DNA of 64,000 nt from Aequorivita iocasae (lineage in GTDB: Bacteria > Bacteroidota > Bacteroidia > Flavobacteriales > Flavobacteriaceae): NCBI RefSeq assembly GCF_016757735.1, contig NZ_CP068439.1:868001-932000 (forward strand), read 5' to 3'. Made by a program: the position numbers and the translations under genes. The notes below the pieces were generated by a model. The model did no database searches. It saw only the letters and a list, made by a program, of their open reading frames with translations, and was not told the DNA's origin. Positions within the stretch are counted from its first letter, which is position 1. Every line of letters starts with the position of its first letter. This document shows positions 1 to 64,000 of the stretch, one piece after another.

Positions 1-592
1 GATTGAGTTCGTGCGAGCTTAAGCCCGTTCCCGCTTTTGGTGAATACGGCTGAATGGTGTAGCCTTTATAGATTAAATTCTTGTTATAGATTTCCTTTAG
101 AAGCCACCAAACGGTTTCCATATATTTTGGTTCGTATGTAACGTAGGGATCTTCCATATCTACCCAATAGCCAGCACGCTCGGTAAGATTATTCCAAACA
201 TCGGTATAGCGCATTACTGCTTTTTTACAGGCTGCGTTATATTCTTCCACTGAAATCTTGATGCCGATGTCTTCCTTGGTTATGCCTAGCTCTTTTTCAA
301 CGCCCAACTCTATAGGCAAACCATGCGTATCCCAACCTGCTTTCCTGTCAACTTTAAACCCTTTTTGAGTTTTGTAACGGCAAAAAATATCCTTGATGGC
401 ACGTGCCATAACGTGATGGATTCCTGGTAAACCGTTTGCGGATGGAGGCCCTTCAAAAAACACAAAGGGTTTTGCTCCTTCACGAATGGAAATACTCTGC
501 TCAAAAATGTTTTCTTCTTTCCAAAAATTGAGTACTTCTTCTGCCAGTTTAGGGAGGTCTAGACCTTTATATTCTTTAAATTTCTTGCTCAT
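1..592 (-). CDS. ileS: isoleucyl-tRNA synthetase, N-terminal part (runs off the window)
   Basis: Charges tRNA-Ile with isoleucine in the cytoplasm. Reading the minus strand from the ATG at 592 gives about 197 residues beginning MSKKFKEYKGLDLPKLAEEV, with no stop before the window edge. Residues around 45-60 contain FEGPPSANGLPGIHH, the class I HIGH-type ATP site in the GIHH form usual for IleRS, followed by KAGWDTHGLPIE. The KMSKS loop, editing domain and anticodon domain lie outside the window. It diverges from the DsbD gene. Identity is secure from the conserved N-terminal blocks. Confidence 0.95.
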   Translation of the reverse strand, partial: MSKKFKEYKGLDLPKLAEEVLNFWKEENIFEQSISIREGAKPFVFFEGPPSANGLPGIHHVMARAIKDIFCRYKTQKGFKVDRKAGWDTHGLPIELGVEKELGITKEDIGIKISVEEYNAACKKAVMRYTDVWNNLTERAGYWVDMEDPYVTYEPKYMETVWWLLKEIYNKNLIYKGYTIQPYSPKAGTGLSSHELN

Positions 593-617
593 AATGTGGG
601 TGTTGCAATAAAGTTTG

Positions 618-625
618 CAAAAGTA
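618..625 (-). promoter_or_regulatory. -7 box upstream of ileS
   Basis: TACTTTTG on the minus strand matches the Bacteroidota -7 consensus TAnnTTTG and lies 25 bases before the ileS ATG. No good -33 TTTG is seen at the expected distance, so this is a partial match only. Confidence 0.4.
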
Positions 626-833
626 AACAATTTTGAAGAAATGCATGTTTATTTTCGAAAGAGAAAGGAACCCAAATTATTTGGAATTATAACACCTCTA
701 AACCCAAATTCTGAAAATTTGCACATTTTTTTTAGAGGGTTTTTTCCCAAAAGAGGTTCATAATTTTGAATACTCTATTTTTTCCCCCAAATTTGATGTC
801 TTTTTAAAGCTTTCTTTATAATACAGTTAACTG

Positions 834-2909
834 ATGAAAAAAATATTCCTTCTCCTACTTCTTTCTGTGATTTCACTAGCTTCCGTTCAATCACAAATAC
901 TTGATCCCGTAAAATGGTCAACTAGTGTAAAAAAAATATCTGAGACCGAATACGATCTTATTGCAAAGGCTTCAATTGAAGACAAATGGCACCTTTACTC
1001 TCAGGAAGTTCCACCTGATGGACCATTGCCAACGCTTTTTACGTTTGAGGAAAACGCCGCTTACAAATCTGTTGGAAAAATTAAGGAAAGCAAGGGCATA
1101 ACTGAAAAAGATCCTGTTTTCGATATGCTAATTACTTTTTTTGCAAACAGCGCAACATTTACCAAACGCATAAAATTAACGGGCAATAAAGGCGCTACTG
1201 TAAAAGGCGAGGTAGAATTCATGGTGTGCGATGACACACGATGCTTGCCGCCGGCGTATGTTGATTTGGTTTTTGAGGTACCTGCCCCCCAAAAAACCGA
1301 AACCGTTGTTACTACTGATAACACTGATAACACTGAAGCAGCGGAAGAAACCCCTGAAACGGTAGAAGGTACTGTGGTAATCGACACCTTACTGGAGACT
1401 AATGAAGTAGTAAAGGATACTGTTAAAGCAGTTTCAGACGAGTCACTTACGGCGCTTGAGCAAAATAGAAAACAAGATAAAAAAGGCCTTTGGACCATCT
1501 TTTTTATTGCTTTCCTTTCAGGTTTTGCGGCATTGTTAACTCCATGTGTGTTCCCAATGATTCCTATGACCGTAAGTTTTTTTACAAAGCAAAGCAAAAC
1601 CCGCGCAACCGGTATCAGAAATGCTATAATTTATGGTATTGCAATAATTGTAATCTACGTTTTTCTTGGAGCAATTGTTACTTGGGTTTTTGGAGCAGAT
1701 GCACTGAATGCCCTCTCTACCAATGTGTGGTTTAACGTACTTTTCTTTTTGCTTTTGGTTGTGTTTGCATTTTCATTTTTGGGCGCTTTTGAAATTATGC
1801 TTCCTAATTCGTGGGCAAATAAAGTAGATAGACAAGCTGATCGCGGCGGATTGATAGGTATTTTCTTTATGGCGCTGGCGCTGGCCATTGTTTCATTTTC
1901 GTGTACAGGCCCTATCGTTGGAACCCTTTTAGTGGAAGCCGCTTCCAAAGGAGGGATTGCCCCTTTTGTGGGAATGTTCGGTTTTTCATTGGCTCTGGCA
2001 TTGCCCTTCGCACTTTTTGCGGCTTTCCCTGGGTGGATGAATTCACTTCCAAAGTCTGGCGGATGGCTAAACACCGTAAAAGTTTTTCTGGGCTTTTTGG
2101 AGTTGGCGCTGGCTTTTAAGTTTTTATCAAATGCAGATCTTGTACTTCAACTTCATTGGCTGGAAAGAGAAGTTTTCCTAGCTATTTGGATTGCTATTTT
2201 TGGTGCTTTGGCGTTGTATCTCTTCGGAAAAATAAAATTGCCCCACGACTCTCCCTTAACACATATTTCAGTGGGAAGATTGAGTCTTGGGCTTGTAGTT
2301 TTGGCATTTACTGTTTATATGGTGCCAGGCTTGTGGGGCGCTCCTTTGAAACTAATTAGCGGTTTCCCGCCAGCAATGAATTATAGCGAATCTCCATACG
2401 GGGTGGGCTACACAAAGTTAGGTAGTGGCGGTTCTTCCACAAATCAAGATTTTCCCGAAGGAGCATACTTAGGGCCACACGATATTATTTCATTTCATGA
2501 TTATGAAGACGGTTTAGTCTATGCCAAAAAAGTGGGGAAACCTGTACTGATCGACTTTACAGGCCACGCTTGCGTAAACTGCCGAAAAATGGAAGAGCGT
2601 GTTTGGAGCGACCCTAAAATATTGAATCTGCTCAAGGAAGATATAGTGCTTATTTCACTGTATGTAGATGATAAACGACCGTTGCCCGATGGCGAAGAAA
2701 TTGAATCAAAGATCTCTGGTAAGAAACTTCGATATATCGGTCAAAAATGGAGCGAATTCCAGATCCTAAAATACAAAGCAAACGCCCAGCCCTTCTACGT
2801 TTTAATGGACCATAATGAGGAAAATCTTGTTGAGCCTGTAGGTTACACCCCAGACATTGAGGAGTATTATGGATGGCTACAAAAAGGAGTGGGCGCCTTC
2901 AAAAAATAA
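834..2909 (+). CDS. dsbD: DsbD-type thiol:disulfide interchange protein
   Basis: Likely passes electrons from cytoplasmic thioredoxin across the inner membrane to envelope thiol proteins. The 691 residues contain a signal peptide (1-20), a periplasmic N-terminal domain with Cys132 and Cys137 (CDDTRC), a low-complexity acidic Thr-rich linker (about 155-210), a multi-span membrane domain (about 218-500) with the paired family cysteines Cys238 (LTPCVFP) and Cys357 (SFSCTGP), and a C-terminal thioredoxin-like domain with Cys580-x-x-Cys583 (HACVNC). All three redox centres of the DsbD relay are present. The 240 bp in front separate it from divergent ileS and hold a TAATTTTG box (761-768) that could be its -7 element. 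Confidence 0.9.
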   Translation: MKKIFLLLLLSVISLASVQSQILDPVKWSTSVKKISETEYDLIAKASIEDKWHLYSQEVPPDGPLPTLFTFEENAAYKSVGKIKESKGITEKDPVFDMLITFFANSATFTKRIKLTGNKGATVKGEVEFMVCDDTRCLPPAYVDLVFEVPAPQKTETVVTTDNTDNTEAAEETPETVEGTVVIDTLLETNEVVKDTVKAVSDESLTALEQNRKQDKKGLWTIFFIAFLSGFAALLTPCVFPMIPMTVSFFTKQSKTRATGIRNAIIYGIAIIVIYVFLGAIVTWVFGADALNALSTNVWFNVLFFLLLVVFAFSFLGAFEIMLPNSWANKVDRQADRGGLIGIFFMALALAIVSFSCTGPIVGTLLVEAASKGGIAPFVGMFGFSLALALPFALFAAFPGWMNSLPKSGGWLNTVKVFLGFLELALAFKFLSNADLVLQLHWLEREVFLAIWIAIFGALALYLFGKIKLPHDSPLTHISVGRLSLGLVVLAFTVYMVPGLWGAPLKLISGFPPAMNYSESPYGVGYTKLGSGGSSTNQDFPEGAYLGPHDIISFHDYEDGLVYAKKVGKPVLIDFTGHACVNCRKMEERVWSDPKILNLLKEDIVLISLYVDDKRPLPDGEEIESKISGKKLRYIGQKWSEFQILKYKANAQPFYVLMDHNEENLVEPVGYTPDIEEYYGWLQKGVGAFKK

Positions 2910-2972
2910 AAACTTAAGTGGCTTGTTTTAAGCAGTATTGCTTAATTTTAAATAACTTTTATAAAAGTTGGG

Positions 2973-4463
2973 ATGATTTCTTCGGAAGAAAAATTGAAGA
3001 CTACAGCATTGGAAAAGTATTTTGAACCTTTCCGAAAGAACATCGTGGGCATTGATCAAGAATTTGATTCTCCTTTCGGGAAAAAAAAAATAATCTATAC
3101 CGACTGGACCGCCAGTGGTAGATTGTACGCTCCAATTGAAGAAAAAATGCTGACGGAGTTTGGCCCTTTTGTGGCAAATACCCACACCGAAACTTCGGTC
3201 ACTGGCACAGCAATGACCAAAGCATATCACGAAGCACGAAAAATCATCAAAAAACATGTAAATGCCAATGAGAATGATGTTCTCATTACTTGCGAAAGTG
3301 GAATGACGGGCGCCATAAATAAGTTTCAGCGCATTTTAGGGTTAAAAATTCCTGAAAATATAAAACCCTACACTAAAATTCCTGATGAAATTAGACCGGT
3401 AATTTTTGTGACCCACATGGAGCATCACAGCAACCAGACTTCTTGGCTGGAAACAATTGGTACCGTGGTAGTGGTTCCACCAAATGACGATGTTTTGGTG
3501 TGTATGAAAAATTTTGCGGAAACCGTAGAAAAATATAATGACCACCCCATTAAAATTGCTGCCGTAACGGGCTGTTCAAATGTAACGGGAATTCAAACTC
3601 CCTACCACGAAATAGCAAAATTGATGCACCAAAATGGTGGGCTTTGTTTTGTAGATTTTGCCTGTTCTGCCCCCTATATTTCAATAAATATGCACCCTGA
3701 GGAAGAAGGTGCGCATTTGGACGCAATTTTCTTTTCCCCACATAAATTTTTAGGCGGACCAGGCTCTAGCGGCGTGCTTATTTTTCACAATAATCTTTAT
3801 AAAAACACTATTCCCGACAATCCTGGCGGCGGTACTGTTTCGTGGACCAACCCCTGGGGAAACCACAAGTACATCGACGATATTGAAACCCGTGAAGATG
3901 GCGGAACTCCTGGTTTTCTGCAAACCATTCGCACGGCACTTTCCATTAAATTGAAAGAAAAAATGGGTGTCGATAATATTCTAAAACGTGAACATGAACT
4001 TTTGGATATTATATTTGAAAAGTTAGGAGACGTTCCAAACCTCAAAATTCTTGCACCCCTAACGCAAGACAGATTGGCTGTTATCAGTTTTTATATTGTT
4101 GATTTGCACTTCAATCTGGGTGTAAAATTGCTCAATGATCGTTTCGGAATACAAACCCGCGGTGGCTGCTCCTGCGCGGGTACGTATGGCCACTATTTGC
4201 TACACGTGGATCAAGAAACCTCGAACAACATTACTTGTGAAATTGATGGGGGCGACCTAACCCACAAACCGGGCTGGATTAGAATGTCTCTTCATCCAAC
4301 TACTACCAATGTAGAAGTAGTATATGTTTGTGATTCCATAAAACAACTAGCAGAGAATTTTGTGGAATGGAGTAATGACTATAAATACAATTCCAAAAGC
4401 AACGAGTTTTTTCATCAAAACGAAAAACCTGACAATACCATGGAAACGTGGTTTGCTTTTTAA
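2973..4463 (+). CDS. class V aminotransferase / cysteine-desulfurase-like PLP enzyme
   Basis: A 496-residue fold-type I PLP enzyme of the aminotransferase class V (NifS/SufS-like) superfamily. The PLP lysine is predicted at Lys258 in FFSPHKFLGGPG, after VDFAC (Asp228). A TRGGCSCAGTYGHYLL stretch has Cys399 and Cys401 where desulfurases carry their active loop. The family is longer than SufS (about 405 aa) because of a C-terminal extension after residue 430. No suf/isc genes adjoin it, so a role in Fe-S assembly is not supported by context. It could be a lyase or an aminotransferase on an unknown substrate. The next gene starts 15 bases downstream, suggesting co-transcription. Confidence 0.8.
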   Translation: MISSEEKLKTTALEKYFEPFRKNIVGIDQEFDSPFGKKKIIYTDWTASGRLYAPIEEKMLTEFGPFVANTHTETSVTGTAMTKAYHEARKIIKKHVNANENDVLITCESGMTGAINKFQRILGLKIPENIKPYTKIPDEIRPVIFVTHMEHHSNQTSWLETIGTVVVVPPNDDVLVCMKNFAETVEKYNDHPIKIAAVTGCSNVTGIQTPYHEIAKLMHQNGGLCFVDFACSAPYISINMHPEEEGAHLDAIFFSPHKFLGGPGSSGVLIFHNNLYKNTIPDNPGGGTVSWTNPWGNHKYIDDIETREDGGTPGFLQTIRTALSIKLKEKMGVDNILKREHELLDIIFEKLGDVPNLKILAPLTQDRLAVISFYIVDLHFNLGVKLLNDRFGIQTRGGCSCAGTYGHYLLHVDQETSNNITCEIDGGDLTHKPGWIRMSLHPTTTNVEVVYVCDSIKQLAENFVEWSNDYKYNSKSNEFFHQNEKPDNTMETWFAF

Positions 4464-4478
4464 AAGCTATTCAAAAAC

Positions 4479-5402
4479 TTGAAAAAACTCCTACTTCTCA
4501 CTTTCCTATTTTCTTTTAGTCTTTCTGCACAGGAATATGTAGATCTTTTTCGCGTTGGCTACGGACAAACGTTCAACAATGATTTTGAAGGAACCGACAG
4601 TAGTACTTATGTGAAGTTTTTCGATGTGGGTTTCACGTTTCCGGTGGTGCTTAATGAAAATCACGCCTTGATTACTGGAGCAGATTTCAGTAGAAACAAT
4701 CTGCAACTTTTCCCCGAGGCTGAATATACCAGTTTGTACAGCACAAACTTAAAGCTGGGCTTAGCTTCCACTTGGTCTGAAAAATGGAGCAGTACTATTG
4801 TTCTGCTACCAAAAATAGCTTCAGATTATAAAAATATTTCGGGAAATGATTTTTATTTGGGTGGCTTCGCTTTGCTAAAACTGAAGAAAAATGAAAATCT
4901 TAAATACCGCTTTGGCGTGTATGCCTCACAAGAGGCTTTCGGCCTTTTTACTACTCCAATTTTAGGCTGGTACTACTTGAGTCCAAACAAACGCTTTGAA
5001 ATGGACATGAGCTTACCTATTTCAGCAGATATTAGTTATAACCTTGGCATCACTACCGTTGGGATGGACTATTTTGGCATTGGACGAAGCTATAAGGTGC
5101 ACTACGAAAATCTTTCCACGCTTTATGCTGACCTCAGCTCTTTGGAATTTGCAGGCTATCTGCAGTTTAATACTTTGGAAGAAAGTGTTTTGCTGCGCGC
5201 AAAGCTGGGCTATTCCAGCAATAATTATGAAATGTATGCTGATGGGGAAAAAATGGATTTGGGCGTTTCCGCTTTTAGTTTTGGTGATAACCGAACCCAG
5301 TTGAATCCTTCACTAAACGGCGGAGTTTTTTTTAAATTGGAAGCAATTTATAGATTTCATATCAAGAAAAAATCTGAAACTGATACGCCTGTTTCAAATT
5401 AA
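4479..5402 (+). CDS. DUF6268-like outer-membrane protein
   Basis: Predicted secreted or outer-membrane protein of 307 aa. It has a clean signal peptide (MKKLLLLTFLFSFSLSAQ) and then alternating aromatic/polar strands typical of a beta-barrel. Overall it resembles the flavobacterial DUF6268 family; this is from memory of the pattern. The start is a TTG at 4479, chosen because it restores a complete signal peptide immediately after the MKK start and no ATG is available between the upstream stop and the signal sequence. It follows the aminotransferase by 15 bases. Function unknown. Confidence 0.75.
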   Translation: MKKLLLLTFLFSFSLSAQEYVDLFRVGYGQTFNNDFEGTDSSTYVKFFDVGFTFPVVLNENHALITGADFSRNNLQLFPEAEYTSLYSTNLKLGLASTWSEKWSSTIVLLPKIASDYKNISGNDFYLGGFALLKLKKNENLKYRFGVYASQEAFGLFTTPILGWYYLSPNKRFEMDMSLPISADISYNLGITTVGMDYFGIGRSYKVHYENLSTLYADLSSLEFAGYLQFNTLEESVLLRAKLGYSSNNYEMYADGEKMDLGVSAFSFGDNRTQLNPSLNGGVFFKLEAIYRFHIKKKSETDTPVSN

Positions 5403-5432
5403 ATTTCAAAATAAAAATTTTATCTTTAGGTT

Positions 5433-5786
5433 ATGGAAAGAACCTGTCCGGAATGTGGAGATAAAATAATTGGGCGCGCCGACAAGAAATTTTGTAGCGA
5501 TGCTTGCCGAAATGCACATAACAACTCGCTTAACAAGGACAATAAAAACCTGGTTAGAAACATCAACAACCGTCTTAGGAAGAATTACAGGATTTTAGAA
5601 AAACTTAACACTGAAGACAAAACAAAAACCACAAAAGACAAACTTTTGCGAATGGGCTTCAGTTTTGATTACTTCACGGGAATCTACACCACAAAAACCG
5701 GCTCTACCTATTACTATTTGTATGACCAGGGGTACCTTTCGTTAGATAATGATTTTTATCTTTTAGTGAAGAAAGATATTAAATAG
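5433..5786 (+). CDS. small zinc-ribbon protein, function unknown
   Basis: A 117-residue cytoplasmic protein. The N-terminus has Cys5-x2-Cys8 and Cys21-x3-Cys25 followed by His29, a compact treble-clef/zinc-ribbon pattern similar to small zinc-ribbon (DUF2116-like) proteins. The middle is lysine/asparagine rich (about 30-70) and probably helical. The C-terminus is tyrosine-rich and strand-like. A nucleic-acid-binding role is plausible but inferred. It lies 30 bases after the outer-membrane gene, in the same direction. Confidence 0.7.
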   Translation: MERTCPECGDKIIGRADKKFCSDACRNAHNNSLNKDNKNLVRNINNRLRKNYRILEKLNTEDKTKTTKDKLLRMGFSFDYFTGIYTTKTGSTYYYLYDQGYLSLDNDFYLLVKKDIK

Positions 5787-5935
5787 GGAGTTTAAATTTT
5801 CAGAATATTTACTGCATAGCCCCTGTGCGGTTTTCAATTTGGCAAATCATTATACATAATGTAACACTCCTTTAACCCGAGTGGTTTCGTATATAAAGTA
5901 TCTTTAAAATTCAAAAACAAAAAAACTACTTTATT

Positions 5936-6469
5936 ATGAAAACTAAAAATCTTTTAATGATGATGATGCTGTTTTTTAGTGTCACATTATTTGCCCAAAA
6001 TGCAGACGACAAAAAAGTAATTAATGATGCCGAAAAGGCAAAAGCTGCTTTTTTGGAAGCCAATCCAAAAATACAAGGGTATTTTGACGACGCTAAAGCT
6101 TATGCCATTTTTCCAAATGTTGGAAAAGGCGCTATTATTGTAGGAGCCGCTTCTGGAAATGGTGCGGTCTATGAGCGAGGCGTATTGGTAGGGATGGCTA
6201 ACCTGAAGCAGTTGGACGTTGGTGCCCAAATTGGAGGAAAATCTTATAGTGAAATTATTTTCTTTAAAACGGATAAAGCCGTTCAGGAATTTATGGATGA
6301 TGATTTCAGTTTTGGATCAAACGTTTCAGCTATTGCAGTAAATCAAGCTCCTCCTTCCCTTAACATCACTTATACAGATGGAGTTGCCGTATTTACACTT
6401 CCTAAGGAAGGTTTAATGGCTGAAGTATCTGTTGGTGGTCAAAAATTTGATTTTGAGGATTTTGACTAA
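5936..6469 (+). CDS. SYLF (YSC84-like) lipid-binding domain protein, exported
   Basis: A 177-residue protein with a signal peptide (MKTKNLLMMMMLFFSVTLFA). The remainder is a single SYLF domain: AKAYAIFPNVGKGAIIVGAASGNG, GxxxG and VGAQIGG blocks, then KSYSEIIFFKTDKAVQEFM. In eukaryotes SYLF binds phosphoinositides; bacterial members are exported and of uncertain function. A TATCTTTA box at 5899-5906 is a possible -7 element, and a strong terminator follows, so this is probably a single-gene transcript. Confidence 0.85.
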   Translation: MKTKNLLMMMMLFFSVTLFAQNADDKKVINDAEKAKAAFLEANPKIQGYFDDAKAYAIFPNVGKGAIIVGAASGNGAVYERGVLVGMANLKQLDVGAQIGGKSYSEIIFFKTDKAVQEFMDDDFSFGSNVSAIAVNQAPPSLNITYTDGVAVFTLPKEGLMAEVSVGGQKFDFEDFD

Positions 6470-6515
6470 AATTTTTAAATTATAAAATACCTTCATCTCT
6501 TTAAATGGAGATTTT

Positions 6516-6549
6516 AAAACTGTTTTAAGTGCTCTTAAAACAGTTTTTT
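6516..6549 (+). terminator. intrinsic terminator after the SYLF gene
   Basis: A perfect 14-bp stem (AAAACTGTTTTAAG, 6516-6529; CTTAAAACAGTTTT, 6534-6547) with a four-base loop, running into a T tract. Confidence 0.8.
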
Positions 6550-6566
6550 ATTTTTTAATCCTAACT

Positions 6567-6602
6567 ATAAAAAAAGTCGTCCGGAAAATTTCCGGACGAC
6601 TT
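6567..6602 (-). terminator. intrinsic terminator after the giant HYR protein gene
   Basis: A 14-bp perfect stem, AAGTCGTCCGGAAA (6574-6587) with its complement at 6589-6602. On the minus strand it is followed by a run of T (complement of 6568-6575), so it terminates the large minus-strand gene. Confidence 0.85.
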
Positions 6603-6630
6603 CATTTTAACAATCAACAATTATGAAATA

Positions 6631-9600
6631 TTATTCTTTTAACAAACGTTTTGTTATCTCTCCATATTTGCCTTTAATCTTTACGTAATAAGAAGCAGCT
6701 GCAAGCTGATGCACATCTATTACCTTTGCCGTGCCCATTCCGCGAAGATCAGCTGTCTGAACCAATCTGCCCCTTAGATCATAAATCTCAAGACGTTCGA
6801 GTTCCATAGCCTGAGGGTTGCTTATGTTCAGCACATCCTTTGCGGGTACCGGGTACATCGCAACGCTTCCAAGGTTCTGTTGGTTATCGCTCGTGCCAAG
6901 TACGGTATCCACCGTAAGCTCAAACTCGCAAGTGCCCATGTTTCCGTATTCGTCGGTAGCTGTTAGCGTGATGGTATAAGTGCCATCGGGCAGTGCAGTT
7001 CCAACAGCTGGGTCTTGGGTAGTAACTGTTATTGGATCAGTACAATTATCAATTGCTGTTGCTTCACCCGTTGCGAAATAATCAGGAACGATGTAAAACA
7101 GGTTGCCAGCGCCAGGGTCTACAGTTTGGTCCACTGGGCAGGTAACCACTGGCGCAAGGTTGTCAACAACAGTTACAACCGCAGTACAGGTAGAGAGGTT
7201 TCCATTGTTATCTTGGCTAAACACTTGTACGGTGATCGGAGTGCCGATATCTGCACAACTGAACTGGGTTATGTCCACAGCTACGGTAAAGATGCCACAT
7301 GCATCATCATTGGACGCTATCACATCATTTGGATCAAGGGTAGCGGTTCCGCCCGCACCAAGTTCCAAAGTGAAGTCTTGACAGACAAGAACTGGGCTTG
7401 TATTATCTTCTACAGTTACTGTTGCGGTACAAGTTGCAGTGTTTCCATTAACATCCGTTACAGTCAATATTACAGTGTTGTCACCTATGTTTGAACAATC
7501 GAAAGTATCGATATCAAGGTCGTAACTGGCGATACCACAAGCATCTGTGCTTCCGTTGTCTATATCCGTTCCCGCGATGGTTACGGTGCCCGTTACCGGA
7601 TCCAATTCTACTGTGATATCTTGGCAAACCACTACCGGAGCGGTAACATCCTCAACCGTTACAATTGCCGTACAGGTACTAATATTACCATTTACATCTG
7701 TTACTGTCAAAATTACATTGTTGTCACCAACATCAGAACAGTCAAATGTATCGATGTCAATTGAAATATCTGCCACCCCACAGTTATCTGTGCTTCCTCC
7801 ATCAACATCGGCCGCTGTAATGCTAGCGTTTCCGCTTGCATCGAGCTGAATGGTGATGTTCTGACATACGGCCATTGGAGCCTCATTATCAACTACTGTA
7901 ATGGTAAAACTACAAGTACTTACGTTTCCGTTCACATCTGTTGCAGTGAACTCAATTGTGTTCACGCCCACTGGAAATTGGCTTCCACTTGGATCACCCA
8001 TAGTTTGAACTACCGTATCCACGCCACAGTTGTCCAGTGTAAAAGGCATCGGGAAACTCACTGCTGCCGAACAAATACCAGCAGTTGTATTGACCATAAT
8101 ATCTCCCGGACATACAATTGTCGGTGGGATGCTGTCCTCTACAGTTACTATAGTAGTACATTGCGAACTGTTTCCGTTCACGTCTGTCACTGTTAGTGTA
8201 ACGGTGTTAGGACCTATATTGCTGCAGTCAAAATCAGTAATATCTATAGTTGTACTTGATATTCCGCAGGCATCCGTGCTTCCATTGTCTATATCGGCAA
8301 CGGTAATACTCGCCATTCCGTTCGCGTCGAGCTGCACAGTGAATGGAGCTGCGCAATTAGCCACCGGGGCTACATTGTCTTCAACCGTTACAATAGTTGT
8401 ACATATTGAACTGTTTCCGTTAACATCGGTTACCGTTAGAGTGACTGTATTCGGACCTACGTCGGCACAGGTGAAACTTGTAATATCTATCACCGTGCTT
8501 GCGATAGTGCAATTATCCGTACTACCATTCTCAATGTCTGCTACCGTGATGCTTGCATCTCCGTTGGCATCCAATTGAATTGTGAAAGGTGTGGCACAGT
8601 TTGCGATTGGTGCTTCGTTATCGTTTATTGTTACATCAAAACTACAGCTTGCTGTATTGCCAGATGCATCTGTCACCAAAAAGGTATTAGTTGTTGTTCC
8701 CACTGGGAAAGTTGATCCACTTGCAAGACCAGCTGTCTGGATTGTGGTTGAACCAGAGCAATTATCAGTTCCGACTGGAGCAGTATATAATACAATCGCT
8801 CCGCAAATTCCGGGATCGTTATTTTGTATAATATTTCCAGGACAAATAATTGCTGGGGCTTCGGTATCATTTACCGTAACGTCAAAACTACAAGTTGCAG
8901 TGTTTCCTGAACTATCGGTTACTATAAAAGTATTGGTTGTAGTTCCAATTGGGAAAGTACTTCCACTAGGAAGACCAGCTGTTTGGGTAGGGGCCAATGC
9001 CGAATTCCAAGTAATTGTAATTTCACCATTGCCGGATCTCACTCCTGCAGTTGCAGTTCCGTTATTTACACCTCCTATATAGGAAGTGCCACCAGCACCG
9101 CCACCGCCTGACCAAGCACCGCCGCCGCCGCCAGCACCGCCACCGCCACCGCCGCCAGCATAATAGCCACCGCCACCGCCACCGCCGCCAGAACCAGTAA
9201 AACCAGAACATCCTATTTTTCCATCACCGCCATTTCCACCAATGGCTAAAACACCATTAATTCCTGGGCCTCCAGTATCACTGCAGTTAGTGTTTCCAGT
9301 TCCTCCGTTTCCGCCCATTGTATCGGTTGCGCCAATGCCTCCAGTTCCTCCAGGACCGCATCCACTTCCGGTAATTCCGGAACCTCCTAAAGTAATATCA
9401 CCACCATTTCCGCCGTTTCCTCCGGGACCGGACGCACAAGATCCTTGAGGACCTCCAGTACCACCGCCGCCGCCTGCGGCAACGAGAACTCTATCATTTA
9501 TAGTTCCTGGAGTTGTTCTTATATCAGTAGCTCCTCCACCGTGACCTGAAGTATTAGGACCACTAACTCCTGGGCTACCGCCTCCATTAAAACCGTCGCT

Positions 9601-12600
9601 TCCTCCTACATATATTGACAAGACTTCACCCGGTGTTACTGAAAGTTCTCCGCTCGCCATAGCTCCCAAACCACCAATACCAACAATTCCACCTACCCCA
9701 GATTCTCCTTGCGCGCCAAATGCTTCAATCATAATAGAAGTAACACCGGCAGGTACAGTCCAATTTTGGACGCTACCTGAATATGTAAAGGTTTGTGAAA
9801 CTGGAGCTCCAGAGCTACAATTATCTGCAGTTGTTACTGTATAATTCACTACAGCCCCACAAATGCCCGGATCATTATCAACTATAAAATCCCCAGGGCA
9901 TGTAATTGTTGGTGCGATAATGTCTTCTACAGTTACTGTAGTTGTACAGGTAGAAGTATTTCCATTTACATCAGTAACAGTAAGTGTAACCGTATTATCT
10001 CCAATTTCCGCACATGAGAATGTGTCTGGGGAAACTGAAAGTGTAGCAATTCCGCAGGCATCTGTTGAACCTCCATCTACATCAGCGCCCGTAATGGTTA
10101 CGGTGCCATTTGCGTCAAGTTGTGCCGTAAAGGGTTGGCAGGTTGCCGTAGGGGCAATGTTGTCTTCAATAGTTACTGTTGACGTACAGGTGGCACTGTT
10201 TCCATTAGGATCTGTAACAGTTAGGGTTATTGTGTTATCTCCAACATCGGCACAGGTAAAGTTTATTTGACTTGCTGAAAAGGTTAAGTTTCCAGAAGAA
10301 GGCAAATTGTAAAATTCAATTCCTCTAAAGTTCTGCGGACCTGTCCCTAATAAAGTAGAAACCCCTGTGGTTGTAATATTTATAAATTCACTATTAATAT
10401 TTGTAACAATAAATTCTCCGCTTCCTAAATATTGTGCGCCGAAAACTTCACTACTACTATACCCAGATAACGGAATGTTTGTTACCACTAAAGTATTTGG
10501 ATCAATACTTTCAAAAACCGGTGTACTCAAACCTGACCAATGATATATAAGTCCATCATCTGGATTGAAGGCTATCACTTCACCATCATCACCATTCCCC
10601 AATGTTACCACCTGTGTTATAGCACCATTAGTTGTGTTAATGGTATATAAGGTTTCTGGTGTTGTAGAGCCATCGCCACTTACTCCATATAGTGTTCCTG
10701 ATGCATCAAATGTAATTCCCGCAAAATTTTCTGGAAAATTAGGCCCAATGGTAGTAGCTACTCCTGTAACTGGATCTAAAGTGGCCAATCTTCTACCTCC
10801 TGAAGCAGGTTTAACTATTATGTAGTATAAATTATCAATAGGACTTTTATCCATACCGTTTACACCATTTACAGCTGTGCCCCCCACGGTTATTGTTATG
10901 GCAGGGCTTACAGAAGCATAAGTAGTAGGGTCTAAGAATCTTAGAAAAGCATCAAAAGGAGAGGCCGTAATTAACACTGGGTCTCCGGCACAATTATCAG
11001 AAGAGCCGCCGTCAAGACTTGCAGGATCTAGTACTATATTTCCGGTAGCATCTAGTTGTAATGTTACATTTTGGCAAACTGCTGTTGGCGCAATATTATC
11101 TTCAACGGTTACCGTAGCGTTACAAGTATCAAAATTTCCAGCTGCGTCGGTTACTGTAAGTGTAACTGTGTTTGGACCAACTTCTGCACAACTAAAAGTA
11201 TCGATATCTATGGAATAAGAAACAATTCCAACGTTATCTGTTGAGCCACCATCCACATCTGCAGCCACAATAGTTACTGAGCCGGAAGCATCAAGTTGTA
11301 CGGTAATATCTTGACATACAGCTACTGGAGGTTCCGAATCATCAGGTAATATAGTATATATACATCCTGATTGAGCAGTAGGAACAAATTCAGCAGTATC
11401 ATTATTAATCCAATATTGAATGTCATTGATTATTGCAGCCAATTCACTAGCTGTACCTGTAATTGGAAATCCCCCCGGCACAGAGCTACAATCAAACTGC
11501 CAGTTGTCAACTTCTGTTTCGGGAGTCCCTGCAACATAGAGTCTAATAGCGTTTACCCCATTGGTTAATTGATCCGGTAAGGCTGTAGTTGTATTTGAAG
11601 TATTTGCTCCGTCCCAATCGGCATCTGTAGTTACACCGGGGTCTACATTACTGTGAATTCCAGTAATAAAAGTTGGTGAAGCCGCTGTGCCTTGATAAGC
11701 AAATAATTGATCACCAATAGAAGATAAAACACTTCCAGACATAAAACTTCCTGGTAAAGTAACAATATCGCCCGCATTCATTGCAGAGGGAGCATACCAA
11801 GTTGCGCTACCATCGCCGCCAGAACCTGCGCAAGAAATAGTATTGGGGTTTGAAATACCGCAATCTGTAAATTTAATATTTGTTCCAGCGATTATGTCTT
11901 TCAAAATTATAAATGCAAACCCATCATTTCCGTCCAAGTTAAAACCTACGAATGCGATATCACCGGCATTCAAAGTTGTAGCGGGTGGTTCGTTTATGGT
12001 TACAGGTATAGTACATGTAGCAATATTTCCAGCTTCATCTGTAGCAGTCAAAACAACTGAATACACGCCAACCCCAACCATAGTTCCCGCAATTGGTGAT
12101 TGTGTAATTGTGATGTTTGCGGGTATTGAAACATTATCTATTGCGGTAGTTCCGGTTACTAAATCTGGTATAGCAGCCATGCCGTTAACACCTGCTGTAA
12201 TTGGAGCCGGTGTGGGTGCGCACGTAATAACGGGCGGGGTAGTATCGCCACCTCCACTAATTGTAAAGGTACATCCGGCTTCCAGCGCTGGATTGTAAGG
12301 AGTAGTATTGTCACTTACCCAATTTGCTCTATTATTTACGATAGCTCTTATTTGAGCTGCTGTTCCCGAAACAGGCCCCCCTGCCACTGCACAGCTAAAC
12401 TGCCAGTTATCTGATTCAGGAATTAATCGAACTGCAGTTGTTCCTGTTACCAAGGCATTTGGAAGAGCCGATGTTGAGTTGGAGGTTGCCGCTCCATCCC
12501 AATTAGCATCATTTCCAGAATCATCGTTATACTGTAACCCGGCAATAAATGTGGGGGCTGCAGTTGAACCTTGAATAGCAAAAAGCTGATCGCCAATACT

Positions 12601-12924
12601 ACTGAAAGCTGCTGGAAATAGCGGTCCCATATCAATGGTTACAACTTCTCCAGCTGTTCTGGCCACCCCTGAAGTCCAAGTAAATTCGCCATCACCATTG
12701 GTGGCAAAAAAACCAGTGCCGTCATTCCAGCCCATATCGGTAAATATAATGGTAGTCGCAGCATCAATATCTTTTAAGAGAACAAAGGCTACGGTATCCT
12801 CAGTGTTAGTTGCACCATCAGAATTACTTCCAACAAAAGCAATATCTCCAGCAGTTAAAACTGTTTGGCTATTGCTTGAAAAAGCAGCAAAAAGAAATAA
12901 AATTAATATAGTAATTTTTTTCAT
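6631..12924 (-). CDS. giant T9SS-exported HYR-repeat surface protein (2097 aa)
   Basis: Predicted cell-surface or secreted adhesin-like protein exported by Sec and then the type IX secretion system. It has a signal peptide (MKKITILILFLFAAFSSNSQ), two copies of an N-terminal domain (about 22-225 and 313-528; both contain SSIGDQLFA and end DNWQF[SD]C), 13 HYR-like beta-sandwich repeats of about 80 aa (landmarks: APxxxCQ, STDNCG/STDACG, TLTVTDVNGN, CTxxVTVED), and a C-terminal sorting domain from about 2016 (VAMYPVPAKDVLNIS to ITKRLLKE). Repeat 3 is split by a propeller-like segment (about 647-879), and repeat 5 by a glycine-rich domain (about 1040-1309, GGGGTGG type). Two flavours of repeat alternate, one with LDANGxxxIxxADxDxG and one with NDPGICGA. 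It is the last gene of a four-gene unit. Its ligand is unknown. Confidence 0.9.
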   Translation of the reverse strand: MKKITILILFLFAAFSSNSQTVLTAGDIAFVGSNSDGATNTEDTVAFVLLKDIDAATTIIFTDMGWNDGTGFFATNGDGEFTWTSGVARTAGEVVTIDMGPLFPAAFSSIGDQLFAIQGSTAAPTFIAGLQYNDDSGNDANWDGAATSNSTSALPNALVTGTTAVRLIPESDNWQFSCAVAGGPVSGTAAQIRAIVNNRANWVSDNTTPYNPALEAGCTFTISGGGDTTPPVITCAPTPAPITAGVNGMAAIPDLVTGTTAIDNVSIPANITITQSPIAGTMVGVGVYSVVLTATDEAGNIATCTIPVTINEPPATTLNAGDIAFVGFNLDGNDGFAFIILKDIIAGTNIKFTDCGISNPNTISCAGSGGDGSATWYAPSAMNAGDIVTLPGSFMSGSVLSSIGDQLFAYQGTAASPTFITGIHSNVDPGVTTDADWDGANTSNTTTALPDQLTNGVNAIRLYVAGTPETEVDNWQFDCSSVPGGFPITGTASELAAIINDIQYWINNDTAEFVPTAQSGCIYTILPDDSEPPVAVCQDITVQLDASGSVTIVAADVDGGSTDNVGIVSYSIDIDTFSCAEVGPNTVTLTVTDAAGNFDTCNATVTVEDNIAPTAVCQNVTLQLDATGNIVLDPASLDGGSSDNCAGDPVLITASPFDAFLRFLDPTTYASVSPAITITVGGTAVNGVNGMDKSPIDNLYYIIVKPASGGRRLATLDPVTGVATTIGPNFPENFAGITFDASGTLYGVSGDGSTTPETLYTINTTNGAITQVVTLGNGDDGEVIAFNPDDGLIYHWSGLSTPVFESIDPNTLVVTNIPLSGYSSSEVFGAQYLGSGEFIVTNINSEFINITTTGVSTLLGTGPQNFRGIEFYNLPSSGNLTFSASQINFTCADVGDNTITLTVTDPNGNSATCTSTVTIEDNIAPTATCQPFTAQLDANGTVTITGADVDGGSTDACGIATLSVSPDTFSCAEIGDNTVTLTVTDVNGNTSTCTTTVTVEDIIAPTITCPGDFIVDNDPGICGAVVNYTVTTADNCSSGAPVSQTFTYSGSVQNWTVPAGVTSIMIEAFGAQGESGVGGIVGIGGLGAMASGELSVTPGEVLSIYVGGSDGFNGGGSPGVSGPNTSGHGGGATDIRTTPGTINDRVLVAAGGGGGTGGPQGSCASGPGGNGGNGGDITLGGSGITGSGCGPGGTGGIGATDTMGGNGGTGNTNCSDTGGPGINGVLAIGGNGGDGKIGCSGFTGSGGGGGGGGYYAGGGGGGGAGGGGGAWSGGGGAGGTSYIGGVNNGTATAGVRSGNGEITITWNSALAPTQTAGLPSGSTFPIGTTTNTFIVTDSSGNTATCSFDVTVNDTEAPAIICPGNIIQNNDPGICGAIVLYTAPVGTDNCSGSTTIQTAGLASGSTFPVGTTTNTFLVTDASGNTASCSFDVTINDNEAPIANCATPFTIQLDANGDASITVADIENGSTDNCTIASTVIDITSFTCADVGPNTVTLTVTDVNGNSSICTTIVTVEDNVAPVANCAAPFTVQLDANGMASITVADIDNGSTDACGISSTTIDITDFDCSNIGPNTVTLTVTDVNGNSSQCTTIVTVEDSIPPTIVCPGDIMVNTTAGICSAAVSFPMPFTLDNCGVDTVVQTMGDPSGSQFPVGVNTIEFTATDVNGNVSTCSFTITVVDNEAPMAVCQNITIQLDASGNASITAADVDGGSTDNCGVADISIDIDTFDCSDVGDNNVILTVTDVNGNISTCTAIVTVEDVTAPVVVCQDITVELDPVTGTVTIAGTDIDNGSTDACGIASYDLDIDTFDCSNIGDNTVILTVTDVNGNTATCTATVTVEDNTSPVLVCQDFTLELGAGGTATLDPNDVIASNDDACGIFTVAVDITQFSCADIGTPITVQVFSQDNNGNLSTCTAVVTVVDNLAPVVTCPVDQTVDPGAGNLFYIVPDYFATGEATAIDNCTDPITVTTQDPAVGTALPDGTYTITLTATDEYGNMGTCEFELTVDTVLGTSDNQQNLGSVAMYPVPAKDVLNISNPQAMELERLEIYDLRGRLVQTADLRGMGTAKVIDVHQLAAASYYVKIKGKYGEITKRLLKE
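9060..9500 (-). repeat. glycine-codon-rich low-complexity tract
   Basis: A CCGCCACC/CCGCCG-rich stretch encoding Gly-rich sequence inside the giant protein. It corresponds to the core of a Gly_rich-type domain (cf. the domain in ALK/LTK kinases), introduced by WTVPAGVTSIMIEAFGAQG and containing GGGATDIR. The local GC content is clearly higher than in the flanking repeats. Confidence 0.7.
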
Positions 12925-12982
12925 GATGTTTAGAATTTTGGTTAAGTTAAATCTGGGGAGATTTATTATTTAGCATGTTGTT

Positions 12983-13498
12983 TTAATTTCTTGAAGGAAA
13001 GACTCCTTGAAGCGCAATAATATATCGAACCACCATATAGGGCTGCATATTGTTTACTGCTTGACTTCCTCCTGTATTGGCTACTGATGTATTAGACATT
13101 GCTACATCTGCGGAAGCGCCAAAAGCGTTTGTACCGTCCCCAGCAATGAAGGCACCGCTTGGATTATCGGTGGATCCTTCTTCTTTAGCATTTATAGCAT
13201 GCCCATGCGATGGTAATTGTGCAACGGTTAAGGTATTGGTTTCTGTACCCGATCTTTCCCCCATTTGCCGGGGAGTAAGTCCAGGACCGGAGCCCGTGTG
13301 TACTGCAACTCTTCCTCTTAGTTCTGGAAGACCAAAAGTAGTTCGGCCGTCACCTCCATAGGTCGTTCCTAGCAAAGAAAAAAGAGCCTGGTTTGAATTA
13401 ATTGGCAATAATTGACCATCACAATTGGCCCAAAACCGTGGATTAAAATTACCTCCAAACATAGAGATTTCTGCAAGCGTTGGATCTGATATTGACAT
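12983..13498 (-). CDS. phage tail collar-domain (MdpB-like) protein, copy 1
   Basis: A 171-residue protein with a tail-collar domain in the N-terminal half: EISMFGGNFNPRFWANCDGQ, then LFSLLGTTYGGDGRTTFGLP and ELRGRVAVHTGSGPG. The C-terminal half has SHGHAINAKEEG and NNMQPYMVVRYIIALQGVFP. It belongs to the tail-fibre/microcystin-dependent-protein-like group found in many non-phage bacterial loci. There are no other phage genes here. It differs from the next copy at about 17 of 171 positions by my residue comparison. No signal peptide is seen. It lies 21 bases from copy 2 and 58 from the giant surface protein, so co-transcription is likely. Confidence 0.9.
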   Translation of the reverse strand: MSISDPTLAEISMFGGNFNPRFWANCDGQLLPINSNQALFSLLGTTYGGDGRTTFGLPELRGRVAVHTGSGPGLTPRQMGERSGTETNTLTVAQLPSHGHAINAKEEGSTDNPSGAFIAGDGTNAFGASADVAMSNTSVANTGGSQAVNNMQPYMVVRYIIALQGVFPSRN

Positions 13499-13519
13499 AT
13501 CTTATTATTAATAAGGTTA

Positions 13520-14035
13520 TTAATTTCTTGATGGATAAACACCTTGGAGTGCAATAATATATCTTACAACAGTATAGGGTTGCATATTGTTTACTGCTTG
13601 ACCTCCCCCAGTATTAGCTACTGCTGTATTTGACATTGCTACATCTGCGGAAGTGCCAAAGGCGTTTGTGCCGTCCCCAGCAATAAAGGCACCGCTTGGA
13701 TTATCGGTGGTTCCTTCTTCTTTAGCATTTATAGCATGCCCGTGTGATGGCATTTGTGCAACGGTTAAGGTATTGGTTTCTGAACCCGATCTTTCCCCCA
13801 TTTGTCGTGGAGTAAGGCCAGGACCGGAACCTGTGTGTACTGCAACCCTACCTCTTAATTCTGGAAGTCCAAAAGTAGTTCGGCCGTCACCTCCATAGAT
13901 TGTCCCTAATAAAGAAAACAAGGCTGTGTTCTGTGCAATAGATAATAATTGGCCGTCACAATTGGCCCATTGTCGTGGGTTAAAAGTCCCTCCGAACATC
14001 GAAATTTCTGCAATAGTTGGATCGTAAATTGACAT
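13520..14035 (-). CDS. phage tail collar-domain (MdpB-like) protein, copy 2
   Basis: A 171-residue paralogue of the adjacent gene, about 90 % identical. Differences are concentrated in the first 46 residues (for example FNPRQWAN for FNPRFWAN, SIAQNTA for PINSNQA). The collar domain and the C-terminal MQPYTVVRYIIALQG block are intact. As with its twin, there is no leader peptide, so if it reaches the cell surface the route is not obvious from sequence. It starts 31 bases after the Tat protein gene. Confidence 0.9.
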   Translation of the reverse strand: MSIYDPTIAEISMFGGTFNPRQWANCDGQLLSIAQNTALFSLLGTIYGGDGRTTFGLPELRGRVAVHTGSGPGLTPRQMGERSGSETNTLTVAQMPSHGHAINAKEEGTTDNPSGAFIAGDGTNAFGTSADVAMSNTAVANTGGGQAVNNMQPYTVVRYIIALQGVYPSRN

Positions 14036-14066
14036 AATATTTTTTTTAAATAGTTAGTAAGTATGG

Positions 14067-14615
14067 TTAGACTGAAAAATTAAAATGTATGGTTGTTTCT
14101 CCTAAAAAAGTTTCTTTTAAAGGAAATAATTTTTCGCCAAGATTTTTGTTTTTGGTCCAATGCTCACCTGTAATATGAGCCCCCTGTTCAGTTAAAGCCA
14201 ATTCTGTAAAAGAAATGTTTTCTGAACTTGACACTTTAAAATAAATTCGAGCACTTTTGCCTTCCTCTTTATGTGGAAAATCGGTTATAAACTCATATTT
14301 ACCCTGATTATCGGTTTTGAGTTTTGCGCGATGCCTATATTTTAAGGAATTTGGAGAAAGATGCCATACTTCTAAAGTGGCATTTTTTAAAGGAGTAGTA
14401 CCATTTTTATCATAAAGAGTTCCCTTAACTACAATTGAATTAGAATTGAAAACTCCAGATCTCAAATCTGTTTTAGTCTCAGCATATGGATTATAGCCTG
14501 AATATGGGCTTTCCGATGTAAGAGCACTTGTAAGTGTGGGGGTCAATACAGCTAGACCTGTTATGGCAAAAGCAGAATTGCGCATAAAAAGTCTACGCGA
14601 AGTAGTGTTTTTCAT
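14067..14615 (-). CDS. Tat-exported, dioxygenase-like protein lacking metal ligands
   Basis: A 182-residue protein with a good twin-arginine signal (S6-RRLFMR, then hydrophobic AFAITGLAVLTPTLTSALTS). The mature part resembles the intradiol ring-cleavage dioxygenase beta-sandwich: GTLYDKNGTTPLKNATLEVWH, KTDNQGKYEFITDFPHK, ARIYFKVSSSENISFTELAL. Where catalytic members have an R-x-x-HIH iron-binding motif, this one reads ARIY, so the metal histidines appear to be missing and catalysis is unlikely. It is the first gene of the collar-protein/giant-protein unit. Alternatively it is a transthyretin-like carboxypeptidase-regulatory fold. Confidence 0.7.
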   Translation of the reverse strand: MKNTTSRRLFMRNSAFAITGLAVLTPTLTSALTSESPYSGYNPYAETKTDLRSGVFNSNSIVVKGTLYDKNGTTPLKNATLEVWHLSPNSLKYRHRAKLKTDNQGKYEFITDFPHKEEGKSARIYFKVSSSENISFTELALTEQGAHITGEHWTKNKNLGEKLFPLKETFLGETTIHFNFSV

Positions 14616-14741
14616 AATCGGTTAGTTAGTTATCTTAAAAATTTCAGTCTTTTTTTAAAGAATGTTTGAACATGCTTATTCTTAAAAAGAAAAATGCAAA
14701 CATTTGACAAGCAAGGTATAAAATATAATTTTAAAACCTTC

Positions 14742-14757
14742 TACGTAGTACTACGTA
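14742..14757. promoter_or_regulatory. perfect 16-bp palindrome in a divergent promoter region
   Basis: TACGTAGTACTACGTA is its own reverse complement. It lies between the divergent Tat/collar/giant-protein unit (start 14615) and the methyltransferase-like gene (start 14778 or 14808), about 30 bases above a TATACC box on the minus strand. It looks like the site of a dimeric regulator; which regulator is unknown. Confidence 0.55.
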
Positions 14758-14807
14758 AATTACTTTGCCTATTTTAAATGTATCTTAGCAGCCCTAAAAG
14801 TGAAATT

Positions 14808-15815
14808 ATGCCTACCAATAATGCCAACATAAAATTAATCGAAATCACTCAAAATTTAATTTCCGAAAAGATAGATGCTGACAGTCTAAAAACCTCCATA
14901 GAAGAGCTAAAAATACTACTCGAGAAAGTTTCGGGATTAAACCAAGAAGCCCCTATAAACTCCGAAAACATTTTATTGCCAAGCGGAAAAGCCATCGGCC
15001 CCAAATGGGCAGGAATGTGCATAGAAGACATTCCGCGTACGCATAAATTCATAAAAGGCATACATTCTGCCGTGCAGGAGGTTCTGAAAAAAGACCCAAA
15101 CAAACCGGTTACCATACTTTATGCGGGAACAGGCCCATTTGCAACATTGGTAATACCCCTGTTGACGCTTTTTGAGCCTTCCCAACTACAGCTCATTTTA
15201 TTGGAAGTAAATACCGTGAGTATTGAAAGCCTTAAGAGAATTATTAAAGATTTTGATGCCTATGATTATATAAAGGCCATCTATCATTGCGATGCCGCAA
15301 ATTTTATTGTTCCCCCAGAATTTGAAACAGATATCCTTTTAATAGAATGTATGCAGCACGCACTGGTTCGCGAGCCCCAAGTGGGCATTACCTATAACCT
15401 GCTTCCCCAAATGAAGAAAGATGTCATATTAATTCCTGAAGAAATTTCACTGCATGTGGCACTTGTTGATATGGAAAAAAAAGGGGAGGAAAATTATTAT
15501 GAAAATTCAGAAGCTGTATTCACGCTCAACACAAAGGAAGTACTTGAAAATTATTCCGAATTTAAAAAAGAAGGTTTTCATTTTCCGGAAAAAGAAGTGG
15601 CTTTTTCGGAAGAACAGCTCAGCAATCACGATTTCATTGCAGTCTCAACAGAGATAACCATTTTCAAGGATATCTCGCTAAAAATTGACGAAAGTGGCCT
15701 AACGGTGCCAATGCTTTTAGCAGACCTGAATTACGACCAAAAGGTAACCGGAGCCAAAACACAATATATTGTAGGTACAGCGCCAGGCCTTACCTCACAA
15801 TTGGTGCGCTCATAA
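14808..15815 (+). CDS. SAM-dependent methyltransferase-like protein
   Basis: About 335 residues from the ATG at 14808 (345 from an in-frame ATG at 14778). I prefer 14808 because the first ATG runs directly into a TATCTTAG sequence that may be the -7 promoter box. The N-terminal 100 residues are helical. A Rossmann-type methyltransferase core follows: VTILYAGTGPFATL (motif I, SAM-binding glycines), LILLEVNTVSIESLKRII, then YHCDAANF. It is reminiscent of protein arginine methyltransferase-like cores, but the substrate is unknown. It diverges from the Tat/collar unit across the palindrome. Confidence 0.65.
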   Translation: MPTNNANIKLIEITQNLISEKIDADSLKTSIEELKILLEKVSGLNQEAPINSENILLPSGKAIGPKWAGMCIEDIPRTHKFIKGIHSAVQEVLKKDPNKPVTILYAGTGPFATLVIPLLTLFEPSQLQLILLEVNTVSIESLKRIIKDFDAYDYIKAIYHCDAANFIVPPEFETDILLIECMQHALVREPQVGITYNLLPQMKKDVILIPEEISLHVALVDMEKKGEENYYENSEAVFTLNTKEVLENYSEFKKEGFHFPEKEVAFSEEQLSNHDFIAVSTEITIFKDISLKIDESGLTVPMLLADLNYDQKVTGAKTQYIVGTAPGLTSQLVRS

Positions 15816-15832
15816 AGTTTCAAGAAAATCCC

Positions 15833-16774
15833 TTAAAGCGTAAGTATCACCAAAAGGGCACTTACGGAAATAAATATCCACAATGAAAATCCAAGAATCA
15901 TGGGCTTCCACCCAGCTGATTTTATTTTCTCAAGGGAAAGTCCTGCACCTATCAAAAAGAGGGTAAGTACCAATAAAGATTTTGAAACACTTGTAATACC
16001 CTTGGTTAAAACTTCGGGAATGGGCAGGTAACTGTTCAGGACTATTGCCAAGATAAAAAAGAAAATAAAGTAAGGGATTTTCACACTTTTTCCTTTCCCC
16101 TTAAATAAAAATACCGAAAACAGGGAAAGCGGAATAATCCAAAGCGCCCGTGCCAATTTAACCGTTGTGGCTACTTTGAGCGCTTCTTCCCCAAAAATAT
16201 AGGCAGCGCCCACCACCGAACTGGTATCGTGAATGGCAATGGCGCACCACAGCCCAAACTGTTGTTGGTCCAGTTCAAAGACATGGCCCAAAGGCGGAAA
16301 AATAATCAATGCGATGGAGTTCAGTAAAAAAATAACTCCCAACGAGATGGAAATATCCTTTTGGGAGGCATTGATTACGGGAGCAACCGCAGCAATGGCA
16401 CTGCCCCCACATATGGCTGTTCCTGAAGAAATTAGGTGACTGCCCTTTCGGTTCATTTTTAATAGTCTTCCAAAGAGATATCCCAAAACCAAAGTGGCCA
16501 CAATGGAAAAAACGGTAAGTAAAAAACCATCCCTTCCAGCCGTTAAGGTTTCTTTTAAATTCATTCCAAAACCCAAACCTACTACCGCTATCTTCAGTAG
16601 CCAGTTCACGGCTTTACTGTTTAGGGTTAAAAAAGGATTTCCAAAAAAATAAGTGAAGAGAAATCCGCCCACAAGCGCAACTGGGCTGCTTACATAGCCT
16701 AAAATACACAGGACCATGCAAATTACAAAGAGTACTTTTATTACAGTTTCATTGCGCTGTGCCCAAGACTTCAT
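15833..16774 (-). CDS. YeiH/UPF0324 family membrane transporter
   Basis: Inner-membrane protein of 313 aa with about ten predicted spans, of the YeiH (UPF0324) family, often annotated as putative sulfate exporters. Family landmarks are present: GLGFGMNLKETL, SSGTAICGGSAIAAVAPVI and AIAIHDTSSVVGAA. The start overlaps the stop of the upstream MscS gene by four bases (ATGA type), so translation is probably coupled. The transported solute is not established. Confidence 0.85.
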   Translation of the reverse strand: MKSWAQRNETVIKVLFVICMVLCILGYVSSPVALVGGFLFTYFFGNPFLTLNSKAVNWLLKIAVVGLGFGMNLKETLTAGRDGFLLTVFSIVATLVLGYLFGRLLKMNRKGSHLISSGTAICGGSAIAAVAPVINASQKDISISLGVIFLLNSIALIIFPPLGHVFELDQQQFGLWCAIAIHDTSSVVGAAYIFGEEALKVATTVKLARALWIIPLSLFSVFLFKGKGKSVKIPYFIFFFILAIVLNSYLPIPEVLTKGITSVSKSLLVLTLFLIGAGLSLEKIKSAGWKPMILGFSLWIFISVSALLVILTL

Positions 16775-17904
16775 GCTTTTTTATCTTTTTTTTCAGGATT
16801 TTCCTCAGCGGCTTGTGGCTCCGTTGCTGTGTTTTTGAAAACCAAAGTTCTGTATGGGAATGGTATTTCTATCCCCTCATTGTCAAAACGCTTTTTTATA
16901 CTTTCCAATAAATCACAGCGCATATCAAAAGAATCTGTGTAATCCCGCGCCCAAACCCAGGCCCGAATGGTAACTGAAGAATCGTTTAAGGAAGTAAGCG
17001 CCACCCTAACAATGGGCTGGCCATCCAGCACATCAAGTTCAGAACGGTTGTCCAAAATAAGGGGATGCTTGGTGCATTCTTCCTGCATAATTTTTTTTGC
17101 CAGATCGATATCGCTATCGTAGGAAATGCCAATCTCTATGCGATCGCAGATTTTAAGTTCTCCCAAATCATAGTTTATCAATTTCTCTTTATTGATAATT
17201 GCGTTGGGAATAACGATCATCTTATTTTCAAAATTTCGGATTACAGTATGCCGAAGGGTAATATCGGTAACCGTCCCCACCATGGTATCGGTGACTTTTA
17301 TAATATCGCCAATTCTAAAAGGCTTAAAGGAAATGATAAAAACCCCGCCCACAAGATTTGCCAAGGCTTCCTGTGAGGCCACACCCGCAATAAGGGCTAA
17401 CACACCCGCGCCGCCGAGCGCAGTTTGGGCCACCCCTTTTAAGGACGGAAAAGCCAAAAGTGCAAAAAGCACCCCAATACTGTAAATGCCAATTACCGCT
17501 ACATATCTCAAAAATTTAAAACTTGTAGGATCTTCCAGATTGGCTATCTTTTTCCGTATGCTGCTTCGGAACCACATATTGGCCGAGGCAGCGCCCACAA
17601 TGGTAAGTATAGATACGATTCCCAAATAGAGAATTAAATTAAAATTGTGCTGGAGGGCATCGTACTTCTCTTCGTTTACAAAAAGAAAACTCAACAATAT
17701 AATCCCCAATACAAGCCATAGGGCATTGAGGATTCTTCTTATCCAACCGATTGCCTTGGGCGATTCGCCAGGATATTTTTTCTGTTCCTGCCTAACCAAC
17801 CATTTATAGAGCAGATTGGTTGCAAAATGCAATATCAAAACGCCAGCTATAACCCCTAAGGCGTAGAGAATATCTGATTGATATGTTTCCAAAAACGCTT
17901 TCAT
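16771..17904 (-). CDS. small-conductance mechanosensitive (MscS-type) channel
   Basis: A 377-residue inner-membrane channel predicted to release solutes upon osmotic down-shock. It has three to four N-terminal spans (about 12-30, 55-75, 85-105, 130-150). The pore helix is glycine/alanine rich (VAQTALGGAGVLALIAGVASQEALANLVGG), followed by the MscS beta domain (FRIGDIIKVTDTMVGTVTDITLRHTVIRN, VIPNAIINKEKLINY) and a C-terminal alpha/beta domain. A lysine-rich tail ends the protein. It is translationally coupled to the YeiH-like gene downstream. Confidence 0.9.
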   Translation of the reverse strand: MKAFLETYQSDILYALGVIAGVLILHFATNLLYKWLVRQEQKKYPGESPKAIGWIRRILNALWLVLGIILLSFLFVNEEKYDALQHNFNLILYLGIVSILTIVGAASANMWFRSSIRKKIANLEDPTSFKFLRYVAVIGIYSIGVLFALLAFPSLKGVAQTALGGAGVLALIAGVASQEALANLVGGVFIISFKPFRIGDIIKVTDTMVGTVTDITLRHTVIRNFENKMIVIPNAIINKEKLINYDLGELKICDRIEIGISYDSDIDLAKKIMQEECTKHPLILDNRSELDVLDGQPIVRVALTSLNDSSVTIRAWVWARDYTDSFDMRCDLLESIKKRFDNEGIEIPFPYRTLVFKNTATEPQAAEENPEKKDKKA

Positions 17905-18050
17905 ATAATAATTTTCTTCCCCAAAAATACTAAATGCAAAACTGTCAAAGCTTAAAATGATTTTGAAGTATTCTACCTTTTTCAGATTAAATCAGATTAA
18001 AGGCTTCAAAAGTTTTAATATCTTTAAATCCTCAACACTATTCCCTACGT

Positions 18051-19619
18051 ATGAAGTTTATTTTTCCCACTAAAACCGCGGCACTCCTACTATTCCTTTC
18101 CTTTACCATTTCTGCCCATTGCCAAGTATTGACCCCTTCGCAAATTGACAGTTTGGTTCAAAAAACGATGAAAACCTTTGATGTACCCGGTATGGCGGTA
18201 TCTGTTTTAAAGGACGGTAAAATCTATCATAAAAACACGTATGGTGTACGTTCCATAAAAACAAATGCCGAAGTGAACGAGAACACCCTTTTTGGCGTAG
18301 CTTCAAACACCAAAGCTTTTACCACCGCCGCGCTGGCGCAGCTAATAGACCAAGGCAAAATAACCTGGGACACGAAGGTAACCGATGTTATTCCAGAATT
18401 TAAACTGCACGACCCATACGTAACCGCCGAATTTACGGTACGCGATCTGGTAACCCACCGCAGTGGTCTGGGCTTGGGCGCGGGTGATTTAATGATTTTT
18501 CCCGCCAATAACACCACCACCAAAGCCGAAATGATCCACAACCTTAGGTACCTAAAACCAGTTTCATCCTTCCGATCAAAGTTTGATTATGACAACCTGC
18601 TTTATATTGTAGCAGGCGAAATTGTAGCCCGGGTGTCTGGTAAAAGCTATGATGATTATATTGCCGATAATTTTTTCAAGCCTTTGGGGATGGACCGTTC
18701 CCTGCTTTCCATACCTGCCATTGCAGCAGATAACAACCGCATTGATGGCCATGCGCCCGTAAACGGAAAACTGCAAATTACGGGCAATACTTTTACCCAA
18801 TTGGCCACCCCCGCCGGTGGTATTTATGCCTCCATCAATGATATGAGCACTTGGGCACAGGCACAACTGAACAAAGGAAAATATGGCGAAAAACTTAAGG
18901 ACAGCCTTTTTAGTGAAAGAATACACCACGAAATGTGGACGCCACAAACCCTATTGCGTACTGGTAGCGGCCCTTACAACACACACTTTTTGGCCTATGG
19001 GCTAGGTTGGTTTTTAAGCGATGTAAACGGTTATTTTCAGGTTACCCACACCGGCGGTCTGCTGGGCATTGTGAGCCAAGTAACCCTAATACCGGAGCTA
19101 GACCTTGGCATCATTGTGCTTACCAACCAGCAAAGTGGTTCGGCGTTTAATGCTATTACCAATTCCATTAAGGATGGCTATTTTAATATTAAAGGAGAAG
19201 ACAGGATAAAACAATATAACGAGCGCCGCTTGGCGGGCGAACGGGAAGAAGACAGCATTGTAAAAGCACTGGAGGCTGCCCTGCAAAAACAGCTAACTAG
19301 CAAAGCGCCCAAACCAGATATTAATACTGTAATGGGCACTTACCAAGACCCTTGGTTTGGAAAAGTAACCATAACCAACCAAAACGGAGACCTACGGTTT
19401 AAAGCTGAAAAATCATTGGATTTAGTGGGAACGATGACCTTTTATAAGGGCACGACCTATGTGGTACGATGGGACGATGCCTCTTTAAAGGCCGATGCTT
19501 TTGTAAACTTTTCATTTGATACCGAAGGGAGGGCCAAAGGGTTTGCTATGACCGCTATCTCACCTTTGACTGATTTTAGTTATGACTATCAGGATTTGGA
19601 GTTTGAGAGGGTGAAGTGA
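18051..19619 (+). CDS. exported serine hydrolase, class C beta-lactamase fold, DUF3471 tail
   Basis: A 522-residue envelope protein with a signal peptide (1-24). The beta-lactamase/esterase domain has Ser85-x-x-Lys88 (ASNTK), Tyr180-Asp-Asn182 (YDN) and an HTGG box near residue 330, so the catalytic set is complete. The C-terminal ~100 residues (GTYQDPWFGKVTITNQNGDLRF onward) match the DUF3471-type beta domain often attached to such hydrolases. The substrate could be D-amino-acid peptides or esters. Antibiotic resistance should not be assumed. It is the last core gene before the accessory cassettes. Confidence 0.85.
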   Translation: MKFIFPTKTAALLLFLSFTISAHCQVLTPSQIDSLVQKTMKTFDVPGMAVSVLKDGKIYHKNTYGVRSIKTNAEVNENTLFGVASNTKAFTTAALAQLIDQGKITWDTKVTDVIPEFKLHDPYVTAEFTVRDLVTHRSGLGLGAGDLMIFPANNTTTKAEMIHNLRYLKPVSSFRSKFDYDNLLYIVAGEIVARVSGKSYDDYIADNFFKPLGMDRSLLSIPAIAADNNRIDGHAPVNGKLQITGNTFTQLATPAGGIYASINDMSTWAQAQLNKGKYGEKLKDSLFSERIHHEMWTPQTLLRTGSGPYNTHFLAYGLGWFLSDVNGYFQVTHTGGLLGIVSQVTLIPELDLGIIVLTNQQSGSAFNAITNSIKDGYFNIKGEDRIKQYNERRLAGEREEDSIVKALEAALQKQLTSKAPKPDINTVMGTYQDPWFGKVTITNQNGDLRFKAEKSLDLVGTMTFYKGTTYVVRWDDASLKADAFVNFSFDTEGRAKGFAMTAISPLTDFSYDYQDLEFERVK

Positions 19620-19690
19620 GGGGATGGCCTATGATGAGAAATTTATATCGAAATTTTAGAAAAAAGGTTAGGTTTTTAACTTAGATCTTT

Positions 19691-19700
19691 GTTGGGCACA
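19691..19700 (-). repeat. cassette end sequence (R''-like), distal end of nuclease/ATPase cassette
   Basis: GTTGGGCACA on the plus strand, four bases past the stop of the ATPase gene. It is the exact inverse of TGTGCCCAAC at 22539-22548, so the two-gene unit is framed by a 10-bp inverted repeat. Read on the gene strand it is TGTGCCCAAC, fitting the integron R'' consensus RYYYAAC. No long palindrome follows it, so this end looks truncated. Confidence 0.6.
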
Positions 19701-19704
19701 GTAT

Positions 19705-21399
19705 TTATTCCCAAAGTTCACTTAATTTACTAATCATTTCTTCGTGCACATTATCATATTCCGATTTTTGTAGCAAACTATATTTTTCGGTTAGTGTAAT
19801 AGTTTTACATTTAAAATCAACTCCATAAGTTTCAGCAAGCCCTAATATCAATTGACTGTCTTTCGGTTGATTTTCTTGAATAAACTTCATTATTTTATCA
19901 ATGTGTTCAACGTCTTGGTCTTGTTGATTTGGTGAGTCAACAATTAAAGGGAAATATGTTGATGAAGAAAACTTTTTCATCAAATGAAAGAACGTAAAGT
20001 AGTAAGCTATTAGAGCTCTTGGTCTAGAACTTCCAGTCTCTTTAGATTCAATTTTTGAAGTGATTGGCTTATATTCATCTTCTGTCAAAGAATGAACGTC
20101 CAGTTTCTTTAGAAAAGACGTTAACTTGGTTCTATAATAACCTACTATTTCATCCTTTCTTTTTTTACTTTCAAATTCTTTTAGTTTTTTCTCTAATTTC
20201 TCTTTTTCCAAAGTGTTCTCGACAAGTGTTTTATGTAGTGCATCGTACCTGTCCGTAAAAATTGATTTTATTTGATTTTTCCCAGAACTTTCTATTACAT
20301 CTTTGAGTTTGAGATTGCCTTTTTTCTCTTGAAGAATTTTATCTATTTTATTTACCTCGCTTAATGTGGAATTTAATTTTTTGTTTTCAAACTCTATTTT
20401 ATCCTCAATTTCTTTGACTTCTTTTTTTAATTCTAGAAGCAAGTCTTTACTCTTTTGTTCATCTTGTGCTATTTCAAATCTTTCGGCAAAGGAATTTTCA
20501 TATTCTGCTCCGCAAGTTGGACAACCAATTACCTCTGGTAATTTTTCCGATGCAAATTCTAAATCTTTATGACTTTCTAAAACTGCTTGTTTTACAATAT
20601 TTATTTGTGCGTCATAAGAAGCCTTTAGATGATATAAATCGTGTAAATCAGACTTTAAGGATTCTTCCTTCTTTTTTAGCGATTCTAATTCTGTTAGTAA
20701 AGCTGTTATTTCTTTTTTAAATTCATCAATATTTATATTGAAATTTGTTTGAGATAATTTGTTCTTTACGTCCTCTAGTATTTTTCCAGTTAGTTTTTGC
20801 TCTTTATCAGTTTCTTCAATTGCCTTTAGATAGATGTCAATTTCTTTTTTAGTCTCGTAATACTTGTTAGGACGAATACCTGAATGATAAAAAATACATT
20901 GATTACGATAACTTTTTATTTGCTGTAATGATTTAAAAGAAGACCAACTTTTACTCCAACTTTCATCTTGGTCTACATAATATGGAAGTAATAAATATGC
21001 AGGTGGTGGAACGATAAAACCACTATTTTGAGATTGAAATAATGGGTTAAAATCAAATAATTTACTAAGGAAAGGTCCAAGTTCCTTTGTTACAGAATCA
21101 AATATTCCTAAGTTGACACCATTTGAATCATAGATTGAAAAGCGTTTTCCATCTCTTAGAATTTGAAATTTATCTCCATCTAATTCAAACTTTACAAGTG
21201 AGGCAACATTTGCATTTTTAAATTTAGAATTTAAAATAGGTTCTGCTCCAAAAGTCCTGTAAATACTCTTAATTAAAGAGGATTTACCAGTATGGTTTTT
21301 ACCGTAAATTAAAGTTCTATGTTTATCGAAACTAACCCTTTTTGCTTTTTTCTCTTTTTGAGACAGCAATAGCATTTCCGATATGTATAATTTTTTCAT
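19705..21399 (-). CDS. SMC/Rad50-like ATPase with zinc-hook motif (LmuB-like)
   Basis: A 564-residue ABC-type ATPase. The Walker A is G33-KNHTGKS40. A long coiled coil (about 180-430) is interrupted by C293-PTC296-GAEY, a zinc-hook-type CxxC. A signature-like region, TGSSRPRALIAYYF, lies at 455-468, and Walker B FPLIVDSP (Asp488) is followed by a D-loop-like NQQDQD. This split-ATPase layout is that of Rad50/SMC proteins and of the ATPases in Lamassu and ABC-3C defence systems (DUF3732-like). It follows the DUF4297 nuclease by 44 bases on the same strand, inside a tightly bounded cassette. Inferred role: sensing aberrant DNA ends and licensing the nuclease. Confidence 0.8.
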   Translation of the reverse strand: MKKLYISEMLLLSQKEKKAKRVSFDKHRTLIYGKNHTGKSSLIKSIYRTFGAEPILNSKFKNANVASLVKFELDGDKFQILRDGKRFSIYDSNGVNLGIFDSVTKELGPFLSKLFDFNPLFQSQNSGFIVPPPAYLLLPYYVDQDESWSKSWSSFKSLQQIKSYRNQCIFYHSGIRPNKYYETKKEIDIYLKAIEETDKEQKLTGKILEDVKNKLSQTNFNINIDEFKKEITALLTELESLKKKEESLKSDLHDLYHLKASYDAQINIVKQAVLESHKDLEFASEKLPEVIGCPTCGAEYENSFAERFEIAQDEQKSKDLLLELKKEVKEIEDKIEFENKKLNSTLSEVNKIDKILQEKKGNLKLKDVIESSGKNQIKSIFTDRYDALHKTLVENTLEKEKLEKKLKEFESKKRKDEIVGYYRTKLTSFLKKLDVHSLTEDEYKPITSKIESKETGSSRPRALIAYYFTFFHLMKKFSSSTYFPLIVDSPNQQDQDVEHIDKIMKFIQENQPKDSQLILGLAETYGVDFKCKTITLTEKYSLLQKSEYDNVHEEMISKLSELWE

Positions 21400-21443
21400 T
21401 CTTTTTTACTCTTAAATTTCTAACGAGTCTTTTTAAATTACCT

Positions 21444-22532
21444 TTATTTTTCATTGATAACTTTAATTACGAGACATTTTATAAAGTAATCATCGTATAT
21501 ATCTGATGACACCTTTGAAAAGCAATGGTTTATTATTTTTAAAAGGTTACTTGAATCATCTATTGCACCAATTGATAATTCATTGTCGTAAACTGATTCA
21601 ATGTCTTTTATTAATTTTTCTAGAGGAATTTTATTCGTGTCCTTTATTAATGTTGCGGTTATATCTCTCCAATATTTTTTATATTTTATTAACTCAATAT
21701 GTCCAATGCCACAAGATTCCAAAGAAGCCTTAATTTCATCCCATTCTTGTTCTACACTTTTGTAAAGTCCAGCTTTCTCGAGAAACTCAACAAATTGACG
21801 TTTTGATATTCCTTTTATATCTATTAGTTCATCCAGATTGGAAATACTTTTATCTCCGAAGGTATTTTCTGTTTGACGAGAAACTTCGTTGAATACTTGT
21901 TTGTAAGCTAATTCGGGATTAATACTATTCTCTGGATTAATTCTGTTAATCAATTTACTTAATTCTCCCAGACAATGTGTTGAGCTATCTTTGTTGCTTA
22001 GCTTAGTTACGTGAAAACTTGTTAATTCTCCAAACAGAGTATTGGCAGTTATCTTATGTTCGCTTTTTATCGAGTCCTCAAATTCTTTGAAAATTGATTT
22101 TTCTAGTTCTTTTGCTTTTATTTTAGACCTTTTTAAGGATTCTTCTCCATTTGTCAACTGTTTAAAACTGAAGCTGGCATTTGAAATAAAATTTAAAGAA
22201 TTTGTATTTTTAGTAAAGTTTATTTTGTTTAAATATAGTTTTCCTGTTATTGATAGTTTATCTTTTTCTTTTTTGGTTAAGGCTTTGACAGTCCAATTTC
22301 CGGAATCCTTTGATTTAATTTGATAGAAATCGATTTTATTTGGATTGGTTTCCGAATCCAAAACAACTAAATCATCGTGAAAATCAAATAGAAAAACATA
22401 ATCATCACTTTTCTCGTGAACTGTCAATAATAAATAAAGAGATAGGTCTTTTTGAAAGGTATATTTTCGGGCAGTTTTGCTACCTGATTCCTCTCTTGGT
22501 TTTAGATTTATTATTTCTTGTTCTAAGTTCAT
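21444..22532 (-). CDS. DUF4297 / Cap4-type nuclease, putative defence effector (LmuA-like)
   Basis: A 362-residue protein. The N-terminal ~80 residues carry a PD-(D/E)xK-like core: TARKYTFQKDLSLYLLL, then FDFHDDLVVLD (Asp53/54) and FYQIKSKD (Gln71-x-Lys73), the D...QxK pattern of DUF4297/Cap4 dsDNA endonucleases. The remainder is helical and probably binds the partner ATPase. The ATG lies only six bases inside the cassette end sequence, so its promoter must be in the 139-bp palindrome or further upstream. Codon use is AT-rich. Best reading: effector of a Lamassu/ABC-3C-like anti-phage or anti-plasmid system. No third (middle) component gene is present. Confidence 0.75.
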   Translation of the reverse strand: MNLEQEIINLKPREESGSKTARKYTFQKDLSLYLLLTVHEKSDDYVFLFDFHDDLVVLDSETNPNKIDFYQIKSKDSGNWTVKALTKKEKDKLSITGKLYLNKINFTKNTNSLNFISNASFSFKQLTNGEESLKRSKIKAKELEKSIFKEFEDSIKSEHKITANTLFGELTSFHVTKLSNKDSSTHCLGELSKLINRINPENSINPELAYKQVFNEVSRQTENTFGDKSISNLDELIDIKGISKRQFVEFLEKAGLYKSVEQEWDEIKASLESCGIGHIELIKYKKYWRDITATLIKDTNKIPLEKLIKDIESVYDNELSIGAIDDSSNLLKIINHCFSKVSSDIYDDYFIKCLVIKVINEK

Positions 22533-22538
22533 TTATAT

Positions 22539-22677
22539 TGTGCCCAACGTTTGGTGTATGGTTAGTTGCGTGGTTCGCAACTAATTTAGTAAACAAATAC
22601 TTGCCAGAGGAAATTCCGAAGGAATTTTCCAGATAAACACTTGCTAAAGCAATTAATTATACACACTGTTGTAGCAC
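22539..22677 (-). repeat. attC-like 139-bp imperfect palindrome between two cassettes
   Basis: On the minus strand this runs from GTGCTACAAC to GTTGGGCACA. The arms pair well: GTGTATGGTTAGTTGC (22554-22569) against GCAATTAATTATACAC (22649-22664), 13 of 16 positions. The centre is a hairpin, GGAAATTCC / GGAATTTTCC (22609-22630), with a one-base bulge. The gene-strand 3' end GTTGGGC fits the integron R' consensus GTTRRRY. The length falls in the attC range. A small separate stem, AGTTGCG / CGCAACT, lies at 22564-22582. No integrase gene is in the window. Confidence 0.6.
22668..22677 (-). repeat. cassette end sequence of the membrane-protein cassette
   Basis: GTTGTAGCAC on the plus strand, four bases past the stop of the 146-residue gene. 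It is the exact inverse of GTGCTACAAC at 23125-23134 on the other side of that gene. Thus each cassette has its own private matched pair of ends, as integron R'/R'' sequences do. Confidence 0.55.
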
Positions 22678-22681
22678 GTAT

Positions 22682-23122
22682 TTATTTATATTTTTTAATG
22701 AGTAAAAAGTTCCGTTCGCAATCTATGGTAGATTGATAGTAATTCATTTTGAAATTGTCGTGAGTAAATTCCAATCTCCAATCAACTGCTCCAAAATTCA
22801 CGAACGAAATAAATAATGACCAAGCAAAAATCAACCAGCCAAAAACAACAATTAGCTTTTTTGGCAGTTTTCCTTTAATCTTATCCACGAGTAAAACAAT
22901 TCCGCCAATTATTATTGTCCAAAATATTAAATTTCCTAAAAAGCCGAATAGATAAATATCTCCGGACATTGAATTAACCCAAGTTGTGTCAGTTTCTTGA
23001 ACGAATGGAAATCCGTAAAATTTTGGTCCACGTTCGGGATAATCACAAACATATTCAAAAGTCAGATATTCATCCGTAATAAATCCGAGTGCTGTTATTA
23101 TCGAGAATATGAGTTTTTTCAT
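22682..23122 (-). CDS. small multi-span membrane protein in a cassette, function unknown
   Basis: A 146-residue protein from the ATG at 23122 (MKKLIFSIITALGFITDEY). A longer frame back to 23227 would run through the cassette end sequence and is rejected. Hydrophobic segments are near 3-15, 58-80 and 88-110, with a short tryptophan-containing tail. No recognisable domain. It fills its cassette almost exactly: its start is two bases from GTGCTACAAC and its stop four bases from GTTGTAGCAC. I do not recognise the family. Confidence 0.65.
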   Translation of the reverse strand: MKKLIFSIITALGFITDEYLTFEYVCDYPERGPKFYGFPFVQETDTTWVNSMSGDIYLFGFLGNLIFWTIIIGGIVLLVDKIKGKLPKKLIVVFGWLIFAWSLFISFVNFGAVDWRLEFTHDNFKMNYYQSTIDCERNFLLIKKYK

Positions 23123-23124
23123 AT

Positions 23125-23134
23125 GTGCTACAAC
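23125..23134 (+). repeat. cassette end sequence, proximal end of the membrane-protein cassette
   Basis: GTGCTACAAC, two bases before the start of the membrane-protein gene; matched inversely by 22668-22677. Confidence 0.55.
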
Positions 23135-23165
23135 ATGTTTATATACGCATGTTTTTAAAATCTTA

Positions 23166-23196
23166 TTGCTGCTATCCCGCACATGTGCGCCACAGC
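23166..23196 (-). terminator. hairpin after the HTH regulator gene
   Basis: TGCTG...CAGCA arms around the perfect core CGCACATGTGCG, followed on the minus strand by AATAAGATTTTA. It lies about 20 bases past the regulator stop. Either a weak terminator or part of the cassette boundary. Confidence 0.4.
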
Positions 23197-23216
23197 ATGC
23201 CCCCCAAATATAAAGT

Positions 23217-23567
23217 TTATTTCCCAATCACCTGCATCAAGGTTTCCACCTTCGTTTTCAATAATTTGTTTTCCTCCTCCAGCGCGGCAATGCGCTCCTG
23301 TAGGGGCAGCGTGGGGTCTGGGGCGTTGGTGGTAAAGTGTGCCGGGAGCTGGGCGGCGAGGTCCATAAAAAAGTTGTGCCGCATCGCCACACAAAGTTCC
23401 CAAAGTATCCGTATTTGAATGCTGGGTTTGCCCAAAATCTTTTGGAGATTCTGTGGTTTGCGGTTCGCGTTTCTGGAAAGGGCAGCCTTAGAAATCCGGC
23501 GCCTTTTTATTCTGTTCTTTAGCATTTGCCCTATATCTGGACACGCTGTGGTTTCTGGTGTTTTCAT
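23217..23567 (-). CDS. small HTH DNA-binding protein with C-terminal coiled coil
   Basis: A 116-residue protein from the ATG at 23567. An upstream ATG at 23603 lies inside the first unit of the repeat array, so the shorter start is preferred. The N-terminal region IGQMLKNRIKRRRISKAALSRNANRKPQNLQKIL looks like a helix-turn-helix (XRE-like), and a C-terminal leucine-zipper-like helix (LQERIAALEEENKLLKTKVETL) suggests dimerisation. A long degenerate repeat array sits directly upstream, which suggests that it binds there and controls itself. The target genes are unknown. Confidence 0.75.
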   Translation of the reverse strand: MKTPETTACPDIGQMLKNRIKRRRISKAALSRNANRKPQNLQKILGKPSIQIRILWELCVAMRHNFFMDLAAQLPAHFTTNAPDPTLPLQERIAALEEENKLLKTKVETLMQVIGK

Positions 23568-23593
23568 AGGTATTCTGTAATGTTTGTTTTTTT

Positions 23594-23829
23594 TATAACC
23601 CATTTGGATTACTTTATACCCTAAATGGTTTATTTATATCTCCAAAATGGTTATTTATATAACCGCTTTGGATTATTTTATAAATCAAATGGATTATTTA
23701 TATATCCAAAAAAGCTATCCTTATAAACTTAATGTTGTTATTTATAATCTAAATGGGTTAGCTATATAAGCCATTCGTATTATTTTATACTCCTTTTTGG
23801 TGCTATTTATAACCCAAAAGGGTTATAAA
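23594..23829. repeat. eleven degenerate ~21-bp repeats, probable operator array
   Basis: Units begin TATA at 23594, 23615, 23635, 23656, 23679, 23699, 23722, 23743, 23763, 23786 and 23808, spaced 20-23 bases (mean 21.4). The consensus is about TATAaCCcaaatGGaTTATT, an inverted repeat within each unit. The last unit, TATAACCCAAAAGGGTTATA, is an almost perfect dyad. The spacing is two helical turns, so all sites face one side of the DNA. The array fills the gap between the regulator gene and the 175-residue gene; there is no room for a gene. Confidence 0.7.
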
Positions 23830-23848
23830 CGAGGTTGGCTTTGCGTCC

Positions 23849-23877
23849 AAAAAAACGGTCCTAAAAGACCGTCCTTT
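23849..23877 (-). terminator. intrinsic terminator after the 175-residue gene
   Basis: Stem ACGGTC / GACCGT with a six-base loop. On the minus strand it is followed by TTTTTTT. Confidence 0.75.
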
Positions 23878-23895
23878 TTGCAAAGTGGGATTTTT

Positions 23896-24390
23896 TTACA
23901 TCCCCTCCTCGCTTGGATCGGGCTGCCTGCTGCCGCCCTGCCCCGTAAAACGCTCGCGCATCAGTTCGTAACCCGCACGTGCATCTTCGCTACCTGCCTT
24001 GCTCATTGCTTCATAGATAGTATAGATGGCAAGGGCATAGGTGTATGCCTCGTGCGCCGCAATACGGGCCAGATCATCAAGCTTGCGCTGTAGGGCCTTG
24101 GTACGTTCGCTTACCGTCTGTATCTGCTCAAACAGGTCGTAGTCGTTCTGCAGGGTGTTAAGCTGAAAGGTTGCGGGCAGCACACTGGCGCCGCTGCCGC
24201 GCAGTACGTTAAGCACGATTTCTACAAACACGCGGTTGTCCACGTCCATCCCGGTATAACGACGGCGTTGGTCGTCGTTTAGGGCGCCCTCTGGTAGGGC
24301 TGCCATAAAATCGTTAAGGGCTGTGAGGGCAGTGGTTAGCACTGCGGGGTCTAAGACTACGTTTAGTCTGTTTTCTGATAAATTTGCCAT
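23896..24390 (-). CDS. conserved hypothetical protein (MANLSENRL family)
   Basis: About 164 residues from the ATG at 24390 (MANLSENRLNVVLDPAVL); an 11-residue upstream extension is possible. Mostly helical: two long amphipathic segments (about 85-125 and 125-150) separated by an AAHEAYTYALAIYTIYEA stretch, ending in a polar tail, FTGQGGSRQPDPSEEGM. I have an impression of similar proteins in other Bacteroidota but know no function. Its GC content is clearly higher than the adjacent cassettes and repeat array. It has its own terminator. Confidence 0.65.
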   Translation of the reverse strand: MANLSENRLNVVLDPAVLTTALTALNDFMAALPEGALNDDQRRRYTGMDVDNRVFVEIVLNVLRGSGASVLPATFQLNTLQNDYDLFEQIQTVSERTKALQRKLDDLARIAAHEAYTYALAIYTIYEAMSKAGSEDARAGYELMRERFTGQGGSRQPDPSEEGM

Positions 24391-24452
24391 AGCTAAATGG
24401 TTTTTAATGATTAATAATTCCAATTTTCGGAAAAAAACAAAAACCAGTCAAC

Positions 24453-24490
24453 GGGGGAAATCCCCCTTTTTTTTACAGGGTTTTTCCTGT
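24453..24490 (+). other. two short hairpins in a gene-free gap
   Basis: The gap 24391-24705 has no convincing gene. It contains GGGGG-AAAT-CCCCC followed by eight T (24453-24474) and ACAGG / CCTGT (24475-24490). The first has the form of a plus-strand terminator, although no plus-strand gene precedes it. Confidence 0.4.
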
Positions 24491-24705
24491 TTGAAAAACT
24501 CAACTAATTGATTTTCAATACTTTTATCCAAGACGAAATTTTGGCAAAAAAATAGCCCGAAAAAAAGTTGCTGGAAAAGGGTATTGGGGGTGAAAAAATG
24601 AATACGCAGCACCATATTCTTCCATTTTACTAAAAAATTCAAAAAATCGGGGGCTTTCTTTCTAGGTTTTAGTATTTTCATAAAAGGTTAAAAAAAATAG
24701 CTGTT

Positions 24706-25161
24706 ATGCAAACTTCAAAAAGACTGGACCAGGCCCTGCAAAAACTCTATACCGCCTTTCACAACAACACCCTAAACCCCGAGTGCTGCAAGCAATGCGC
24801 CGTGGGCAATATATGTGATAATACCGATAGCTGGAAGCACCTGAGCGATGGCCACGGCTCGTTGCAATTGAACTACGTGGGCCGCGTGCACGAAACCTTG
24901 GGCCGGCGGTTTAACGGCTACACCCCACTGGAACTTTTACAGATAGAGGCCGAATTTTTAAAGGGCTGCGGCTACACCCTGCCCCTGCACCATAAAAACG
25001 CAAGACCGAAAAACCCCACCGCCAAGGCTACCCTCTTTAAGGGGCTAAGTGCCGCCATTGCCTACCTCTGTGCGCTGGATGGTATTGCCAATGTAATGGA
25101 TATGCAGCAACTACTTGCTTATACGGAAGAACCAACCCCAGTGGCGGAAACGTTAGGCTAG
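24706..25161 (+). CDS. conserved cysteine-cluster protein, function unknown
   Basis: A 151-residue cytoplasmic protein. The N-terminal half has Cys27-Cys28, Cys31 and Cys37 (NPECCKQCAVGNICDN) plus WKHLSDGHGSLQLNYVGRVHE. A further GCGY (Cys87) lies in the middle. The cysteine spacing would suit metal or Fe-S binding, but this is inferred. From memory, close homologues in flavobacterial genomes are sometimes labelled Na(+)-translocating NADH-quinone reductase subunit F; the sequence lacks the ferredoxin and FAD/NADH domains of NqrF (about 400 aa), so that label is not supported. Confidence 0.75.
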   Translation: MQTSKRLDQALQKLYTAFHNNTLNPECCKQCAVGNICDNTDSWKHLSDGHGSLQLNYVGRVHETLGRRFNGYTPLELLQIEAEFLKGCGYTLPLHHKNARPKNPTAKATLFKGLSAAIAYLCALDGIANVMDMQQLLAYTEEPTPVAETLG

Positions 25162-25183
25162 GTATATATATAAAAACCGCTTT

Positions 25184-25894
25184 ATGGCGCAAAAGGATAT
25201 TTCCGAAGTTTCCGTTAGAAAAAGTAAAGCACCCCTTTATAGTTCTATCACCCTAATAATAGTATTGGTTATCTGCTACTTTGCCATTCCGCAGGTCAAC
25301 CAATTTTTAAACCAAGCTTGGGATGTGCTCACCAGTAATGATGAGGCACGCATCAAGAACTGGGTAAGCGATTTTGGGTGGATGGGCCCCGTGGTGATCA
25401 TTCTGGCTATGGTCGTGCAGATGTTCCTCTTAGTTATTCCCTCTGTACTATTAATGATTGTGGCAATACTGGCTTATGGCCCTATTTGGGGAAGCGTGAT
25501 TATTTTGATTGCCATATTTTGTGCCTCCTCCATTGGGTATTTTATAGGAAAGTATTTGAGTATAGAGGTTACGGCCCGCTTGCTGGGCAAAAAAACCACC
25601 CAAAAGATGACCGATTTTCTAGATGACTATGGGTTTTGGGCGGTGATGATTACGCGAATAAACCCCTTTCTCTCCAACGATGCCATTAGCTTTGTGGCAG
25701 GATTGCTACGAATGAATTACTTCAAGTTTATTACCGCTACCCTCATAGGCATAACCCCCCTAATATTACTGATAGCCTGGACGGGGCGCGATATAGACTC
25801 GCTTAAAACGAGCTTGCTCTGGGGCTCGCTGGTGAGCTTGGCGCTATTTGGCCTCTATATATGGTGGGACAAAAGACGAAATCATAAAAACTAA
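25184..25894 (+). CDS. TVP38/TMEM64 (VTT/DedA-like) membrane protein
   Basis: A 236-residue inner-membrane protein with about six hydrophobic segments. The family core is visible as ILAYGPIWGSVIILIAIFCASSIGYFIGKYLS, then FWAVMITRINPFLSNDAISFVAGLLRMNYFKF. In VTT proteins the G-x-x-x-G-Y-x-x-G-R and R-x-x-P blocks form the re-entrant core; here IGYFIGK and RINPFLSNDAIS match. Suggested roles of the family are lipid scrambling or membrane homeostasis. It starts 22 bases after the cysteine-cluster gene. Confidence 0.85.
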   Translation: MAQKDISEVSVRKSKAPLYSSITLIIVLVICYFAIPQVNQFLNQAWDVLTSNDEARIKNWVSDFGWMGPVVIILAMVVQMFLLVIPSVLLMIVAILAYGPIWGSVIILIAIFCASSIGYFIGKYLSIEVTARLLGKKTTQKMTDFLDDYGFWAVMITRINPFLSNDAISFVAGLLRMNYFKFITATLIGITPLILLIAWTGRDIDSLKTSLLWGSLVSLALFGLYIWWDKRRNHKN

Positions 25895-25933
25895 AAAAAT
25901 CCCTCCAATGGCAAAAGTTGCCTCTGGAGGGAT
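25892..25933 (-). terminator. intrinsic terminator after the PNPOx-like gene
   Basis: ATCCCTCCA (25899-25907) pairs with TGGAGGGAT (25925-25933), with an inner GGCAA / TTGCC stem. On the minus strand it is followed by TTTTTTT. Confidence 0.8.
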
Positions 25934-25954
25934 GTCATTAGGAAGGTGAGTAAA

Positions 25955-26455
25955 TTATACCTTTAAATCGCCCTGTACGCCCAGGTCGGGTTCGTTGCCC
26001 GTAATGGCGCCTTGTGCCATTTTTAAAAGCGAAAGTACCTTGCCGTTTTTGGTGTCCCAGTAATGGGCATCTTCCGGTACCACTTTAATGGCGGTTATGT
26101 TGGGGTCGTCTTCACCATCAAACCAAGCGTCGTCGCCACTGCCGTAAAGCTCCTTAATTCGGTTTCGGTCTGTACTTATATGGGCACGGCCATAAATGCT
26201 CAAAAACTCAAAGTTACCTTTGTCGGCGTAAATAAGTTGGGTCTTGTTTTCTTTTTCAATGTGCTGGTTATGTTCGCTGTTTCTATTGCTTAGGAACCAA
26301 ATGTTGCCCTGGTCATCCACTTCCTTAGTGCTCATGGGCACCACGTGGAAAGGCTGGCTATTTAAATCGGTTGCCATCATGGTAAAGTCAATAGACTCTG
26401 CCATTTTTTTAATTTTCTCTTTTGCTTCCGTACTGTAAAGGTTTTTTGTGCTCAT
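25955..26455 (-). CDS. pyridoxamine 5'-phosphate oxidase-like general stress protein
   Basis: A 166-residue split-barrel flavoprotein-like protein of the PNPOx / general stress protein 26 group: DFTMMATDLNSQPFHVVPMSTKEVDDQGNIWFLSNRNSEHNQHI, then FLSIYGRAHISTDRNRIKELY and AWFDGEDDPNITAIKVVPEDAHYWD. These bind flavin or a flavin-related cofactor. A true PNP oxidase is longer, so pyridoxal biosynthesis is unlikely. Single-gene transcript by its terminator. Confidence 0.85.
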   Translation of the reverse strand: MSTKNLYSTEAKEKIKKMAESIDFTMMATDLNSQPFHVVPMSTKEVDDQGNIWFLSNRNSEHNQHIEKENKTQLIYADKGNFEFLSIYGRAHISTDRNRIKELYGSGDDAWFDGEDDPNITAIKVVPEDAHYWDTKNGKVLSLLKMAQGAITGNEPDLGVQGDLKV

Positions 26456-26550
26456 AGTTTTTTTATTTTGAAGATACTAAACAATCTCGCGACTACCTTT
26501 TAAGGAAATCATAAAGTTTAGTGTATTTCAGAAAACATTGAACAAAATGC

Positions 26551-27831
26551 CTACTCATCCGTATAGGCAATCCTCCAAATATGGTTGGTAGTATCATCGG
26601 TAAGCAGCATAGACCCATCGGGCAAAAGGGTAAGGCCTACGGGTCTTCCACGAACCTCATCTTTATTGGGGTCTACTATAAAACCCGTAAGAAAATCTTC
26701 CGGCTTTCCGGTGGGGTTTCCATTTTTAAAAGGAACATACACCACCTTATAGCCCGATAATATATCACGGTTCCACGAACCATGCTGTGCTATAAAGGCC
26801 CCGTTTCTATATTTCTCCGGAAATGCATCAGCCGTATAAAAAACCAAGCCCAATGATGCCGTGTGCGGACCCAAATCTACATCGGGCACAATGGACTCTT
26901 TTAGCTTCACATTGGGCGGAATGGGCACACGTGGATCATAATAACTGCCCCAATATGTATAGGGCCAGCCATAAAAACCACCTTCCTTCACCGACGTTAA
27001 ATAATCAGGCACCAGATTATCGCCCAGACCGTCCCGCTCATTTACGGCAGTCCACAGCGTTTGGGTAATAGGCTCCCAATCCATCCCCACAGGGTTTCGA
27101 AGGCCCGAAGCATACACTTGCAGCTCGCTACCGTCTGGGTTCATAACGAGTATGTTTGCTTTCATTATTTCGTGCTCCATGCCTTTTTCGCCTATGTTAT
27201 CGCCACTACCCACGCTAATGTATATCTTGGAATTATCGGCATTGGCAATGATATTCCGGGTCCAATGCCGGTTGAATTTTCCTGCGGGCAAATCGGCAAT
27301 TTTCTCACCCTTGACAGTAATTTTGGTTTGTCCCGCTTTATAGGGGTAGCGCAGTACCGCATCGGTATTTGCTACGTATAGCCAATCGCCGATTACGAGC
27401 ATACCAAAGGGCTGGTTAAGGCCTTCCTTTTTGGTAAGCAGGGTTTCCCGCACATCGGGATATCCGTTGTTATCTGTATCGCGCAGCAGGGTAATAACAT
27501 CGGCACTATTGGCGAGATTGTTGGACCCACCGGCACCTATAAGGGTGGCGCCAATTTGTTTGAGGATACTGTAGTTACTGTTACTTTCTGCTACCAAAAC
27601 ATCGCCATTGGGAGTTACGTACATCCATCGGGGGTTTTGAAACCCATCTGCATATTTGTGAACGGTGAAGCCATTGGGCGCTTTGGGCGTTTCGCCTTCT
27701 TCCCAGCCTACTACATTGGAGTAATTTGAAACTGGTTTTGTGGCATAAGGCGCGGGCAATTGTTTTTCTTTTTCATCTTGTGAAAAAAGTGAAAGTGGAA
27801 AAAAGAACAATAAGAGAAGATACCTTTTCAT
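26551..27831 (-). CDS. exported PQQ-type sugar dehydrogenase / sorbosone dehydrogenase-like
   Basis: A 426-residue protein with a signal peptide (MKRYLLLLFFFPLSLFSQ). Six-bladed propeller blades are visible: GFQNPRWMYVTPNGDVLVAESNS, KEGLNQPFGMLVIGDWLYVANTDAV, HWTRNIIANADNSKIYISVGSGDN, ASGLRNPVGMDWEP, HGSWNRDILSGYKVV, and RGRPVGLTLLPDGSMLLTDD. It resembles soluble PQQ glucose dehydrogenase and L-sorbosone dehydrogenase family members. The PQQ ligand set cannot be verified by eye and no PQQ synthesis genes are in the window. It is 21 bases from the upstream aldehyde dehydrogenase gene, so they may share a transcript. Confidence 0.8.
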   Translation of the reverse strand: MKRYLLLLFFFPLSLFSQDEKEKQLPAPYATKPVSNYSNVVGWEEGETPKAPNGFTVHKYADGFQNPRWMYVTPNGDVLVAESNSNYSILKQIGATLIGAGGSNNLANSADVITLLRDTDNNGYPDVRETLLTKKEGLNQPFGMLVIGDWLYVANTDAVLRYPYKAGQTKITVKGEKIADLPAGKFNRHWTRNIIANADNSKIYISVGSGDNIGEKGMEHEIMKANILVMNPDGSELQVYASGLRNPVGMDWEPITQTLWTAVNERDGLGDNLVPDYLTSVKEGGFYGWPYTYWGSYYDPRVPIPPNVKLKESIVPDVDLGPHTASLGLVFYTADAFPEKYRNGAFIAQHGSWNRDILSGYKVVYVPFKNGNPTGKPEDFLTGFIVDPNKDEVRGRPVGLTLLPDGSMLLTDDTTNHIWRIAYTDE

Positions 27832-27852
27832 GATTGAAATATTTATAATTTA

Positions 27853-29247
27853 TTAATTTTTAAGGCGCATGATGGCTTTTTCATTCACAAACTCTTTCAT
27901 TCCAAAACCGCCGTGCTCACGACCATATCCAGAATCTTTTACACCGCCAAAGGGCATATTGGGCTGCGCAAGTCCAAAACCATTGATAAACACCATACCC
28001 GTATCAAAATGCTTGCTGGCTAGTTCCATGGCCTTCTTTTCATCTTTGGAAAATATGCCACCTCCAAGACCATACTTACTGTCGTTGGCAATGCGCATGG
28101 CATCATCTTCATCCTTGGCACGAATAAGTGAGGCTACGGGGCCAAAAAGCTCATCGTCGTAAGCGGGTTGTCCTGGTTTTACATTATCGAGTACAGTAGC
28201 GGGATAGAAAAACCCTTTGCCTTTTGGCATTTCGCCACCGCATAGTATTTTGGCACCCTTCTTCACGCTCTTTTCTACTTGCTCGTGAAGGGTTTCACGA
28301 AGGTCCTCTCGTGCCATCGGGCCAATTTTGGAATCCTTGTCCGTAGGGTCGCCATGTTTTATTTTCTTCATCTGTTCTACATACGCATCGCGGAATTCAT
28401 CATAAATCTTATCTACCACTACAAAGCGTTTAGCAGCCACGCAGGTTTCGCCGTTGTTGTAAATTCTTCCTTGCACGCACATTTTTACCGCAAGATTTAA
28501 ATCTGCATCTTCCAGCACAATATAGGCGTCGTTACTACCCAGCTCCATCACTGTTTTCTTTAGGGCAGCGCCTGCTTTTTTGGCGATGGCGCGTCCCGCA
28601 TCCGGGCTTCCTGTAAGGGTTACACCTCTTACAAGTTTGTGTTTTATAATTTTATCGCTTTGATCGTGCGTTATTTTTAAAACGGTAAAAAGATTTTTGG
28701 GCAGTCCTGCTTTTTCATAGATTTTCTGCAACATCAAGCCCGTTCCTGTTACGTTTTCAGCATGTTTTAAAAGGATACCGTTACCTGCCATTAGGTTTGC
28801 AATGGAATAACGGATTACCTGATACACGGGGAAATTCCATGGCTGAATACCATAAATAACCCCAATAGGTGCGTTAGTAATAATACCTTTGCCGCCATCG
28901 GGAAGCTCACGCTCTTCGTCTTTTAATGCTTCGCGACCATGGGCAGCGGTCCAGTCACAAATTCCTGCACAGAGCTCTATTTCTTGTTTGCTCTGTTTTA
29001 ACAGTTTGCCCATTTCGTTGGTCATTAACTTGGAAAGTTCTTCTGCATTTTCTTTTAGCTCCTTGCCGATTGCCTTTATAATTTTTCCTCTTTCCTTATG
29101 CGAGAGCATACGCCAGTCCAAAAAAGCTTTGTGGCATTTTTCAACGGCCTCGTCAGCTTGCTTGTCGGTCATAAGTGCATACTTCTTGATTACTTTTCCT
29201 GTGGTGGGATTGATGGTTACCAATTCCTTTTGTTCTTCCTTGCTCAT
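27853..29247 (-). CDS. NAD(P)-dependent aldehyde dehydrogenase (succinate-semialdehyde type)
   Basis: A 464-residue aldehyde dehydrogenase oxidising an aldehyde to the acid, most like succinate-semialdehyde dehydrogenases. Catalytic Cys269 lies in NNGETCVAAKR and general-base Glu235 in KTVMELGSND. The PWNFP motif (136-140) and the ending PFGGVKDSGYGREHG are intact. The length is slightly short for the family (about 455-490). It lies upstream of the sugar dehydrogenase, on the same strand. Confidence 0.9.
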   Translation of the reverse strand: MSKEEQKELVTINPTTGKVIKKYALMTDKQADEAVEKCHKAFLDWRMLSHKERGKIIKAIGKELKENAEELSKLMTNEMGKLLKQSKQEIELCAGICDWTAAHGREALKDEERELPDGGKGIITNAPIGVIYGIQPWNFPVYQVIRYSIANLMAGNGILLKHAENVTGTGLMLQKIYEKAGLPKNLFTVLKITHDQSDKIIKHKLVRGVTLTGSPDAGRAIAKKAGAALKKTVMELGSNDAYIVLEDADLNLAVKMCVQGRIYNNGETCVAAKRFVVVDKIYDEFRDAYVEQMKKIKHGDPTDKDSKIGPMAREDLRETLHEQVEKSVKKGAKILCGGEMPKGKGFFYPATVLDNVKPGQPAYDDELFGPVASLIRAKDEDDAMRIANDSKYGLGGGIFSKDEKKAMELASKHFDTGMVFINGFGLAQPNMPFGGVKDSGYGREHGGFGMKEFVNEKAIMRLKN

Positions 29248-29307
29248 AATTTTTCTTTTTGTTGAATATATTATTTTGAAGAGGAAGTGTGTCTTAAGAA
29301 ACTGTTA

Positions 29308-29315
29308 TACTTTTG
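29308..29315 (+). promoter_or_regulatory. -7 box of the GNAT gene
   Basis: TACTTTTG matches TAnnTTTG. A TTG that could serve as a start codon (29313) falls within it, which argues that translation begins at the later ATG cluster (29355-29363). Confidence 0.5.
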
Positions 29316-29354
29316 GAAGACAACAGAAAAACCGGCAAAACCTTCCAAGAGATA

Positions 29355-29951
29355 ATGATGATGAAAACTTCTCAAAAACAAAACATACGCCCTGCACTAC
29401 CTGAGGATTTTAAAAAGGTTGCTCCATTGATAGTGCAGGCGATGGAAGATTTGGCGTGCACATTTGCAAATACAGACACCCCTGAAAAAGCGTATCCATT
29501 GTTTGAACATTTCTTTCAGAAAAAAGCCAATCAGTACAGTTTTGAACACACCCTAGTGTATGTGGAAGATGGCGAAATCGTGGGTTCCATCACTTTTTAT
29601 GACGGAAAGTTATTGCCACACTACCGCGCACCTTTCCTTCAGTATATTGCAGAATTTTATAAGGTTACCGATATACTGATTGATGATGAAACCAATCCTG
29701 GAGAAGTTTATATAGATACGCTAAGTGTAGCCCCACAACACCAAGGAAAAGGGGTAGGTAAAAAATTACTGGCTGCTGCCATACAACAAGCAAAGACAGA
29801 AGGCCATGAAAAGATTGGTCTTTTGGTGGACTTTAAAAACCCAAATGCAAAAAAACTATATGTGAGTTTGGGTTTTGAGAGTGTCGGTAAAAAAACATTG
29901 GGCAGTAGTGTTTACGAACACCTCCAGCGGAATTGTAATTTATCTTTATAA
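29355..29951 (+). CDS. GNAT-family N-acetyltransferase
   Basis: About 198 residues from the first of three consecutive ATG codons. The GNAT acetyl-CoA motif is clear: VAPQHQGKGVGKKLLAAAIQQA (Q-x-x-G-x-G), followed by NPNAKKLYVSLGFESVGKK. It begins with NIRPALPEDFKKVAPLIVQAM, the beta1-alpha1 of the fold. The substrate is unknown. Its 3' end overlaps recO by six bases, tail to tail. Confidence 0.85.
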   Translation: MMMKTSQKQNIRPALPEDFKKVAPLIVQAMEDLACTFANTDTPEKAYPLFEHFFQKKANQYSFEHTLVYVEDGEIVGSITFYDGKLLPHYRAPFLQYIAEFYKVTDILIDDETNPGEVYIDTLSVAPQHQGKGVGKKLLAAAIQQAKTEGHEKIGLLVDFKNPNAKKLYVSLGFESVGKKTLGSSVYEHLQRNCNLSL

Positions 29952-30665
29952 AAACAACTGGTTAAGCACAGCGAGTGATTTTGGTTTTTGGTAGCCTTGC
30001 ACGTGAAAGCTGTAATAGGAAAGCATTAATTGCAGCAATTTTTTGCGCTGTGTTTTGGTAAGTTTTATTTTCTGAAATGTTTCTAGGTTTGTTCCAAAAA
30101 ATTGCTTGAAGTTTTCTATCGCTTCACCTTCAATACAGTAATTTGAAGTATTTGTAGCCTGAAAGCTCCCTTCAACTATATTGAAATAGCTATTATTAAT
30201 AGCTGTAGCATCGGGAAAAAAACCTAGATACATGCTCAGTTGCAGCAAAAAGAAAATATGGAAATTGGCAACTTCCTCATTACTATCAAGCCATTGAAGG
30301 GATTGTTCCAAAAACGCAAAAAGGAGTTCATTAGCTTCTTCCTCGCGAATGCAGTTTTTGAGCATTTCGGCTAAAAACATGACCAAGCCTGTTTTTACAA
30401 TATCGGTATGAAGGGTTTTGTAAGGATAGTAAACTTTGGCTTCCTTTATATATTCCAGCGTCCCTTTGTTCTTGTGGTCTGCTATAATTTCAAGTTGCGT
30501 GAGGGGCTGAAAAAAAGAAGCCTTTAGCTTCCCTTTCTTCGTTTTTAAAATATTGCGAAGTAAGTAGCTTTTAATTCCCGAAGCCTCGGTGAAACTACTT
30601 ACAATTAGGTCAGCTTCTGAATATTTTATAGCAGAAAAGACAATGGCTTTGGTGGCAACAACCAT
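29946..30665 (-). CDS. recO: DNA repair protein RecO
   Basis: A 239-residue recombination mediator that with RecF/RecR loads RecA on SSB-coated DNA. The N-terminal OB domain begins VVATKAIVFSAIKYSEADLIVSSFTEASG, then KASFFQPLTQLEIIADHK, followed by a helical domain. The length is typical. Its ATG overlaps the PorZ stop (TAATG), so the two are translationally coupled; the recO-porZ arrangement is, to my knowledge, common in Bacteroidota. Confidence 0.9.
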   Translation of the reverse strand: MVVATKAIVFSAIKYSEADLIVSSFTEASGIKSYLLRNILKTKKGKLKASFFQPLTQLEIIADHKNKGTLEYIKEAKVYYPYKTLHTDIVKTGLVMFLAEMLKNCIREEEANELLFAFLEQSLQWLDSNEEVANFHIFFLLQLSMYLGFFPDATAINNSYFNIVEGSFQATNTSNYCIEGEAIENFKQFFGTNLETFQKIKLTKTQRKKLLQLMLSYYSFHVQGYQKPKSLAVLNQLFL

Positions 30666-32956
30666 TAGCGGATGATCATAATTTTTGCAACCTTGGTTTC
30701 AAGATTGTCTTCTGTGGTAACGAGAACCAAATATACACCCGAACGTACTTTGTACTTTCCGAAAGCAGTTGTATCCCAAAGTACACTTCCTCCTTCTGAA
30801 GTTTCCTCAAAAACCAGGCTTCCTGTTATATCGGTTATTTTCACATTGGCTTGGGCCGTGAGTCCATCAATAGTAACGTTACCATTAAAACCTGGCCGCA
30901 CGGGATTGGGATAGGCCCGTACGTTTTCAAGGTTGTCACTTGGCGCGGTGGCCGATCCCCTATAGGCTACGATGCCTTGGGTGGTCGCAAAATAGACTAC
31001 GCCCGTAAACGGGTCTATTGAAATATCTTGGACATTATTAGAAGGTAACGGAGAATTATCTTTTGTGAAACGGAGCAAGGTTTCCTGCCCATTGGGGGAC
31101 AAGTAAAATACACCTGAAGTGGCAGTGGAAATCCATTTATTGTTTGAACCATCAACTTCAATATCAGTTATAGATTGTTGAAAAAGAAGCTCTTGCCCCA
31201 CACCGTCTTCTAGAATAATTATAGCTTGGGCTGTAGGGGTGGCACCCTCTTCAAAAAAGCTTCCGGGACTAAAGAGCACTCTTACACCTTTCAGCGTTCC
31301 TATCCATAATCTGTTTTGTTTGTCAAAAGTTAGCGCACGTATATTGTTGGTAGGCAGATTGCCTGCATTTTCGGTAATTATATTAAACTTATTGGCCGTT
31401 GGGTTATAGCCTATTACCCCATTCCCATAAGAACCAAAAAAAACATAGCCTTCTCTACTTATTGCCAGCTCTGTAAGCGCAATTTCAGATTCATTTGTAA
31501 TGATGCTAGAAATATCCGTTTTTTGGAATTGGCCACCGGGCGTAAGTTTTATCAGTCCCTCTTTTTCTTTACTTTGAACAAACCAAAGGTTGCCTTGGGA
31601 GTCAAATTGAGAACCAAGAATACGTATGCCTGCATCGGCGCCATTAATAATTATTCGGTCTAAGGGGCTGTTGGTTTGGTCGTAAAGTATGGTGGGAGTT
31701 TCATCAACAATCTTTAAGAGCCCTTTTTCAAAAGAGCTCATAAATACTTCGTCCTGATTTTCTGGATTGATAGTAACTTTTACCAAATCGGTAGGTTCAG
31801 CATTTAGAGAAGTTCTTAAATCTTCATAATCAATATTATTCCAGAGAGTATCTTTCAGGTGGCTAATTCCATATTTGGAAATGGGAAAAGGATTGTAATC
31901 AACATCCACCTCTCCAAAAGCAACCCATAGCTGCCCCGGGGAAGCATCAATAGCAAATGGACTGTTTCTAATTGGCCCATTGGGAAGCACTTGTGTAGCT
32001 TGCATACTCCCAAAAGGAACGACCAAAAGTCCATCTTCATTTGTCCCTACATAAAAATTATTATTAAAAGCATACCCGGAAAGGAGATCGAGCTCGAAAT
32101 CGAGTATGTTATCTACTATAGCTTCCTGAACATACCCTTCAGAGAATGCCTGTACGGAATTTTTTGTGGTAATGGTAAGTAAATCATCGGCCATGCGGAA
32201 GTTTAATACTTCAGTATTAAAATTTTGGACAGCTGTTGTTACACCGTTGGGAGTGAAACGTAAAATAGTATTCGACCGGTTTGAAGCATAGAGCTCATTG
32301 CCTAATTTTTCTGCAGCTCTAAATCCACCACCCATTATGGTGGTCCAGTTTTGATAATCAATTAAATTATCATCTGCCACAAAGGCTCTGCGCATTCCAC
32401 TGGTTGAACTCGCGGCAAAGATATAAGGCTCCTGTACAATTGTCTGTACAATATTTATCTGCGCGCCCCCATCGCCAATGAAATAGGTGTCCCCAAATTC
32501 AAGTCTGGACAAATCATACACAGATATTCCATATTGGGTTGCGATATAGAGGTTTTCATTAAATTCAGTAAAATTGTTTATGCGCTTTCTATCTGGTGGA
32601 ATGGTCTGTTTCTCTAAAATATCAACTACTTTCAATACATTTTCCTCACCTTCTTTCACTATTTCTATTAAGCCGCTTTCATACCCAATGATTAGTAAAT
32701 CATATGACTCACTATAGTGGAGGGTGGTTATCGCGTTTCCTGAAAGACCATTTACTGTTGAGAGGGTTTGTATTTGTTGTGTGGAAAGATCATATGTGAA
32801 AACGGCATTTTCAGCACCTACATAAATCTTGTTATCGCCCTGGGAAATATCCTTTACGGAAGCATAGGAAAAGTGTCCCGTCCACCGGTCCTCAAAATTC
32901 TGGGCAGCAGCCAGCAAGGGAAGGATTATAAGAAAAGCAATGGCCCATCGCTTCAT
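30665..32956 (-). CDS. porZ: PorZ-like beta-propeller protein of the T9SS
   Basis: About 763 residues from the ATG at 32956 (MKRWAIAFLIILPLLAAA, a signal peptide); a start nine codons earlier is less likely. Two-component-regulator-type propeller blades fill residues 25-670: GQDNKIYVGAENAVFTYDL style blades, IRALTFDKQNRLWIGTLKGVRVL, NVQDISIDPFTGVVYFATTQGIVAY. The C-terminal ~85 residues form a sorting-type domain (VRAYPNPVRPGFNGNVTIDGL, VSYVLV-like VYLVLVTTEDNL, KVAKIMIIR). P. gingivalis PorZ belongs to the T9SS attachment complex that delivers anionic LPS. The family call rests on architecture plus linkage to recO. Confidence 0.75.
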   Translation of the reverse strand: MKRWAIAFLIILPLLAAAQNFEDRWTGHFSYASVKDISQGDNKIYVGAENAVFTYDLSTQQIQTLSTVNGLSGNAITTLHYSESYDLLIIGYESGLIEIVKEGEENVLKVVDILEKQTIPPDRKRINNFTEFNENLYIATQYGISVYDLSRLEFGDTYFIGDGGAQINIVQTIVQEPYIFAASSTSGMRRAFVADDNLIDYQNWTTIMGGGFRAAEKLGNELYASNRSNTILRFTPNGVTTAVQNFNTEVLNFRMADDLLTITTKNSVQAFSEGYVQEAIVDNILDFELDLLSGYAFNNNFYVGTNEDGLLVVPFGSMQATQVLPNGPIRNSPFAIDASPGQLWVAFGEVDVDYNPFPISKYGISHLKDTLWNNIDYEDLRTSLNAEPTDLVKVTINPENQDEVFMSSFEKGLLKIVDETPTILYDQTNSPLDRIIINGADAGIRILGSQFDSQGNLWFVQSKEKEGLIKLTPGGQFQKTDISSIITNESEIALTELAISREGYVFFGSYGNGVIGYNPTANKFNIITENAGNLPTNNIRALTFDKQNRLWIGTLKGVRVLFSPGSFFEEGATPTAQAIIILEDGVGQELLFQQSITDIEVDGSNNKWISTATSGVFYLSPNGQETLLRFTKDNSPLPSNNVQDISIDPFTGVVYFATTQGIVAYRGSATAPSDNLENVRAYPNPVRPGFNGNVTIDGLTAQANVKITDITGSLVFEETSEGGSVLWDTTAFGKYKVRSGVYLVLVTTEDNLETKVAKIMIIR

Positions 32957-33015
32957 AGAAAATATGGTTTTGAATATTAACACGCTAAAATACTATTTAT
33001 TGCGGTATATGATTG

Positions 33016-33064
33016 AAAAAGCCTTTCCATATCTTTTATTTTGAAAAAGACAGTCGGAAAGGCT
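33016..33064 (-). terminator. terminator after gdhA
   Basis: AGCCTTTCC (33020-33028) pairs with GGAAAGGCT (33056-33064) around a 27-base loop, followed on the minus strand by TTTTTC. Confidence 0.5.
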
Positions 33065-33090
33065 ATTTCCTAATTATAATTTTTGAAGTG

Positions 33091-34437
<1,347 letters not shown>

Positions 34438-34564
34438 TTAAAATTTTATTTTACTTTTAGCGAACTCCGTTGATATCTGTTAGTTACAATGTATTTTAAC
34501 CCACAACCCGATTAAGATTTTGAAAAAAAGATACATTTAAATAACCATTTACATAAGGAAGGCA

Positions 34565-34572
34565 CAAATATA
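34565..34572 (-). promoter_or_regulatory. -7 box upstream of gdhA
   Basis: TATATTTG on the minus strand, about 130 bases before the ATG. This implies a long leader. The -33 element is not clear. Confidence 0.35.
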
Positions 34573-34655
34573 AGCGTTATGATAAAAACTGTGCGCCAAT
34601 TTTTTACAAATTAGCTAAATAGCTTTATTAAATTTTACTGTTAAATATGTTTTTA

Positions 34656-34663
34656 TATATTTG
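34656..34663 (+). promoter_or_regulatory. -7 box upstream of the barrel protein gene
   Basis: TATATTTG on the plus strand. Transcription would begin near 34670, after a GTG at 34666, so the ATG at 34693 is the likely start. Confidence 0.5.
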
Positions 34664-34692
34664 TTGTGTCTCAATCTAAACCCATTTTTATA

Positions 34693-35493
34693 ATGAATAC
34701 CAGATTTTTGCTATTGGTATTTTTCTTGTTGGTTTTCTCCAGACAAGAAGCTTACAGCCAGTTTGGCTTTTCTCACGAAGTGGGTTTAATTACAGGGCCT
34801 GTTGTTTTCTATTCAGATTTTGGACAGCGAAACGATTTTGAAACAAATGCTGGAAACGTTGGTTATGGTGTGGGTTTGATACACTATATTAATTTTTCGT
34901 ATCGCGCAGATTGTAATTGTTATACCCGCGACAGGTATTTTAACGACCACTTTAAGATACGCACAGAGATTGATTACCACAAAACAAATCTGGAACACTT
35001 TGGGCGCTGGGTTGAGCCCGATCAGACTTCTTTATTTGCCGATCAGCTACGTGCCATGAGCGGTTCATCCACTGTTATTGAAGTAGGTTCCCAATTGGAA
35101 TACTTTCCGCTTAGCATCCGTGACTTTGCGGCCGGGGCTTATAAAATTGCACCCTTCGTTAGTTTCGGTGTACATTGGGTTACATATGACACTGAAGTTT
35201 CATCATCTTTGGGCCCACTGAACAGCCCTATCTCCACACCAGATAAATATTTTAATGCCTTTCAGCAGGATCCAGCCTCTACGTGGGCTGTAGTGGGAAG
35301 CGTGGGCATTCGTTATAAACTATCGCCATTGAGCGACTTGATGCTTGACAGTCGTTGGCATTATTACTTCTCTGATTGGGTAGATGGTCTAAATCCAAGT
35401 TTTGAAAATAACGGCACAACTCCAGTACCCGAAAACAAGGCCAATGAATGGATTTATTGGTTAAACGTTGGGTATATTTACTATATAAATTAA
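34693..35493 (+). CDS. outer-membrane barrel-type protein (THC0290_0291-like family)
   Basis: A 266-residue exported protein with a signal peptide (MNTRFLLLVFFLLVFSRQEAYS). The mature region is strand-rich with aromatic pairs (FGFSHEVGLITGPVVFYSDFGQR; GAYKIAPFVSFGVHWVTY; YWLNVGYIYYIN) and ends in an aromatic-containing final strand typical of outer-membrane beta-barrels. Two cysteines (ADCNCYTRD) lie close together. I associate it with a flavobacterial family called THC0290_0291, of unknown role. It is a single gene with its own terminator. Confidence 0.75.
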   Translation: MNTRFLLLVFFLLVFSRQEAYSQFGFSHEVGLITGPVVFYSDFGQRNDFETNAGNVGYGVGLIHYINFSYRADCNCYTRDRYFNDHFKIRTEIDYHKTNLEHFGRWVEPDQTSLFADQLRAMSGSSTVIEVGSQLEYFPLSIRDFAAGAYKIAPFVSFGVHWVTYDTEVSSSLGPLNSPISTPDKYFNAFQQDPASTWAVVGSVGIRYKLSPLSDLMLDSRWHYYFSDWVDGLNPSFENNGTTPVPENKANEWIYWLNVGYIYYIN

Positions 35494-35510
35494 GATAAAT
35501 TGATATTATA

Positions 35511-35544
35511 AAAAGAGACTGAATAATTTAAAGTCTCTTTTTTT
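35511..35544 (+). terminator. intrinsic terminator after the barrel gene
   Basis: AAAAGAGACT (35511-35520) pairs with AGTCTCTTTT (35532-35541), followed by T residues. Confidence 0.8.
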
Positions 35545-35811
35545 GTGTGTATTCCGCTTGCGTTTTTGCGGGGTTGGGATAGACACCAATAAAACATTTA
35601 TCAAAACCCGCAATAGATAATATAGGTTGGGTTCCATAAATGGCTTTGTCGCCATTCAATCAAAAAAAAATATGTTTCAAACCTAATAGTTTGAAATAAA
35701 AAACAGGATATTCACTGTTTTTTATAGGGAGGGGTCCCTCCTTTTTATTGAAATATATTTCCTAAAAATTTTTTTACTGTTTAAAAAAACATTTCGCAAA
35801 ACAAATAGCCC
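35545..35811. other. gene-free stretch with three successive hairpins
   Basis: No reading frame of note. Three hairpins follow one another: TTTCAAAC / GTTTGAAA (35675-35696), AAAACAG / CTGTTTT (about 35700-35721) and GGAGGG / CCCTCC with five T (35728-35746). The last two have terminator form on the plus strand, hinting at a short transcript or an unannotated small RNA. Confidence 0.4.
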
Positions 35812-35841
35812 TTTCCTATTTCATTAAAACCTGTACTTTTG
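35812..35841 (+). promoter_or_regulatory. promoter of trhO
   Basis: TTTC (35812-35815), 18 bases, then TACTTTTG (35834-35841): a good -7 box with a near-consensus -33 at about the right distance, 43 bases before the ATG. Confidence 0.5.
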
Positions 35842-35884
35842 CATCTAAATAAAATCAATTCTTTTCACCTAAAAAAAGTATAGC

Positions 35885-36916
35885 ATGCAACTGTACAACA
35901 AATTAAGTGCAAAAGAGAGGGAAACACTTTTGGAACAGGCCGGTGAGGAACGGCTTACCCTTTCTTTTTATCAATATGCCAAGATTGGCAATCCGCATCT
36001 TTTCCGTAACCATCTCTTTGTAACCTGGCACGAGCAGGACGTTTTGGGCCGTATTTACGTTGCCCATGAAGGCATCAATGCGCAGCTCTCGGTACCGGCA
36101 AAACGTTTTAAGGAATTTAAGGAATTTCTGGATGGAATTTATTTTCTGAAAGATGTACGTTTGAATATTGCCATTGAACAGGACTTGAAATCGTTCCTAA
36201 AACTAAAAGTAAAAGTACGCGACAAGATTGTGGCGGATGGCCTAAACGATGAAACGTTTGATGTAACCAATAAGGGCGTACATGTAGATGCCAAAACCTT
36301 TAACGAGCTGATTGATGATCCAGATGTGGTTTTAGTAGATATGCGCAACCATTACGAAAGTGAAATAGGCCATTTTAAAAATGCTGTAACTCCCGATGTG
36401 GACACGTTTCGTGATTCACTGGATATTATAGAAGCAGATTTAAAAGACCATAAAGAAGACAAGAAGCTGGTTATGTACTGCACCGGCGGCATACGCTGTG
36501 AAAAGGCCAGCGCTTATTACAAACATAAAGGTTTTAAAAATGTGTTTCAGCTTGAGGGTGGCATTATTGAATATGCCAGACAGGTTGAGAATTTAGGGTT
36601 GGAAAACAAATTTTTGGGGAAGAATTTTGTTTTTGACCATCGCCGTGGCGAACGAATTACCGACGTGGTTATAAGCCACTGCCATCAATGCGGCGAACCT
36701 TGCGATACACACACAAACTGTGCAAACGAAGCTTGCCATTTGCTGTTTATTCAATGTGAGAAATGTGCCGTGGCCATGGAAAACTGTTGTAGCGAGGAGT
36801 GTATTGAAATAATCCACTTGCCATACGAAGAGCAGAAGCGCCTGCGCCAAGGCATTCCGAACAGTAATAAAATTTTTAAGAAAGGACGTTCGGAGAAGCT
36901 TAAGTTTAAAAAATAG
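35885..36916 (+). CDS. trhO: tRNA uridine(34) hydroxylase, rhodanese family (TrhO/UPF0176)
   Basis: A 343-residue cytoplasmic protein of the TrhO (formerly YceA, UPF0176) family, which installs 5-hydroxyuridine at the tRNA wobble position using prephenate-derived chemistry and O2. It has an N-terminal acylphosphatase-like region, a rhodanese domain (about 135-235) with catalytic Cys199 in MYCTGGIRCEK, and a C-terminal cysteine-rich region (about 265-310) with repeated C-x2-C pairs (CHQCGEPC, CANEAC, CEKC, CCSEEC), likely binding zinc. Confidence 0.9.
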   Translation: MQLYNKLSAKERETLLEQAGEERLTLSFYQYAKIGNPHLFRNHLFVTWHEQDVLGRIYVAHEGINAQLSVPAKRFKEFKEFLDGIYFLKDVRLNIAIEQDLKSFLKLKVKVRDKIVADGLNDETFDVTNKGVHVDAKTFNELIDDPDVVLVDMRNHYESEIGHFKNAVTPDVDTFRDSLDIIEADLKDHKEDKKLVMYCTGGIRCEKASAYYKHKGFKNVFQLEGGIIEYARQVENLGLENKFLGKNFVFDHRRGERITDVVISHCHQCGEPCDTHTNCANEACHLLFIQCEKCAVAMENCCSEECIEIIHLPYEEQKRLRQGIPNSNKIFKKGRSEKLKFKK

Positions 36917-36994
36917 GCCTCCCCCAACCCCTCGAAAGGAGGGGAGCGATAACCATATCGTTTCCACCCCTTTGGGGAGCGTTTAAGGAGGGGA
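36917..36994. repeat. GC-rich palindromic intergenic repeat
   Basis: CCTCCCCCAACCCCTCGAAA followed by GGAGGGGAGCG and then CACCCCTTTGGGGAGCG with a final GGAGGGG. The nested CCCCTC/GAGGGG arms can form several stems. It is much more GC-rich than its surroundings and of the type of dispersed intergenic repeat seen in Bacteroidota genomes. It lies between trhO and ricT. Confidence 0.55.
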
Positions 36995-37114
36995 CTTCAA
37001 AAATCTGAAATCGTAAATCATCAATCGTCAATTTTATTGGTATCTTTACTGATTAAATTATTTGTTTAATTTTCGTCCCTCTTCAATTGGAAAAGGGCTT
37101 TATATATAAAAAAT

Positions 37115-38380
37115 ATGGGCTGTACCAGCTGTGCCACGGGCGCCAACGGACAGCCAAAGGGATGCAAGAACAATAGTACTTGCGGAACCGATGGCTGTAA
37201 TAAACTGACGGTGTTTGACTGGCTTTCAAATATGCAACTTCCTGCCAAGATGGAACCCTTCAATGCGGTGGAAGTACGTTTTAAAAACGGAAGAAAGGAA
37301 TTTTTCCAAAACCCAGAAAATCTTACTTTAAGCATTGGCGATACGGTTGCTACCGAAGCTTCGCCAGGCCACGATATTGGGATGGTTACCTTAACCGGGG
37401 AGCTGGTTAGGGTACAAATGAAGAAGAAAAAAATTCCATTAAAAATTGAGGCCCTGCCAAAAATTTACCGAAAAGCTTCACAAAAAGATATAGACATTTG
37501 GCAAGGAGTTCGCGACAAAGAAGCAGATGTTCAAAAGCGATCACGTGAAATTGCAATCCGTCATGGGCTGCAAATGAAGATTAGCGACGTTGAATTTCAG
37601 GGAGATGCATCAAAAGTTATTTTTTATTACACAGCTGAAGAAAGGGTAGATTTCCGCGAATTGATTAAGGAATTTGCACGTACTTTCAACACCCGAATTG
37701 AAATGAAACAAGTTGGTTTCCGCCAAGAAGCCGCACGTTTGGGCGGTATTGGTAGCTGTGGGCGCGAGCTTTGTTGCTCTACTTGGTTGACTGATTTCCG
37801 TTCTGTGAATACTTCTGCAGCGCGCTATCAGCAACTTTCGCTAAACCCGCAAAAACTTGCTGGGCAATGTGGCAAGCTGAAGTGCTGTTTAAATTATGAA
37901 CTGGATACTTATCTGGAAGCATTGGAGTCCTTTCCCAACACAGAAACCAAACTACAGACCGAAAAGGGCACAGCAACCTGCCAAAAGATAGATATTTTTA
38001 AAGGTTTGCTGTGGTACGCTTACGAAAAGGAATTTGCAAATTGGCACGAGCTTACCGTAGAAAAAGCCAATGAAATAATAGAGCTGAACAAAAAAGGCAA
38101 AAAACCAATGGCGCTGGAGGAATTTATAATGGAAGCGCCAAAAGCCGAAAAAGAACCGTTTAGCAATGTTGTGGGCCAAGATAGTTTAACGCGTTTTGAC
38201 CAACCGAAGCAAAAAAACAAAAAGCGTAGAAATAAAAATAGAAACAAAAAACGTGGTAAAGCAGAAGCAGCGGTAACAGGAAATACGCCGAAAGACGGCC
38301 AACGCAAAAAATCTGGCGGGAAGCCCAGAAATAAATCAGGAAACCAAAACAGAAACAGAAAGCCTTCTAAAAATGAATAA
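37115..38380 (+). CDS. ricT: PSP1-domain protein, RicT-like
   Basis: A 421-residue protein. The N-terminus is cysteine-rich (MGCTSCATGANGQPKGCKNNSTC). The PSP1 domain follows (about 50-200), and then the diagnostic GIGSCGRELCCSTWL and LAGQCGKLKCCLNYEL cysteine blocks of RicT (YaaT). In Bacillus, RicT with RicA and RicF forms an Fe-S complex that regulates RNase Y. The C-terminal 80 residues are a lysine/arginine/asparagine-rich disordered tail. It overlaps gldH by eight bases. Confidence 0.85.
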   Translation: MGCTSCATGANGQPKGCKNNSTCGTDGCNKLTVFDWLSNMQLPAKMEPFNAVEVRFKNGRKEFFQNPENLTLSIGDTVATEASPGHDIGMVTLTGELVRVQMKKKKIPLKIEALPKIYRKASQKDIDIWQGVRDKEADVQKRSREIAIRHGLQMKISDVEFQGDASKVIFYYTAEERVDFRELIKEFARTFNTRIEMKQVGFRQEAARLGGIGSCGRELCCSTWLTDFRSVNTSAARYQQLSLNPQKLAGQCGKLKCCLNYELDTYLEALESFPNTETKLQTEKGTATCQKIDIFKGLLWYAYEKEFANWHELTVEKANEIIELNKKGKKPMALEEFIMEAPKAEKEPFSNVVGQDSLTRFDQPKQKNKKRRNKNRNKKRGKAEAAVTGNTPKDGQRKKSGGKPRNKSGNQNRNRKPSKNE

Positions 38381-38858
38381 GCTATTGGCACTTTTATTGA
38401 CGGCTGTTTTCCTCATTTCATGTGAGTCGGAAACTGTTTATAGTGAAATAAAAGCCATGGACGGGCAGTGGGGCGCAGAAGAAGTCGTTGAATTTAAAAT
38501 TCCGCAACTGGATTCACTTAAAAAGTATAACCTCTTTTTAAATATTAGAAATACAAACGATTATAAATACAACAATTTATTTTTGATAGTAAATATGAAT
38601 TTTCCAAACGGCAAAACCGTTGCCGATACACTGGAATACCGAATGGCCAATCCCGATGGCTCCTGGATGGGCCAAGGCATTGGAGCTGTAAAGGAAAACA
38701 AATTGTGGTATAAAGAGAACGTACAGTTTTTTGAAGAAGGCATTTATACCGTAGAGATAGCCCAAGCAATGCGCAATAATGGCGATGTGGAAGGCGTTAC
38801 AAAACTCGAAGGCATTACAGATGTTGGTTTCAGTATTGAAGAAGCCTCCAAACAGTAA
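38373..38858 (+). CDS. gldH: gliding motility lipoprotein GldH
   Basis: A 161-residue outer-membrane-type lipoprotein with a lipobox at LLTAVFLISC17. The rest is a beta-sandwich with GldH-like sequence: AVEF-like VVEFKIPQLDSLKKYNLFLNIRNTNDYKYNNLFLIVNMNFPNGK and DTLEYRMANPDGSWMGQGIGAVKENK. GldH is one of the lipoproteins needed for gliding and T9SS function in Flavobacterium johnsoniae. It overlaps ricT and lies seven bases before the PBP1A gene, so the three probably form an operon. Confidence 0.85.
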   Translation: MNKLLALLLTAVFLISCESETVYSEIKAMDGQWGAEEVVEFKIPQLDSLKKYNLFLNIRNTNDYKYNNLFLIVNMNFPNGKTVADTLEYRMANPDGSWMGQGIGAVKENKLWYKENVQFFEEGIYTVEIAQAMRNNGDVEGVTKLEGITDVGFSIEEASKQ

Positions 38859-38865
38859 AATAAAT

Positions 38866-41178
38866 ATGGCAACAAAAAAAGCATCCCCGAAAAAGAAAAA
38901 ACAAGCTGACGTGAGCCATCACATCAGAACATTTTGGAAGCTATTTGCTGGCTTCATTTTATTAATTATATTATTCTTTCTTTCAGCTTCGTGGGGCGTA
39001 TTTGGGAGCCTTCCCGATGAAACCAGCCTTGAGAACCCTGAAAAAAATCTTGCAACGGAGATTATTTCTTCCGATGGAAAAACCATTGGGAAGTTTTATA
39101 AAGAAAACAGAACACCCGTTCCCTTTGACAGCCTACCCGACCATTTAGTGAATGCTTTGATAGCAACAGAAGATGTGCGCTTTTATGACCACTCGGGTAT
39201 TGATGGAAGAGGAACCATCCGCGCTGTCGCATTTTTGGGCAGCCGTGGAGGCGCCAGTACCATAACCCAACAGTTGGCAAAATTATTCTTTACAGACCAG
39301 AGGGCGTCCAACAAATTAGAGCGAGTTATTCAAAAAGTAAAAGAGTGGATCATTGCCACCCGTTTGGAACGTCGTTACACCAAAGAGGAGATAATCACGA
39401 TGTACTTTAACGAGTACGACTTTCTAAATCAGGCCGTAGGGATTGAGAGTGCCGCAAACATATATTTTGACAAATCACCTTCGCAATTGACAACTGCTGA
39501 AGCCGCCATGCTTGTGGGTATGTTCAAAAATTCTTCCCTCTTTAATCCCAACCGAAGACCGGAATTGGTTTTGGAAAGGAGAAATGTGGTCTTGGCCCAA
39601 ATGGAAAAGTATGATTTCATTTCAGAAAAAGTAATGGATTCGCTTCAAGCCTTACCGTTGAATTTAAAATTCACCCCACAAGGTCATGATGAAGGGAGCG
39701 CCACTTATTTCCGTGAATATGCGCGCCATTTTATGGAAGATTGGATTAAGGAACATCCTAAACCAGACGGGAGCAAATACAATATTTATCAAGATGGTTT
39801 AAAGGTATATGTAACCATAGATAGTAAAATGCAGGAATATGCCGAAGAAGCAGTAAAAAAACATATTGCGCATTTACAGGAAGCATTTGACGAACAGAAC
39901 AAAAACAATAAAACAGCACCATTTCGTGATATCACTGAAAAAGAGACGGAAGGAATATTAAACTCAGCCATGCGCAAAAGTGACCGTTGGCGCGAAATGA
40001 CAAAACAGGGAAAAAGCGAAGAAGAAATTATTAAAAGCTTTAAAAAGAAAATACCTATGCGTGTTTTTTCTTGGAAAGGCGAGATTGATACGGTAATGAC
40101 CCCTATGGACTCCATTCGTTATCACAAATCTTTTTTACAGGCCGCAATGATGTCCATGACCCCCCAAACAGGAGAAGTAAAAGCTTGGGTAGGCGGTATT
40201 GACTACAAGCGCTTTAAATATGATATGGTAAAAAAAGGAAGGCGTCAAATAGGCTCCACTTTTAAACCTTTTGTATATGCCACCGCAATAGACCAAATGC
40301 ATATGTCGCCTTGTGATACCTTGCCCAATACTATGTACACCATTCCTGCGGGGAAACACAATTTGTTAAAACCTTGGGCCCCTAAAAATGCTGGAGGCGG
40401 TTATGGCGGCATGGTAACTTTAAAGTATGCATTGGCAAATTCCATAAATACTATTACAGCACGATTAATAGATCGTGTGGGGCCAGAACCTGTTATAGAC
40501 TTAGTTGCTAAGATGGGCGTAGATACTGAAAATATGCCTGCCGTGCCTTCCATAGCGCTAGGAACACCTGATGTATCTGTTTATGAAATGGTTGGTGCTT
40601 ATAGCACTTTCGCAAATGAAGGGGTGTATGTTGAACCTATTTTAATTCAGCGTATAGAAGATAAAAATGGCACCGTTCTTTATCAAAATGTTCCAAAAAC
40701 CAAAGACGTTATCAGCAATGAAACTGCTTACGTAACCGTAAGTTTGATGGAAGGGGTAACACAATCGGGTTCGGGAGCTAGGTTAAGAGGTACCTGGGCC
40801 ACTGGCTCTCCAATTTATAAAAAAGCGGTTACAGGCTACCCATACGATTTCAAAAACCCAATTGCCGGTAAAACTGGAACAACCCAGAACAACAGTGATG
40901 GTTGGTTTATGGGCATGGTTCCGAACTTGGTTACTGGCGTTTGGGTTGGCGGCGATGACCGCGCAACCCACTTTGGGTCAACTGCCTACGGACAGGGTGC
41001 TACAATGGCGTTGCCCATTTGGGCTATGTACATGAAGAGTTGTTATGCCGATGAAGATCTTGACGTTTCCACCGGAAACTTTAAACGCCCGGCAAATCTT
41101 TCCATTGAAACCGATTGTTCCAAATGGCGTGAAGGAAATCCTGATGTAGAGGAAATTCCGGATGAATTTGATTTTTAA
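38866..41178 (+). CDS. penicillin-binding protein 1A (bifunctional transglycosylase/transpeptidase)
   Basis: About 770 residues from the ATG at 38866 (MATKKASPKKKKQ); an earlier in-frame ATG lies inside gldH and is rejected. A basic cytoplasmic tail and one membrane anchor (about 27-47) are followed by a GT51 domain with catalytic Glu102 (ATEDVRFYDHSG) and a transpeptidase domain with Ser464-x-x-Lys467 (GSTFK), Ser526-x-Asn528 (ANSIN) and Lys669-Thr-Gly (GKTG). All catalytic motifs are present. It synthesises and cross-links peptidoglycan. It follows gldH by seven bases. Confidence 0.9.
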   Translation: MATKKASPKKKKQADVSHHIRTFWKLFAGFILLIILFFLSASWGVFGSLPDETSLENPEKNLATEIISSDGKTIGKFYKENRTPVPFDSLPDHLVNALIATEDVRFYDHSGIDGRGTIRAVAFLGSRGGASTITQQLAKLFFTDQRASNKLERVIQKVKEWIIATRLERRYTKEEIITMYFNEYDFLNQAVGIESAANIYFDKSPSQLTTAEAAMLVGMFKNSSLFNPNRRPELVLERRNVVLAQMEKYDFISEKVMDSLQALPLNLKFTPQGHDEGSATYFREYARHFMEDWIKEHPKPDGSKYNIYQDGLKVYVTIDSKMQEYAEEAVKKHIAHLQEAFDEQNKNNKTAPFRDITEKETEGILNSAMRKSDRWREMTKQGKSEEEIIKSFKKKIPMRVFSWKGEIDTVMTPMDSIRYHKSFLQAAMMSMTPQTGEVKAWVGGIDYKRFKYDMVKKGRRQIGSTFKPFVYATAIDQMHMSPCDTLPNTMYTIPAGKHNLLKPWAPKNAGGGYGGMVTLKYALANSINTITARLIDRVGPEPVIDLVAKMGVDTENMPAVPSIALGTPDVSVYEMVGAYSTFANEGVYVEPILIQRIEDKNGTVLYQNVPKTKDVISNETAYVTVSLMEGVTQSGSGARLRGTWATGSPIYKKAVTGYPYDFKNPIAGKTGTTQNNSDGWFMGMVPNLVTGVWVGGDDRATHFGSTAYGQGATMALPIWAMYMKSCYADEDLDVSTGNFKRPANLSIETDCSKWREGNPDVEEIPDEFDF

Positions 41179-41198
41179 AAATCTTCTTTAATCAAAAG

Positions 41199-41237
41199 CA
41201 AACCTCACAAGTTTTCAAAACCTGTGAGGTTTTTTTA
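41199..41237 (+). terminator. terminator after the ricT-gldH-PBP1A operon
   Basis: AAACCTCACA (41200-41209) pairs with TGTGAGGTTT (41223-41232), with an inner GTTTT / AAAAC stem, followed by T residues. Confidence 0.85.
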
Positions 41238-41274
41238 TAGGTTGAAATTTTGTAATTTTCAGAAAATTTAAAAA

Positions 41275-41976
41275 ATGATAAAAAAGACAGTTGCAAACGT
41301 CCGCGAAGCTTGCGAAGGCATTGGAGACGGAATGACTTTTATGCTCGGCGGCTTTGGCCTCTGCGGCATCCCAGAAAATATTATTTCAGAATTGGTAAGA
41401 CGAAATGTTCAGAACGTAACCTGTATTTCAAACAACGCAGGGGTAGATGATTTTGGGCTAGGCCTTCTTCTGAAAAAACATCAAATAAAAAAAATGATTT
41501 CTTCTTATGTAGGAGAAAATGCAGAGTTTGAACGCCAAATGCTAAGTGGTGAAATGGAGGTAGAACTCATTCCCCAAGGCACCTTGGCACAACGCTGCGA
41601 AGCCGCCCGAAGTGGCATTCCTGCCTTTTATACCCCTGCTGGCTATGGAACCGAAGTGGCCGAAGGAAAGGAAACCCGGGAATTCCACGGAAAAATGCAC
41701 GTTATGGAAAAAGCCTTTGAGGCAGATTTCTCGTTTGTAAAAGCTTGGAAAGGTGATGAAGCAGGAAACCTTATCTTTAAAGGAACCGCGAGAAACTTCA
41801 ACCCAGCTATGTGCGGTGCCGGAAAAATTACTGTTGCAGAAGTGGAAGAATTAGTTCCCGCTGGGGAATTAGATCCAAATCAAATCCATATCCCAGGAAT
41901 CTTTATCCAGCGGATATTTCAAGGAGAGAAGTATGAAAAAAGAATTGAGCAACTAACGGTAAGAAAAAGAAACTAA
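41275..41976 (+). CDS. scoA: 3-oxoacid CoA-transferase, subunit A
   Basis: A 233-residue alpha subunit of a class I CoA-transferase (succinyl-CoA:3-ketoacid type). Family blocks: [83 protein letters not shown]. It moves CoA between acetoacetate and succinate during ketone-body or short-chain acid use. The stop overlaps the start of subunit B by one base. Confidence 0.9.
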
Positions 41977-42632
41977 TGGCACTTTCAAAAGAACAAATAG
42001 CACAACGCATTGCAAAAGAAGTAAAGGATGGTTACTACGTAAATTTAGGAATTGGTATCCCAACATTAGTTGCAAACTTTGTTCGCGACGATATAAGTGT
42101 GGAATTCCAAAGTGAGAACGGAGTCCTCGGGATGGGTCCTTTTCCTTTTGAGGGGGAAGAAGATCCAGATTTAATAAATGCGGGAAAGCAAACCATTACG
42201 GCCTTGCCCGGCGCTTCTTTTTTTGATTCGGCAATGAGTTTTGGGATGATTCGCGGACAACATGTAGATTTAACGATATTGGGAGCGATGGAGGTTTCAC
42301 AAAATGGCGACATTGCGAATTGGAAAATACCAGGGAAGATGGTTAAAGGAATGGGCGGAGCCATGGATCTCGTAGCATCTGCAGAAAATATTATCGTTGC
42401 AATGATGCACACCAACCGCGAAGGCGAATCAAAACTTTTAAAAGAGTGCACTTTGCCACTTACGGGTGTAAATTGTGTAAAAAAGATAGTGACAAATCTT
42501 GCTGTATTGGAAATTAAGGATGGAAAATTTCATTTACTTGAGCGCGCTCCAGGGGTTTCAGTTGAAGAAATTCAAAAAGCTACAGAAGGTAATTTGATAG
42601 TGAATGGAGAAATTAAAGAGATGAAATTTTAA
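41976..42632 (+). CDS. scoB: 3-oxoacid CoA-transferase, subunit B
   Basis: A 218-residue beta subunit. Catalytic Glu47 lies in EFQSENGVLGMGP, the SENG motif that forms the glutamyl-CoA intermediate. Also present: NLGIGIPTLVANFV, GGAMDLV and LTGVNCVKKIVTNLAVLEI. It is the second gene of the scoAB pair and is followed by a terminator. Confidence 0.9.
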   Translation: MALSKEQIAQRIAKEVKDGYYVNLGIGIPTLVANFVRDDISVEFQSENGVLGMGPFPFEGEEDPDLINAGKQTITALPGASFFDSAMSFGMIRGQHVDLTILGAMEVSQNGDIANWKIPGKMVKGMGGAMDLVASAENIIVAMMHTNREGESKLLKECTLPLTGVNCVKKIVTNLAVLEIKDGKFHLLERAPGVSVEEIQKATEGNLIVNGEIKEMKF

Positions 42633-42655
42633 TATTTGCTCAACTTTTATAATTC

Positions 42656-42683
42656 AAAAACCATGCGCTGACATGGTTTTTTT
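42656..42683 (+). terminator. terminator after scoAB
   Basis: AAAAACCATG (42656-42665) pairs with CATGGTTTTT (42672-42681), followed by T residues. Confidence 0.85.
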
Positions 42684-42784
42684 ATGTTAAAAAAGGGAAT
42701 AAAAGAGGGTAAATGTTAAATTTTAGTGCATTTCATCGAATTTATATGCTTTTTATCGCTTTATTTGAAAATTGTTTTCATCTT

Positions 42785-42999
42785 AGCAGACCCAAATCTT
42801 ACCAACTTAACCTCATATGGAAAAAGTAATTAGATCATTTAAAAGCACAAAAGAATTGGTACTAAATGTGCTTTTCATTTTTAAGAAAGTGTTTTTATTG
42901 GTCTAAACTTTTTTTATGGTTGTTTTACGCCCCAAATCTGTCATTAACACAGATAAATTATTAAACCCGTTCTTCGTGAGGTTAGAACGGGTTTTTTAT
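42785..42999 (+). ncRNA. candidate structured small transcript with a possible 29-residue peptide
   Basis: This gap (42684-43013) contains no full gene. From CATCTTAGC (a possible -7 box near 42778) there is an ATG at 42817 opening a 29-codon frame to 42906 (MEKVIRSFKSTKELVLNVLF then IFKKVFLLV). A 9-bp hairpin, AAAAGCACA / TGTGCTTTT (42841-42849, 42867-42875), lies inside it. A strong terminator ends the unit. TAACCTCA just before the ATG is complementary to TGAGGTTA in the terminator loop. The structure is visible; that it is a transcript is inferred. Confidence 0.4.
42963..42999 (+). terminator. strong intrinsic terminator of the small transcript
   Basis: AAACCCGTTCT (42963-42973) pairs with AGAACGGGTTT (42984-42994), followed by T residues and TATTT. 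On the minus strand the tail is poor, so it serves the plus strand. Confidence 0.8.
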
Positions 43000-43013
43000 T
43001 TCTTTTATAAATT

Positions 43014-44702
43014 CTAAATTCCCTTTGGAATTGCCTCAATAAGCTTTTTTGTATAAGTTGTTTGGGGGTTTTCATAAATTTCATCGGCATCGCCAAGTTC
43101 CTCAATTTTTCCCTTGTTCATCACCAAAAGTTGGTCCGACATATATTTTACCACGGCCAGATCGTGCGAAATAAATATATAGGTGAAACCAAAATCATTT
43201 TTCAACTCGTTGAGCAAGTTCAAAACTTGTGCCTGCACCGAAATATCAAGAGCCGAAACAGATTCGTCACAAATAACCAGTTTAGGCTCTACAACTATTG
43301 TGCGTGCAATGCCCACCCGCTGGCGTTGCCCGCCCGAAAGTTCGTGTGGATAACGATAAAAATAGCTTTCATCAAGCCCCACTCTTTCAAGTAACGACAA
43401 TACTCTTTCTTTTCTTTCTTTCGCTGATTTACACAAGCCGTGCACCACCATGGGCTCCATCAGTGCCTGACCTATCATCAAACGTGGATTGAGCGATGAA
43501 TAAGGATCTTGAAATATAATCTGTATTTCTTTACGAAGGCTTCTTATTTCACTCTTTGAAAGTCTGAGGAGTTCCTTTCCCCTATATTTTATACTTCCGT
43601 TAGTTGCTTTTTCAAGCTGAAGAATTGTTTTTCCCAATGTAGATTTTCCACAACCAGATTCTCCCACTAGACCTAAGGTTTCACCTTCAAAAACGGAAAA
43701 ACTGATATTATCCACAGCTTTTACAACTTCTGCTTTTGTAAATATTCCCACATTGATGAAATAGTATTTTTCCAAATTGACAATTTCCAGTATTGGTTTT
43801 TTTGTATAAATCTGCTTGTGTTTTTTTGCGCGCTCTACAGGCTTTATTTCTCTCGCCTCAAAACTTTTATCTGCAATGGAAGCAATGGTGGGCAATTTTG
43901 CCAACCGAATATTTAGCGATGGTCGCGATGCCAGCAGTGCTTTAGTATATTCTGACTTCGGATGTTTGAAAATTTCTTCAGTTGTTGCGTTTTCAACTAT
44001 ATCTCCCTTATACATTACTACGACTTTATCGGCAATTTCAGACACTAAACTTAAATCGTGGGAGATAAAAACCATCGCCATTTTTGTTTCCTGCTGAATG
44101 GATTTTAAAAGCGAAAGGATTTCCTTTTGTACGGTTACGTCTAGGGCCGTCGTGGGCTCGTCGGCAATAAGTAGCTTGGGCTTGCAGGCAATGGCCATTG
44201 CTATCATAACCCGCTGCATCTGTCCACCGCTTATCTGGTGCGGATAACTATTGTAAATTTCTGCCGGGCGTGGCAATTTCACTTTTTCGAACAAAGAAAT
44301 AGTTTCCTTTTTTGCGTTTGAAGCATTCATCTTTAAATGAAGCTGAAGAATTTCCGCAACCTGAAAACCACACTTTAGGGAAGGATTTAAAGCACTCATA
44401 GGTTCTTGAAAAATCATTGCTATTTCCTTTCCTCTTATACTTCTAAACTCTTTTTCGGTAATTTTTAGTAATTCTTTTTCTTCAAAAAGGATATTTCCAG
44501 AAAGATTTGCTTGCTTTTTTGGCAATAATCCCATGATCGAAAGTGATGTGACCGATTTACCTGAACCAGATTCGCCCACGATTCCCACTATTTCATTTTT
44601 GAAAACATCAAAAGAAATTTGGCGCAAAACTTTAACAAGCTGTCTCTTATTTCCAAAGGAAACTGTAAGTTCTTTAACCGATAACAAGGGTTTGTCATTC
44701 AT
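43014..44702 (-). CDS. fused dipeptide/oligopeptide ABC transporter ATPase (two NBDs)
   Basis: A 562-residue cytoplasmic protein with two complete nucleotide-binding domains, equivalent to DppD and DppF (or YejF/GsiA) joined. NBD1: Walker [12 protein letters not shown], signature ISGGQMQRV, Walker [16 protein letters not shown]2: [36 protein letters not shown]. The spacer (about 255-320) is lysine-rich. The permeases and binding protein are not in the window. It diverges from the M4 protease gene. Confidence 0.9.
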
Positions 44703-44846
44703 AATTTCAAAGATAGAACAAAAAGGAATATTAAAATTTTAACTGTAGTTCATCGAATAAAATTTCATTTTATCTATAATTATTGTTCATTTAAGAGTTG
44801 TTTAACAAAACATCGAACCTATTTATTCACTAAATCTTATTTTATT

Positions 44847-47800
44847 ATGAAAAAAATTAACAAGTTCGTTTTTCTATTCACACTTTTAATTTTTGCTTTT
44901 TCGGCAGTAGTTTCGGCCCAAAACAAAAAAGATGAAAAGAGAAACGTAAAAGAACCCCCAAGTCTAGTAGTCTTTGATGCTTCGCAATCCTATTCGCTTC
45001 AAAACTCCCCTCAAATTTTTAAGGAAGTTTTAAACCCATCCCCACAAACTTCCTTCACTACGCTAAAACAAGAACAAGATCCCCTAGGTTTTACGCACCA
45101 AAAAATGCAACAGTATTTTAGCGGTGTAAAAGTAGAATTTGCAACCGTTACACTAAGCAGCAAAAACGGAATGGTACAAACATTAAATTCAGCATATTTT
45201 CCTATTGCCGATGACTTTAGTGTTACGCCTTCAATAAATGGCCAGCAGGCTCTGAACAGTGCGATGGCACATGTGGGCGCTACAAAATATATGTGGCAAA
45301 ATGCTTCGGAAGCAGCTTTAGCGGATTACCATAAACCTACCGGGGAATTGGTCATTTTCCCTGCAATAAAAAACATATCCGAAACAAACCGACTTGCTTA
45401 TAAGTTTGATATTTATGCAACGGCCCCGCTTTACAGGGCCGATGTTTATATTGATGCAAAAACGGGGCAATTCATTTTTGAAAATAAGCGTATTCACCAT
45501 GCCAATGTACCCGCTACAGGAACCAGCCTATATAATGGTACCGTTTCCTTTACTGCCGATAATGCTTCTGGCCCATACCGTTTGCGTCAAACAGCTGACG
45601 GTAACGGAATACAAACCTTTGACCTGAACAATAGTACTAATTACAACAATGCAGTTGATGTGACGAGCAGTTCCACCAATTTTACTTCAAACCCGACTGG
45701 CGTTCAGGCACATTTTGGTGCAGAGCGTACCTACAAATACTTTAGCCAGAAACATGGAAGAAACTCTTATAACAATGCAGGAGCCATTATAAAATCATAT
45801 GTTAGCTATTCCTCAAATTACGTGAATGCGTTTTGGGACGGTAGCCGAATGACCTATGGTGACGGCGATGGAGTTAACTATGGTCCATTGGTATCCTTGG
45901 ATATTTGCGGGCATGAAATTGCCCATGGAGTTACGGAATATTCCGCAAACCTTGTGTATAGCTATCAGTCTGGAGCTTTGAATGAATCCTTTTCAGATAT
46001 TTTTGGTGAATCCATTGAAAAGTTTGCTTCTGGTACAAATGATTGGCTAATGGGTGATGATATTGGCGCTGGCGGAAGCGGTGGCGCACTTCGCTCCATG
46101 AGCAATCCAAATGCATATGGCGATCCCGACACATATTTGGGAAACAACTGGTATTCCGGGTCAGGCGATAACGGTGGCGTTCACATTAACTCTGGCGTGC
46201 AAAACTTTTGGTTTTATATTTTAACTGTAGGTAAAAGCGGTACAAACGATTTAGGAAACAGCTATAACGTTACCGGAATCGGGATGGACAAAGCAGCTGC
46301 AATTGCCTACAGAAACCTAACTGTCTATTTGAATTCAAACTCACAGTACAGCGATGCAAAAAATGGCGCTATTCAAGCTGCCAGGGATCTATACGGTGCA
46401 GATAGTCCAGAGGAAATAGCAACCACAAACGCTTGGTATGCTGTAGGAGTTGGCGCTCCTTACGGGGGCGGTGGCGGTAGTAGCTATTGCGCTTCACAAG
46501 GTAACAATGTAAATGATGAATATATAAGCCGCGTACAGTTGAACACTATCAACAATGCCTCAGGTGCACAGCTTTATTCAGATTTTACAAGTATTTCTAC
46601 TACCTTAAATGAAGGTGCTACTTATACCATTACCGTAACTCCTACATGGACCGGAACTATCTATAACGAAGGCTATGCTGTATGGATTGATTACAACGGT
46701 GATGAAGATTTTGGAGATGCAGGCGAATTGGTCTGGTCTAACGCTGCTTCTAAAGACACTCCAAACAGTGGAACGTTCACAGTACCATCAGGGACTGTTG
46801 GAGGCGAAACAAGAATGCGGGTTTCGATGAAATACAACGGAATTCCAACATCTTGTGAAACCTTCAGCTATGGTGAAGTGGAAGATTATACCATCAACTT
46901 AGGAGCAGGTGCTCCAGATACGCAGGCTCCAACTACACCGTCAAGTTTAGCGGCTTCAAACGTAACCCAAACCACACTTACCCTTTCGTGGAATGCTTCC
47001 ACAGACAATGTGGGGGTAACAGGCTATGATGTTTTCCAAGGTAACACAAACTTAGGAAGCGTTACTGGTACTTCAGCAAACATCACTGGATTGTCTCCTG
47101 CTACTGCCTACTCCTTTAGAGTTCGTGCGCACGATGCGGCTGGCAACAATTCTGGGTTCAGCAATACCGTAAACGTTACTACGCTTTCAAATACGGTTAC
47201 CTATTGTACTTCCCAAGGAAACAATACAAATGATGAATATATAGACAGGGTCCAACTAGGAAGCATCAATAATCTTTCGGGAAATAATGGTGGTTATGCA
47301 AATTTCACAAGTATTTCTACATCCTTAACCAAAGGAAGCAGCAATACCATAACCATTACTCCACGCTGGACCGGAAGAACGTACAGCGAAGCATACCGTG
47401 TGTGGATTGACTATAACCAGGATGGCGATTTCAATGATTCTGGCGAGCAAGTGTATTCACGTTCGCGAACAACCGCATCATCGGTTTCTGGAAGTTTTAC
47501 AGTTCCTACTTCTGCACTTTCGGGAGCAACAAGAATGCGCGTTTCTATGAAATACAATGCAAACCCAACCTCTTGTGAAACTTTTACGTATGGTGAAGTG
47601 GAGGATTATACCGTAATCATTAGTAATTCTGTTAACCAAGGTATAACTGGAGATACAGGTTTCAACAATTCAGAAATGTCTCTCTATCCAAACCCCGCTA
47701 AGCATATGCTTAATATTTCCTTAGTACAAGGAACAGGAAAAAATTATATAATCTATAATGTTATTGGTCAGGTTGTTGGAAAAGGAGCTTATACGGAAAG

Positions 47801-47891
47801 CTTGGATGTTTCTTCACTGCAAAGTGGTGTTTACATGCTTGAAGTAAATACCGATGGAAACAAACTGATGAAACGTTTTATAAAAGAATAG
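44847..47891 (+). CDS. secreted M4 (thermolysin-family) metalloprotease with GEVED, FN3 and T9SS domains
   Basis: A 1014-residue secreted protease. It has a signal peptide (1-24) and an FTP/propeptide region (about 50-215), then the M4 catalytic domain with His356-Glu357-x-x-His360 (GHEIAHG) and third zinc ligand Glu380 in ALNESFSD; a DNGGVHINSGVQN block (His446) supplies the second catalytic histidine. Next come a GEVED domain (about 547-690, ends GEVEDYTI), an FN3 domain (about 695-780), a second GEVED domain (about 785-930) and a T9SS sorting domain (MSLYPNPAKHMLNIS to KLMKRFIKE). Activity needs removal of the propeptide. It is a single gene with a terminator. Confidence 0.93.
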   Translation: MKKINKFVFLFTLLIFAFSAVVSAQNKKDEKRNVKEPPSLVVFDASQSYSLQNSPQIFKEVLNPSPQTSFTTLKQEQDPLGFTHQKMQQYFSGVKVEFATVTLSSKNGMVQTLNSAYFPIADDFSVTPSINGQQALNSAMAHVGATKYMWQNASEAALADYHKPTGELVIFPAIKNISETNRLAYKFDIYATAPLYRADVYIDAKTGQFIFENKRIHHANVPATGTSLYNGTVSFTADNASGPYRLRQTADGNGIQTFDLNNSTNYNNAVDVTSSSTNFTSNPTGVQAHFGAERTYKYFSQKHGRNSYNNAGAIIKSYVSYSSNYVNAFWDGSRMTYGDGDGVNYGPLVSLDICGHEIAHGVTEYSANLVYSYQSGALNESFSDIFGESIEKFASGTNDWLMGDDIGAGGSGGALRSMSNPNAYGDPDTYLGNNWYSGSGDNGGVHINSGVQNFWFYILTVGKSGTNDLGNSYNVTGIGMDKAAAIAYRNLTVYLNSNSQYSDAKNGAIQAARDLYGADSPEEIATTNAWYAVGVGAPYGGGGGSSYCASQGNNVNDEYISRVQLNTINNASGAQLYSDFTSISTTLNEGATYTITVTPTWTGTIYNEGYAVWIDYNGDEDFGDAGELVWSNAASKDTPNSGTFTVPSGTVGGETRMRVSMKYNGIPTSCETFSYGEVEDYTINLGAGAPDTQAPTTPSSLAASNVTQTTLTLSWNASTDNVGVTGYDVFQGNTNLGSVTGTSANITGLSPATAYSFRVRAHDAAGNNSGFSNTVNVTTLSNTVTYCTSQGNNTNDEYIDRVQLGSINNLSGNNGGYANFTSISTSLTKGSSNTITITPRWTGRTYSEAYRVWIDYNQDGDFNDSGEQVYSRSRTTASSVSGSFTVPTSALSGATRMRVSMKYNANPTSCETFTYGEVEDYTVIISNSVNQGITGDTGFNNSEMSLYPNPAKHMLNISLVQGTGKNYIIYNVIGQVVGKGAYTESLDVSSLQSGVYMLEVNTDGNKLMKRFIKE

Positions 47892-47910
47892 TTAGTTAAT
47901 ATTGATAATT

Positions 47911-47949
47911 AAAGCGGCCCGTTTCGATTTTGAAACGGGCCGCTTTTTA
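47911..47949 (+). terminator. terminator after the M4 protease gene
   Basis: A 15-bp perfect stem (AAAGCGGCCCGTTTC, 47911-47925, with 47932-47946) and a six-base loop, then T residues. Confidence 0.9.
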
Positions 47950-47967
47950 TTAAATATAAAATTCTTT

Positions 47968-48375
47968 TTAAAGTGGATCTCCCACTTTTATATCACATCT
48001 ATGACCAGGCTGCCCGTGGGGTGGATTTACACCATTTCCAGAAATAGATGCTGGAACAGCATTGGTTTTATTTATTGCCGGGGTGGTACTTCCTTGGGCA
48101 GCATTCAAAGGCGCACCCACTGGAACGGCACAATCATGCCCTGGCTGTCCGTGGGGCGGATTCACGGCGCCTCCACTATTACTAGAATTAGTTGTGGTGG
48201 TAGAAGTAGGCGCAACATTCTGTAAAGCCTGTTTCTTTTGCTCAAGGGTTGCCTCCTGGGTTGCGGCTGGCGCATTCTCTTCTACCTTCTTCTCATCTTT
48301 ACAAGATATAAAAAGAGGAAGCACAGCTACCATAGGTATCAAAAACGATTTTGGGATAAATTTTGAAATTGTCAT
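47968..48375 (-). CDS. small lipoprotein with duplicated HGQPGHxC motif
   Basis: A 135-residue protein with a lipoprotein signal (VAVLPLFISC25). A spacer rich in Ala, Thr and Ser (about 30-70) follows. The motif NPPHGQPGHDCAVPVGAPL and its near copy NPPHGQPGHRCDIKVGDPL (the last residues of the protein) are separated by about 30 residues. Each has two histidines and one cysteine in a compact Pro/Gly loop, which could bind metal or heme, but this is inferred. I recognise the motif from other flavobacterial lipoproteins of unknown role. The opposite-strand frame through here is a shadow. Confidence 0.75.
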   Translation of the reverse strand: MTISKFIPKSFLIPMVAVLPLFISCKDEKKVEENAPAATQEATLEQKKQALQNVAPTSTTTTNSSNSGGAVNPPHGQPGHDCAVPVGAPLNAAQGSTTPAINKTNAVPASISGNGVNPPHGQPGHRCDIKVGDPL

Positions 48376-48459
48376 AAAAATATATTTGAATCTAGATGGT
48401 AAAGCTACTAAAATTTATAATGAAATCCTTAAAGAAGTATTACTGCCAGAATCAACATA

Positions 48460-49173
48460 TTATACAGAAAGAATTTCACTTTCATCCAAAATACTTTCAT
48501 TGCGTAGCCTGAGGAAAATCTGTGCTACCGTAACAGCATCTTTTTCGCAATAAGTGATTATTCTGTCGATATTTTTTTCCTCATAATAAACACTGCGAAC
48601 CTGGCTACCGTCTATATCATCTTTTGGCGAGGGTATGCCCAAAACGTGCGCCATCAATTTAAGGGAAGTAAAAGTTTTATAATCGCCGAATTTCCAAAGT
48701 TCCAATGTATCCAAATGTGGAACTTCCCAAGGTTTTTTTCCGAAGAGATCTAATTTGAAAGGAATGTCGATACCGTTGATAATCATCCGTCGGGCAATGT
48801 AAGGAAAGTCAAATTCCTTTCCGTTATGCGCACAGAGCAGATGGTGTGGTTTGTTAAAATGTGTTTCAAGCAATGATTTAAAATCCTTTAAAATTTTTAA
48901 TTCATCACCATAAAAACTAGTTATACGAAAATTCCGAAAATCGCCTTTCAGTACAAAATATCCTACCGAAATACATACAATTTTTCCAAACTCTGCCCAA
49001 ATGCCGGCGCGTTCGTAAAAGTCCTCTGCAGAAACTTCATCTTTTCGTTGATATTGGCTTTTTAGCTCCCAAAGTGTTTTGGCGGTATCATCCAATTCAT
49101 CAAAATTTTCGTGCTGCGGAACGGTCTCAATATCCAAAAAAAGGATATGCTCCAGGTTTATTCGCTTAATCAT
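48460..49173 (-). CDS. DEDDy-type 3'-5' exonuclease (PolB-like)
   Basis: A 237-residue RNase-H-fold exonuclease. Exo I: Asp14-Ile-Glu16 in LFLDIETVP. Exo II: AHNGKEFDFPYIARR. Exo III: YCEKDAVTVAQ (Y-x-x-x-D). This is the proofreading-exonuclease fold without a polymerase domain, known as predicted 3'-5' exonuclease related to PolB. Its substrate (DNA repair or RNA) is not defined. Confidence 0.85.
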   Translation of the reverse strand: MIKRINLEHILFLDIETVPQHENFDELDDTAKTLWELKSQYQRKDEVSAEDFYERAGIWAEFGKIVCISVGYFVLKGDFRNFRITSFYGDELKILKDFKSLLETHFNKPHHLLCAHNGKEFDFPYIARRMIINGIDIPFKLDLFGKKPWEVPHLDTLELWKFGDYKTFTSLKLMAHVLGIPSPKDDIDGSQVRSVYYEEKNIDRIITYCEKDAVTVAQIFLRLRNESILDESEILSV

Positions 49174-49216
49174 AAATAGAAAATTTCAATCGGGGAGAAA
49201 ATTAAAGCTACAAAAT

Positions 49217-50365
49217 TTATTGATTTTGACCAAGCATTTTATATGCCTCATCTACATACACATAAAAATCTGAGCTAAAAGGCATCCCGGTTTTACTTCC
49301 ACGCTGATGTCCCAATCGAACTATTATCAAATCATCCTCTGGAATCACGATTACGTATTGTCCAAGAATACCGCGCATTACAAAAATTTTCTTTTCCACA
49401 TAATCGCTCAGCCAAAACCCATAACCGTATTCAGGACTGTCGGAAAATCTCGGCGTAATGGATTTTGCCACAAATGCAGAGTCTAAAATTTGTTCGCCAT
49501 TCCATTTTCCATAATCTTTATACAATTTCCCGAAACGTGCAAAGTCCCGTGCGTTGCTTCCCAAGCAGCAATAAGCCTTTACCAATCTGTTTTTAGCATC
49601 ATCTACTTGCCAAATGGCTGGATTTACTGCTCCCATCGGCTGCCAAAAACTTTCGTATAAATATGCCGCCAACTGCTTCTTGGTGGCATTTTGAATTACC
49701 ATCGCTAAAAGCTGGGTATTTCCACTTAAATAGGTGAATTTCACCCCTGGTGTATCCACTACTTTCAATTTTAAGATAATTTCTGCCAAATCATCGTGAT
49801 AATACGCCCGTGCCGTCATCCCAAACGGATTGAAATACGATTCGTCCCAATTTAGCCCGGAAGCCATGGAGGAAAGATCGCCAACGGTCATTCCCGTTCC
49901 GGCATACTGCGGATAAAAATCGCCGACGGGCTGGTCTAAGCTTTTTATATACCCGTCATTTATTGCCTTTCCCAGCAAAGCAGAGGTAATGCTTTTCACC
50001 ATTGAAAACGAATTGGTCTGAGAATTTTTTCCAAAGCCTTCAAAATACTTTTCATACCAAATACTGTCATTTTTGATAATCAAAAAAGCTACCGTTCCCA
50101 GCGTATCGTTCATTTCTGAAAGTGTTTGGGTAGGTTCAACAGTATTGTATTTTTTATGGACAGGCCAAGGTTGTGGAATTGTACTCGCAGGAATTTCTTC
50201 AACTTCAAAAAATTCAAAATCGTCAATATAGGCAGTTGTGTGGCCGTGCAGATATACTACCCAAATTCCCTTTAAAATATATCCGTATCCAGTGATATAA
50301 AGTCCTACTACCGCTACAATTAGCAGCATTAGAATCCACTTCGAAAACTTTAAAAAATGTTTCAT
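49217..50365 (-). CDS. membrane-anchored serine hydrolase, beta-lactamase fold
   Basis: A 382-residue protein with an N-terminal anchor (9-30). The catalytic motif is Ser121-Met-Val-Lys124 (NSFSMVKS). A FTYLSGNTQLLAM block supplies the tyrosine (Y-x-G-N), and GYGFWLSDY is near the C-terminus. It resembles class C beta-lactamase/6-aminohexanoate hydrolase-type proteins and is a different subfamily from the DUF3471-tailed hydrolase at 18-19.6 kb. It starts directly after the ogt stop. Confidence 0.85.
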   Translation of the reverse strand: MKHFLKFSKWILMLLIVAVVGLYITGYGYILKGIWVVYLHGHTTAYIDDFEFFEVEEIPASTIPQPWPVHKKYNTVEPTQTLSEMNDTLGTVAFLIIKNDSIWYEKYFEGFGKNSQTNSFSMVKSITSALLGKAINDGYIKSLDQPVGDFYPQYAGTGMTVGDLSSMASGLNWDESYFNPFGMTARAYYHDDLAEIILKLKVVDTPGVKFTYLSGNTQLLAMVIQNATKKQLAAYLYESFWQPMGAVNPAIWQVDDAKNRLVKAYCCLGSNARDFARFGKLYKDYGKWNGEQILDSAFVAKSITPRFSDSPEYGYGFWLSDYVEKKIFVMRGILGQYVIVIPEDDLIIVRLGHQRGSKTGMPFSSDFYVYVDEAYKMLGQNQ

Positions 50366-50863
50366 CTAAAACAGGGATTGTTGGGGCGAAGGACTTTCGT
50401 GTTCCAGTAACCATTTTTTTCGGTGTAGGCCGCCAGCATAGCCTGTGAGTGAACCATCGCTCCCGATAACCCGATGGCATGGAATAACTATGGAAATCGG
50501 GTTTTTGCCATTGGCCGAGGCAGCCGCGCGGATTACTTTTGGGTCGCCTAGGGTGTTTGCGATTTGTTGGTAACTAACTGTTTTTCCGAAGGGAATATTC
50601 AACAGTTCTCTCCAAACTTTTTTCTGAAATTCCGTGCCATGGGGTGAAAGTTTGATGTTGAAATCTTTACGTTTTCCCTCAAAATATTCCTCAAATTGTT
50701 TTTTCACCTGCTGAATTTCCTCGCTCCCCAATACGTTGGCTACGGGAAGGGTTATTTCGTCGTCGGTAAAAACTACTGATACGAGTTCAAACTTTTTATT
50801 AAAGGAAAGCATTAGCGTACCTATAGGAGTGTCTATATAATCATCATAAATTCTGTTCGTCAT
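50366..50863 (-). CDS. ogt: methylated-DNA-protein-cysteine methyltransferase
   Basis: A 165-residue suicide repair protein that removes O6-alkyl groups from guanine. The acceptor is Cys129 in IPCHRVIGSDGSLTGYAGGLHRK. The helix-turn-helix region (GKTVSYQQIANTLGDPKVIRAAASANGKNP) is intact. It overlaps the upstream CNNM-type gene by 20 bases and abuts the serine hydrolase, so the three look co-transcribed. Confidence 0.95.
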   Translation of the reverse strand: MTNRIYDDYIDTPIGTLMLSFNKKFELVSVVFTDDEITLPVANVLGSEEIQQVKKQFEEYFEGKRKDFNIKLSPHGTEFQKKVWRELLNIPFGKTVSYQQIANTLGDPKVIRAAASANGKNPISIVIPCHRVIGSDGSLTGYAGGLHRKKWLLEHESPSPQQSLF

Positions 50864-51956
50864 CGTCCCGTTCTAGTTCTAAATCTCTGTTAATCTCTAT
50901 TCCCATGCGTTTTGCGCGGCGTTCCCAGTTTTTTCGTGCCTGAAGCTGCATATCTTCTATGTTGTCGCTCTCGTCCATAATCTCAAGCCCTAGCAGCGTT
51001 TCAATTATATCTTCCATGGTTACGACTCCGATGGTATTCCCAAAATCATCTACTACAGAAGCTATGTGTACGCGTTGTTTTATAAAAGTTTCAAAAAGTT
51101 CGGGGATTGGCTTTTCTGCAGCGACTACAAAAATTTCCCTTTTTAGGTCACTTAGCAATTTATCTCCCCGGTCTTCCACAATTTCCTCCAGCACATCGTC
51201 CCTAAGTACAAAACCCGTAATGTTGTGGGTTTTGTTTTTATACACCGGTATCCTTGAAAACCGAAGACTTTTATGGTTTTGGTGAAATTCATCAAGGCTC
51301 TTGCTTTCATCTTCCAAAGTAACAACAGTAAAAGGCGTCATTACATCTTTGGCGTGCACGCTCTTAAAAACAAGTAGGTTTTTTATAACGGTAGTCTCAC
51401 TTTCTTCAAAAACCCCTTCTTCCTCAGCGGCATCGGTTATGGCCATAAATTCCTCTCGGCTCATCGTGCTTACGTGTGCCGATTTGCCCACCAAGCGAGT
51501 AATAAGCATCAATAACCAAAGGATTCCCGTATATTTTAGAGGAAAAATAATGAAGTTCAAAAACATGGCAGTAAAGGGCCCGAGTTTTTTCCAATAGGTT
51601 GCGCCAATGGTTTTTGGGATAATTTCAGAAACCACCAAAATAAGCATCGTCATGATAGCAGAAACAATTCCCACGATGTTCATACCCCAAAGTTCAACCT
51701 TGTATGGTAGTTTTTCGGCCTGAACACCAACTAAAATAGCTCCCACCGTGTGTGCGATAGTATTCAGCGTTAATATTGCTATTAACGGCTTGTCTATATC
51801 TTTTTTAAAATTGGTAAGAGTGGTAGCATACGCTTTTCCAGCTTTGGTCTTCATCCGCAAATATGTGGGCGTAAAGCTGAGCAGTGCGGCTTCCAGTATA
51901 GAGCATAAAAAGGAAAAGAATATGGAAAGCAGCGCATAAACAATCAGTAAGGTCAT
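50844..51956 (-). CDS. CNNM/CorC-type membrane protein with CBS pair
   Basis: A 370-residue inner-membrane protein. The DUF21/CNNM domain has about four spans (3-25, 62-82, 88-108, 125-145), followed by a CBS-pair region with VMTPFTVVTLEDESKSLDEF and FRIPVYKNKTHNITGFVL-type blocks and IASVVDDFGNTIGVVTMEDIIETLLG. CNNM relatives act in Mg2+ efflux; earlier annotations called them hemolysins. There is no C-terminal CorC/HlyC transporter-associated domain: the protein ends in a charged tail. Confidence 0.85.
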   Translation of the reverse strand: MTLLIVYALLSIFFSFLCSILEAALLSFTPTYLRMKTKAGKAYATTLTNFKKDIDKPLIAILTLNTIAHTVGAILVGVQAEKLPYKVELWGMNIVGIVSAIMTMLILVVSEIIPKTIGATYWKKLGPFTAMFLNFIIFPLKYTGILWLLMLITRLVGKSAHVSTMSREEFMAITDAAEEEGVFEESETTVIKNLLVFKSVHAKDVMTPFTVVTLEDESKSLDEFHQNHKSLRFSRIPVYKNKTHNITGFVLRDDVLEEIVEDRGDKLLSDLKREIFVVAAEKPIPELFETFIKQRVHIASVVDDFGNTIGVVTMEDIIETLLGLEIMDESDNIEDMQLQARKNWERRAKRMGIEINRDLELERDDDEQNL

Positions 51957-52030
51957 AGTTGGTTTTCGAAATTTTCATCTAAAATAAAGATTTAAAAACT
52001 CATTTCTCCGTAACACTTTGTTAATTGCAT

Positions 52031-52057
52031 AAAAAAACCGCCACAAAGGGCGGTTTT
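52031..52057 (-). terminator. terminator after the 156-residue gene
   Basis: AAAACCGCC pairs with GGCGGTTTT. On the minus strand it is followed by seven T. Confidence 0.85.
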
Positions 52058-52071
52058 CTTAAAAAGTCTAT

Positions 52072-52542
52072 TTACGAAGCCTTCAGTAAGGGTTTCAACG
52101 TCCCTTCCCAGCGTTTGGCATCCTGCAGACACACAAACGGATCTTTTGTGAAGCCTTCCTCATCGTTTTCAATATAGAAAGGTATTTCCACTTTTCCTGT
52201 TTTTTCAATCAATTCGAGCCCAACCCAATCCAGGGTTTTGTCTGTCTGCTTAATGCTTTTGGCACGACAGTCACGCACCTCAACCATATCAATGATCTTA
52301 AAGTCTGCGTTGGGGTTTGTTTTTGAGGAGTACACAAGCTTTTTGGAAGTTTCGTCTACCGCAATTACGCAGTTGCCTATTACCTCAATATTTTTTACGT
52401 GTATGCCCATTGTTTGCGACAATTGCGATACGGTTTTTTTTGCCTTTTTATCTTGGCCCGTGGTATTAATGATTAAATAGCCTACTGGCACAAATATCAA
52501 TAACAATATAATTATCCCTATTAGGGTGGTGTTCATTTCCAT
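52072..52542 (-). CDS. single-span membrane protein, function unknown
   Basis: A 156-residue protein with one N-terminal membrane helix (MNTTLIGIIILLLIFVPVGYLII) and a basic stop-transfer segment, then a cytoplasmic domain (IHVKNIEVIGNCVIAVDETSKKLVYSS ... FKIIDMVEVRDCRAKSI), a small strand-rich fold. A PH-like beta fold is possible but not certain. I do not recognise the function. It has its own terminator and lies downstream of the small secreted-protein gene. Confidence 0.7.
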   Translation of the reverse strand: MEMNTTLIGIIILLLIFVPVGYLIINTTGQDKKAKKTVSQLSQTMGIHVKNIEVIGNCVIAVDETSKKLVYSSKTNPNADFKIIDMVEVRDCRAKSIKQTDKTLDWVGLELIEKTGKVEIPFYIENDEEGFTKDPFVCLQDAKRWEGTLKPLLKAS

Positions 52543-52625
52543 AATGAATAATTTTTTAGATGAATAAATTGGAATAAGAAAATGCTTGGAAACTAATCCA
52601 AACCAACCGAAGCAAACTCAAAAAA

Positions 52626-52982
52626 TCACCAAAAAAAGTGGAAGGGAAATAAATGCCGGAAGATAAGCTCCCGTTTGTCTTTTTCAGAATAAGAAGAAGT
52701 AAATAATGAGGGAACGTTGGAAAAAGAAAAATCTTGGTTGGAATATAAAGTTCCAAACAATCCAAATCCCAAATATTCATTCTGCGAAACCGTCTGTGAA
52801 GTCTCGCCAACAGCGATTTCATTAAAAACAAAAGGCTTACCGTGATCGTTGTGTTGTAAAGCCGAAATTTTGGTGGTTTTGCTCTTAACTACCGTCTCTC
52901 CAGCAAAAGCCAAATTCCCGAAAACCAACAAAATGGCAAACGAGACCAGCAACCTACCTATATGTTTTTCAACATGTTTCAC
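52626..52982 (-). CDS. small exported protein, function unknown
   Basis: A 118-residue frame with a signal peptide (GRLLVSFAILLVFGNLAFAGE). The mature part has no recognisable domain and ends in an aromatic/histidine tail (FRHLFPFHFFW). A TACATTTG -7 box at 52987-52994 lies only five bases before the ATG, so the mRNA could be nearly leaderless. Supported by the signal peptide and promoter only. Confidence 0.5.
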   Translation of the reverse strand: MKHVEKHIGRLLVSFAILLVFGNLAFAGETVVKSKTTKISALQHNDHGKPFVFNEIAVGETSQTVSQNEYLGFGLFGTLYSNQDFSFSNVPSLFTSSYSEKDKRELIFRHLFPFHFFW

Positions 52983-52986
52983 GCCG

Positions 52987-52994
52987 CAAATGTA
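52987..52994 (-). promoter_or_regulatory. -7 box before the small exported protein
   Basis: TACATTTG on the minus strand, a full match to TAnnTTTG, with TTTC 17 bases upstream as a poor -33 candidate. Confidence 0.4.
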
Positions 52995-53027
52995 TGTGAA
53001 AAATGAATTCGGAAAGATAAAATTTTG

Positions 53028-54017
53028 CTAATTAATCAATTTTACAACATCCTTGGCAAAGTAACTGGCAATAAGTGAAGCGCCTGCCCTTTTAATAGCA
53101 GTAATTTGTTCCAACATTACAGCATCGTGGTCCAGCCAACCTTTTTCCGCTGCGGCTTTTAGCATCGCATACTCCCCGCTTACTTGATAAACAGCTACAG
53201 GAACATTTACTGTGTCCTCTATTTCGCGAACAATATCCAAATAACAAAGTCCGGGTTTTACCATCACGATATCTGCGCCTTCGTCGATATCCATTAGGGT
53301 TTCGCGGATTGCTTCCTCGCGATTTGCGTAATCCATTTGGTAAGTTTTTTTATCCTTCGGAATATCTTTTACATCTACTGGTGCAGAATCCAGAGCATCG
53401 CGGAAGGGCCCGTAAAATGCAGAAGCATATTTGGCGCTATACGCCATTATGGCGGTATCTGTGAAACCTTCGTCTTCTAACAAGGTTCTAATTTCAAAAA
53501 TACGGCCGTCCATCATATCGCTCGGCGCTACCACGTCGGCTCCTGCTTTGGCATGGCTTAAGGCCATTTCTGCCAAAACAGCATTTGTATCGTCATTGAT
53601 AACTTTTCCTTCGGAAATAATTCCGTCGTGCCCATATACTGAAAAGGGATCCAAGGCCACATCGGTCATCACGATCATTTCGGGAACGGCATCCTTCACC
53701 GTTTTAATGGCACGTTGCATCAATCCATCGGTATTTAAAGCTTCCTTTCCGCTGTTGTCCTTCAGTTTATCATCAACTTTTACAAAAAGCAAAACTGATT
53801 TTAAACCAAGTTTCCAAAGTTCCTTTACTTCCTTTTGAAGTAAATCCAAGCTCAGTCTATAATAATTCGGCATCGAAGCAATTTCTTCTTTCACGCCTTT
53901 TCCTTCCACCACAAAAAGCGGAACGACAAAGTCATTTGGTGAAATAATAGTTTCTCGAACCAGGCTTCGCATACTTTCATTGGTTCGCAATCTTCTGTTT
54001 CTTCTTAGTGGGTACAT
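53028..54017 (-). CDS. hemB: porphobilinogen synthase (5-aminolevulinate dehydratase)
   Basis: A 329-residue enzyme condensing two 5-aminolevulinate molecules to porphobilinogen. The Schiff-base lysines are Lys196 (AYSAKYASAFYGPFRDA) and Lys254 (VMVKPGLCYLD). The loop at about 118-134 reads MTDVALDPFSVYGHDG, without the Cys-rich zinc site of animal enzymes, so it is the Mg-dependent, zinc-independent type. It is the downstream end of the heme cluster, separated from hemF by a broken gene. Confidence 0.95.
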   Translation of the reverse strand: MYPLRRNRRLRTNESMRSLVRETIISPNDFVVPLFVVEGKGVKEEIASMPNYYRLSLDLLQKEVKELWKLGLKSVLLFVKVDDKLKDNSGKEALNTDGLMQRAIKTVKDAVPEMIVMTDVALDPFSVYGHDGIISEGKVINDDTNAVLAEMALSHAKAGADVVAPSDMMDGRIFEIRTLLEDEGFTDTAIMAYSAKYASAFYGPFRDALDSAPVDVKDIPKDKKTYQMDYANREEAIRETLMDIDEGADIVMVKPGLCYLDIVREIEDTVNVPVAVYQVSGEYAMLKAAAEKGWLDHDAVMLEQITAIKRAGASLIASYFAKDVVKLIN

Positions 54018-54055
54018 AAGTATAGTTTAAAGTTTACAGCTTAAAGCGAAAAGTT

Positions 54056-54414
54056 TTAAAGCTGTTTTTTAATTGTTTGAATCAATGCATAAAGCATTTT
54101 CTTAATTTCTGAAATTTCAGCTAACACTTTTTTTGATAAATCATTTTCAATAAAGTTAAGTTCTGTTGCTGCATATATTAAATATTCTAATTCGTGAACT
54201 TAGCCCGAGGAGATATAAAAAATCGAACCAACTCTTTCTGCGTTTCACGCCCACAACCTTCTACAATGTTTGCTGGCACAGAGAGTGCTGCCCGGTTTAT
54301 TTGTGATACAAAATTAAACTGTTCGCTTTTTGGAAATAAAGCTGTGGCTTTATATATATCAATCACTAAGCGATGAGATTTTTGCCAAACTAAATAATTT
54401 CTATAATCAATCAT
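54056..54414 (-). pseudogene. broken four-helix-bundle (23S rRNA intervening-sequence-type) protein gene
   Basis: The first part (54187-54414) reads MIDYRNYLVWQKSHRLVIDI through PANIVEGCGRETQKELVRFF, the standard start of the small four-helix-bundle family. It then shifts frame at a run of six T (54220-54225 region). The remainder is in another frame: FYISSG-stop-VHELEYLIYAATELN to EISEIKKMLYALIQTIKKQL, ending at 54056. So there are two lesions: a T-run length change and an in-frame TAA where the family has a serine or similar residue. An intact copy would be about 118 aa. Confidence 0.7.
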
Positions 54415-54425
54415 ACTTTAAGCTT

Positions 54426-55334
54426 TTAACTTTGCAACCAATTTCGTGGATGTTTCAATACTTCTATTAATTTTTCTTCTTCACTTCCAACCTCAGGATG
54501 ATGATCATATTTCCATTGCACAACCGGAGGCAAGCTCATCAAAATACTTTCAATACGGCCGTTGGTTTTCAAGCCGAAAAGCGTGCCTTTATCGTGCACC
54601 AAATTGAATTCAACATAACGCCCACGGCGTATTTCCTGCCAATTTCTGTTTTCTTCGGAATAGGGAATATTATTTCTTTTTTGAACAATAGATAGGTAAC
54701 TTTCCAAAAAACTATCGCCCACTTCGGTTACAAAGTCATACCAATCCTGCATCGACATTTCGTCGGTTTGTTTCAAATAATCGAAAAATAGGCCACCGAT
54801 TCCCCTTGCTTCCTCGCGATGGGCGTTCCAAAAATATTCATCGCAACGTTTTTTATATGTTTCATAAAATGAAGAATTGTGCTTGTCGCATGCATTTTTA
54901 CATATTTGGTGAAAATGTTTGGCATCTTCCTCAAACAAATAATATGGCGTTAAATCCTGCCCGCCGCCAAACCAACTGTCCACAATATTTCCTTCTGCAT
55001 CATACATTTCAAAGTAGCGCCAATTTGCATGCACCGTAGGCACAAACGGATTTTTAGGGTGAAGGACCAAACTGAGTCCGCAGGCGAAAAAATCGGCATC
55101 CCTTACCCCAAAATACTGCTGCATGCTTTCCGGTAATTTTCCGAAAACCTCGCTGATGTTTACGCCGCCTTTTTCGAAAACCGCACCGTTTTCAATCACA
55201 CGGGTTTGCCCGCCACCACCTTCTTTACGAATCCATTTGTCTTCTTTGAATTTTGCTTTTCCGTCGATGGATTCCAGAGCAGAAGTAATCTCGTTCTGTA
55301 AGTTTTTGATATATGCTACAAACTTTTCTTTCAT
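54426..55334 (-). CDS. hemF: oxygen-dependent coproporphyrinogen III oxidase
   Basis: A 302-residue enzyme making protoporphyrinogen IX from coproporphyrinogen III using O2. Signature blocks: FFACGLSLVLHPKNPFVPTVHANWRYFE, WFGGGQDLTPYYLFEEDAKHFH, GIGGLFFDYL and RGRYVEFNLVHDKGTLFGLKTNGRIESILMSLPP. The length is typical. Its start overlaps the stop of the EI24-like gene by four bases. No hemN is present in the window. Confidence 0.95.
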   Translation of the reverse strand: MKEKFVAYIKNLQNEITSALESIDGKAKFKEDKWIRKEGGGGQTRVIENGAVFEKGGVNISEVFGKLPESMQQYFGVRDADFFACGLSLVLHPKNPFVPTVHANWRYFEMYDAEGNIVDSWFGGGQDLTPYYLFEEDAKHFHQICKNACDKHNSSFYETYKKRCDEYFWNAHREEARGIGGLFFDYLKQTDEMSMQDWYDFVTEVGDSFLESYLSIVQKRNNIPYSEENRNWQEIRRGRYVEFNLVHDKGTLFGLKTNGRIESILMSLPPVVQWKYDHHPEVGSEEEKLIEVLKHPRNWLQS

Positions 55335-56089
55335 GATATCTTTTTCTGAAGCGATTTTGTACTTTCCAAAACCTTTAAAGTTTCCGTACTTGCTGCGGTG
55401 ACTGAAAGCGGTAAAACTAAAATAATTCCAACTACCGGAATCAACAGCATCAGCATAAAAACCATGCCGTTGCCGATTGCCAAACCGCGGTTTCTTTTAA
55501 CAAATTGAATACTTTCCGAATATTTAAAATGCCTTTCCAACGTGTAATCCATATTTCCGAAACCTGCATAATAGCTTTGTACCAAAAATAAAAGTACCGA
55601 AGAAATTATTCCTACAACAGGAATAAAACCTATTAAAATTATGGGGATTGTCAGTAATAGTTCCATCACTAAATTCCGAACATTTATTCGTATTCCCCGC
55701 CAAAGCTGTTCCGCGTTTGAAGTATTTCTGTGGGAATGATCTGCTCCAAAGAGATGCTTTTCTATTTTTTCTGAAACTGGACTCATAAATGGCGCACTAA
55801 GAGCCATCACGATATGCCGATATAGTATTATGCCCAAGGCAATGATTATCAATGCTCCGATGAAATCACTGATAGTTCTGAAAGTTACAGCGCCCCATTC
55901 CCAAAACCAGATTTTTGAAATAAAAGCGCCCAGATTATCGCTTAAACCCCAAGCGGAAAAACCAATTAGCGCAGCAGTTAAAAAACTAATGGCCATAGGT
56001 ATGCCGAAGTACTTCCAAAGCCTGAGTTTACTGATAAGCTTGAAAGTTCCCGCGTATGCTTTTATGCCTTTGAAAATGTGTGCGAGCAT
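55331..56089 (-). CDS. EI24/CysZ-like membrane protein
   Basis: A 252-residue inner-membrane protein with four or more spans: WKYFGIPMAISFLTAALIGF, FIGALIIIALGIILYRHIVMALSAPFMSPVSEKIE, NLVMELLLTIPIILIGFIPVVGIISSVLLFLVQSYYAGFGNMDYTLERH. The MSPVSEKIE and FxxGFGNMDYTLER blocks are family hallmarks. CysZ is a sulfate permease in E. coli, but no cysteine biosynthesis genes are nearby, so the substrate is open. It is translationally coupled to hemF. Confidence 0.8.
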   Translation of the reverse strand: MLAHIFKGIKAYAGTFKLISKLRLWKYFGIPMAISFLTAALIGFSAWGLSDNLGAFISKIWFWEWGAVTFRTISDFIGALIIIALGIILYRHIVMALSAPFMSPVSEKIEKHLFGADHSHRNTSNAEQLWRGIRINVRNLVMELLLTIPIILIGFIPVVGIISSVLLFLVQSYYAGFGNMDYTLERHFKYSESIQFVKRNRGLAIGNGMVFMLMLLIPVVGIILVLPLSVTAASTETLKVLESTKSLQKKIS

Positions 56090-56109
56090 TTAAATTGGTT
56101 TTTAAAATT

Positions 56110-56562
56110 TCAATCAGATATGGGATCCGCCCAAATTGCTTTATTCTCAGAGCCCAAAATATAATTTTCCATTTTTCCGTCAATCATAGAATCTTTTGAA
56201 TAATATATAAGCGGATAGCCAGAAATTTCATTATGCTGTTTTTTATTAGGTATAAACCTTATAGTATCTCCAAGACTTAATTTTATATTTTCTTCAGAAA
56301 AAGATAATACAGATAAATTTTCTGGAAGTAATGGGTTACTTGTTTTACCAATAAATAAATTATATCCTACAGCGTTTCCCACCGCTTGATGGTTTAGATA
56401 AAATTCACTTATTACTAATTCAAATTCTGATTTATAATCAAACAAATTATATTCAAACTTTTTAGTTTTATTTAATAAAATAGTTTCTTTTTGATTTTTC
56501 GTATTCTCATTTGAATTACAAGAAATCATAAAAATTAAAAGCAAAAACAAAATTCTTCTCAT
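56110..56562 (-). CDS. small lipoprotein, function unknown
   Basis: A 150-residue protein with a lipoprotein signal (LLLIFMISC15 NSNENT). The remainder is strand-rich, with no recognised motif (NLFIGKTSNPLLPENLSVLSF, FIPNKKQHNEISGYPLIYYSKD). It lies between the DUF6973-like and EI24-like genes with gaps of 31 and 20 bases and is probably in the same transcript. Confidence 0.65.
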   Translation of the reverse strand: MRRILFLLLIFMISCNSNENTKNQKETILLNKTKKFEYNLFDYKSEFELVISEFYLNHQAVGNAVGYNLFIGKTSNPLLPENLSVLSFSEENIKLSLGDTIRFIPNKKQHNEISGYPLIYYSKDSMIDGKMENYILGSENKAIWADPISD

Positions 56563-56593
56563 ATGATTTAAACCTAAAAAATTTTACTAAAGT

Positions 56594-57088
56594 TTAAGTA
56601 ACTTCTTCGCTTATATAAACTAATTTATCTTCAAAATTTTCAACTTCATCAGTGGTTAAAATCTTTACCGCTTCGGAAGCTTTTTGTTTTAAGGATGAAA
56701 CGATTTCAACTTCATTTTTATCTTTTAATTCATCAAAATAAAGAATTCCCATTGCATTATTGTGCAAATCCATTGCGCGTTCCAAAGCTTGGTTGGGCGA
56801 AAAATCTTCATGCCAATCTGTAAATTTTTTTGCCCAAGTTTTCGCTTTTTGCTCATTGCTTTGCCACTTTAAAAAGTTTTTTATAATTAAAATAACCCAA
56901 AGCGCATGCCGAAATGCATTTGCTGGATTTCCTAAATGATGCTTACTGCCGTACTCCTTATACGCAATGTTCATACAGCGTTTTGTGGCAAAAATAGTGG
57001 GAAAGGCATATTTTGGATTTTTAAGAAATAACCACGACAAAGCAAAAAGTTGCTTGAAATCCAGTTTCTTAAAAATCCGCCACAGCAT
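56594..57088 (-). CDS. DUF6973-like helical protein
   Basis: A 164-residue mostly helical protein. The recognisable core is NPANAFRHALWVILIIKNF, FTDWHEDFSPNQALERAMDLHNNAMGILYF: conserved His, Asp, Glu and Asn residues (NAFRHAxW, TDWHE, MDLHNNxxG) resemble an enzyme-like metal site. The family name DUF6973 is from memory of this pattern. It starts on the base after the hemE stop, so it is almost certainly co-translated, though no heme role is known. Confidence 0.7.
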   Translation of the reverse strand: MLWRIFKKLDFKQLFALSWLFLKNPKYAFPTIFATKRCMNIAYKEYGSKHHLGNPANAFRHALWVILIIKNFLKWQSNEQKAKTWAKKFTDWHEDFSPNQALERAMDLHNNAMGILYFDELKDKNEVEIVSSLKQKASEAVKILTTDEVENFEDKLVYISEEVT

Positions 57089-58117
57089 CTATTCCTGTTT
57101 GTATTCTTTTACCGCTTCAATAAAAGCAGCTGCGTTCTCCAAAGGAATATTTGGCAGAATTCCGTGACCTAAGTTTACGATATAACGATCTTTTCCAAAT
57201 TCATCAATCATTTGTTTTACCATCTTTTTTATTTCGGAAGGAGGGCTGAAAAGGCGCGTTGGATCAAAATTTCCTTGCAATGTTATGTTTCCGCCAGTTA
57301 AATAACGTGCGTTTTTAGGCGAACAAGTCCAGTCTACACCCAAAGCAGAAGCGCCACTTTTGGCCATAGTATCCAAAGCAAACCAACAACCTTTTCCGAA
57401 AGCAATTACGGGTGTTTCGTCTTTAAGTGCATCAATAATCTGCTGCATATATTGCCAGCTAAATTCCTGATAATCGGTTGGCGAAAGCATGCCTCCCCAA
57501 CTGTCAAAAACCTGAACCGCATTTACGCCAGCCTTTACTTTTTCTTTTAAATATAAAATGGTGGTATCGGTTATTTTTTGAAGAAGTTGGTGAGCCACAA
57601 CAGGTTGCGTAAAGCAGAATTCCTTTGCTTTATCAAAATTTTTGGAGCCCTGCCCCTGCACGCAATAACAAAGAATGGTCCAGGGGCTTCCGGCAAAGCC
57701 AATCAACGGAATTTCATCGTTCAGCTTTTCTTTCGTCATTTTTATGGCTTCCATTACGTAACCGAGTGTTTCATTTATATCTGGCACAATCACACGTTCC
57801 AAATCTTTCGCAGAACGGATGGGATCTGGCAGCCATGGTCCCACGCCGGGTTTCATCTCTACGTGAATGTTCATTGCCTGCGGAATTACCAAAATATCGC
57901 TGAATAAAATGGCGGCGTCCATTCCGTATCTTCGGATGGGCTGTACGGTAATTTCACTGGCCAGTTCGGGAGTTTGGCAACGCGTGAAAAAATCGTATTT
58001 GGCTTTTATTTCCTGAAATTCCGGCAAATATCTTCCGGCTTGACGCATCATCCAAACGGGCGGGCGTTCAACGGTTTCGCCGCGCAGGGCTTTTAAGAAT
58101 AGGTCGTTTTTAATCAT
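57089..58117 (-). CDS. hemE: uroporphyrinogen decarboxylase
   Basis: A 342-residue enzyme removing four acetate carboxyls to make coproporphyrinogen III. Signature near the N-terminus: [18 protein letters not shown]. Also [17 protein letters not shown] and [19 protein letters not shown]. Length and motifs are typical. It overlaps hemD by eight bases. Confidence 0.95.
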
Positions 58118-58763
58118 AATTTTTTAAGGTATTAACCGCTTTCGCAATTACGCTTTCAACGGTTGTGGCGTTAGCGATTACCACATTTTTTGTATATATT
58201 TTTGCTTCGGAAGCGGTTGTATTTCCGATGCAAATTGCTTTCGAATTATTTATTTTATTTTCTGAAACAAAGCTTCTCACCCCGCTTGGGCTAAAAAAAA
58301 GAACCGCATCAAACTGTCGTTCAAATTTCTTTGGGTTTAGCGTTGTTTTATAGACTTCAATTTCTTTAAAATCAATATTGTTTTCTTTCAATTTTGAGGG
58401 AATTTCATCGCTTCGGATGTTTCCGCAGAAAAAGTGAAAAGAATCTTTTTTGTAATTTTTTACTAAATAATCCGCCAATTCTGAAGCATATTCGGTCATT
58501 TTTACCACATTTTGACCATTTTCTTCCAACATTGATTTTGTTTTTTTGCCTACGCAATAACAATTCTGAATTCTGAATTCTGAATTCTGAATTGCCAAAA
58601 TCGCATTCTGGCTCGTAAAAATTGCGTTTTCTACAATTTCTGGAATTTCAAAAGGAATCAGTTCAATTTTTATCGCATCATATTCTACTAAAGAAACGCC
58701 TGCCTGCAACAATAATGAACGTTGATTCTCCTTAAATTTTTTAGTTGATAAAACCGTGGGCAT
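58110..58763 (-). CDS. hemD: uroporphyrinogen-III synthase
   Basis: A 217-residue bilobed enzyme closing hydroxymethylbilane to uroporphyrinogen III. Landmarks: [10 protein letters not shown] (lobe 1), [61 protein letters not shown]. The family is poorly conserved, so context (between ktrA and hemE) adds support. The segment [13 protein letters not shown] is encoded by a heptanucleotide repeat. It overlaps ktrA by 23 bases and hemE by eight. Confidence 0.9.
58562..58593. repeat. AATTCTG x4 heptanucleotide repeat inside hemD
   Basis: Four head-to-tail copies of AATTCTG (58562-58589) followed by AATT. They lie within hemD codons for about residues 57-68. Gain or loss of one unit changes the frame. 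Confidence 0.7.
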
Positions 58764-59445
58764 GGTTCTTTAAATATTTTTTAATGTCAGCATCTTTTCC
58801 GAAAACGGCTAAAATATCTCCGCTTTGAAAAACCATATCCGGTTTTGGCAACCCAACAACTTCACGTTTTTCAATAGCTCTTCCCAGTAAATTGGTGTGT
58901 TGTTTTTTTCGAATTATGGTAATAATATTCAAATTAAAATTTTTACGAAAGTCTGATTGCTGAAGGGTTTGGCCAACTAAAGATTGGCTTACTTCAACTT
59001 CTGAAACCAAATATTCATCATCAATTTCAAAGTTGTCTATGCTTCCTTTTAGATTGATTTTTTTGGTAAAACGCTCTGCATATTCCTGTTCGGGGTGGAT
59101 AATTTGGTCCACGCCCATGGCTTCCAAAATTGTATCTTCCAAAGCGGAAGAAGAGCGTGAGATGATTTTTGCCTTAGTCAACTTTTTTACGATTGCTGTA
59201 CTCATTATTGCGGCGCCATTGCGTTCGCCAATAGCTATTATGGCTAGATCGGCGTTATTTAATGGCAGGGAATGGTATGCGTTTTCATTAGTGGCATCTA
59301 TGGCAACGGCGTGGGCAACCTTGTTTTTTATAAGTTCGATTTTTTCGAGGTCGTGATCGGCAACAATTACCTCATTTCCTGTATTTGAAAGATGAATGGC
59401 CAGCGACATTCCAAAATTTCCAAGGCCTATAACTACAATCTTCAT
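58741..59445 (-). CDS. ktrA: potassium channel regulatory subunit (TrkA/KtrA family)
   Basis: A 234-residue cytoplasmic ring protein. The N-terminal Rossmann/RCK domain has GLGNFGMSLAIHLSNTGNEVIVAD (G-x-G-x-x-G ... D) and EQIIHPEQEYAERF. The C-terminal TrkA_C domain runs from about 150 to 225 (QSLVGQTLQQSDFR, FQSGDILAVFGKDADI). It gates the KtrB pore by binding ATP or NAD(H). It is paired with ktrB upstream, with hemD overlapping downstream. Confidence 0.9.
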   Translation of the reverse strand: MKIVVIGLGNFGMSLAIHLSNTGNEVIVADHDLEKIELIKNKVAHAVAIDATNENAYHSLPLNNADLAIIAIGERNGAAIMSTAIVKKLTKAKIISRSSSALEDTILEAMGVDQIIHPEQEYAERFTKKINLKGSIDNFEIDDEYLVSEVEVSQSLVGQTLQQSDFRKNFNLNIITIIRKKQHTNLLGRAIEKREVVGLPKPDMVFQSGDILAVFGKDADIKKYLKNHAHGFIN

Positions 59446-59470
59446 ACGCTTCTGTTTTAAGTTCCGCTTT

Positions 59471-61222
59471 TTAGTTAATCAAAATATTTTCTTCAGGATA
59501 GGTGTATTCTGTTTTCCCAACGCTTTTCAAAAGACCAATCATTAAGTTCAGCAATCCAATTCTTCCGAAAAACATCAAAAATATGATTACATATTTACTG
59601 TATTCAGAGAGTTGTGAAGTAATTCCCAACGAAAGTCCCACGGTGGAAAATGCCGAAAATACTTCGAAAGCAATCTGTATCAACGAAAATTCAGGGTCAA
59701 AAATAAGCACTAACAAAATTCCCGTCCCAATACTAGCCAATGAAATTGATATAATTGCGAACGCACGGTGCACAGCCTCTGTTGCTATTCTTCGGGTGCC
59801 TATTTCAATATATTTTTTATCCCGTGCAATGGCAAAAATATTAAGCGTTGCGAGGGCAAAAGTAGTAGTTTTTATTCCGCCTCCGGTGGATGCGGGCGAG
59901 GCCCCGACCCACATTAAAAAAATCATAAACAAGATGCCGGGAATGGTAAAATTGGACATATCAACGGTGTTAAAACCAGCCGTTCGCGAGGTAACGGAGG
60001 AAAACATCGCAGTTGTGAATTTTCCAAAGATAGTTTTGTGGGATAAAAGATTGGTCTGCTGTTCCGAAAAAAGGAAAAAAGCCGCCCCCCCAACTATTAA
60101 AATAATGGTAGTGTAAAGTACAATTTTGGTATTCAGATTAATGACCCGCGAAATAAAAACCTGATCATTTTTACTGAACAAATTTGAAATGAATTTTCTG
60201 AAATATTGAATGATGTTATATGCAATATGGTACCCCAAACCACCAAAAACAATAAGCGCCATAACAACCCACTGCATATAATAATTGAAGCGCAAACCTG
60301 TGTCATAAAGGCCATCTGAAGCTAAAGAAAAACCTGCATTGCAATAAGCCGAAATGGCATGAAAGACCGCAAAAAACCCTCTGCTTTTAAAAGAGTCTAT
60401 ATGTGCTAGCGAATGATAGATGAAAAAGGCACCAATTGCTTCCAAAATTAGTGAGAAAGCGACAATCTGCATTACCGTTCGCATAACGCTGTTCAGCTTT
60501 TCGTGGCCCAAAATATCTTTCATATAAAGGCTTTCTTTGAAAGAAGCGCCACTTTTAAAGAAATAGGCGAAGAAAGAAGTAAAAGTGAGCATCCCCAAAC
60601 CGCCAATTTGGAACAAAATCATAATAATTGTTTGTCCAAAAGGAGTGAAATCTTTTGCGGTGTCAACCACAATCAAGCCTGTAACGGCTGTGGCACTTGT
60701 TGCTGTAAATAGCGCATCGGTAAAAGTGATTCCGTGTGTGGTCGCACTTGGGAGCAACAATAAAAATGTTCCCGCAAGGGCAATTATTGCGAAACTGCCC
60801 ACAAAGAGAATTGCCGGATTAAAATAGAGGCTGTAGATTATTCTGAGTAAAAAAGTAAGACGAATAAAAAAATAGAAGAGGAGGCCGTATTCAATAACAT
60901 AGCGCGCGTTGAAGAATGTTTCAACCAGCGATGTCTCATAGTTGGCGAGGATCATTATCACTTCCAGCACAATCAACAAAAGCAAAATCAACAGACTTAT
61001 CCTGCTGCTTCGCGAAACCTCTTTGTCTCTTTTATATGTATGATATTTATAAAAATTAAAGGCTATTAAAGCCAGCAATAATGATGGAAGAACGATGAGT
61101 TTATATTGCCGAAAATCTCTGAAATTTTCAAACCCGAAGTCAAAAATTAAAAATGCCAACAAACCAAGGTCTAAAAACCAAACGACGATATTCGTCAGGC
61201 TCGTTTTCTTCCAAAGGCTCAT
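59471..61222 (-). CDS. ktrB: TrkH/KtrB-family potassium uptake membrane subunit
   Basis: A 583-residue membrane subunit, longer than typical KtrB (about 450) because of an N-terminal extension with extra spans (about 10-130). Four pore loops with filter glycines are seen: SATAVTGLIVVDT, AISAYCNAGFSLASDG, SVTSRTAGFNTVDM and SAFSTVGLSLGITS. It takes up K+ (possibly Na+-coupled) together with KtrA. Its start overlaps the hemC stop by four bases. Confidence 0.9.
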   Translation of the reverse strand: MSLWKKTSLTNIVVWFLDLGLLAFLIFDFGFENFRDFRQYKLIVLPSLLLALIAFNFYKYHTYKRDKEVSRSSRISLLILLLLIVLEVIMILANYETSLVETFFNARYVIEYGLLFYFFIRLTFLLRIIYSLYFNPAILFVGSFAIIALAGTFLLLLPSATTHGITFTDALFTATSATAVTGLIVVDTAKDFTPFGQTIIMILFQIGGLGMLTFTSFFAYFFKSGASFKESLYMKDILGHEKLNSVMRTVMQIVAFSLILEAIGAFFIYHSLAHIDSFKSRGFFAVFHAISAYCNAGFSLASDGLYDTGLRFNYYMQWVVMALIVFGGLGYHIAYNIIQYFRKFISNLFSKNDQVFISRVINLNTKIVLYTTIILIVGGAAFFLFSEQQTNLLSHKTIFGKFTTAMFSSVTSRTAGFNTVDMSNFTIPGILFMIFLMWVGASPASTGGGIKTTTFALATLNIFAIARDKKYIEIGTRRIATEAVHRAFAIISISLASIGTGILLVLIFDPEFSLIQIAFEVFSAFSTVGLSLGITSQLSEYSKYVIIFLMFFGRIGLLNLMIGLLKSVGKTEYTYPEENILIN

Positions 61223-62130
61223 TTCATTTCATTTTTTATGGAAATCATCAGCTCAGATCCGCCATTTTGAAGAATAAATTTAGCACATTCTTTTCCAAAG
61301 CCTTTGTATTGTGACGTTAAAACTTTCTTTTCAATGTCGATTTTGGTTTTGCCATCAATTGAAAAAAGACATCCCTTAAAATAAATCTCATCGTCAATTA
61401 TTTCTGCAAAAGCACCAATTGGCGCGGTACAGCCACCTTCCAGAGTGCGTAAAAATTCACGTTCCATATAAGTGCAAATTTCGGAATTGTAATCATTTAA
61501 CTTTGAAGTGGCTTCTTTACAAAATTCATCTTCTTCCAAGGCCACAACAACCATAGCGCCTTGGGCGGGAGCGGGAAGCATCCAGTTTAAATCTATAAAA
61601 TCTGCTGGCAAAAGGTTAATTCTCTGCAAACCGGCTTTTGCGAAAATTGCGCCTTGCCAGTCATTATCTTTCAGTTTTTGAAGACGTGTGTTTACGTTTC
61701 CGCGTAAATCAACAACCTTATGATTTGGATATCTATGGAGCCATTGTGCTTGCCTACGGAGGCTTCCAGTAGCAATGGTGCACGGGCTTTCAAAATATAC
61801 TTTGCTTTTTGTCACCAAAATATCTTCGGAAGAAGCGCGTTCCAAAACCGCGGTCTGCACAATGCCATTAGGTAACTGCGTGGGCACGTCTTTCATACTG
61901 TGCACAGCAATATCCACGGTTCCGGTTATCATTGCAACATCCAACGTTTTTGTGAAAATTCCGGTAATGCCCATTTCGTAAAGCGGTTTGTCCAAAACCA
62001 AATCGCCTTCAGATTTAACGGGGACCAATTGAGTGGTATATCCTAAATTTTCAAGTTTGGATTTTACAGTGTTGGCTTGCCAAAGTGCAAGTTCACTGTC
62101 GCGGGTGCCAATTCGGATTGTTTTTTTCAA
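61219..62130 (-). CDS. hemC: hydroxymethylbilane synthase (porphobilinogen deaminase)
   Basis: A 303-residue enzyme polymerising four porphobilinogens. The dipyrromethane cofactor is anchored on Cys234 (LEGGCTAPIGA), and catalytic Asp81 is in HSMKDVPTQLP. RIGTRDSELALWQA and TGSLRRQAQ are also present. It follows hemA by two bases. Confidence 0.96.
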   Translation of the reverse strand: MKKTIRIGTRDSELALWQANTVKSKLENLGYTTQLVPVKSEGDLVLDKPLYEMGITGIFTKTLDVAMITGTVDIAVHSMKDVPTQLPNGIVQTAVLERASSEDILVTKSKVYFESPCTIATGSLRRQAQWLHRYPNHKVVDLRGNVNTRLQKLKDNDWQGAIFAKAGLQRINLLPADFIDLNWMLPAPAQGAMVVVALEEDEFCKEATSKLNDYNSEICTYMEREFLRTLEGGCTAPIGAFAEIIDDEIYFKGCLFSIDGKTKIDIEKKVLTSQYKGFGKECAKFILQNGGSELMISIKNEMK

Positions 62131-62132
62131 GA

Positions 62133-63392
62133 TTAGGCAGTTTCAAGTTGAAAAACTCTTCTTATGAGTTCTATACTTTCGGCAGAGCCTTCTTCGCCTT
62201 TAAGGTGGTTGGCGAAATGTGTAGTTATTTTTTGAATGAGTCGGTCGCTAATTATTTCAGCTTGCTCTTCATTGAAACCTGCAATTTTTTTGCGTTGATA
62301 ATCTATTTCGCCGGCTTTAATTTCGGCAAGTTTATTTTTGAGAGCTTTTATGGTTGGCGCAAATTTGCGATTATCTGCCCATTTATTGAATTCTTTTTCT
62401 ATTTCAGTAATAATCTTTTTAGCAAGAGGAAGTTGTGCCGCACGTTGTTCCAAGGTTTGGTCAGTTACAGCAGACAGATGATCCATATGTACCAAAGTTA
62501 CCATTTCATTTTTCAAAACATCATCTGAAACATTTTTCGGAATGGAAAGATCTAAAATTAATAAAGGTCTCTTAAGGTACAGCAACTCTTTTGAAATGGT
62601 CGGTTGCTGCGCGCCTGTTGCCACGATTAGCACATCGGTCTGGGCTATTTCACTTTGAATATCGGCATAATCCTTAACGATCAAATTGAATTTACCCGCA
62701 ACTTTTTCAGCTTTTTCCTTGGTACGGTTTATAAGGGTGATATGTTCGTTCTTGGTATGCTTTATAAGGTTTTCGCAGGTGTTTCTACCTATTTTTCCAG
62801 TTCCAAAAAGAAGAATGTTCTTTTCGGAAATATAGGGCACGCGCGCCATAATGTATTGTACTGCTGCAAAACTTACTGATGTAGCTCCGGAAGAAATTCC
62901 GGTTTCATTCTTGATGCGCTTACTGGCCTGAATAACCGCATTTACAAGCCGCTCCATAAAGGGGTTGATAATGTCGTGCTTTTTAGATTCCCGGAAAGCG
63001 TTTCGCAACTGGCTAATAATTTCAAAATCACCTAAAATCTGGCTATCTAACCCCGTTCCCACGTTAAAAAGATGAGAAACTGCATCGTGGTTTTTATAGA
63101 TATAGGCAACCTTTTCAAATTCCTCCACAGTACCGTTGGTATGCTCGCACAACAATTTTATAAGTTGGTACGGATGCTGTGCAAAACCATAAAGTTCAGT
63201 GCGGTTGCAAGTAGAGATGACTGCTAGGGAAGGAATACGCTCGGCTTTGGCTTGAAGCAATATATTTTCTTTTGCGGTATCGCTGATGCTGAAGTGGCCG
63301 CGAATTTCTGCATCTGCCTTTTTGTAGTTGAGGCCGATAGCGTAAAAATTGCCTTCGAGCGACTCGCCGGAATATGTCTTTAAGTTTTCCAT
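62133..63392 (-). CDS. hemA: glutamyl-tRNA reductase
   Basis: About 419 residues from the ATG at 63392. A longer frame to 63497 crosses a promoter box and is rejected. The enzyme reduces glutamyl-tRNA to glutamate-1-semialdehyde in the C5 pathway. Catalytic Cys62 is in ISTCNRTELYGF; the NADPH domain has LLFGTGKIGRNTCENL; the C-terminal dimerisation helix follows. hemL, needed next, is not in the window. The gene heads the heme cluster and diverges from an AraC-type regulator. Confidence 0.95.
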   Translation of the reverse strand: MENLKTYSGESLEGNFYAIGLNYKKADAEIRGHFSISDTAKENILLQAKAERIPSLAVISTCNRTELYGFAQHPYQLIKLLCEHTNGTVEEFEKVAYIYKNHDAVSHLFNVGTGLDSQILGDFEIISQLRNAFRESKKHDIINPFMERLVNAVIQASKRIKNETGISSGATSVSFAAVQYIMARVPYISEKNILLFGTGKIGRNTCENLIKHTKNEHITLINRTKEKAEKVAGKFNLIVKDYADIQSEIAQTDVLIVATGAQQPTISKELLYLKRPLLILDLSIPKNVSDDVLKNEMVTLVHMDHLSAVTDQTLEQRAAQLPLAKKIITEIEKEFNKWADNRKFAPTIKALKNKLAEIKAGEIDYQRKKIAGFNEEQAEIISDRLIQKITTHFANHLKGEEGSAESIELIRRVFQLETA

Positions 63393-63404
63393 ATAAAACA
63401 GGAG

Positions 63405-63412
63405 CAAATGTA
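63405..63412 (-). promoter_or_regulatory. -7 box of the hemA operon
   Basis: TACATTTG on the minus strand, a full match to TAnnTTTG, 12 bases before the chosen hemA ATG. A short leader is implied. The -33 element is not obvious. Confidence 0.5.
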
Positions 63413-63478
63413 AACGCATTGTTTTTAAAAAAATAACGCAAGCGGTATCTTTTATGTCGGTGGCTGTTAAAAATGGCC

Positions 63479-63502
63479 AAAATATGACATTTGTCATATT
63501 TT
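63479..63502. promoter_or_regulatory. 24-bp dyad between hemA and the AraC-type gene
   Basis: Arms AAAATATGACA (63479-63489) and TGTCATATTTT (63492-63502) are perfect complements around a two-base centre. It is centred about 98 bases upstream of hemA and 94 of the regulator, so it can serve both. A possible binding site for the adjacent regulator or a CRP/FNR-like protein. Confidence 0.5.
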
Positions 63503-63583
63503 TACCCCTAAATTAGCGGTGTCCCATCAAATTTAATAATTTTAATTTAGAACTATTCTAAATAGAAAACATTTCGAAACGCT

Positions 63584-64000
63584 ATGGAACTCCAAAAAAA
63601 TGTCGCTCAAAGTTTTTACGAAGAAACAACCATTTCCCCAGGTTTTTTTATATTGAAATTCAATAACGAAACCGATGAAAACCAAACCTTTAAACGTGAG
63701 GTAAGCTCAACATTCATACAGTTTCATTTTTGTATAAAAGGAGCTGCCGCATTTCTTTTTAATGAGGGCAACTACATCCTTACCATAAAGGAGGAAAATT
63801 CTTTGCTCCTTTATAATCCACAGCGTGATTTGCCTATAACGCTTATTCTGGAAAAGCATTCCTGGGTGCTCTCGGTATTGCTTCCTATCCATAAATTTCA
63901 CAGTCTTTTTTCTACGGAAGCGAATTACATTACCTTTTTGAGCGAAGAAAACAAAGACCGGAAATATTATAAAGAGGGGCATATTTCACCATCCATGGCG
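63584..64000 (+). CDS. AraC-family transcriptional regulator, N-terminal part (runs off the window)
   Basis: 139 residues to the window edge, starting MELQKNVAQSFYEETTISPG. The visible part is the cupin-like sensing domain: FKREVSSTFIQFHFCIKGAAAFLFNEGNYILTIKEENSLLLYNPQRDLPITLIL. The helix-turn-helix half lies beyond 64000, so the AraC call rests on the sensing domain and on position next to hemA, where such a gene is often found in flavobacteria. Likely to influence heme or iron genes, but that is inference. Confidence 0.7.
   Translation, partial: MELQKNVAQSFYEETTISPGFFILKFNNETDENQTFKREVSSTFIQFHFCIKGAAAFLFNEGNYILTIKEENSLLLYNPQRDLPITLILEKHSWVLSVLLPIHKFHSLFSTEANYITFLSEENKDRKYYKEGHISPSMA

Follow-up and report, generated by a model that had tools for sequence, protein, structure and literature searches.

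Arrays of phased 21-bp dyads change together with the recognition region of a neighbouring Cro-like HTH protein in Bacteroidota

Results

Eleven phased dyads lie upstream of an HTH gene

The window, by which we mean the whole 64,000-nucleotide stretch of the Aequorivita iocasae chromosome that was analysed (genome G000, C1:868001-932000), carries on its minus strand a gene encoding a 116-aa protein with a helix-turn-helix (HTH) and a coiled coil. An array of degenerate dyads lies 5′ of this gene, and beyond it are a terminator-like hairpin and an unnamed gene, here called gene A. The features are listed below, with unit positions taken from a PWM/chain fit made independently of the preliminary description of this DNA.

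23217-23567, minus strand: HTH and coiled-coil protein, 116 aa (MKTPETTACPDIG...), ATG at 23567, alternative ATG at 23603
23593-23613, minus strand: unit 1, nearest the HTH gene
23614-23634, minus strand: unit 2
23636-23656, minus strand: unit 3
23657-23677, minus strand: unit 4
23678-23698, minus strand: unit 5
23700-23720, minus strand: unit 6
23722-23742, minus strand: unit 7
23742-23762, minus strand: unit 8
23764-23784, minus strand: unit 9
23785-23805, minus strand: unit 10
23807-23827, minus strand: unit 11, outermost
23855-23872, minus strand: terminator-like hairpin separating gene A from the array, ACGGTCTTTTAGGACCGT then TTTTTTT, read from the sequence (a hairpin scan reports its plus-strand form)
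23896-24390, minus strand: gene A, 164 aa (MANLSENRLNVV...), predicted all-helical

The preliminary description had proposed eleven phased units of about 21 bp with dyad symmetry, and both proposals held. The fit returned 11 units across 23593-23827 (consensus approximately AATAAnCCAwTTGGnTTATAA) at a mean spacing of 21.4 bp and a range of 20-22 (in order from the outermost unit: 22, 21, 22, 20, 22, 22, 21, 21, 22, 21). TRF reported periods of 21 and 64 across 23586-23726, and the lag-21 autocorrelation of the array stood 8.4 s.d. over Markov shuffles. The unit PWM is palindromic (r = 0.74, equalled by 0 of 300 column permutations). Symmetry is weaker unit by unit, with a mean complementarity of 0.47 as compared to 0.38 ± 0.03 for shuffled units and a maximum of 0.49 among 2000 shuffles, above the observed value; across the family, 30 of 51 arrays lack significant palindromy when taken singly. 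The alternative ATG at 23603 does fall within the gene-proximal unit, as had been pointed out, and homologs favour the ATG at 23567.

The motif of the window array is not a genome-wide repeat. Among the matches listed for TAAYCCAWWTKGRTTATA at up to two mismatches in the 3.35-Mb genome, 14 in all, seven lie inside the array and seven are scattered (a near-palindrome may score twice, once per strand). At three mismatches we counted 82 + 74 matches genome-wide, slightly more than the 64 + 59 of a reversed-pattern control, and isolated weak matches are therefore meaningless. The motif of a second G000 array gave 10 rows, nine of them within its own array, and neither of these two HTH-linked arrays showed a second cluster (for the window motif, among the matches listed). 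Seven periodic peaks were found in 400 kb sampled from G000; by eye they are short microsatellites, mostly of 7-bp units, and no dyad array was recognised among them. Long 7-bp microsatellites (e.g. GTGAGTG, CAATTAA) are intergenic in one such sample (G000:C1:2300001-2320000) and in others, and imitate a 21-bp periodicity.

AF2 predicts helices at residues 12-22, 27-33, 38-46, 52-62 and 66-72 of the 116-aa protein (pLDDT 85), which would make up a five-helix HTH domain, and a final long helix at residues 86-114. Foldseek places the predicted fold near those of C.Esp1396I, HipB and 434 Cro (TMt 0.74 for 434 Cro and about 0.7 for C.Esp1396I; E 0.03-0.12, none ≤ 0.001). No Pfam model exceeded its curated cut-off (for HTH_26, the window protein scored 17.2 bits against a cut-off of 22), and Pfam matches within the family at E ≤ 0.01 were to HTH_26 in 17 of 51 members and to HTH_3 in 8 of 51. 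We call the protein Cro-like on the basis of its predicted fold, outside any named subfamily. There are four family copies in the G000 chromosome; the three outside the window, with arrays of their own, are the C1:2111091, 2238190 and 3308761 loci. The upstream neighbours of the HTH gene in f5 genomes resemble an exosortase pair.

Array units track the recognition region of the HTH protein

The array and the HTH gene are conserved together in relatives, with a 21/22-bp array upstream in 53 of 55 distinct full-length members; the two full-length members that lack a significant array gave z scores of 3.7 (L036) and 0.3 (L069). Among distant or partial matches the array was found in 1 of 25, a frameshifted member. 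Copy number and spacing keep to a narrow range even though the sequences are wholly unlike, the unit sequence being hypervariable among relatives and private to the locus.

We compared the units of 50 arrays in 1225 pairs, using pairwise statistics that ignore kinship. Where the recognition regions of two HTH proteins were at least 80% identical, unit similarity was 0.85 (13 pairs, range 0.57-0.99). Where C-terminal identity was at least 0.75 and recognition identity below 0.35, it was 0.34 (82 pairs), matching a column-permuted PWM null of 0.32 ± 0.07. Because most of the 1225 pairs are unrelated, their rank correlation is weak (rho 0.14), and the relation is of a threshold type that rests on few close, partly related pairs; L009 and L021, for example, share a recognition identity of 0.92 with L013 and a unit similarity of just 0.57.

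Gene A does not explain this relation. When we restricted the comparison to pairs whose gene A identity was 65% or more, units had a similarity of 0.41 for unlike recognition regions (24 pairs) and of 0.82 for shared ones (9 pairs). In a regression over 465 pairs, the coefficients for gene A identity and recognition identity were similar (0.31 and 0.27, respectively), because a module is frequently passed on intact. Units were shared by 2 of 35 within-genome pairs (hand-assigned) and 6 of 493 between-genome pairs; because 33 of the former and 487 of the latter differ, within-genome selection for difference is not demonstrated.

The array and the DNA-binding half are exchanged together at fixed chromosomal sites

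The module occupies common chromosomal sites in several species, and the genes behind the HTH gene differ. Comparison of G000 with A. aquimaris at the window site gave DNA identities of 0.85 and 0.95 for the flanks, 0.48 for gene A, 0.35 for the array, 0.37 for the N-terminal half of the HTH gene, 0.89 for its C-terminal half, and 0.93 for the next 100 bases. A second site retains gene A (0.85), with lower identities for the array (0.46) and the HTH N-half (0.41). At a third site gene A, the array and the HTH N-half are all common to the two genomes (0.97-0.98). Within A. aquimaris, the modules at the first and second sites are 0.95-0.99 alike across gene A, array and HTH gene, and the sequences before gene A are unlike (0.54 and 0.30). 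These site-by-site identities indicate that the array and the DNA-binding half change hands jointly and that the module can be copied between sites. Their joint exchange is the strongest evidence that the protein may read the array.

On one contig of another genome (G004:C1:39791-51096) we observed four HTH matches with stops, mostly C-terminal and 3-4 kb apart, as if repeated replacement had left old modules behind.

Similar arrays accompany gene A in the absence of the HTH gene

Gene A, predicted to be all-helical (pLDDT 86), has no Pfam or NCBIfam family match and no PDB fold match, and was present in 25 of 345 genomes drawn across Bacteroidota. Of the 52 array-bearing HTH loci examined, 32 have a gene A no more than 1.3 kb upstream; in the other 20 it was not found within that distance, in some cases owing to the end of the contig or stretch. 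Among 55 distinct gene A loci, an HTH gene was found within 1 kb at 32, every one with an array. Arrays were also found at 17 of the 23 gene A loci without the HTH gene, some at a period of 42 or 43, as compared to 4 of 84 control regions 3′ of other ORFs at the same loci (two of the control passes, L049 and L101, resemble 7-bp microsatellites, and L038 resembles a 13-bp repeat). The gene A-linked arrays without the HTH gene are mutually unlike and include AT-rich and GC-rich forms. By eye, one of them is strongly conserved between two related species though non-coding (L174/L175). No protein other than gene A is common to most of the loci that lack the HTH gene (it was present at 19 of 20 wide loci, a set that includes one picked for its HTH), and 11 of 16 gene A genomes have no HTH family member at E ≤ 1e-6; two further gene A genomes have HTH-domain matches only.

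Three HTH-less arrays were tested, two with gene A and one beside a 235-aa protein that has no Pfam match over cut-off, and each of them recurs at a single further place, where convergent ORFs flank the second 21-bp array. A 400-kb sample of one genome, G577, gave four periodic peaks, two of which (0.79, strong, and 0.55, weak) resemble further 21-bp arrays:

L226:15434-15741: array directly upstream of an unknown protein of about 235 aa
L215:13652-13806: array directly upstream of an unknown protein of about 222 aa

Neither protein has a Pfam match over cut-off, and both look helical by eye; the L226 array recurs behind a gene that by eye resembles dnaB (L229, about 5040-5290). Because arrays of the same design stand without the HTH gene beside gene A and between convergent genes, autoregulation is not the whole story of this class; a further, structural role is suggested by the arrays that lack the HTH gene and by those that occur in pairs. 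By eye, a flank of the type AGTGGGAGGGGGTACTTC, itself in steps of about 21 bp, ends the gene A arrays of three genomes of different families (L167-L169) and also adjoins the second G550 array (L187).

Genes downstream of the HTH gene lie in cassettes that have complementary ends

Downstream of the HTH gene the window contains:

23205-23212, minus strand: TATATTTG, just 3′ of the HTH stop
22668-23134, minus strand: first cassette, starting GTTGTAGCAC and ending in the complement GTGCTACAAC (ORF 22682-23227, 146 codons from its ATG)
19691-22548, minus strand: second cassette, starting GTTGGGCACA and ending TGTGCCCAAC, with a Lamassu-type pair inside
21444-22532, minus strand: LmuA, Lamassu-type, second cassette
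19705-21399, minus strand: LmuB, Lamassu-type, second cassette

The sequence TATATTTG, which we take to resemble the Bacteroidota -7 box, occurs soon after the HTH stop in 17 of 29 Aequorivita loci and looks like a promoter for the downstream cassettes. Of all 53 loci, 24 have TAnnTTTG no more than 70 bases from the stop. Both cassettes have complementary, attC-like core ends (GTTGTAGCAC/GTGCTACAAC and GTTGGGCACA/TGTGCCCAAC). The site between them folds as single-stranded DNA (z -3.3) and the stretch right after the HTH gene does not (z -0.2). A rough test for cassette ends at other loci gave a weak excess, 11 of 17 as compared to 5 of 17 controls. No integron integrase was found among the ORFs beside the window array, and TIGR02249 scored over its cut-off in 0 of 39 genomes. 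An IntI-like platform was considered and set aside, the matches being to generic tyrosine recombinases and present in 14 of 14 control genomes too. Tyrosine recombinase genes directly adjoin the HTH gene in two Aequorivita genomes, at G014:C90:232-1041 and G001:C1:2507751-2508557; the first, which was checked against Pfam, encodes a Phage_integrase.

Discussion

We think it probable, on sequence evidence, that the 11 dyads constitute a private operator array to which a coiled-coil HTH dimer binds cooperatively, regulating its own gene. The 116-aa protein would dimerise through its C-terminal coiled coil and place one dimer on each dyad. The spacing of about 21 bp, two turns of the helix, would set all dimers on one helix face, and dimers so aligned would fill the array cooperatively; the filled array would then shut off the presumed promoter of the HTH protein's own gene. 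The array and the DNA-binding half would be inherited and exchanged as one specificity unit, the conserved C-terminal half keeping a common function, and as a consequence the islands of one genome would usually bear different lock-and-key pairs. The co-variation and joint exchange of array and recognition region argue strongly that the HTH protein binds its own array; we infer that binding is cooperative and represses the gene, and likewise what would select for private specificity. The preliminary description had left a choice between a cooperative operator or nucleoprotein array and an iteron-like site for replication or partition. The former is favoured by the co-occurrence of array and gene in 53 of 55 members, by units that follow the recognition region and by the joint swaps, and the part of that proposal concerned with autoregulation is suggested by the position of the array. 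Autoregulators of the Cro/C1 (XRE) type, the restriction-modification controller C.Esp1396I and HipB, with which the protein shares an HTH fold by Foldseek, act from a few operators at their own promoters. Here, in contrast, there are about ten phased dyads whose sequence changes from member to member, plus gene A. The parS heptad arrays of plasmid pSM19035 likewise double as operators. An autoregulator with an operator array, a known kind, is the safest reading.

The array may also have a partition- or tether-like role. It is conceivable, at rather long odds, that the array is first of all an address on the chromosome or a tether, where a nucleoprotein resembling a centromere would mark, pair or position the locus and private sequences would prevent cross-reaction between loci, with gene A as partner or bridge and autoregulation as a by-product. 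The linkage of gene A to arrays across Bacteroidota, in 32 of 32 loci with the HTH gene and 17 of 23 without, points this way, as do the second arrays found between convergent ORFs for three of three HTH-less arrays and the coexistence set by specificity that is documented for ParR/parC (PMC9426499). However, no ParA/ParM-type NTPase occurs in the conserved context, where gene A, without Pfam, NCBIfam or PDB match, is the only widely common neighbour; the two tested G000 HTH-linked arrays have no second cluster (for the window motif, among the matches listed); and the sharing of units by 2 of 35 within-genome and 6 of 493 between-genome pairs demonstrates no selection for difference within genomes. 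Many of the same observations bear on an improbable alternative in which the array primarily serves gene A or some other binder acting in trans, and the HTH gene is a later recruit in Flavobacteriales that uses the array as a promoter. The retention of arrays at 17 of 23 gene A-only loci, the conserved non-coding array of L174/L175, the presence of gene A at 19 of 20 wide, mostly HTH-less loci and the 11 of 16 gene A genomes without an HTH family member at E ≤ 1e-6 are all as this alternative would have it. It fits poorly with the finding that like gene A combined with unlike recognition regions goes with unlike arrays (0.41, 24 pairs), and with the 20 of 52 array-bearing HTH loci that have no gene A within 1.3 kb, some of them at contig or stretch ends.

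We regard it as very unlikely that the array is a transcribed RNA element or a functionless simple satellite. The unit dyads could form small hairpins, and the AT-rich genomes of this group hold 7-bp microsatellites that imitate lag 21, but G.U pairs are not in excess of A.C among the dyad mismatches (0.66 and 0.75 of expectation, respectively, in 24 arrays), which speaks against an RNA helix, and positions 19000-25500 of the window gave no Rfam match. Against a satellite stand the narrow copy number and spacing, the wholly different sequences, the frame-breaking 22-bp versions, the linkage to two gene families and the failure to recognise a dyad array in 400 kb of G000. Least credible of all, and close to untenable, is an iteron-like replication origin or plasmid remnant, the other half of the choice left by the preliminary description. 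Iterons are comparable in unit length and number, and the array does stand 5′ of a gene for a DNA-binding protein. Yet the module is chromosomal, with four copies in the G000 chromosome at sites common to other species; the HTH protein and two gene A sequences found no match in 72,556 plasmid records, nor did the HTH protein and one gene A sequence in 50,697 phage records. No replication initiator was noticed among the neighbours listed, and a Cro-like HTH protein stands where an iteron replicon, defined by its plasmid context, has a Rep initiator.

Three further readings were discarded. The array had been described as unlike a CRISPR array or simple satellite, and so it proved: its units are contiguous and degenerate without spacers, and a comparison of the six proteins around it with PADLOC gave two Lamassu-type matches and no cas. 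Coding heptad repeats (21 bp being seven codons, with long frames arising by chance) are broken by 22-bp arrays, and the HTH frame stops inside the window array. Phased A-tracts are a source of DNA curvature; as a general principle this fails on GC-rich arrays such as L155/L171.

The family would provide roughly 50 natural pairs of regulator and array, with a recognition helix that changes in step with its approximately ten-fold repeated target on a comparatively fixed protein background. From such a collection the recognition code of Cro-type HTH proteins could be worked out and mutually private repressor-operator pairs drawn. More interesting than the array itself are the hypervariability of its units, the association with gene A and the HTH-less arrays. 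If taken at face value, the HTH-less and paired arrays would amount to a level of sequence-specific chromosome organisation that extends across the phylum Bacteroidota and has gone unrecognised. We put forward, tentatively and with more doubt than confidence, an addressing system of hypervariable arrays, each comprising about ten 21-bp dyads of private specificity and standing next to the gene for a small protein that is helical or coiled-coil (gene A, a member of the HTH family, or another). In some genomes an array would have a partner with the same unit elsewhere, flanked by convergent genes. Joint swapping of an array and the domain that reads it would serve to mark, tether or insulate loci, defence-carrying cassette islands among them. 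Should a structural role be shown, this array class could be categorically new.

The module lies outside partition systems as defined, iteron replicons, CRISPR arrays and integrons proper, and a literature search by title and abstract openings returned no description of it. For ParR/parC families, including those of Clostridium perfringens, PMC9426499 describes DNA-binding proteins with private cognate sites, families that do not cross-bind and a site specificity that can decide coexistence. Such specificity is predicted here from strong co-variation and co-exchange; unlike ParR/parC, the module is chromosomal, with a Cro-like HTH and coiled coil, about ten dyads at 21 bp, and an array and DNA-binding half exchanged at fixed chromosomal sites. 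No NTPase (ParA, ParM or TubZ), as found beside the binder in ParABS and ParMRC systems, was recognised among its neighbours. Work on the omega ParB of pSM19035 reports a stable complex that needs four or more contiguous parS repeats (PMC9499535). That array of contiguous repeats is bound by a small protein, as we predict for the module, whereas omega is a plasmid-borne ribbon-helix-helix protein with 7-bp repeats and a ParA ATPase partner. As compared to an integron, the module has the HTH gene and gene A in the position usual for an integrase, with no TIGR02249 match over cut-off in 39 genomes. The likeness is that the module heads variable genes and that both window cassettes have complementary ends, which in attC sites are named R′′ and R′.
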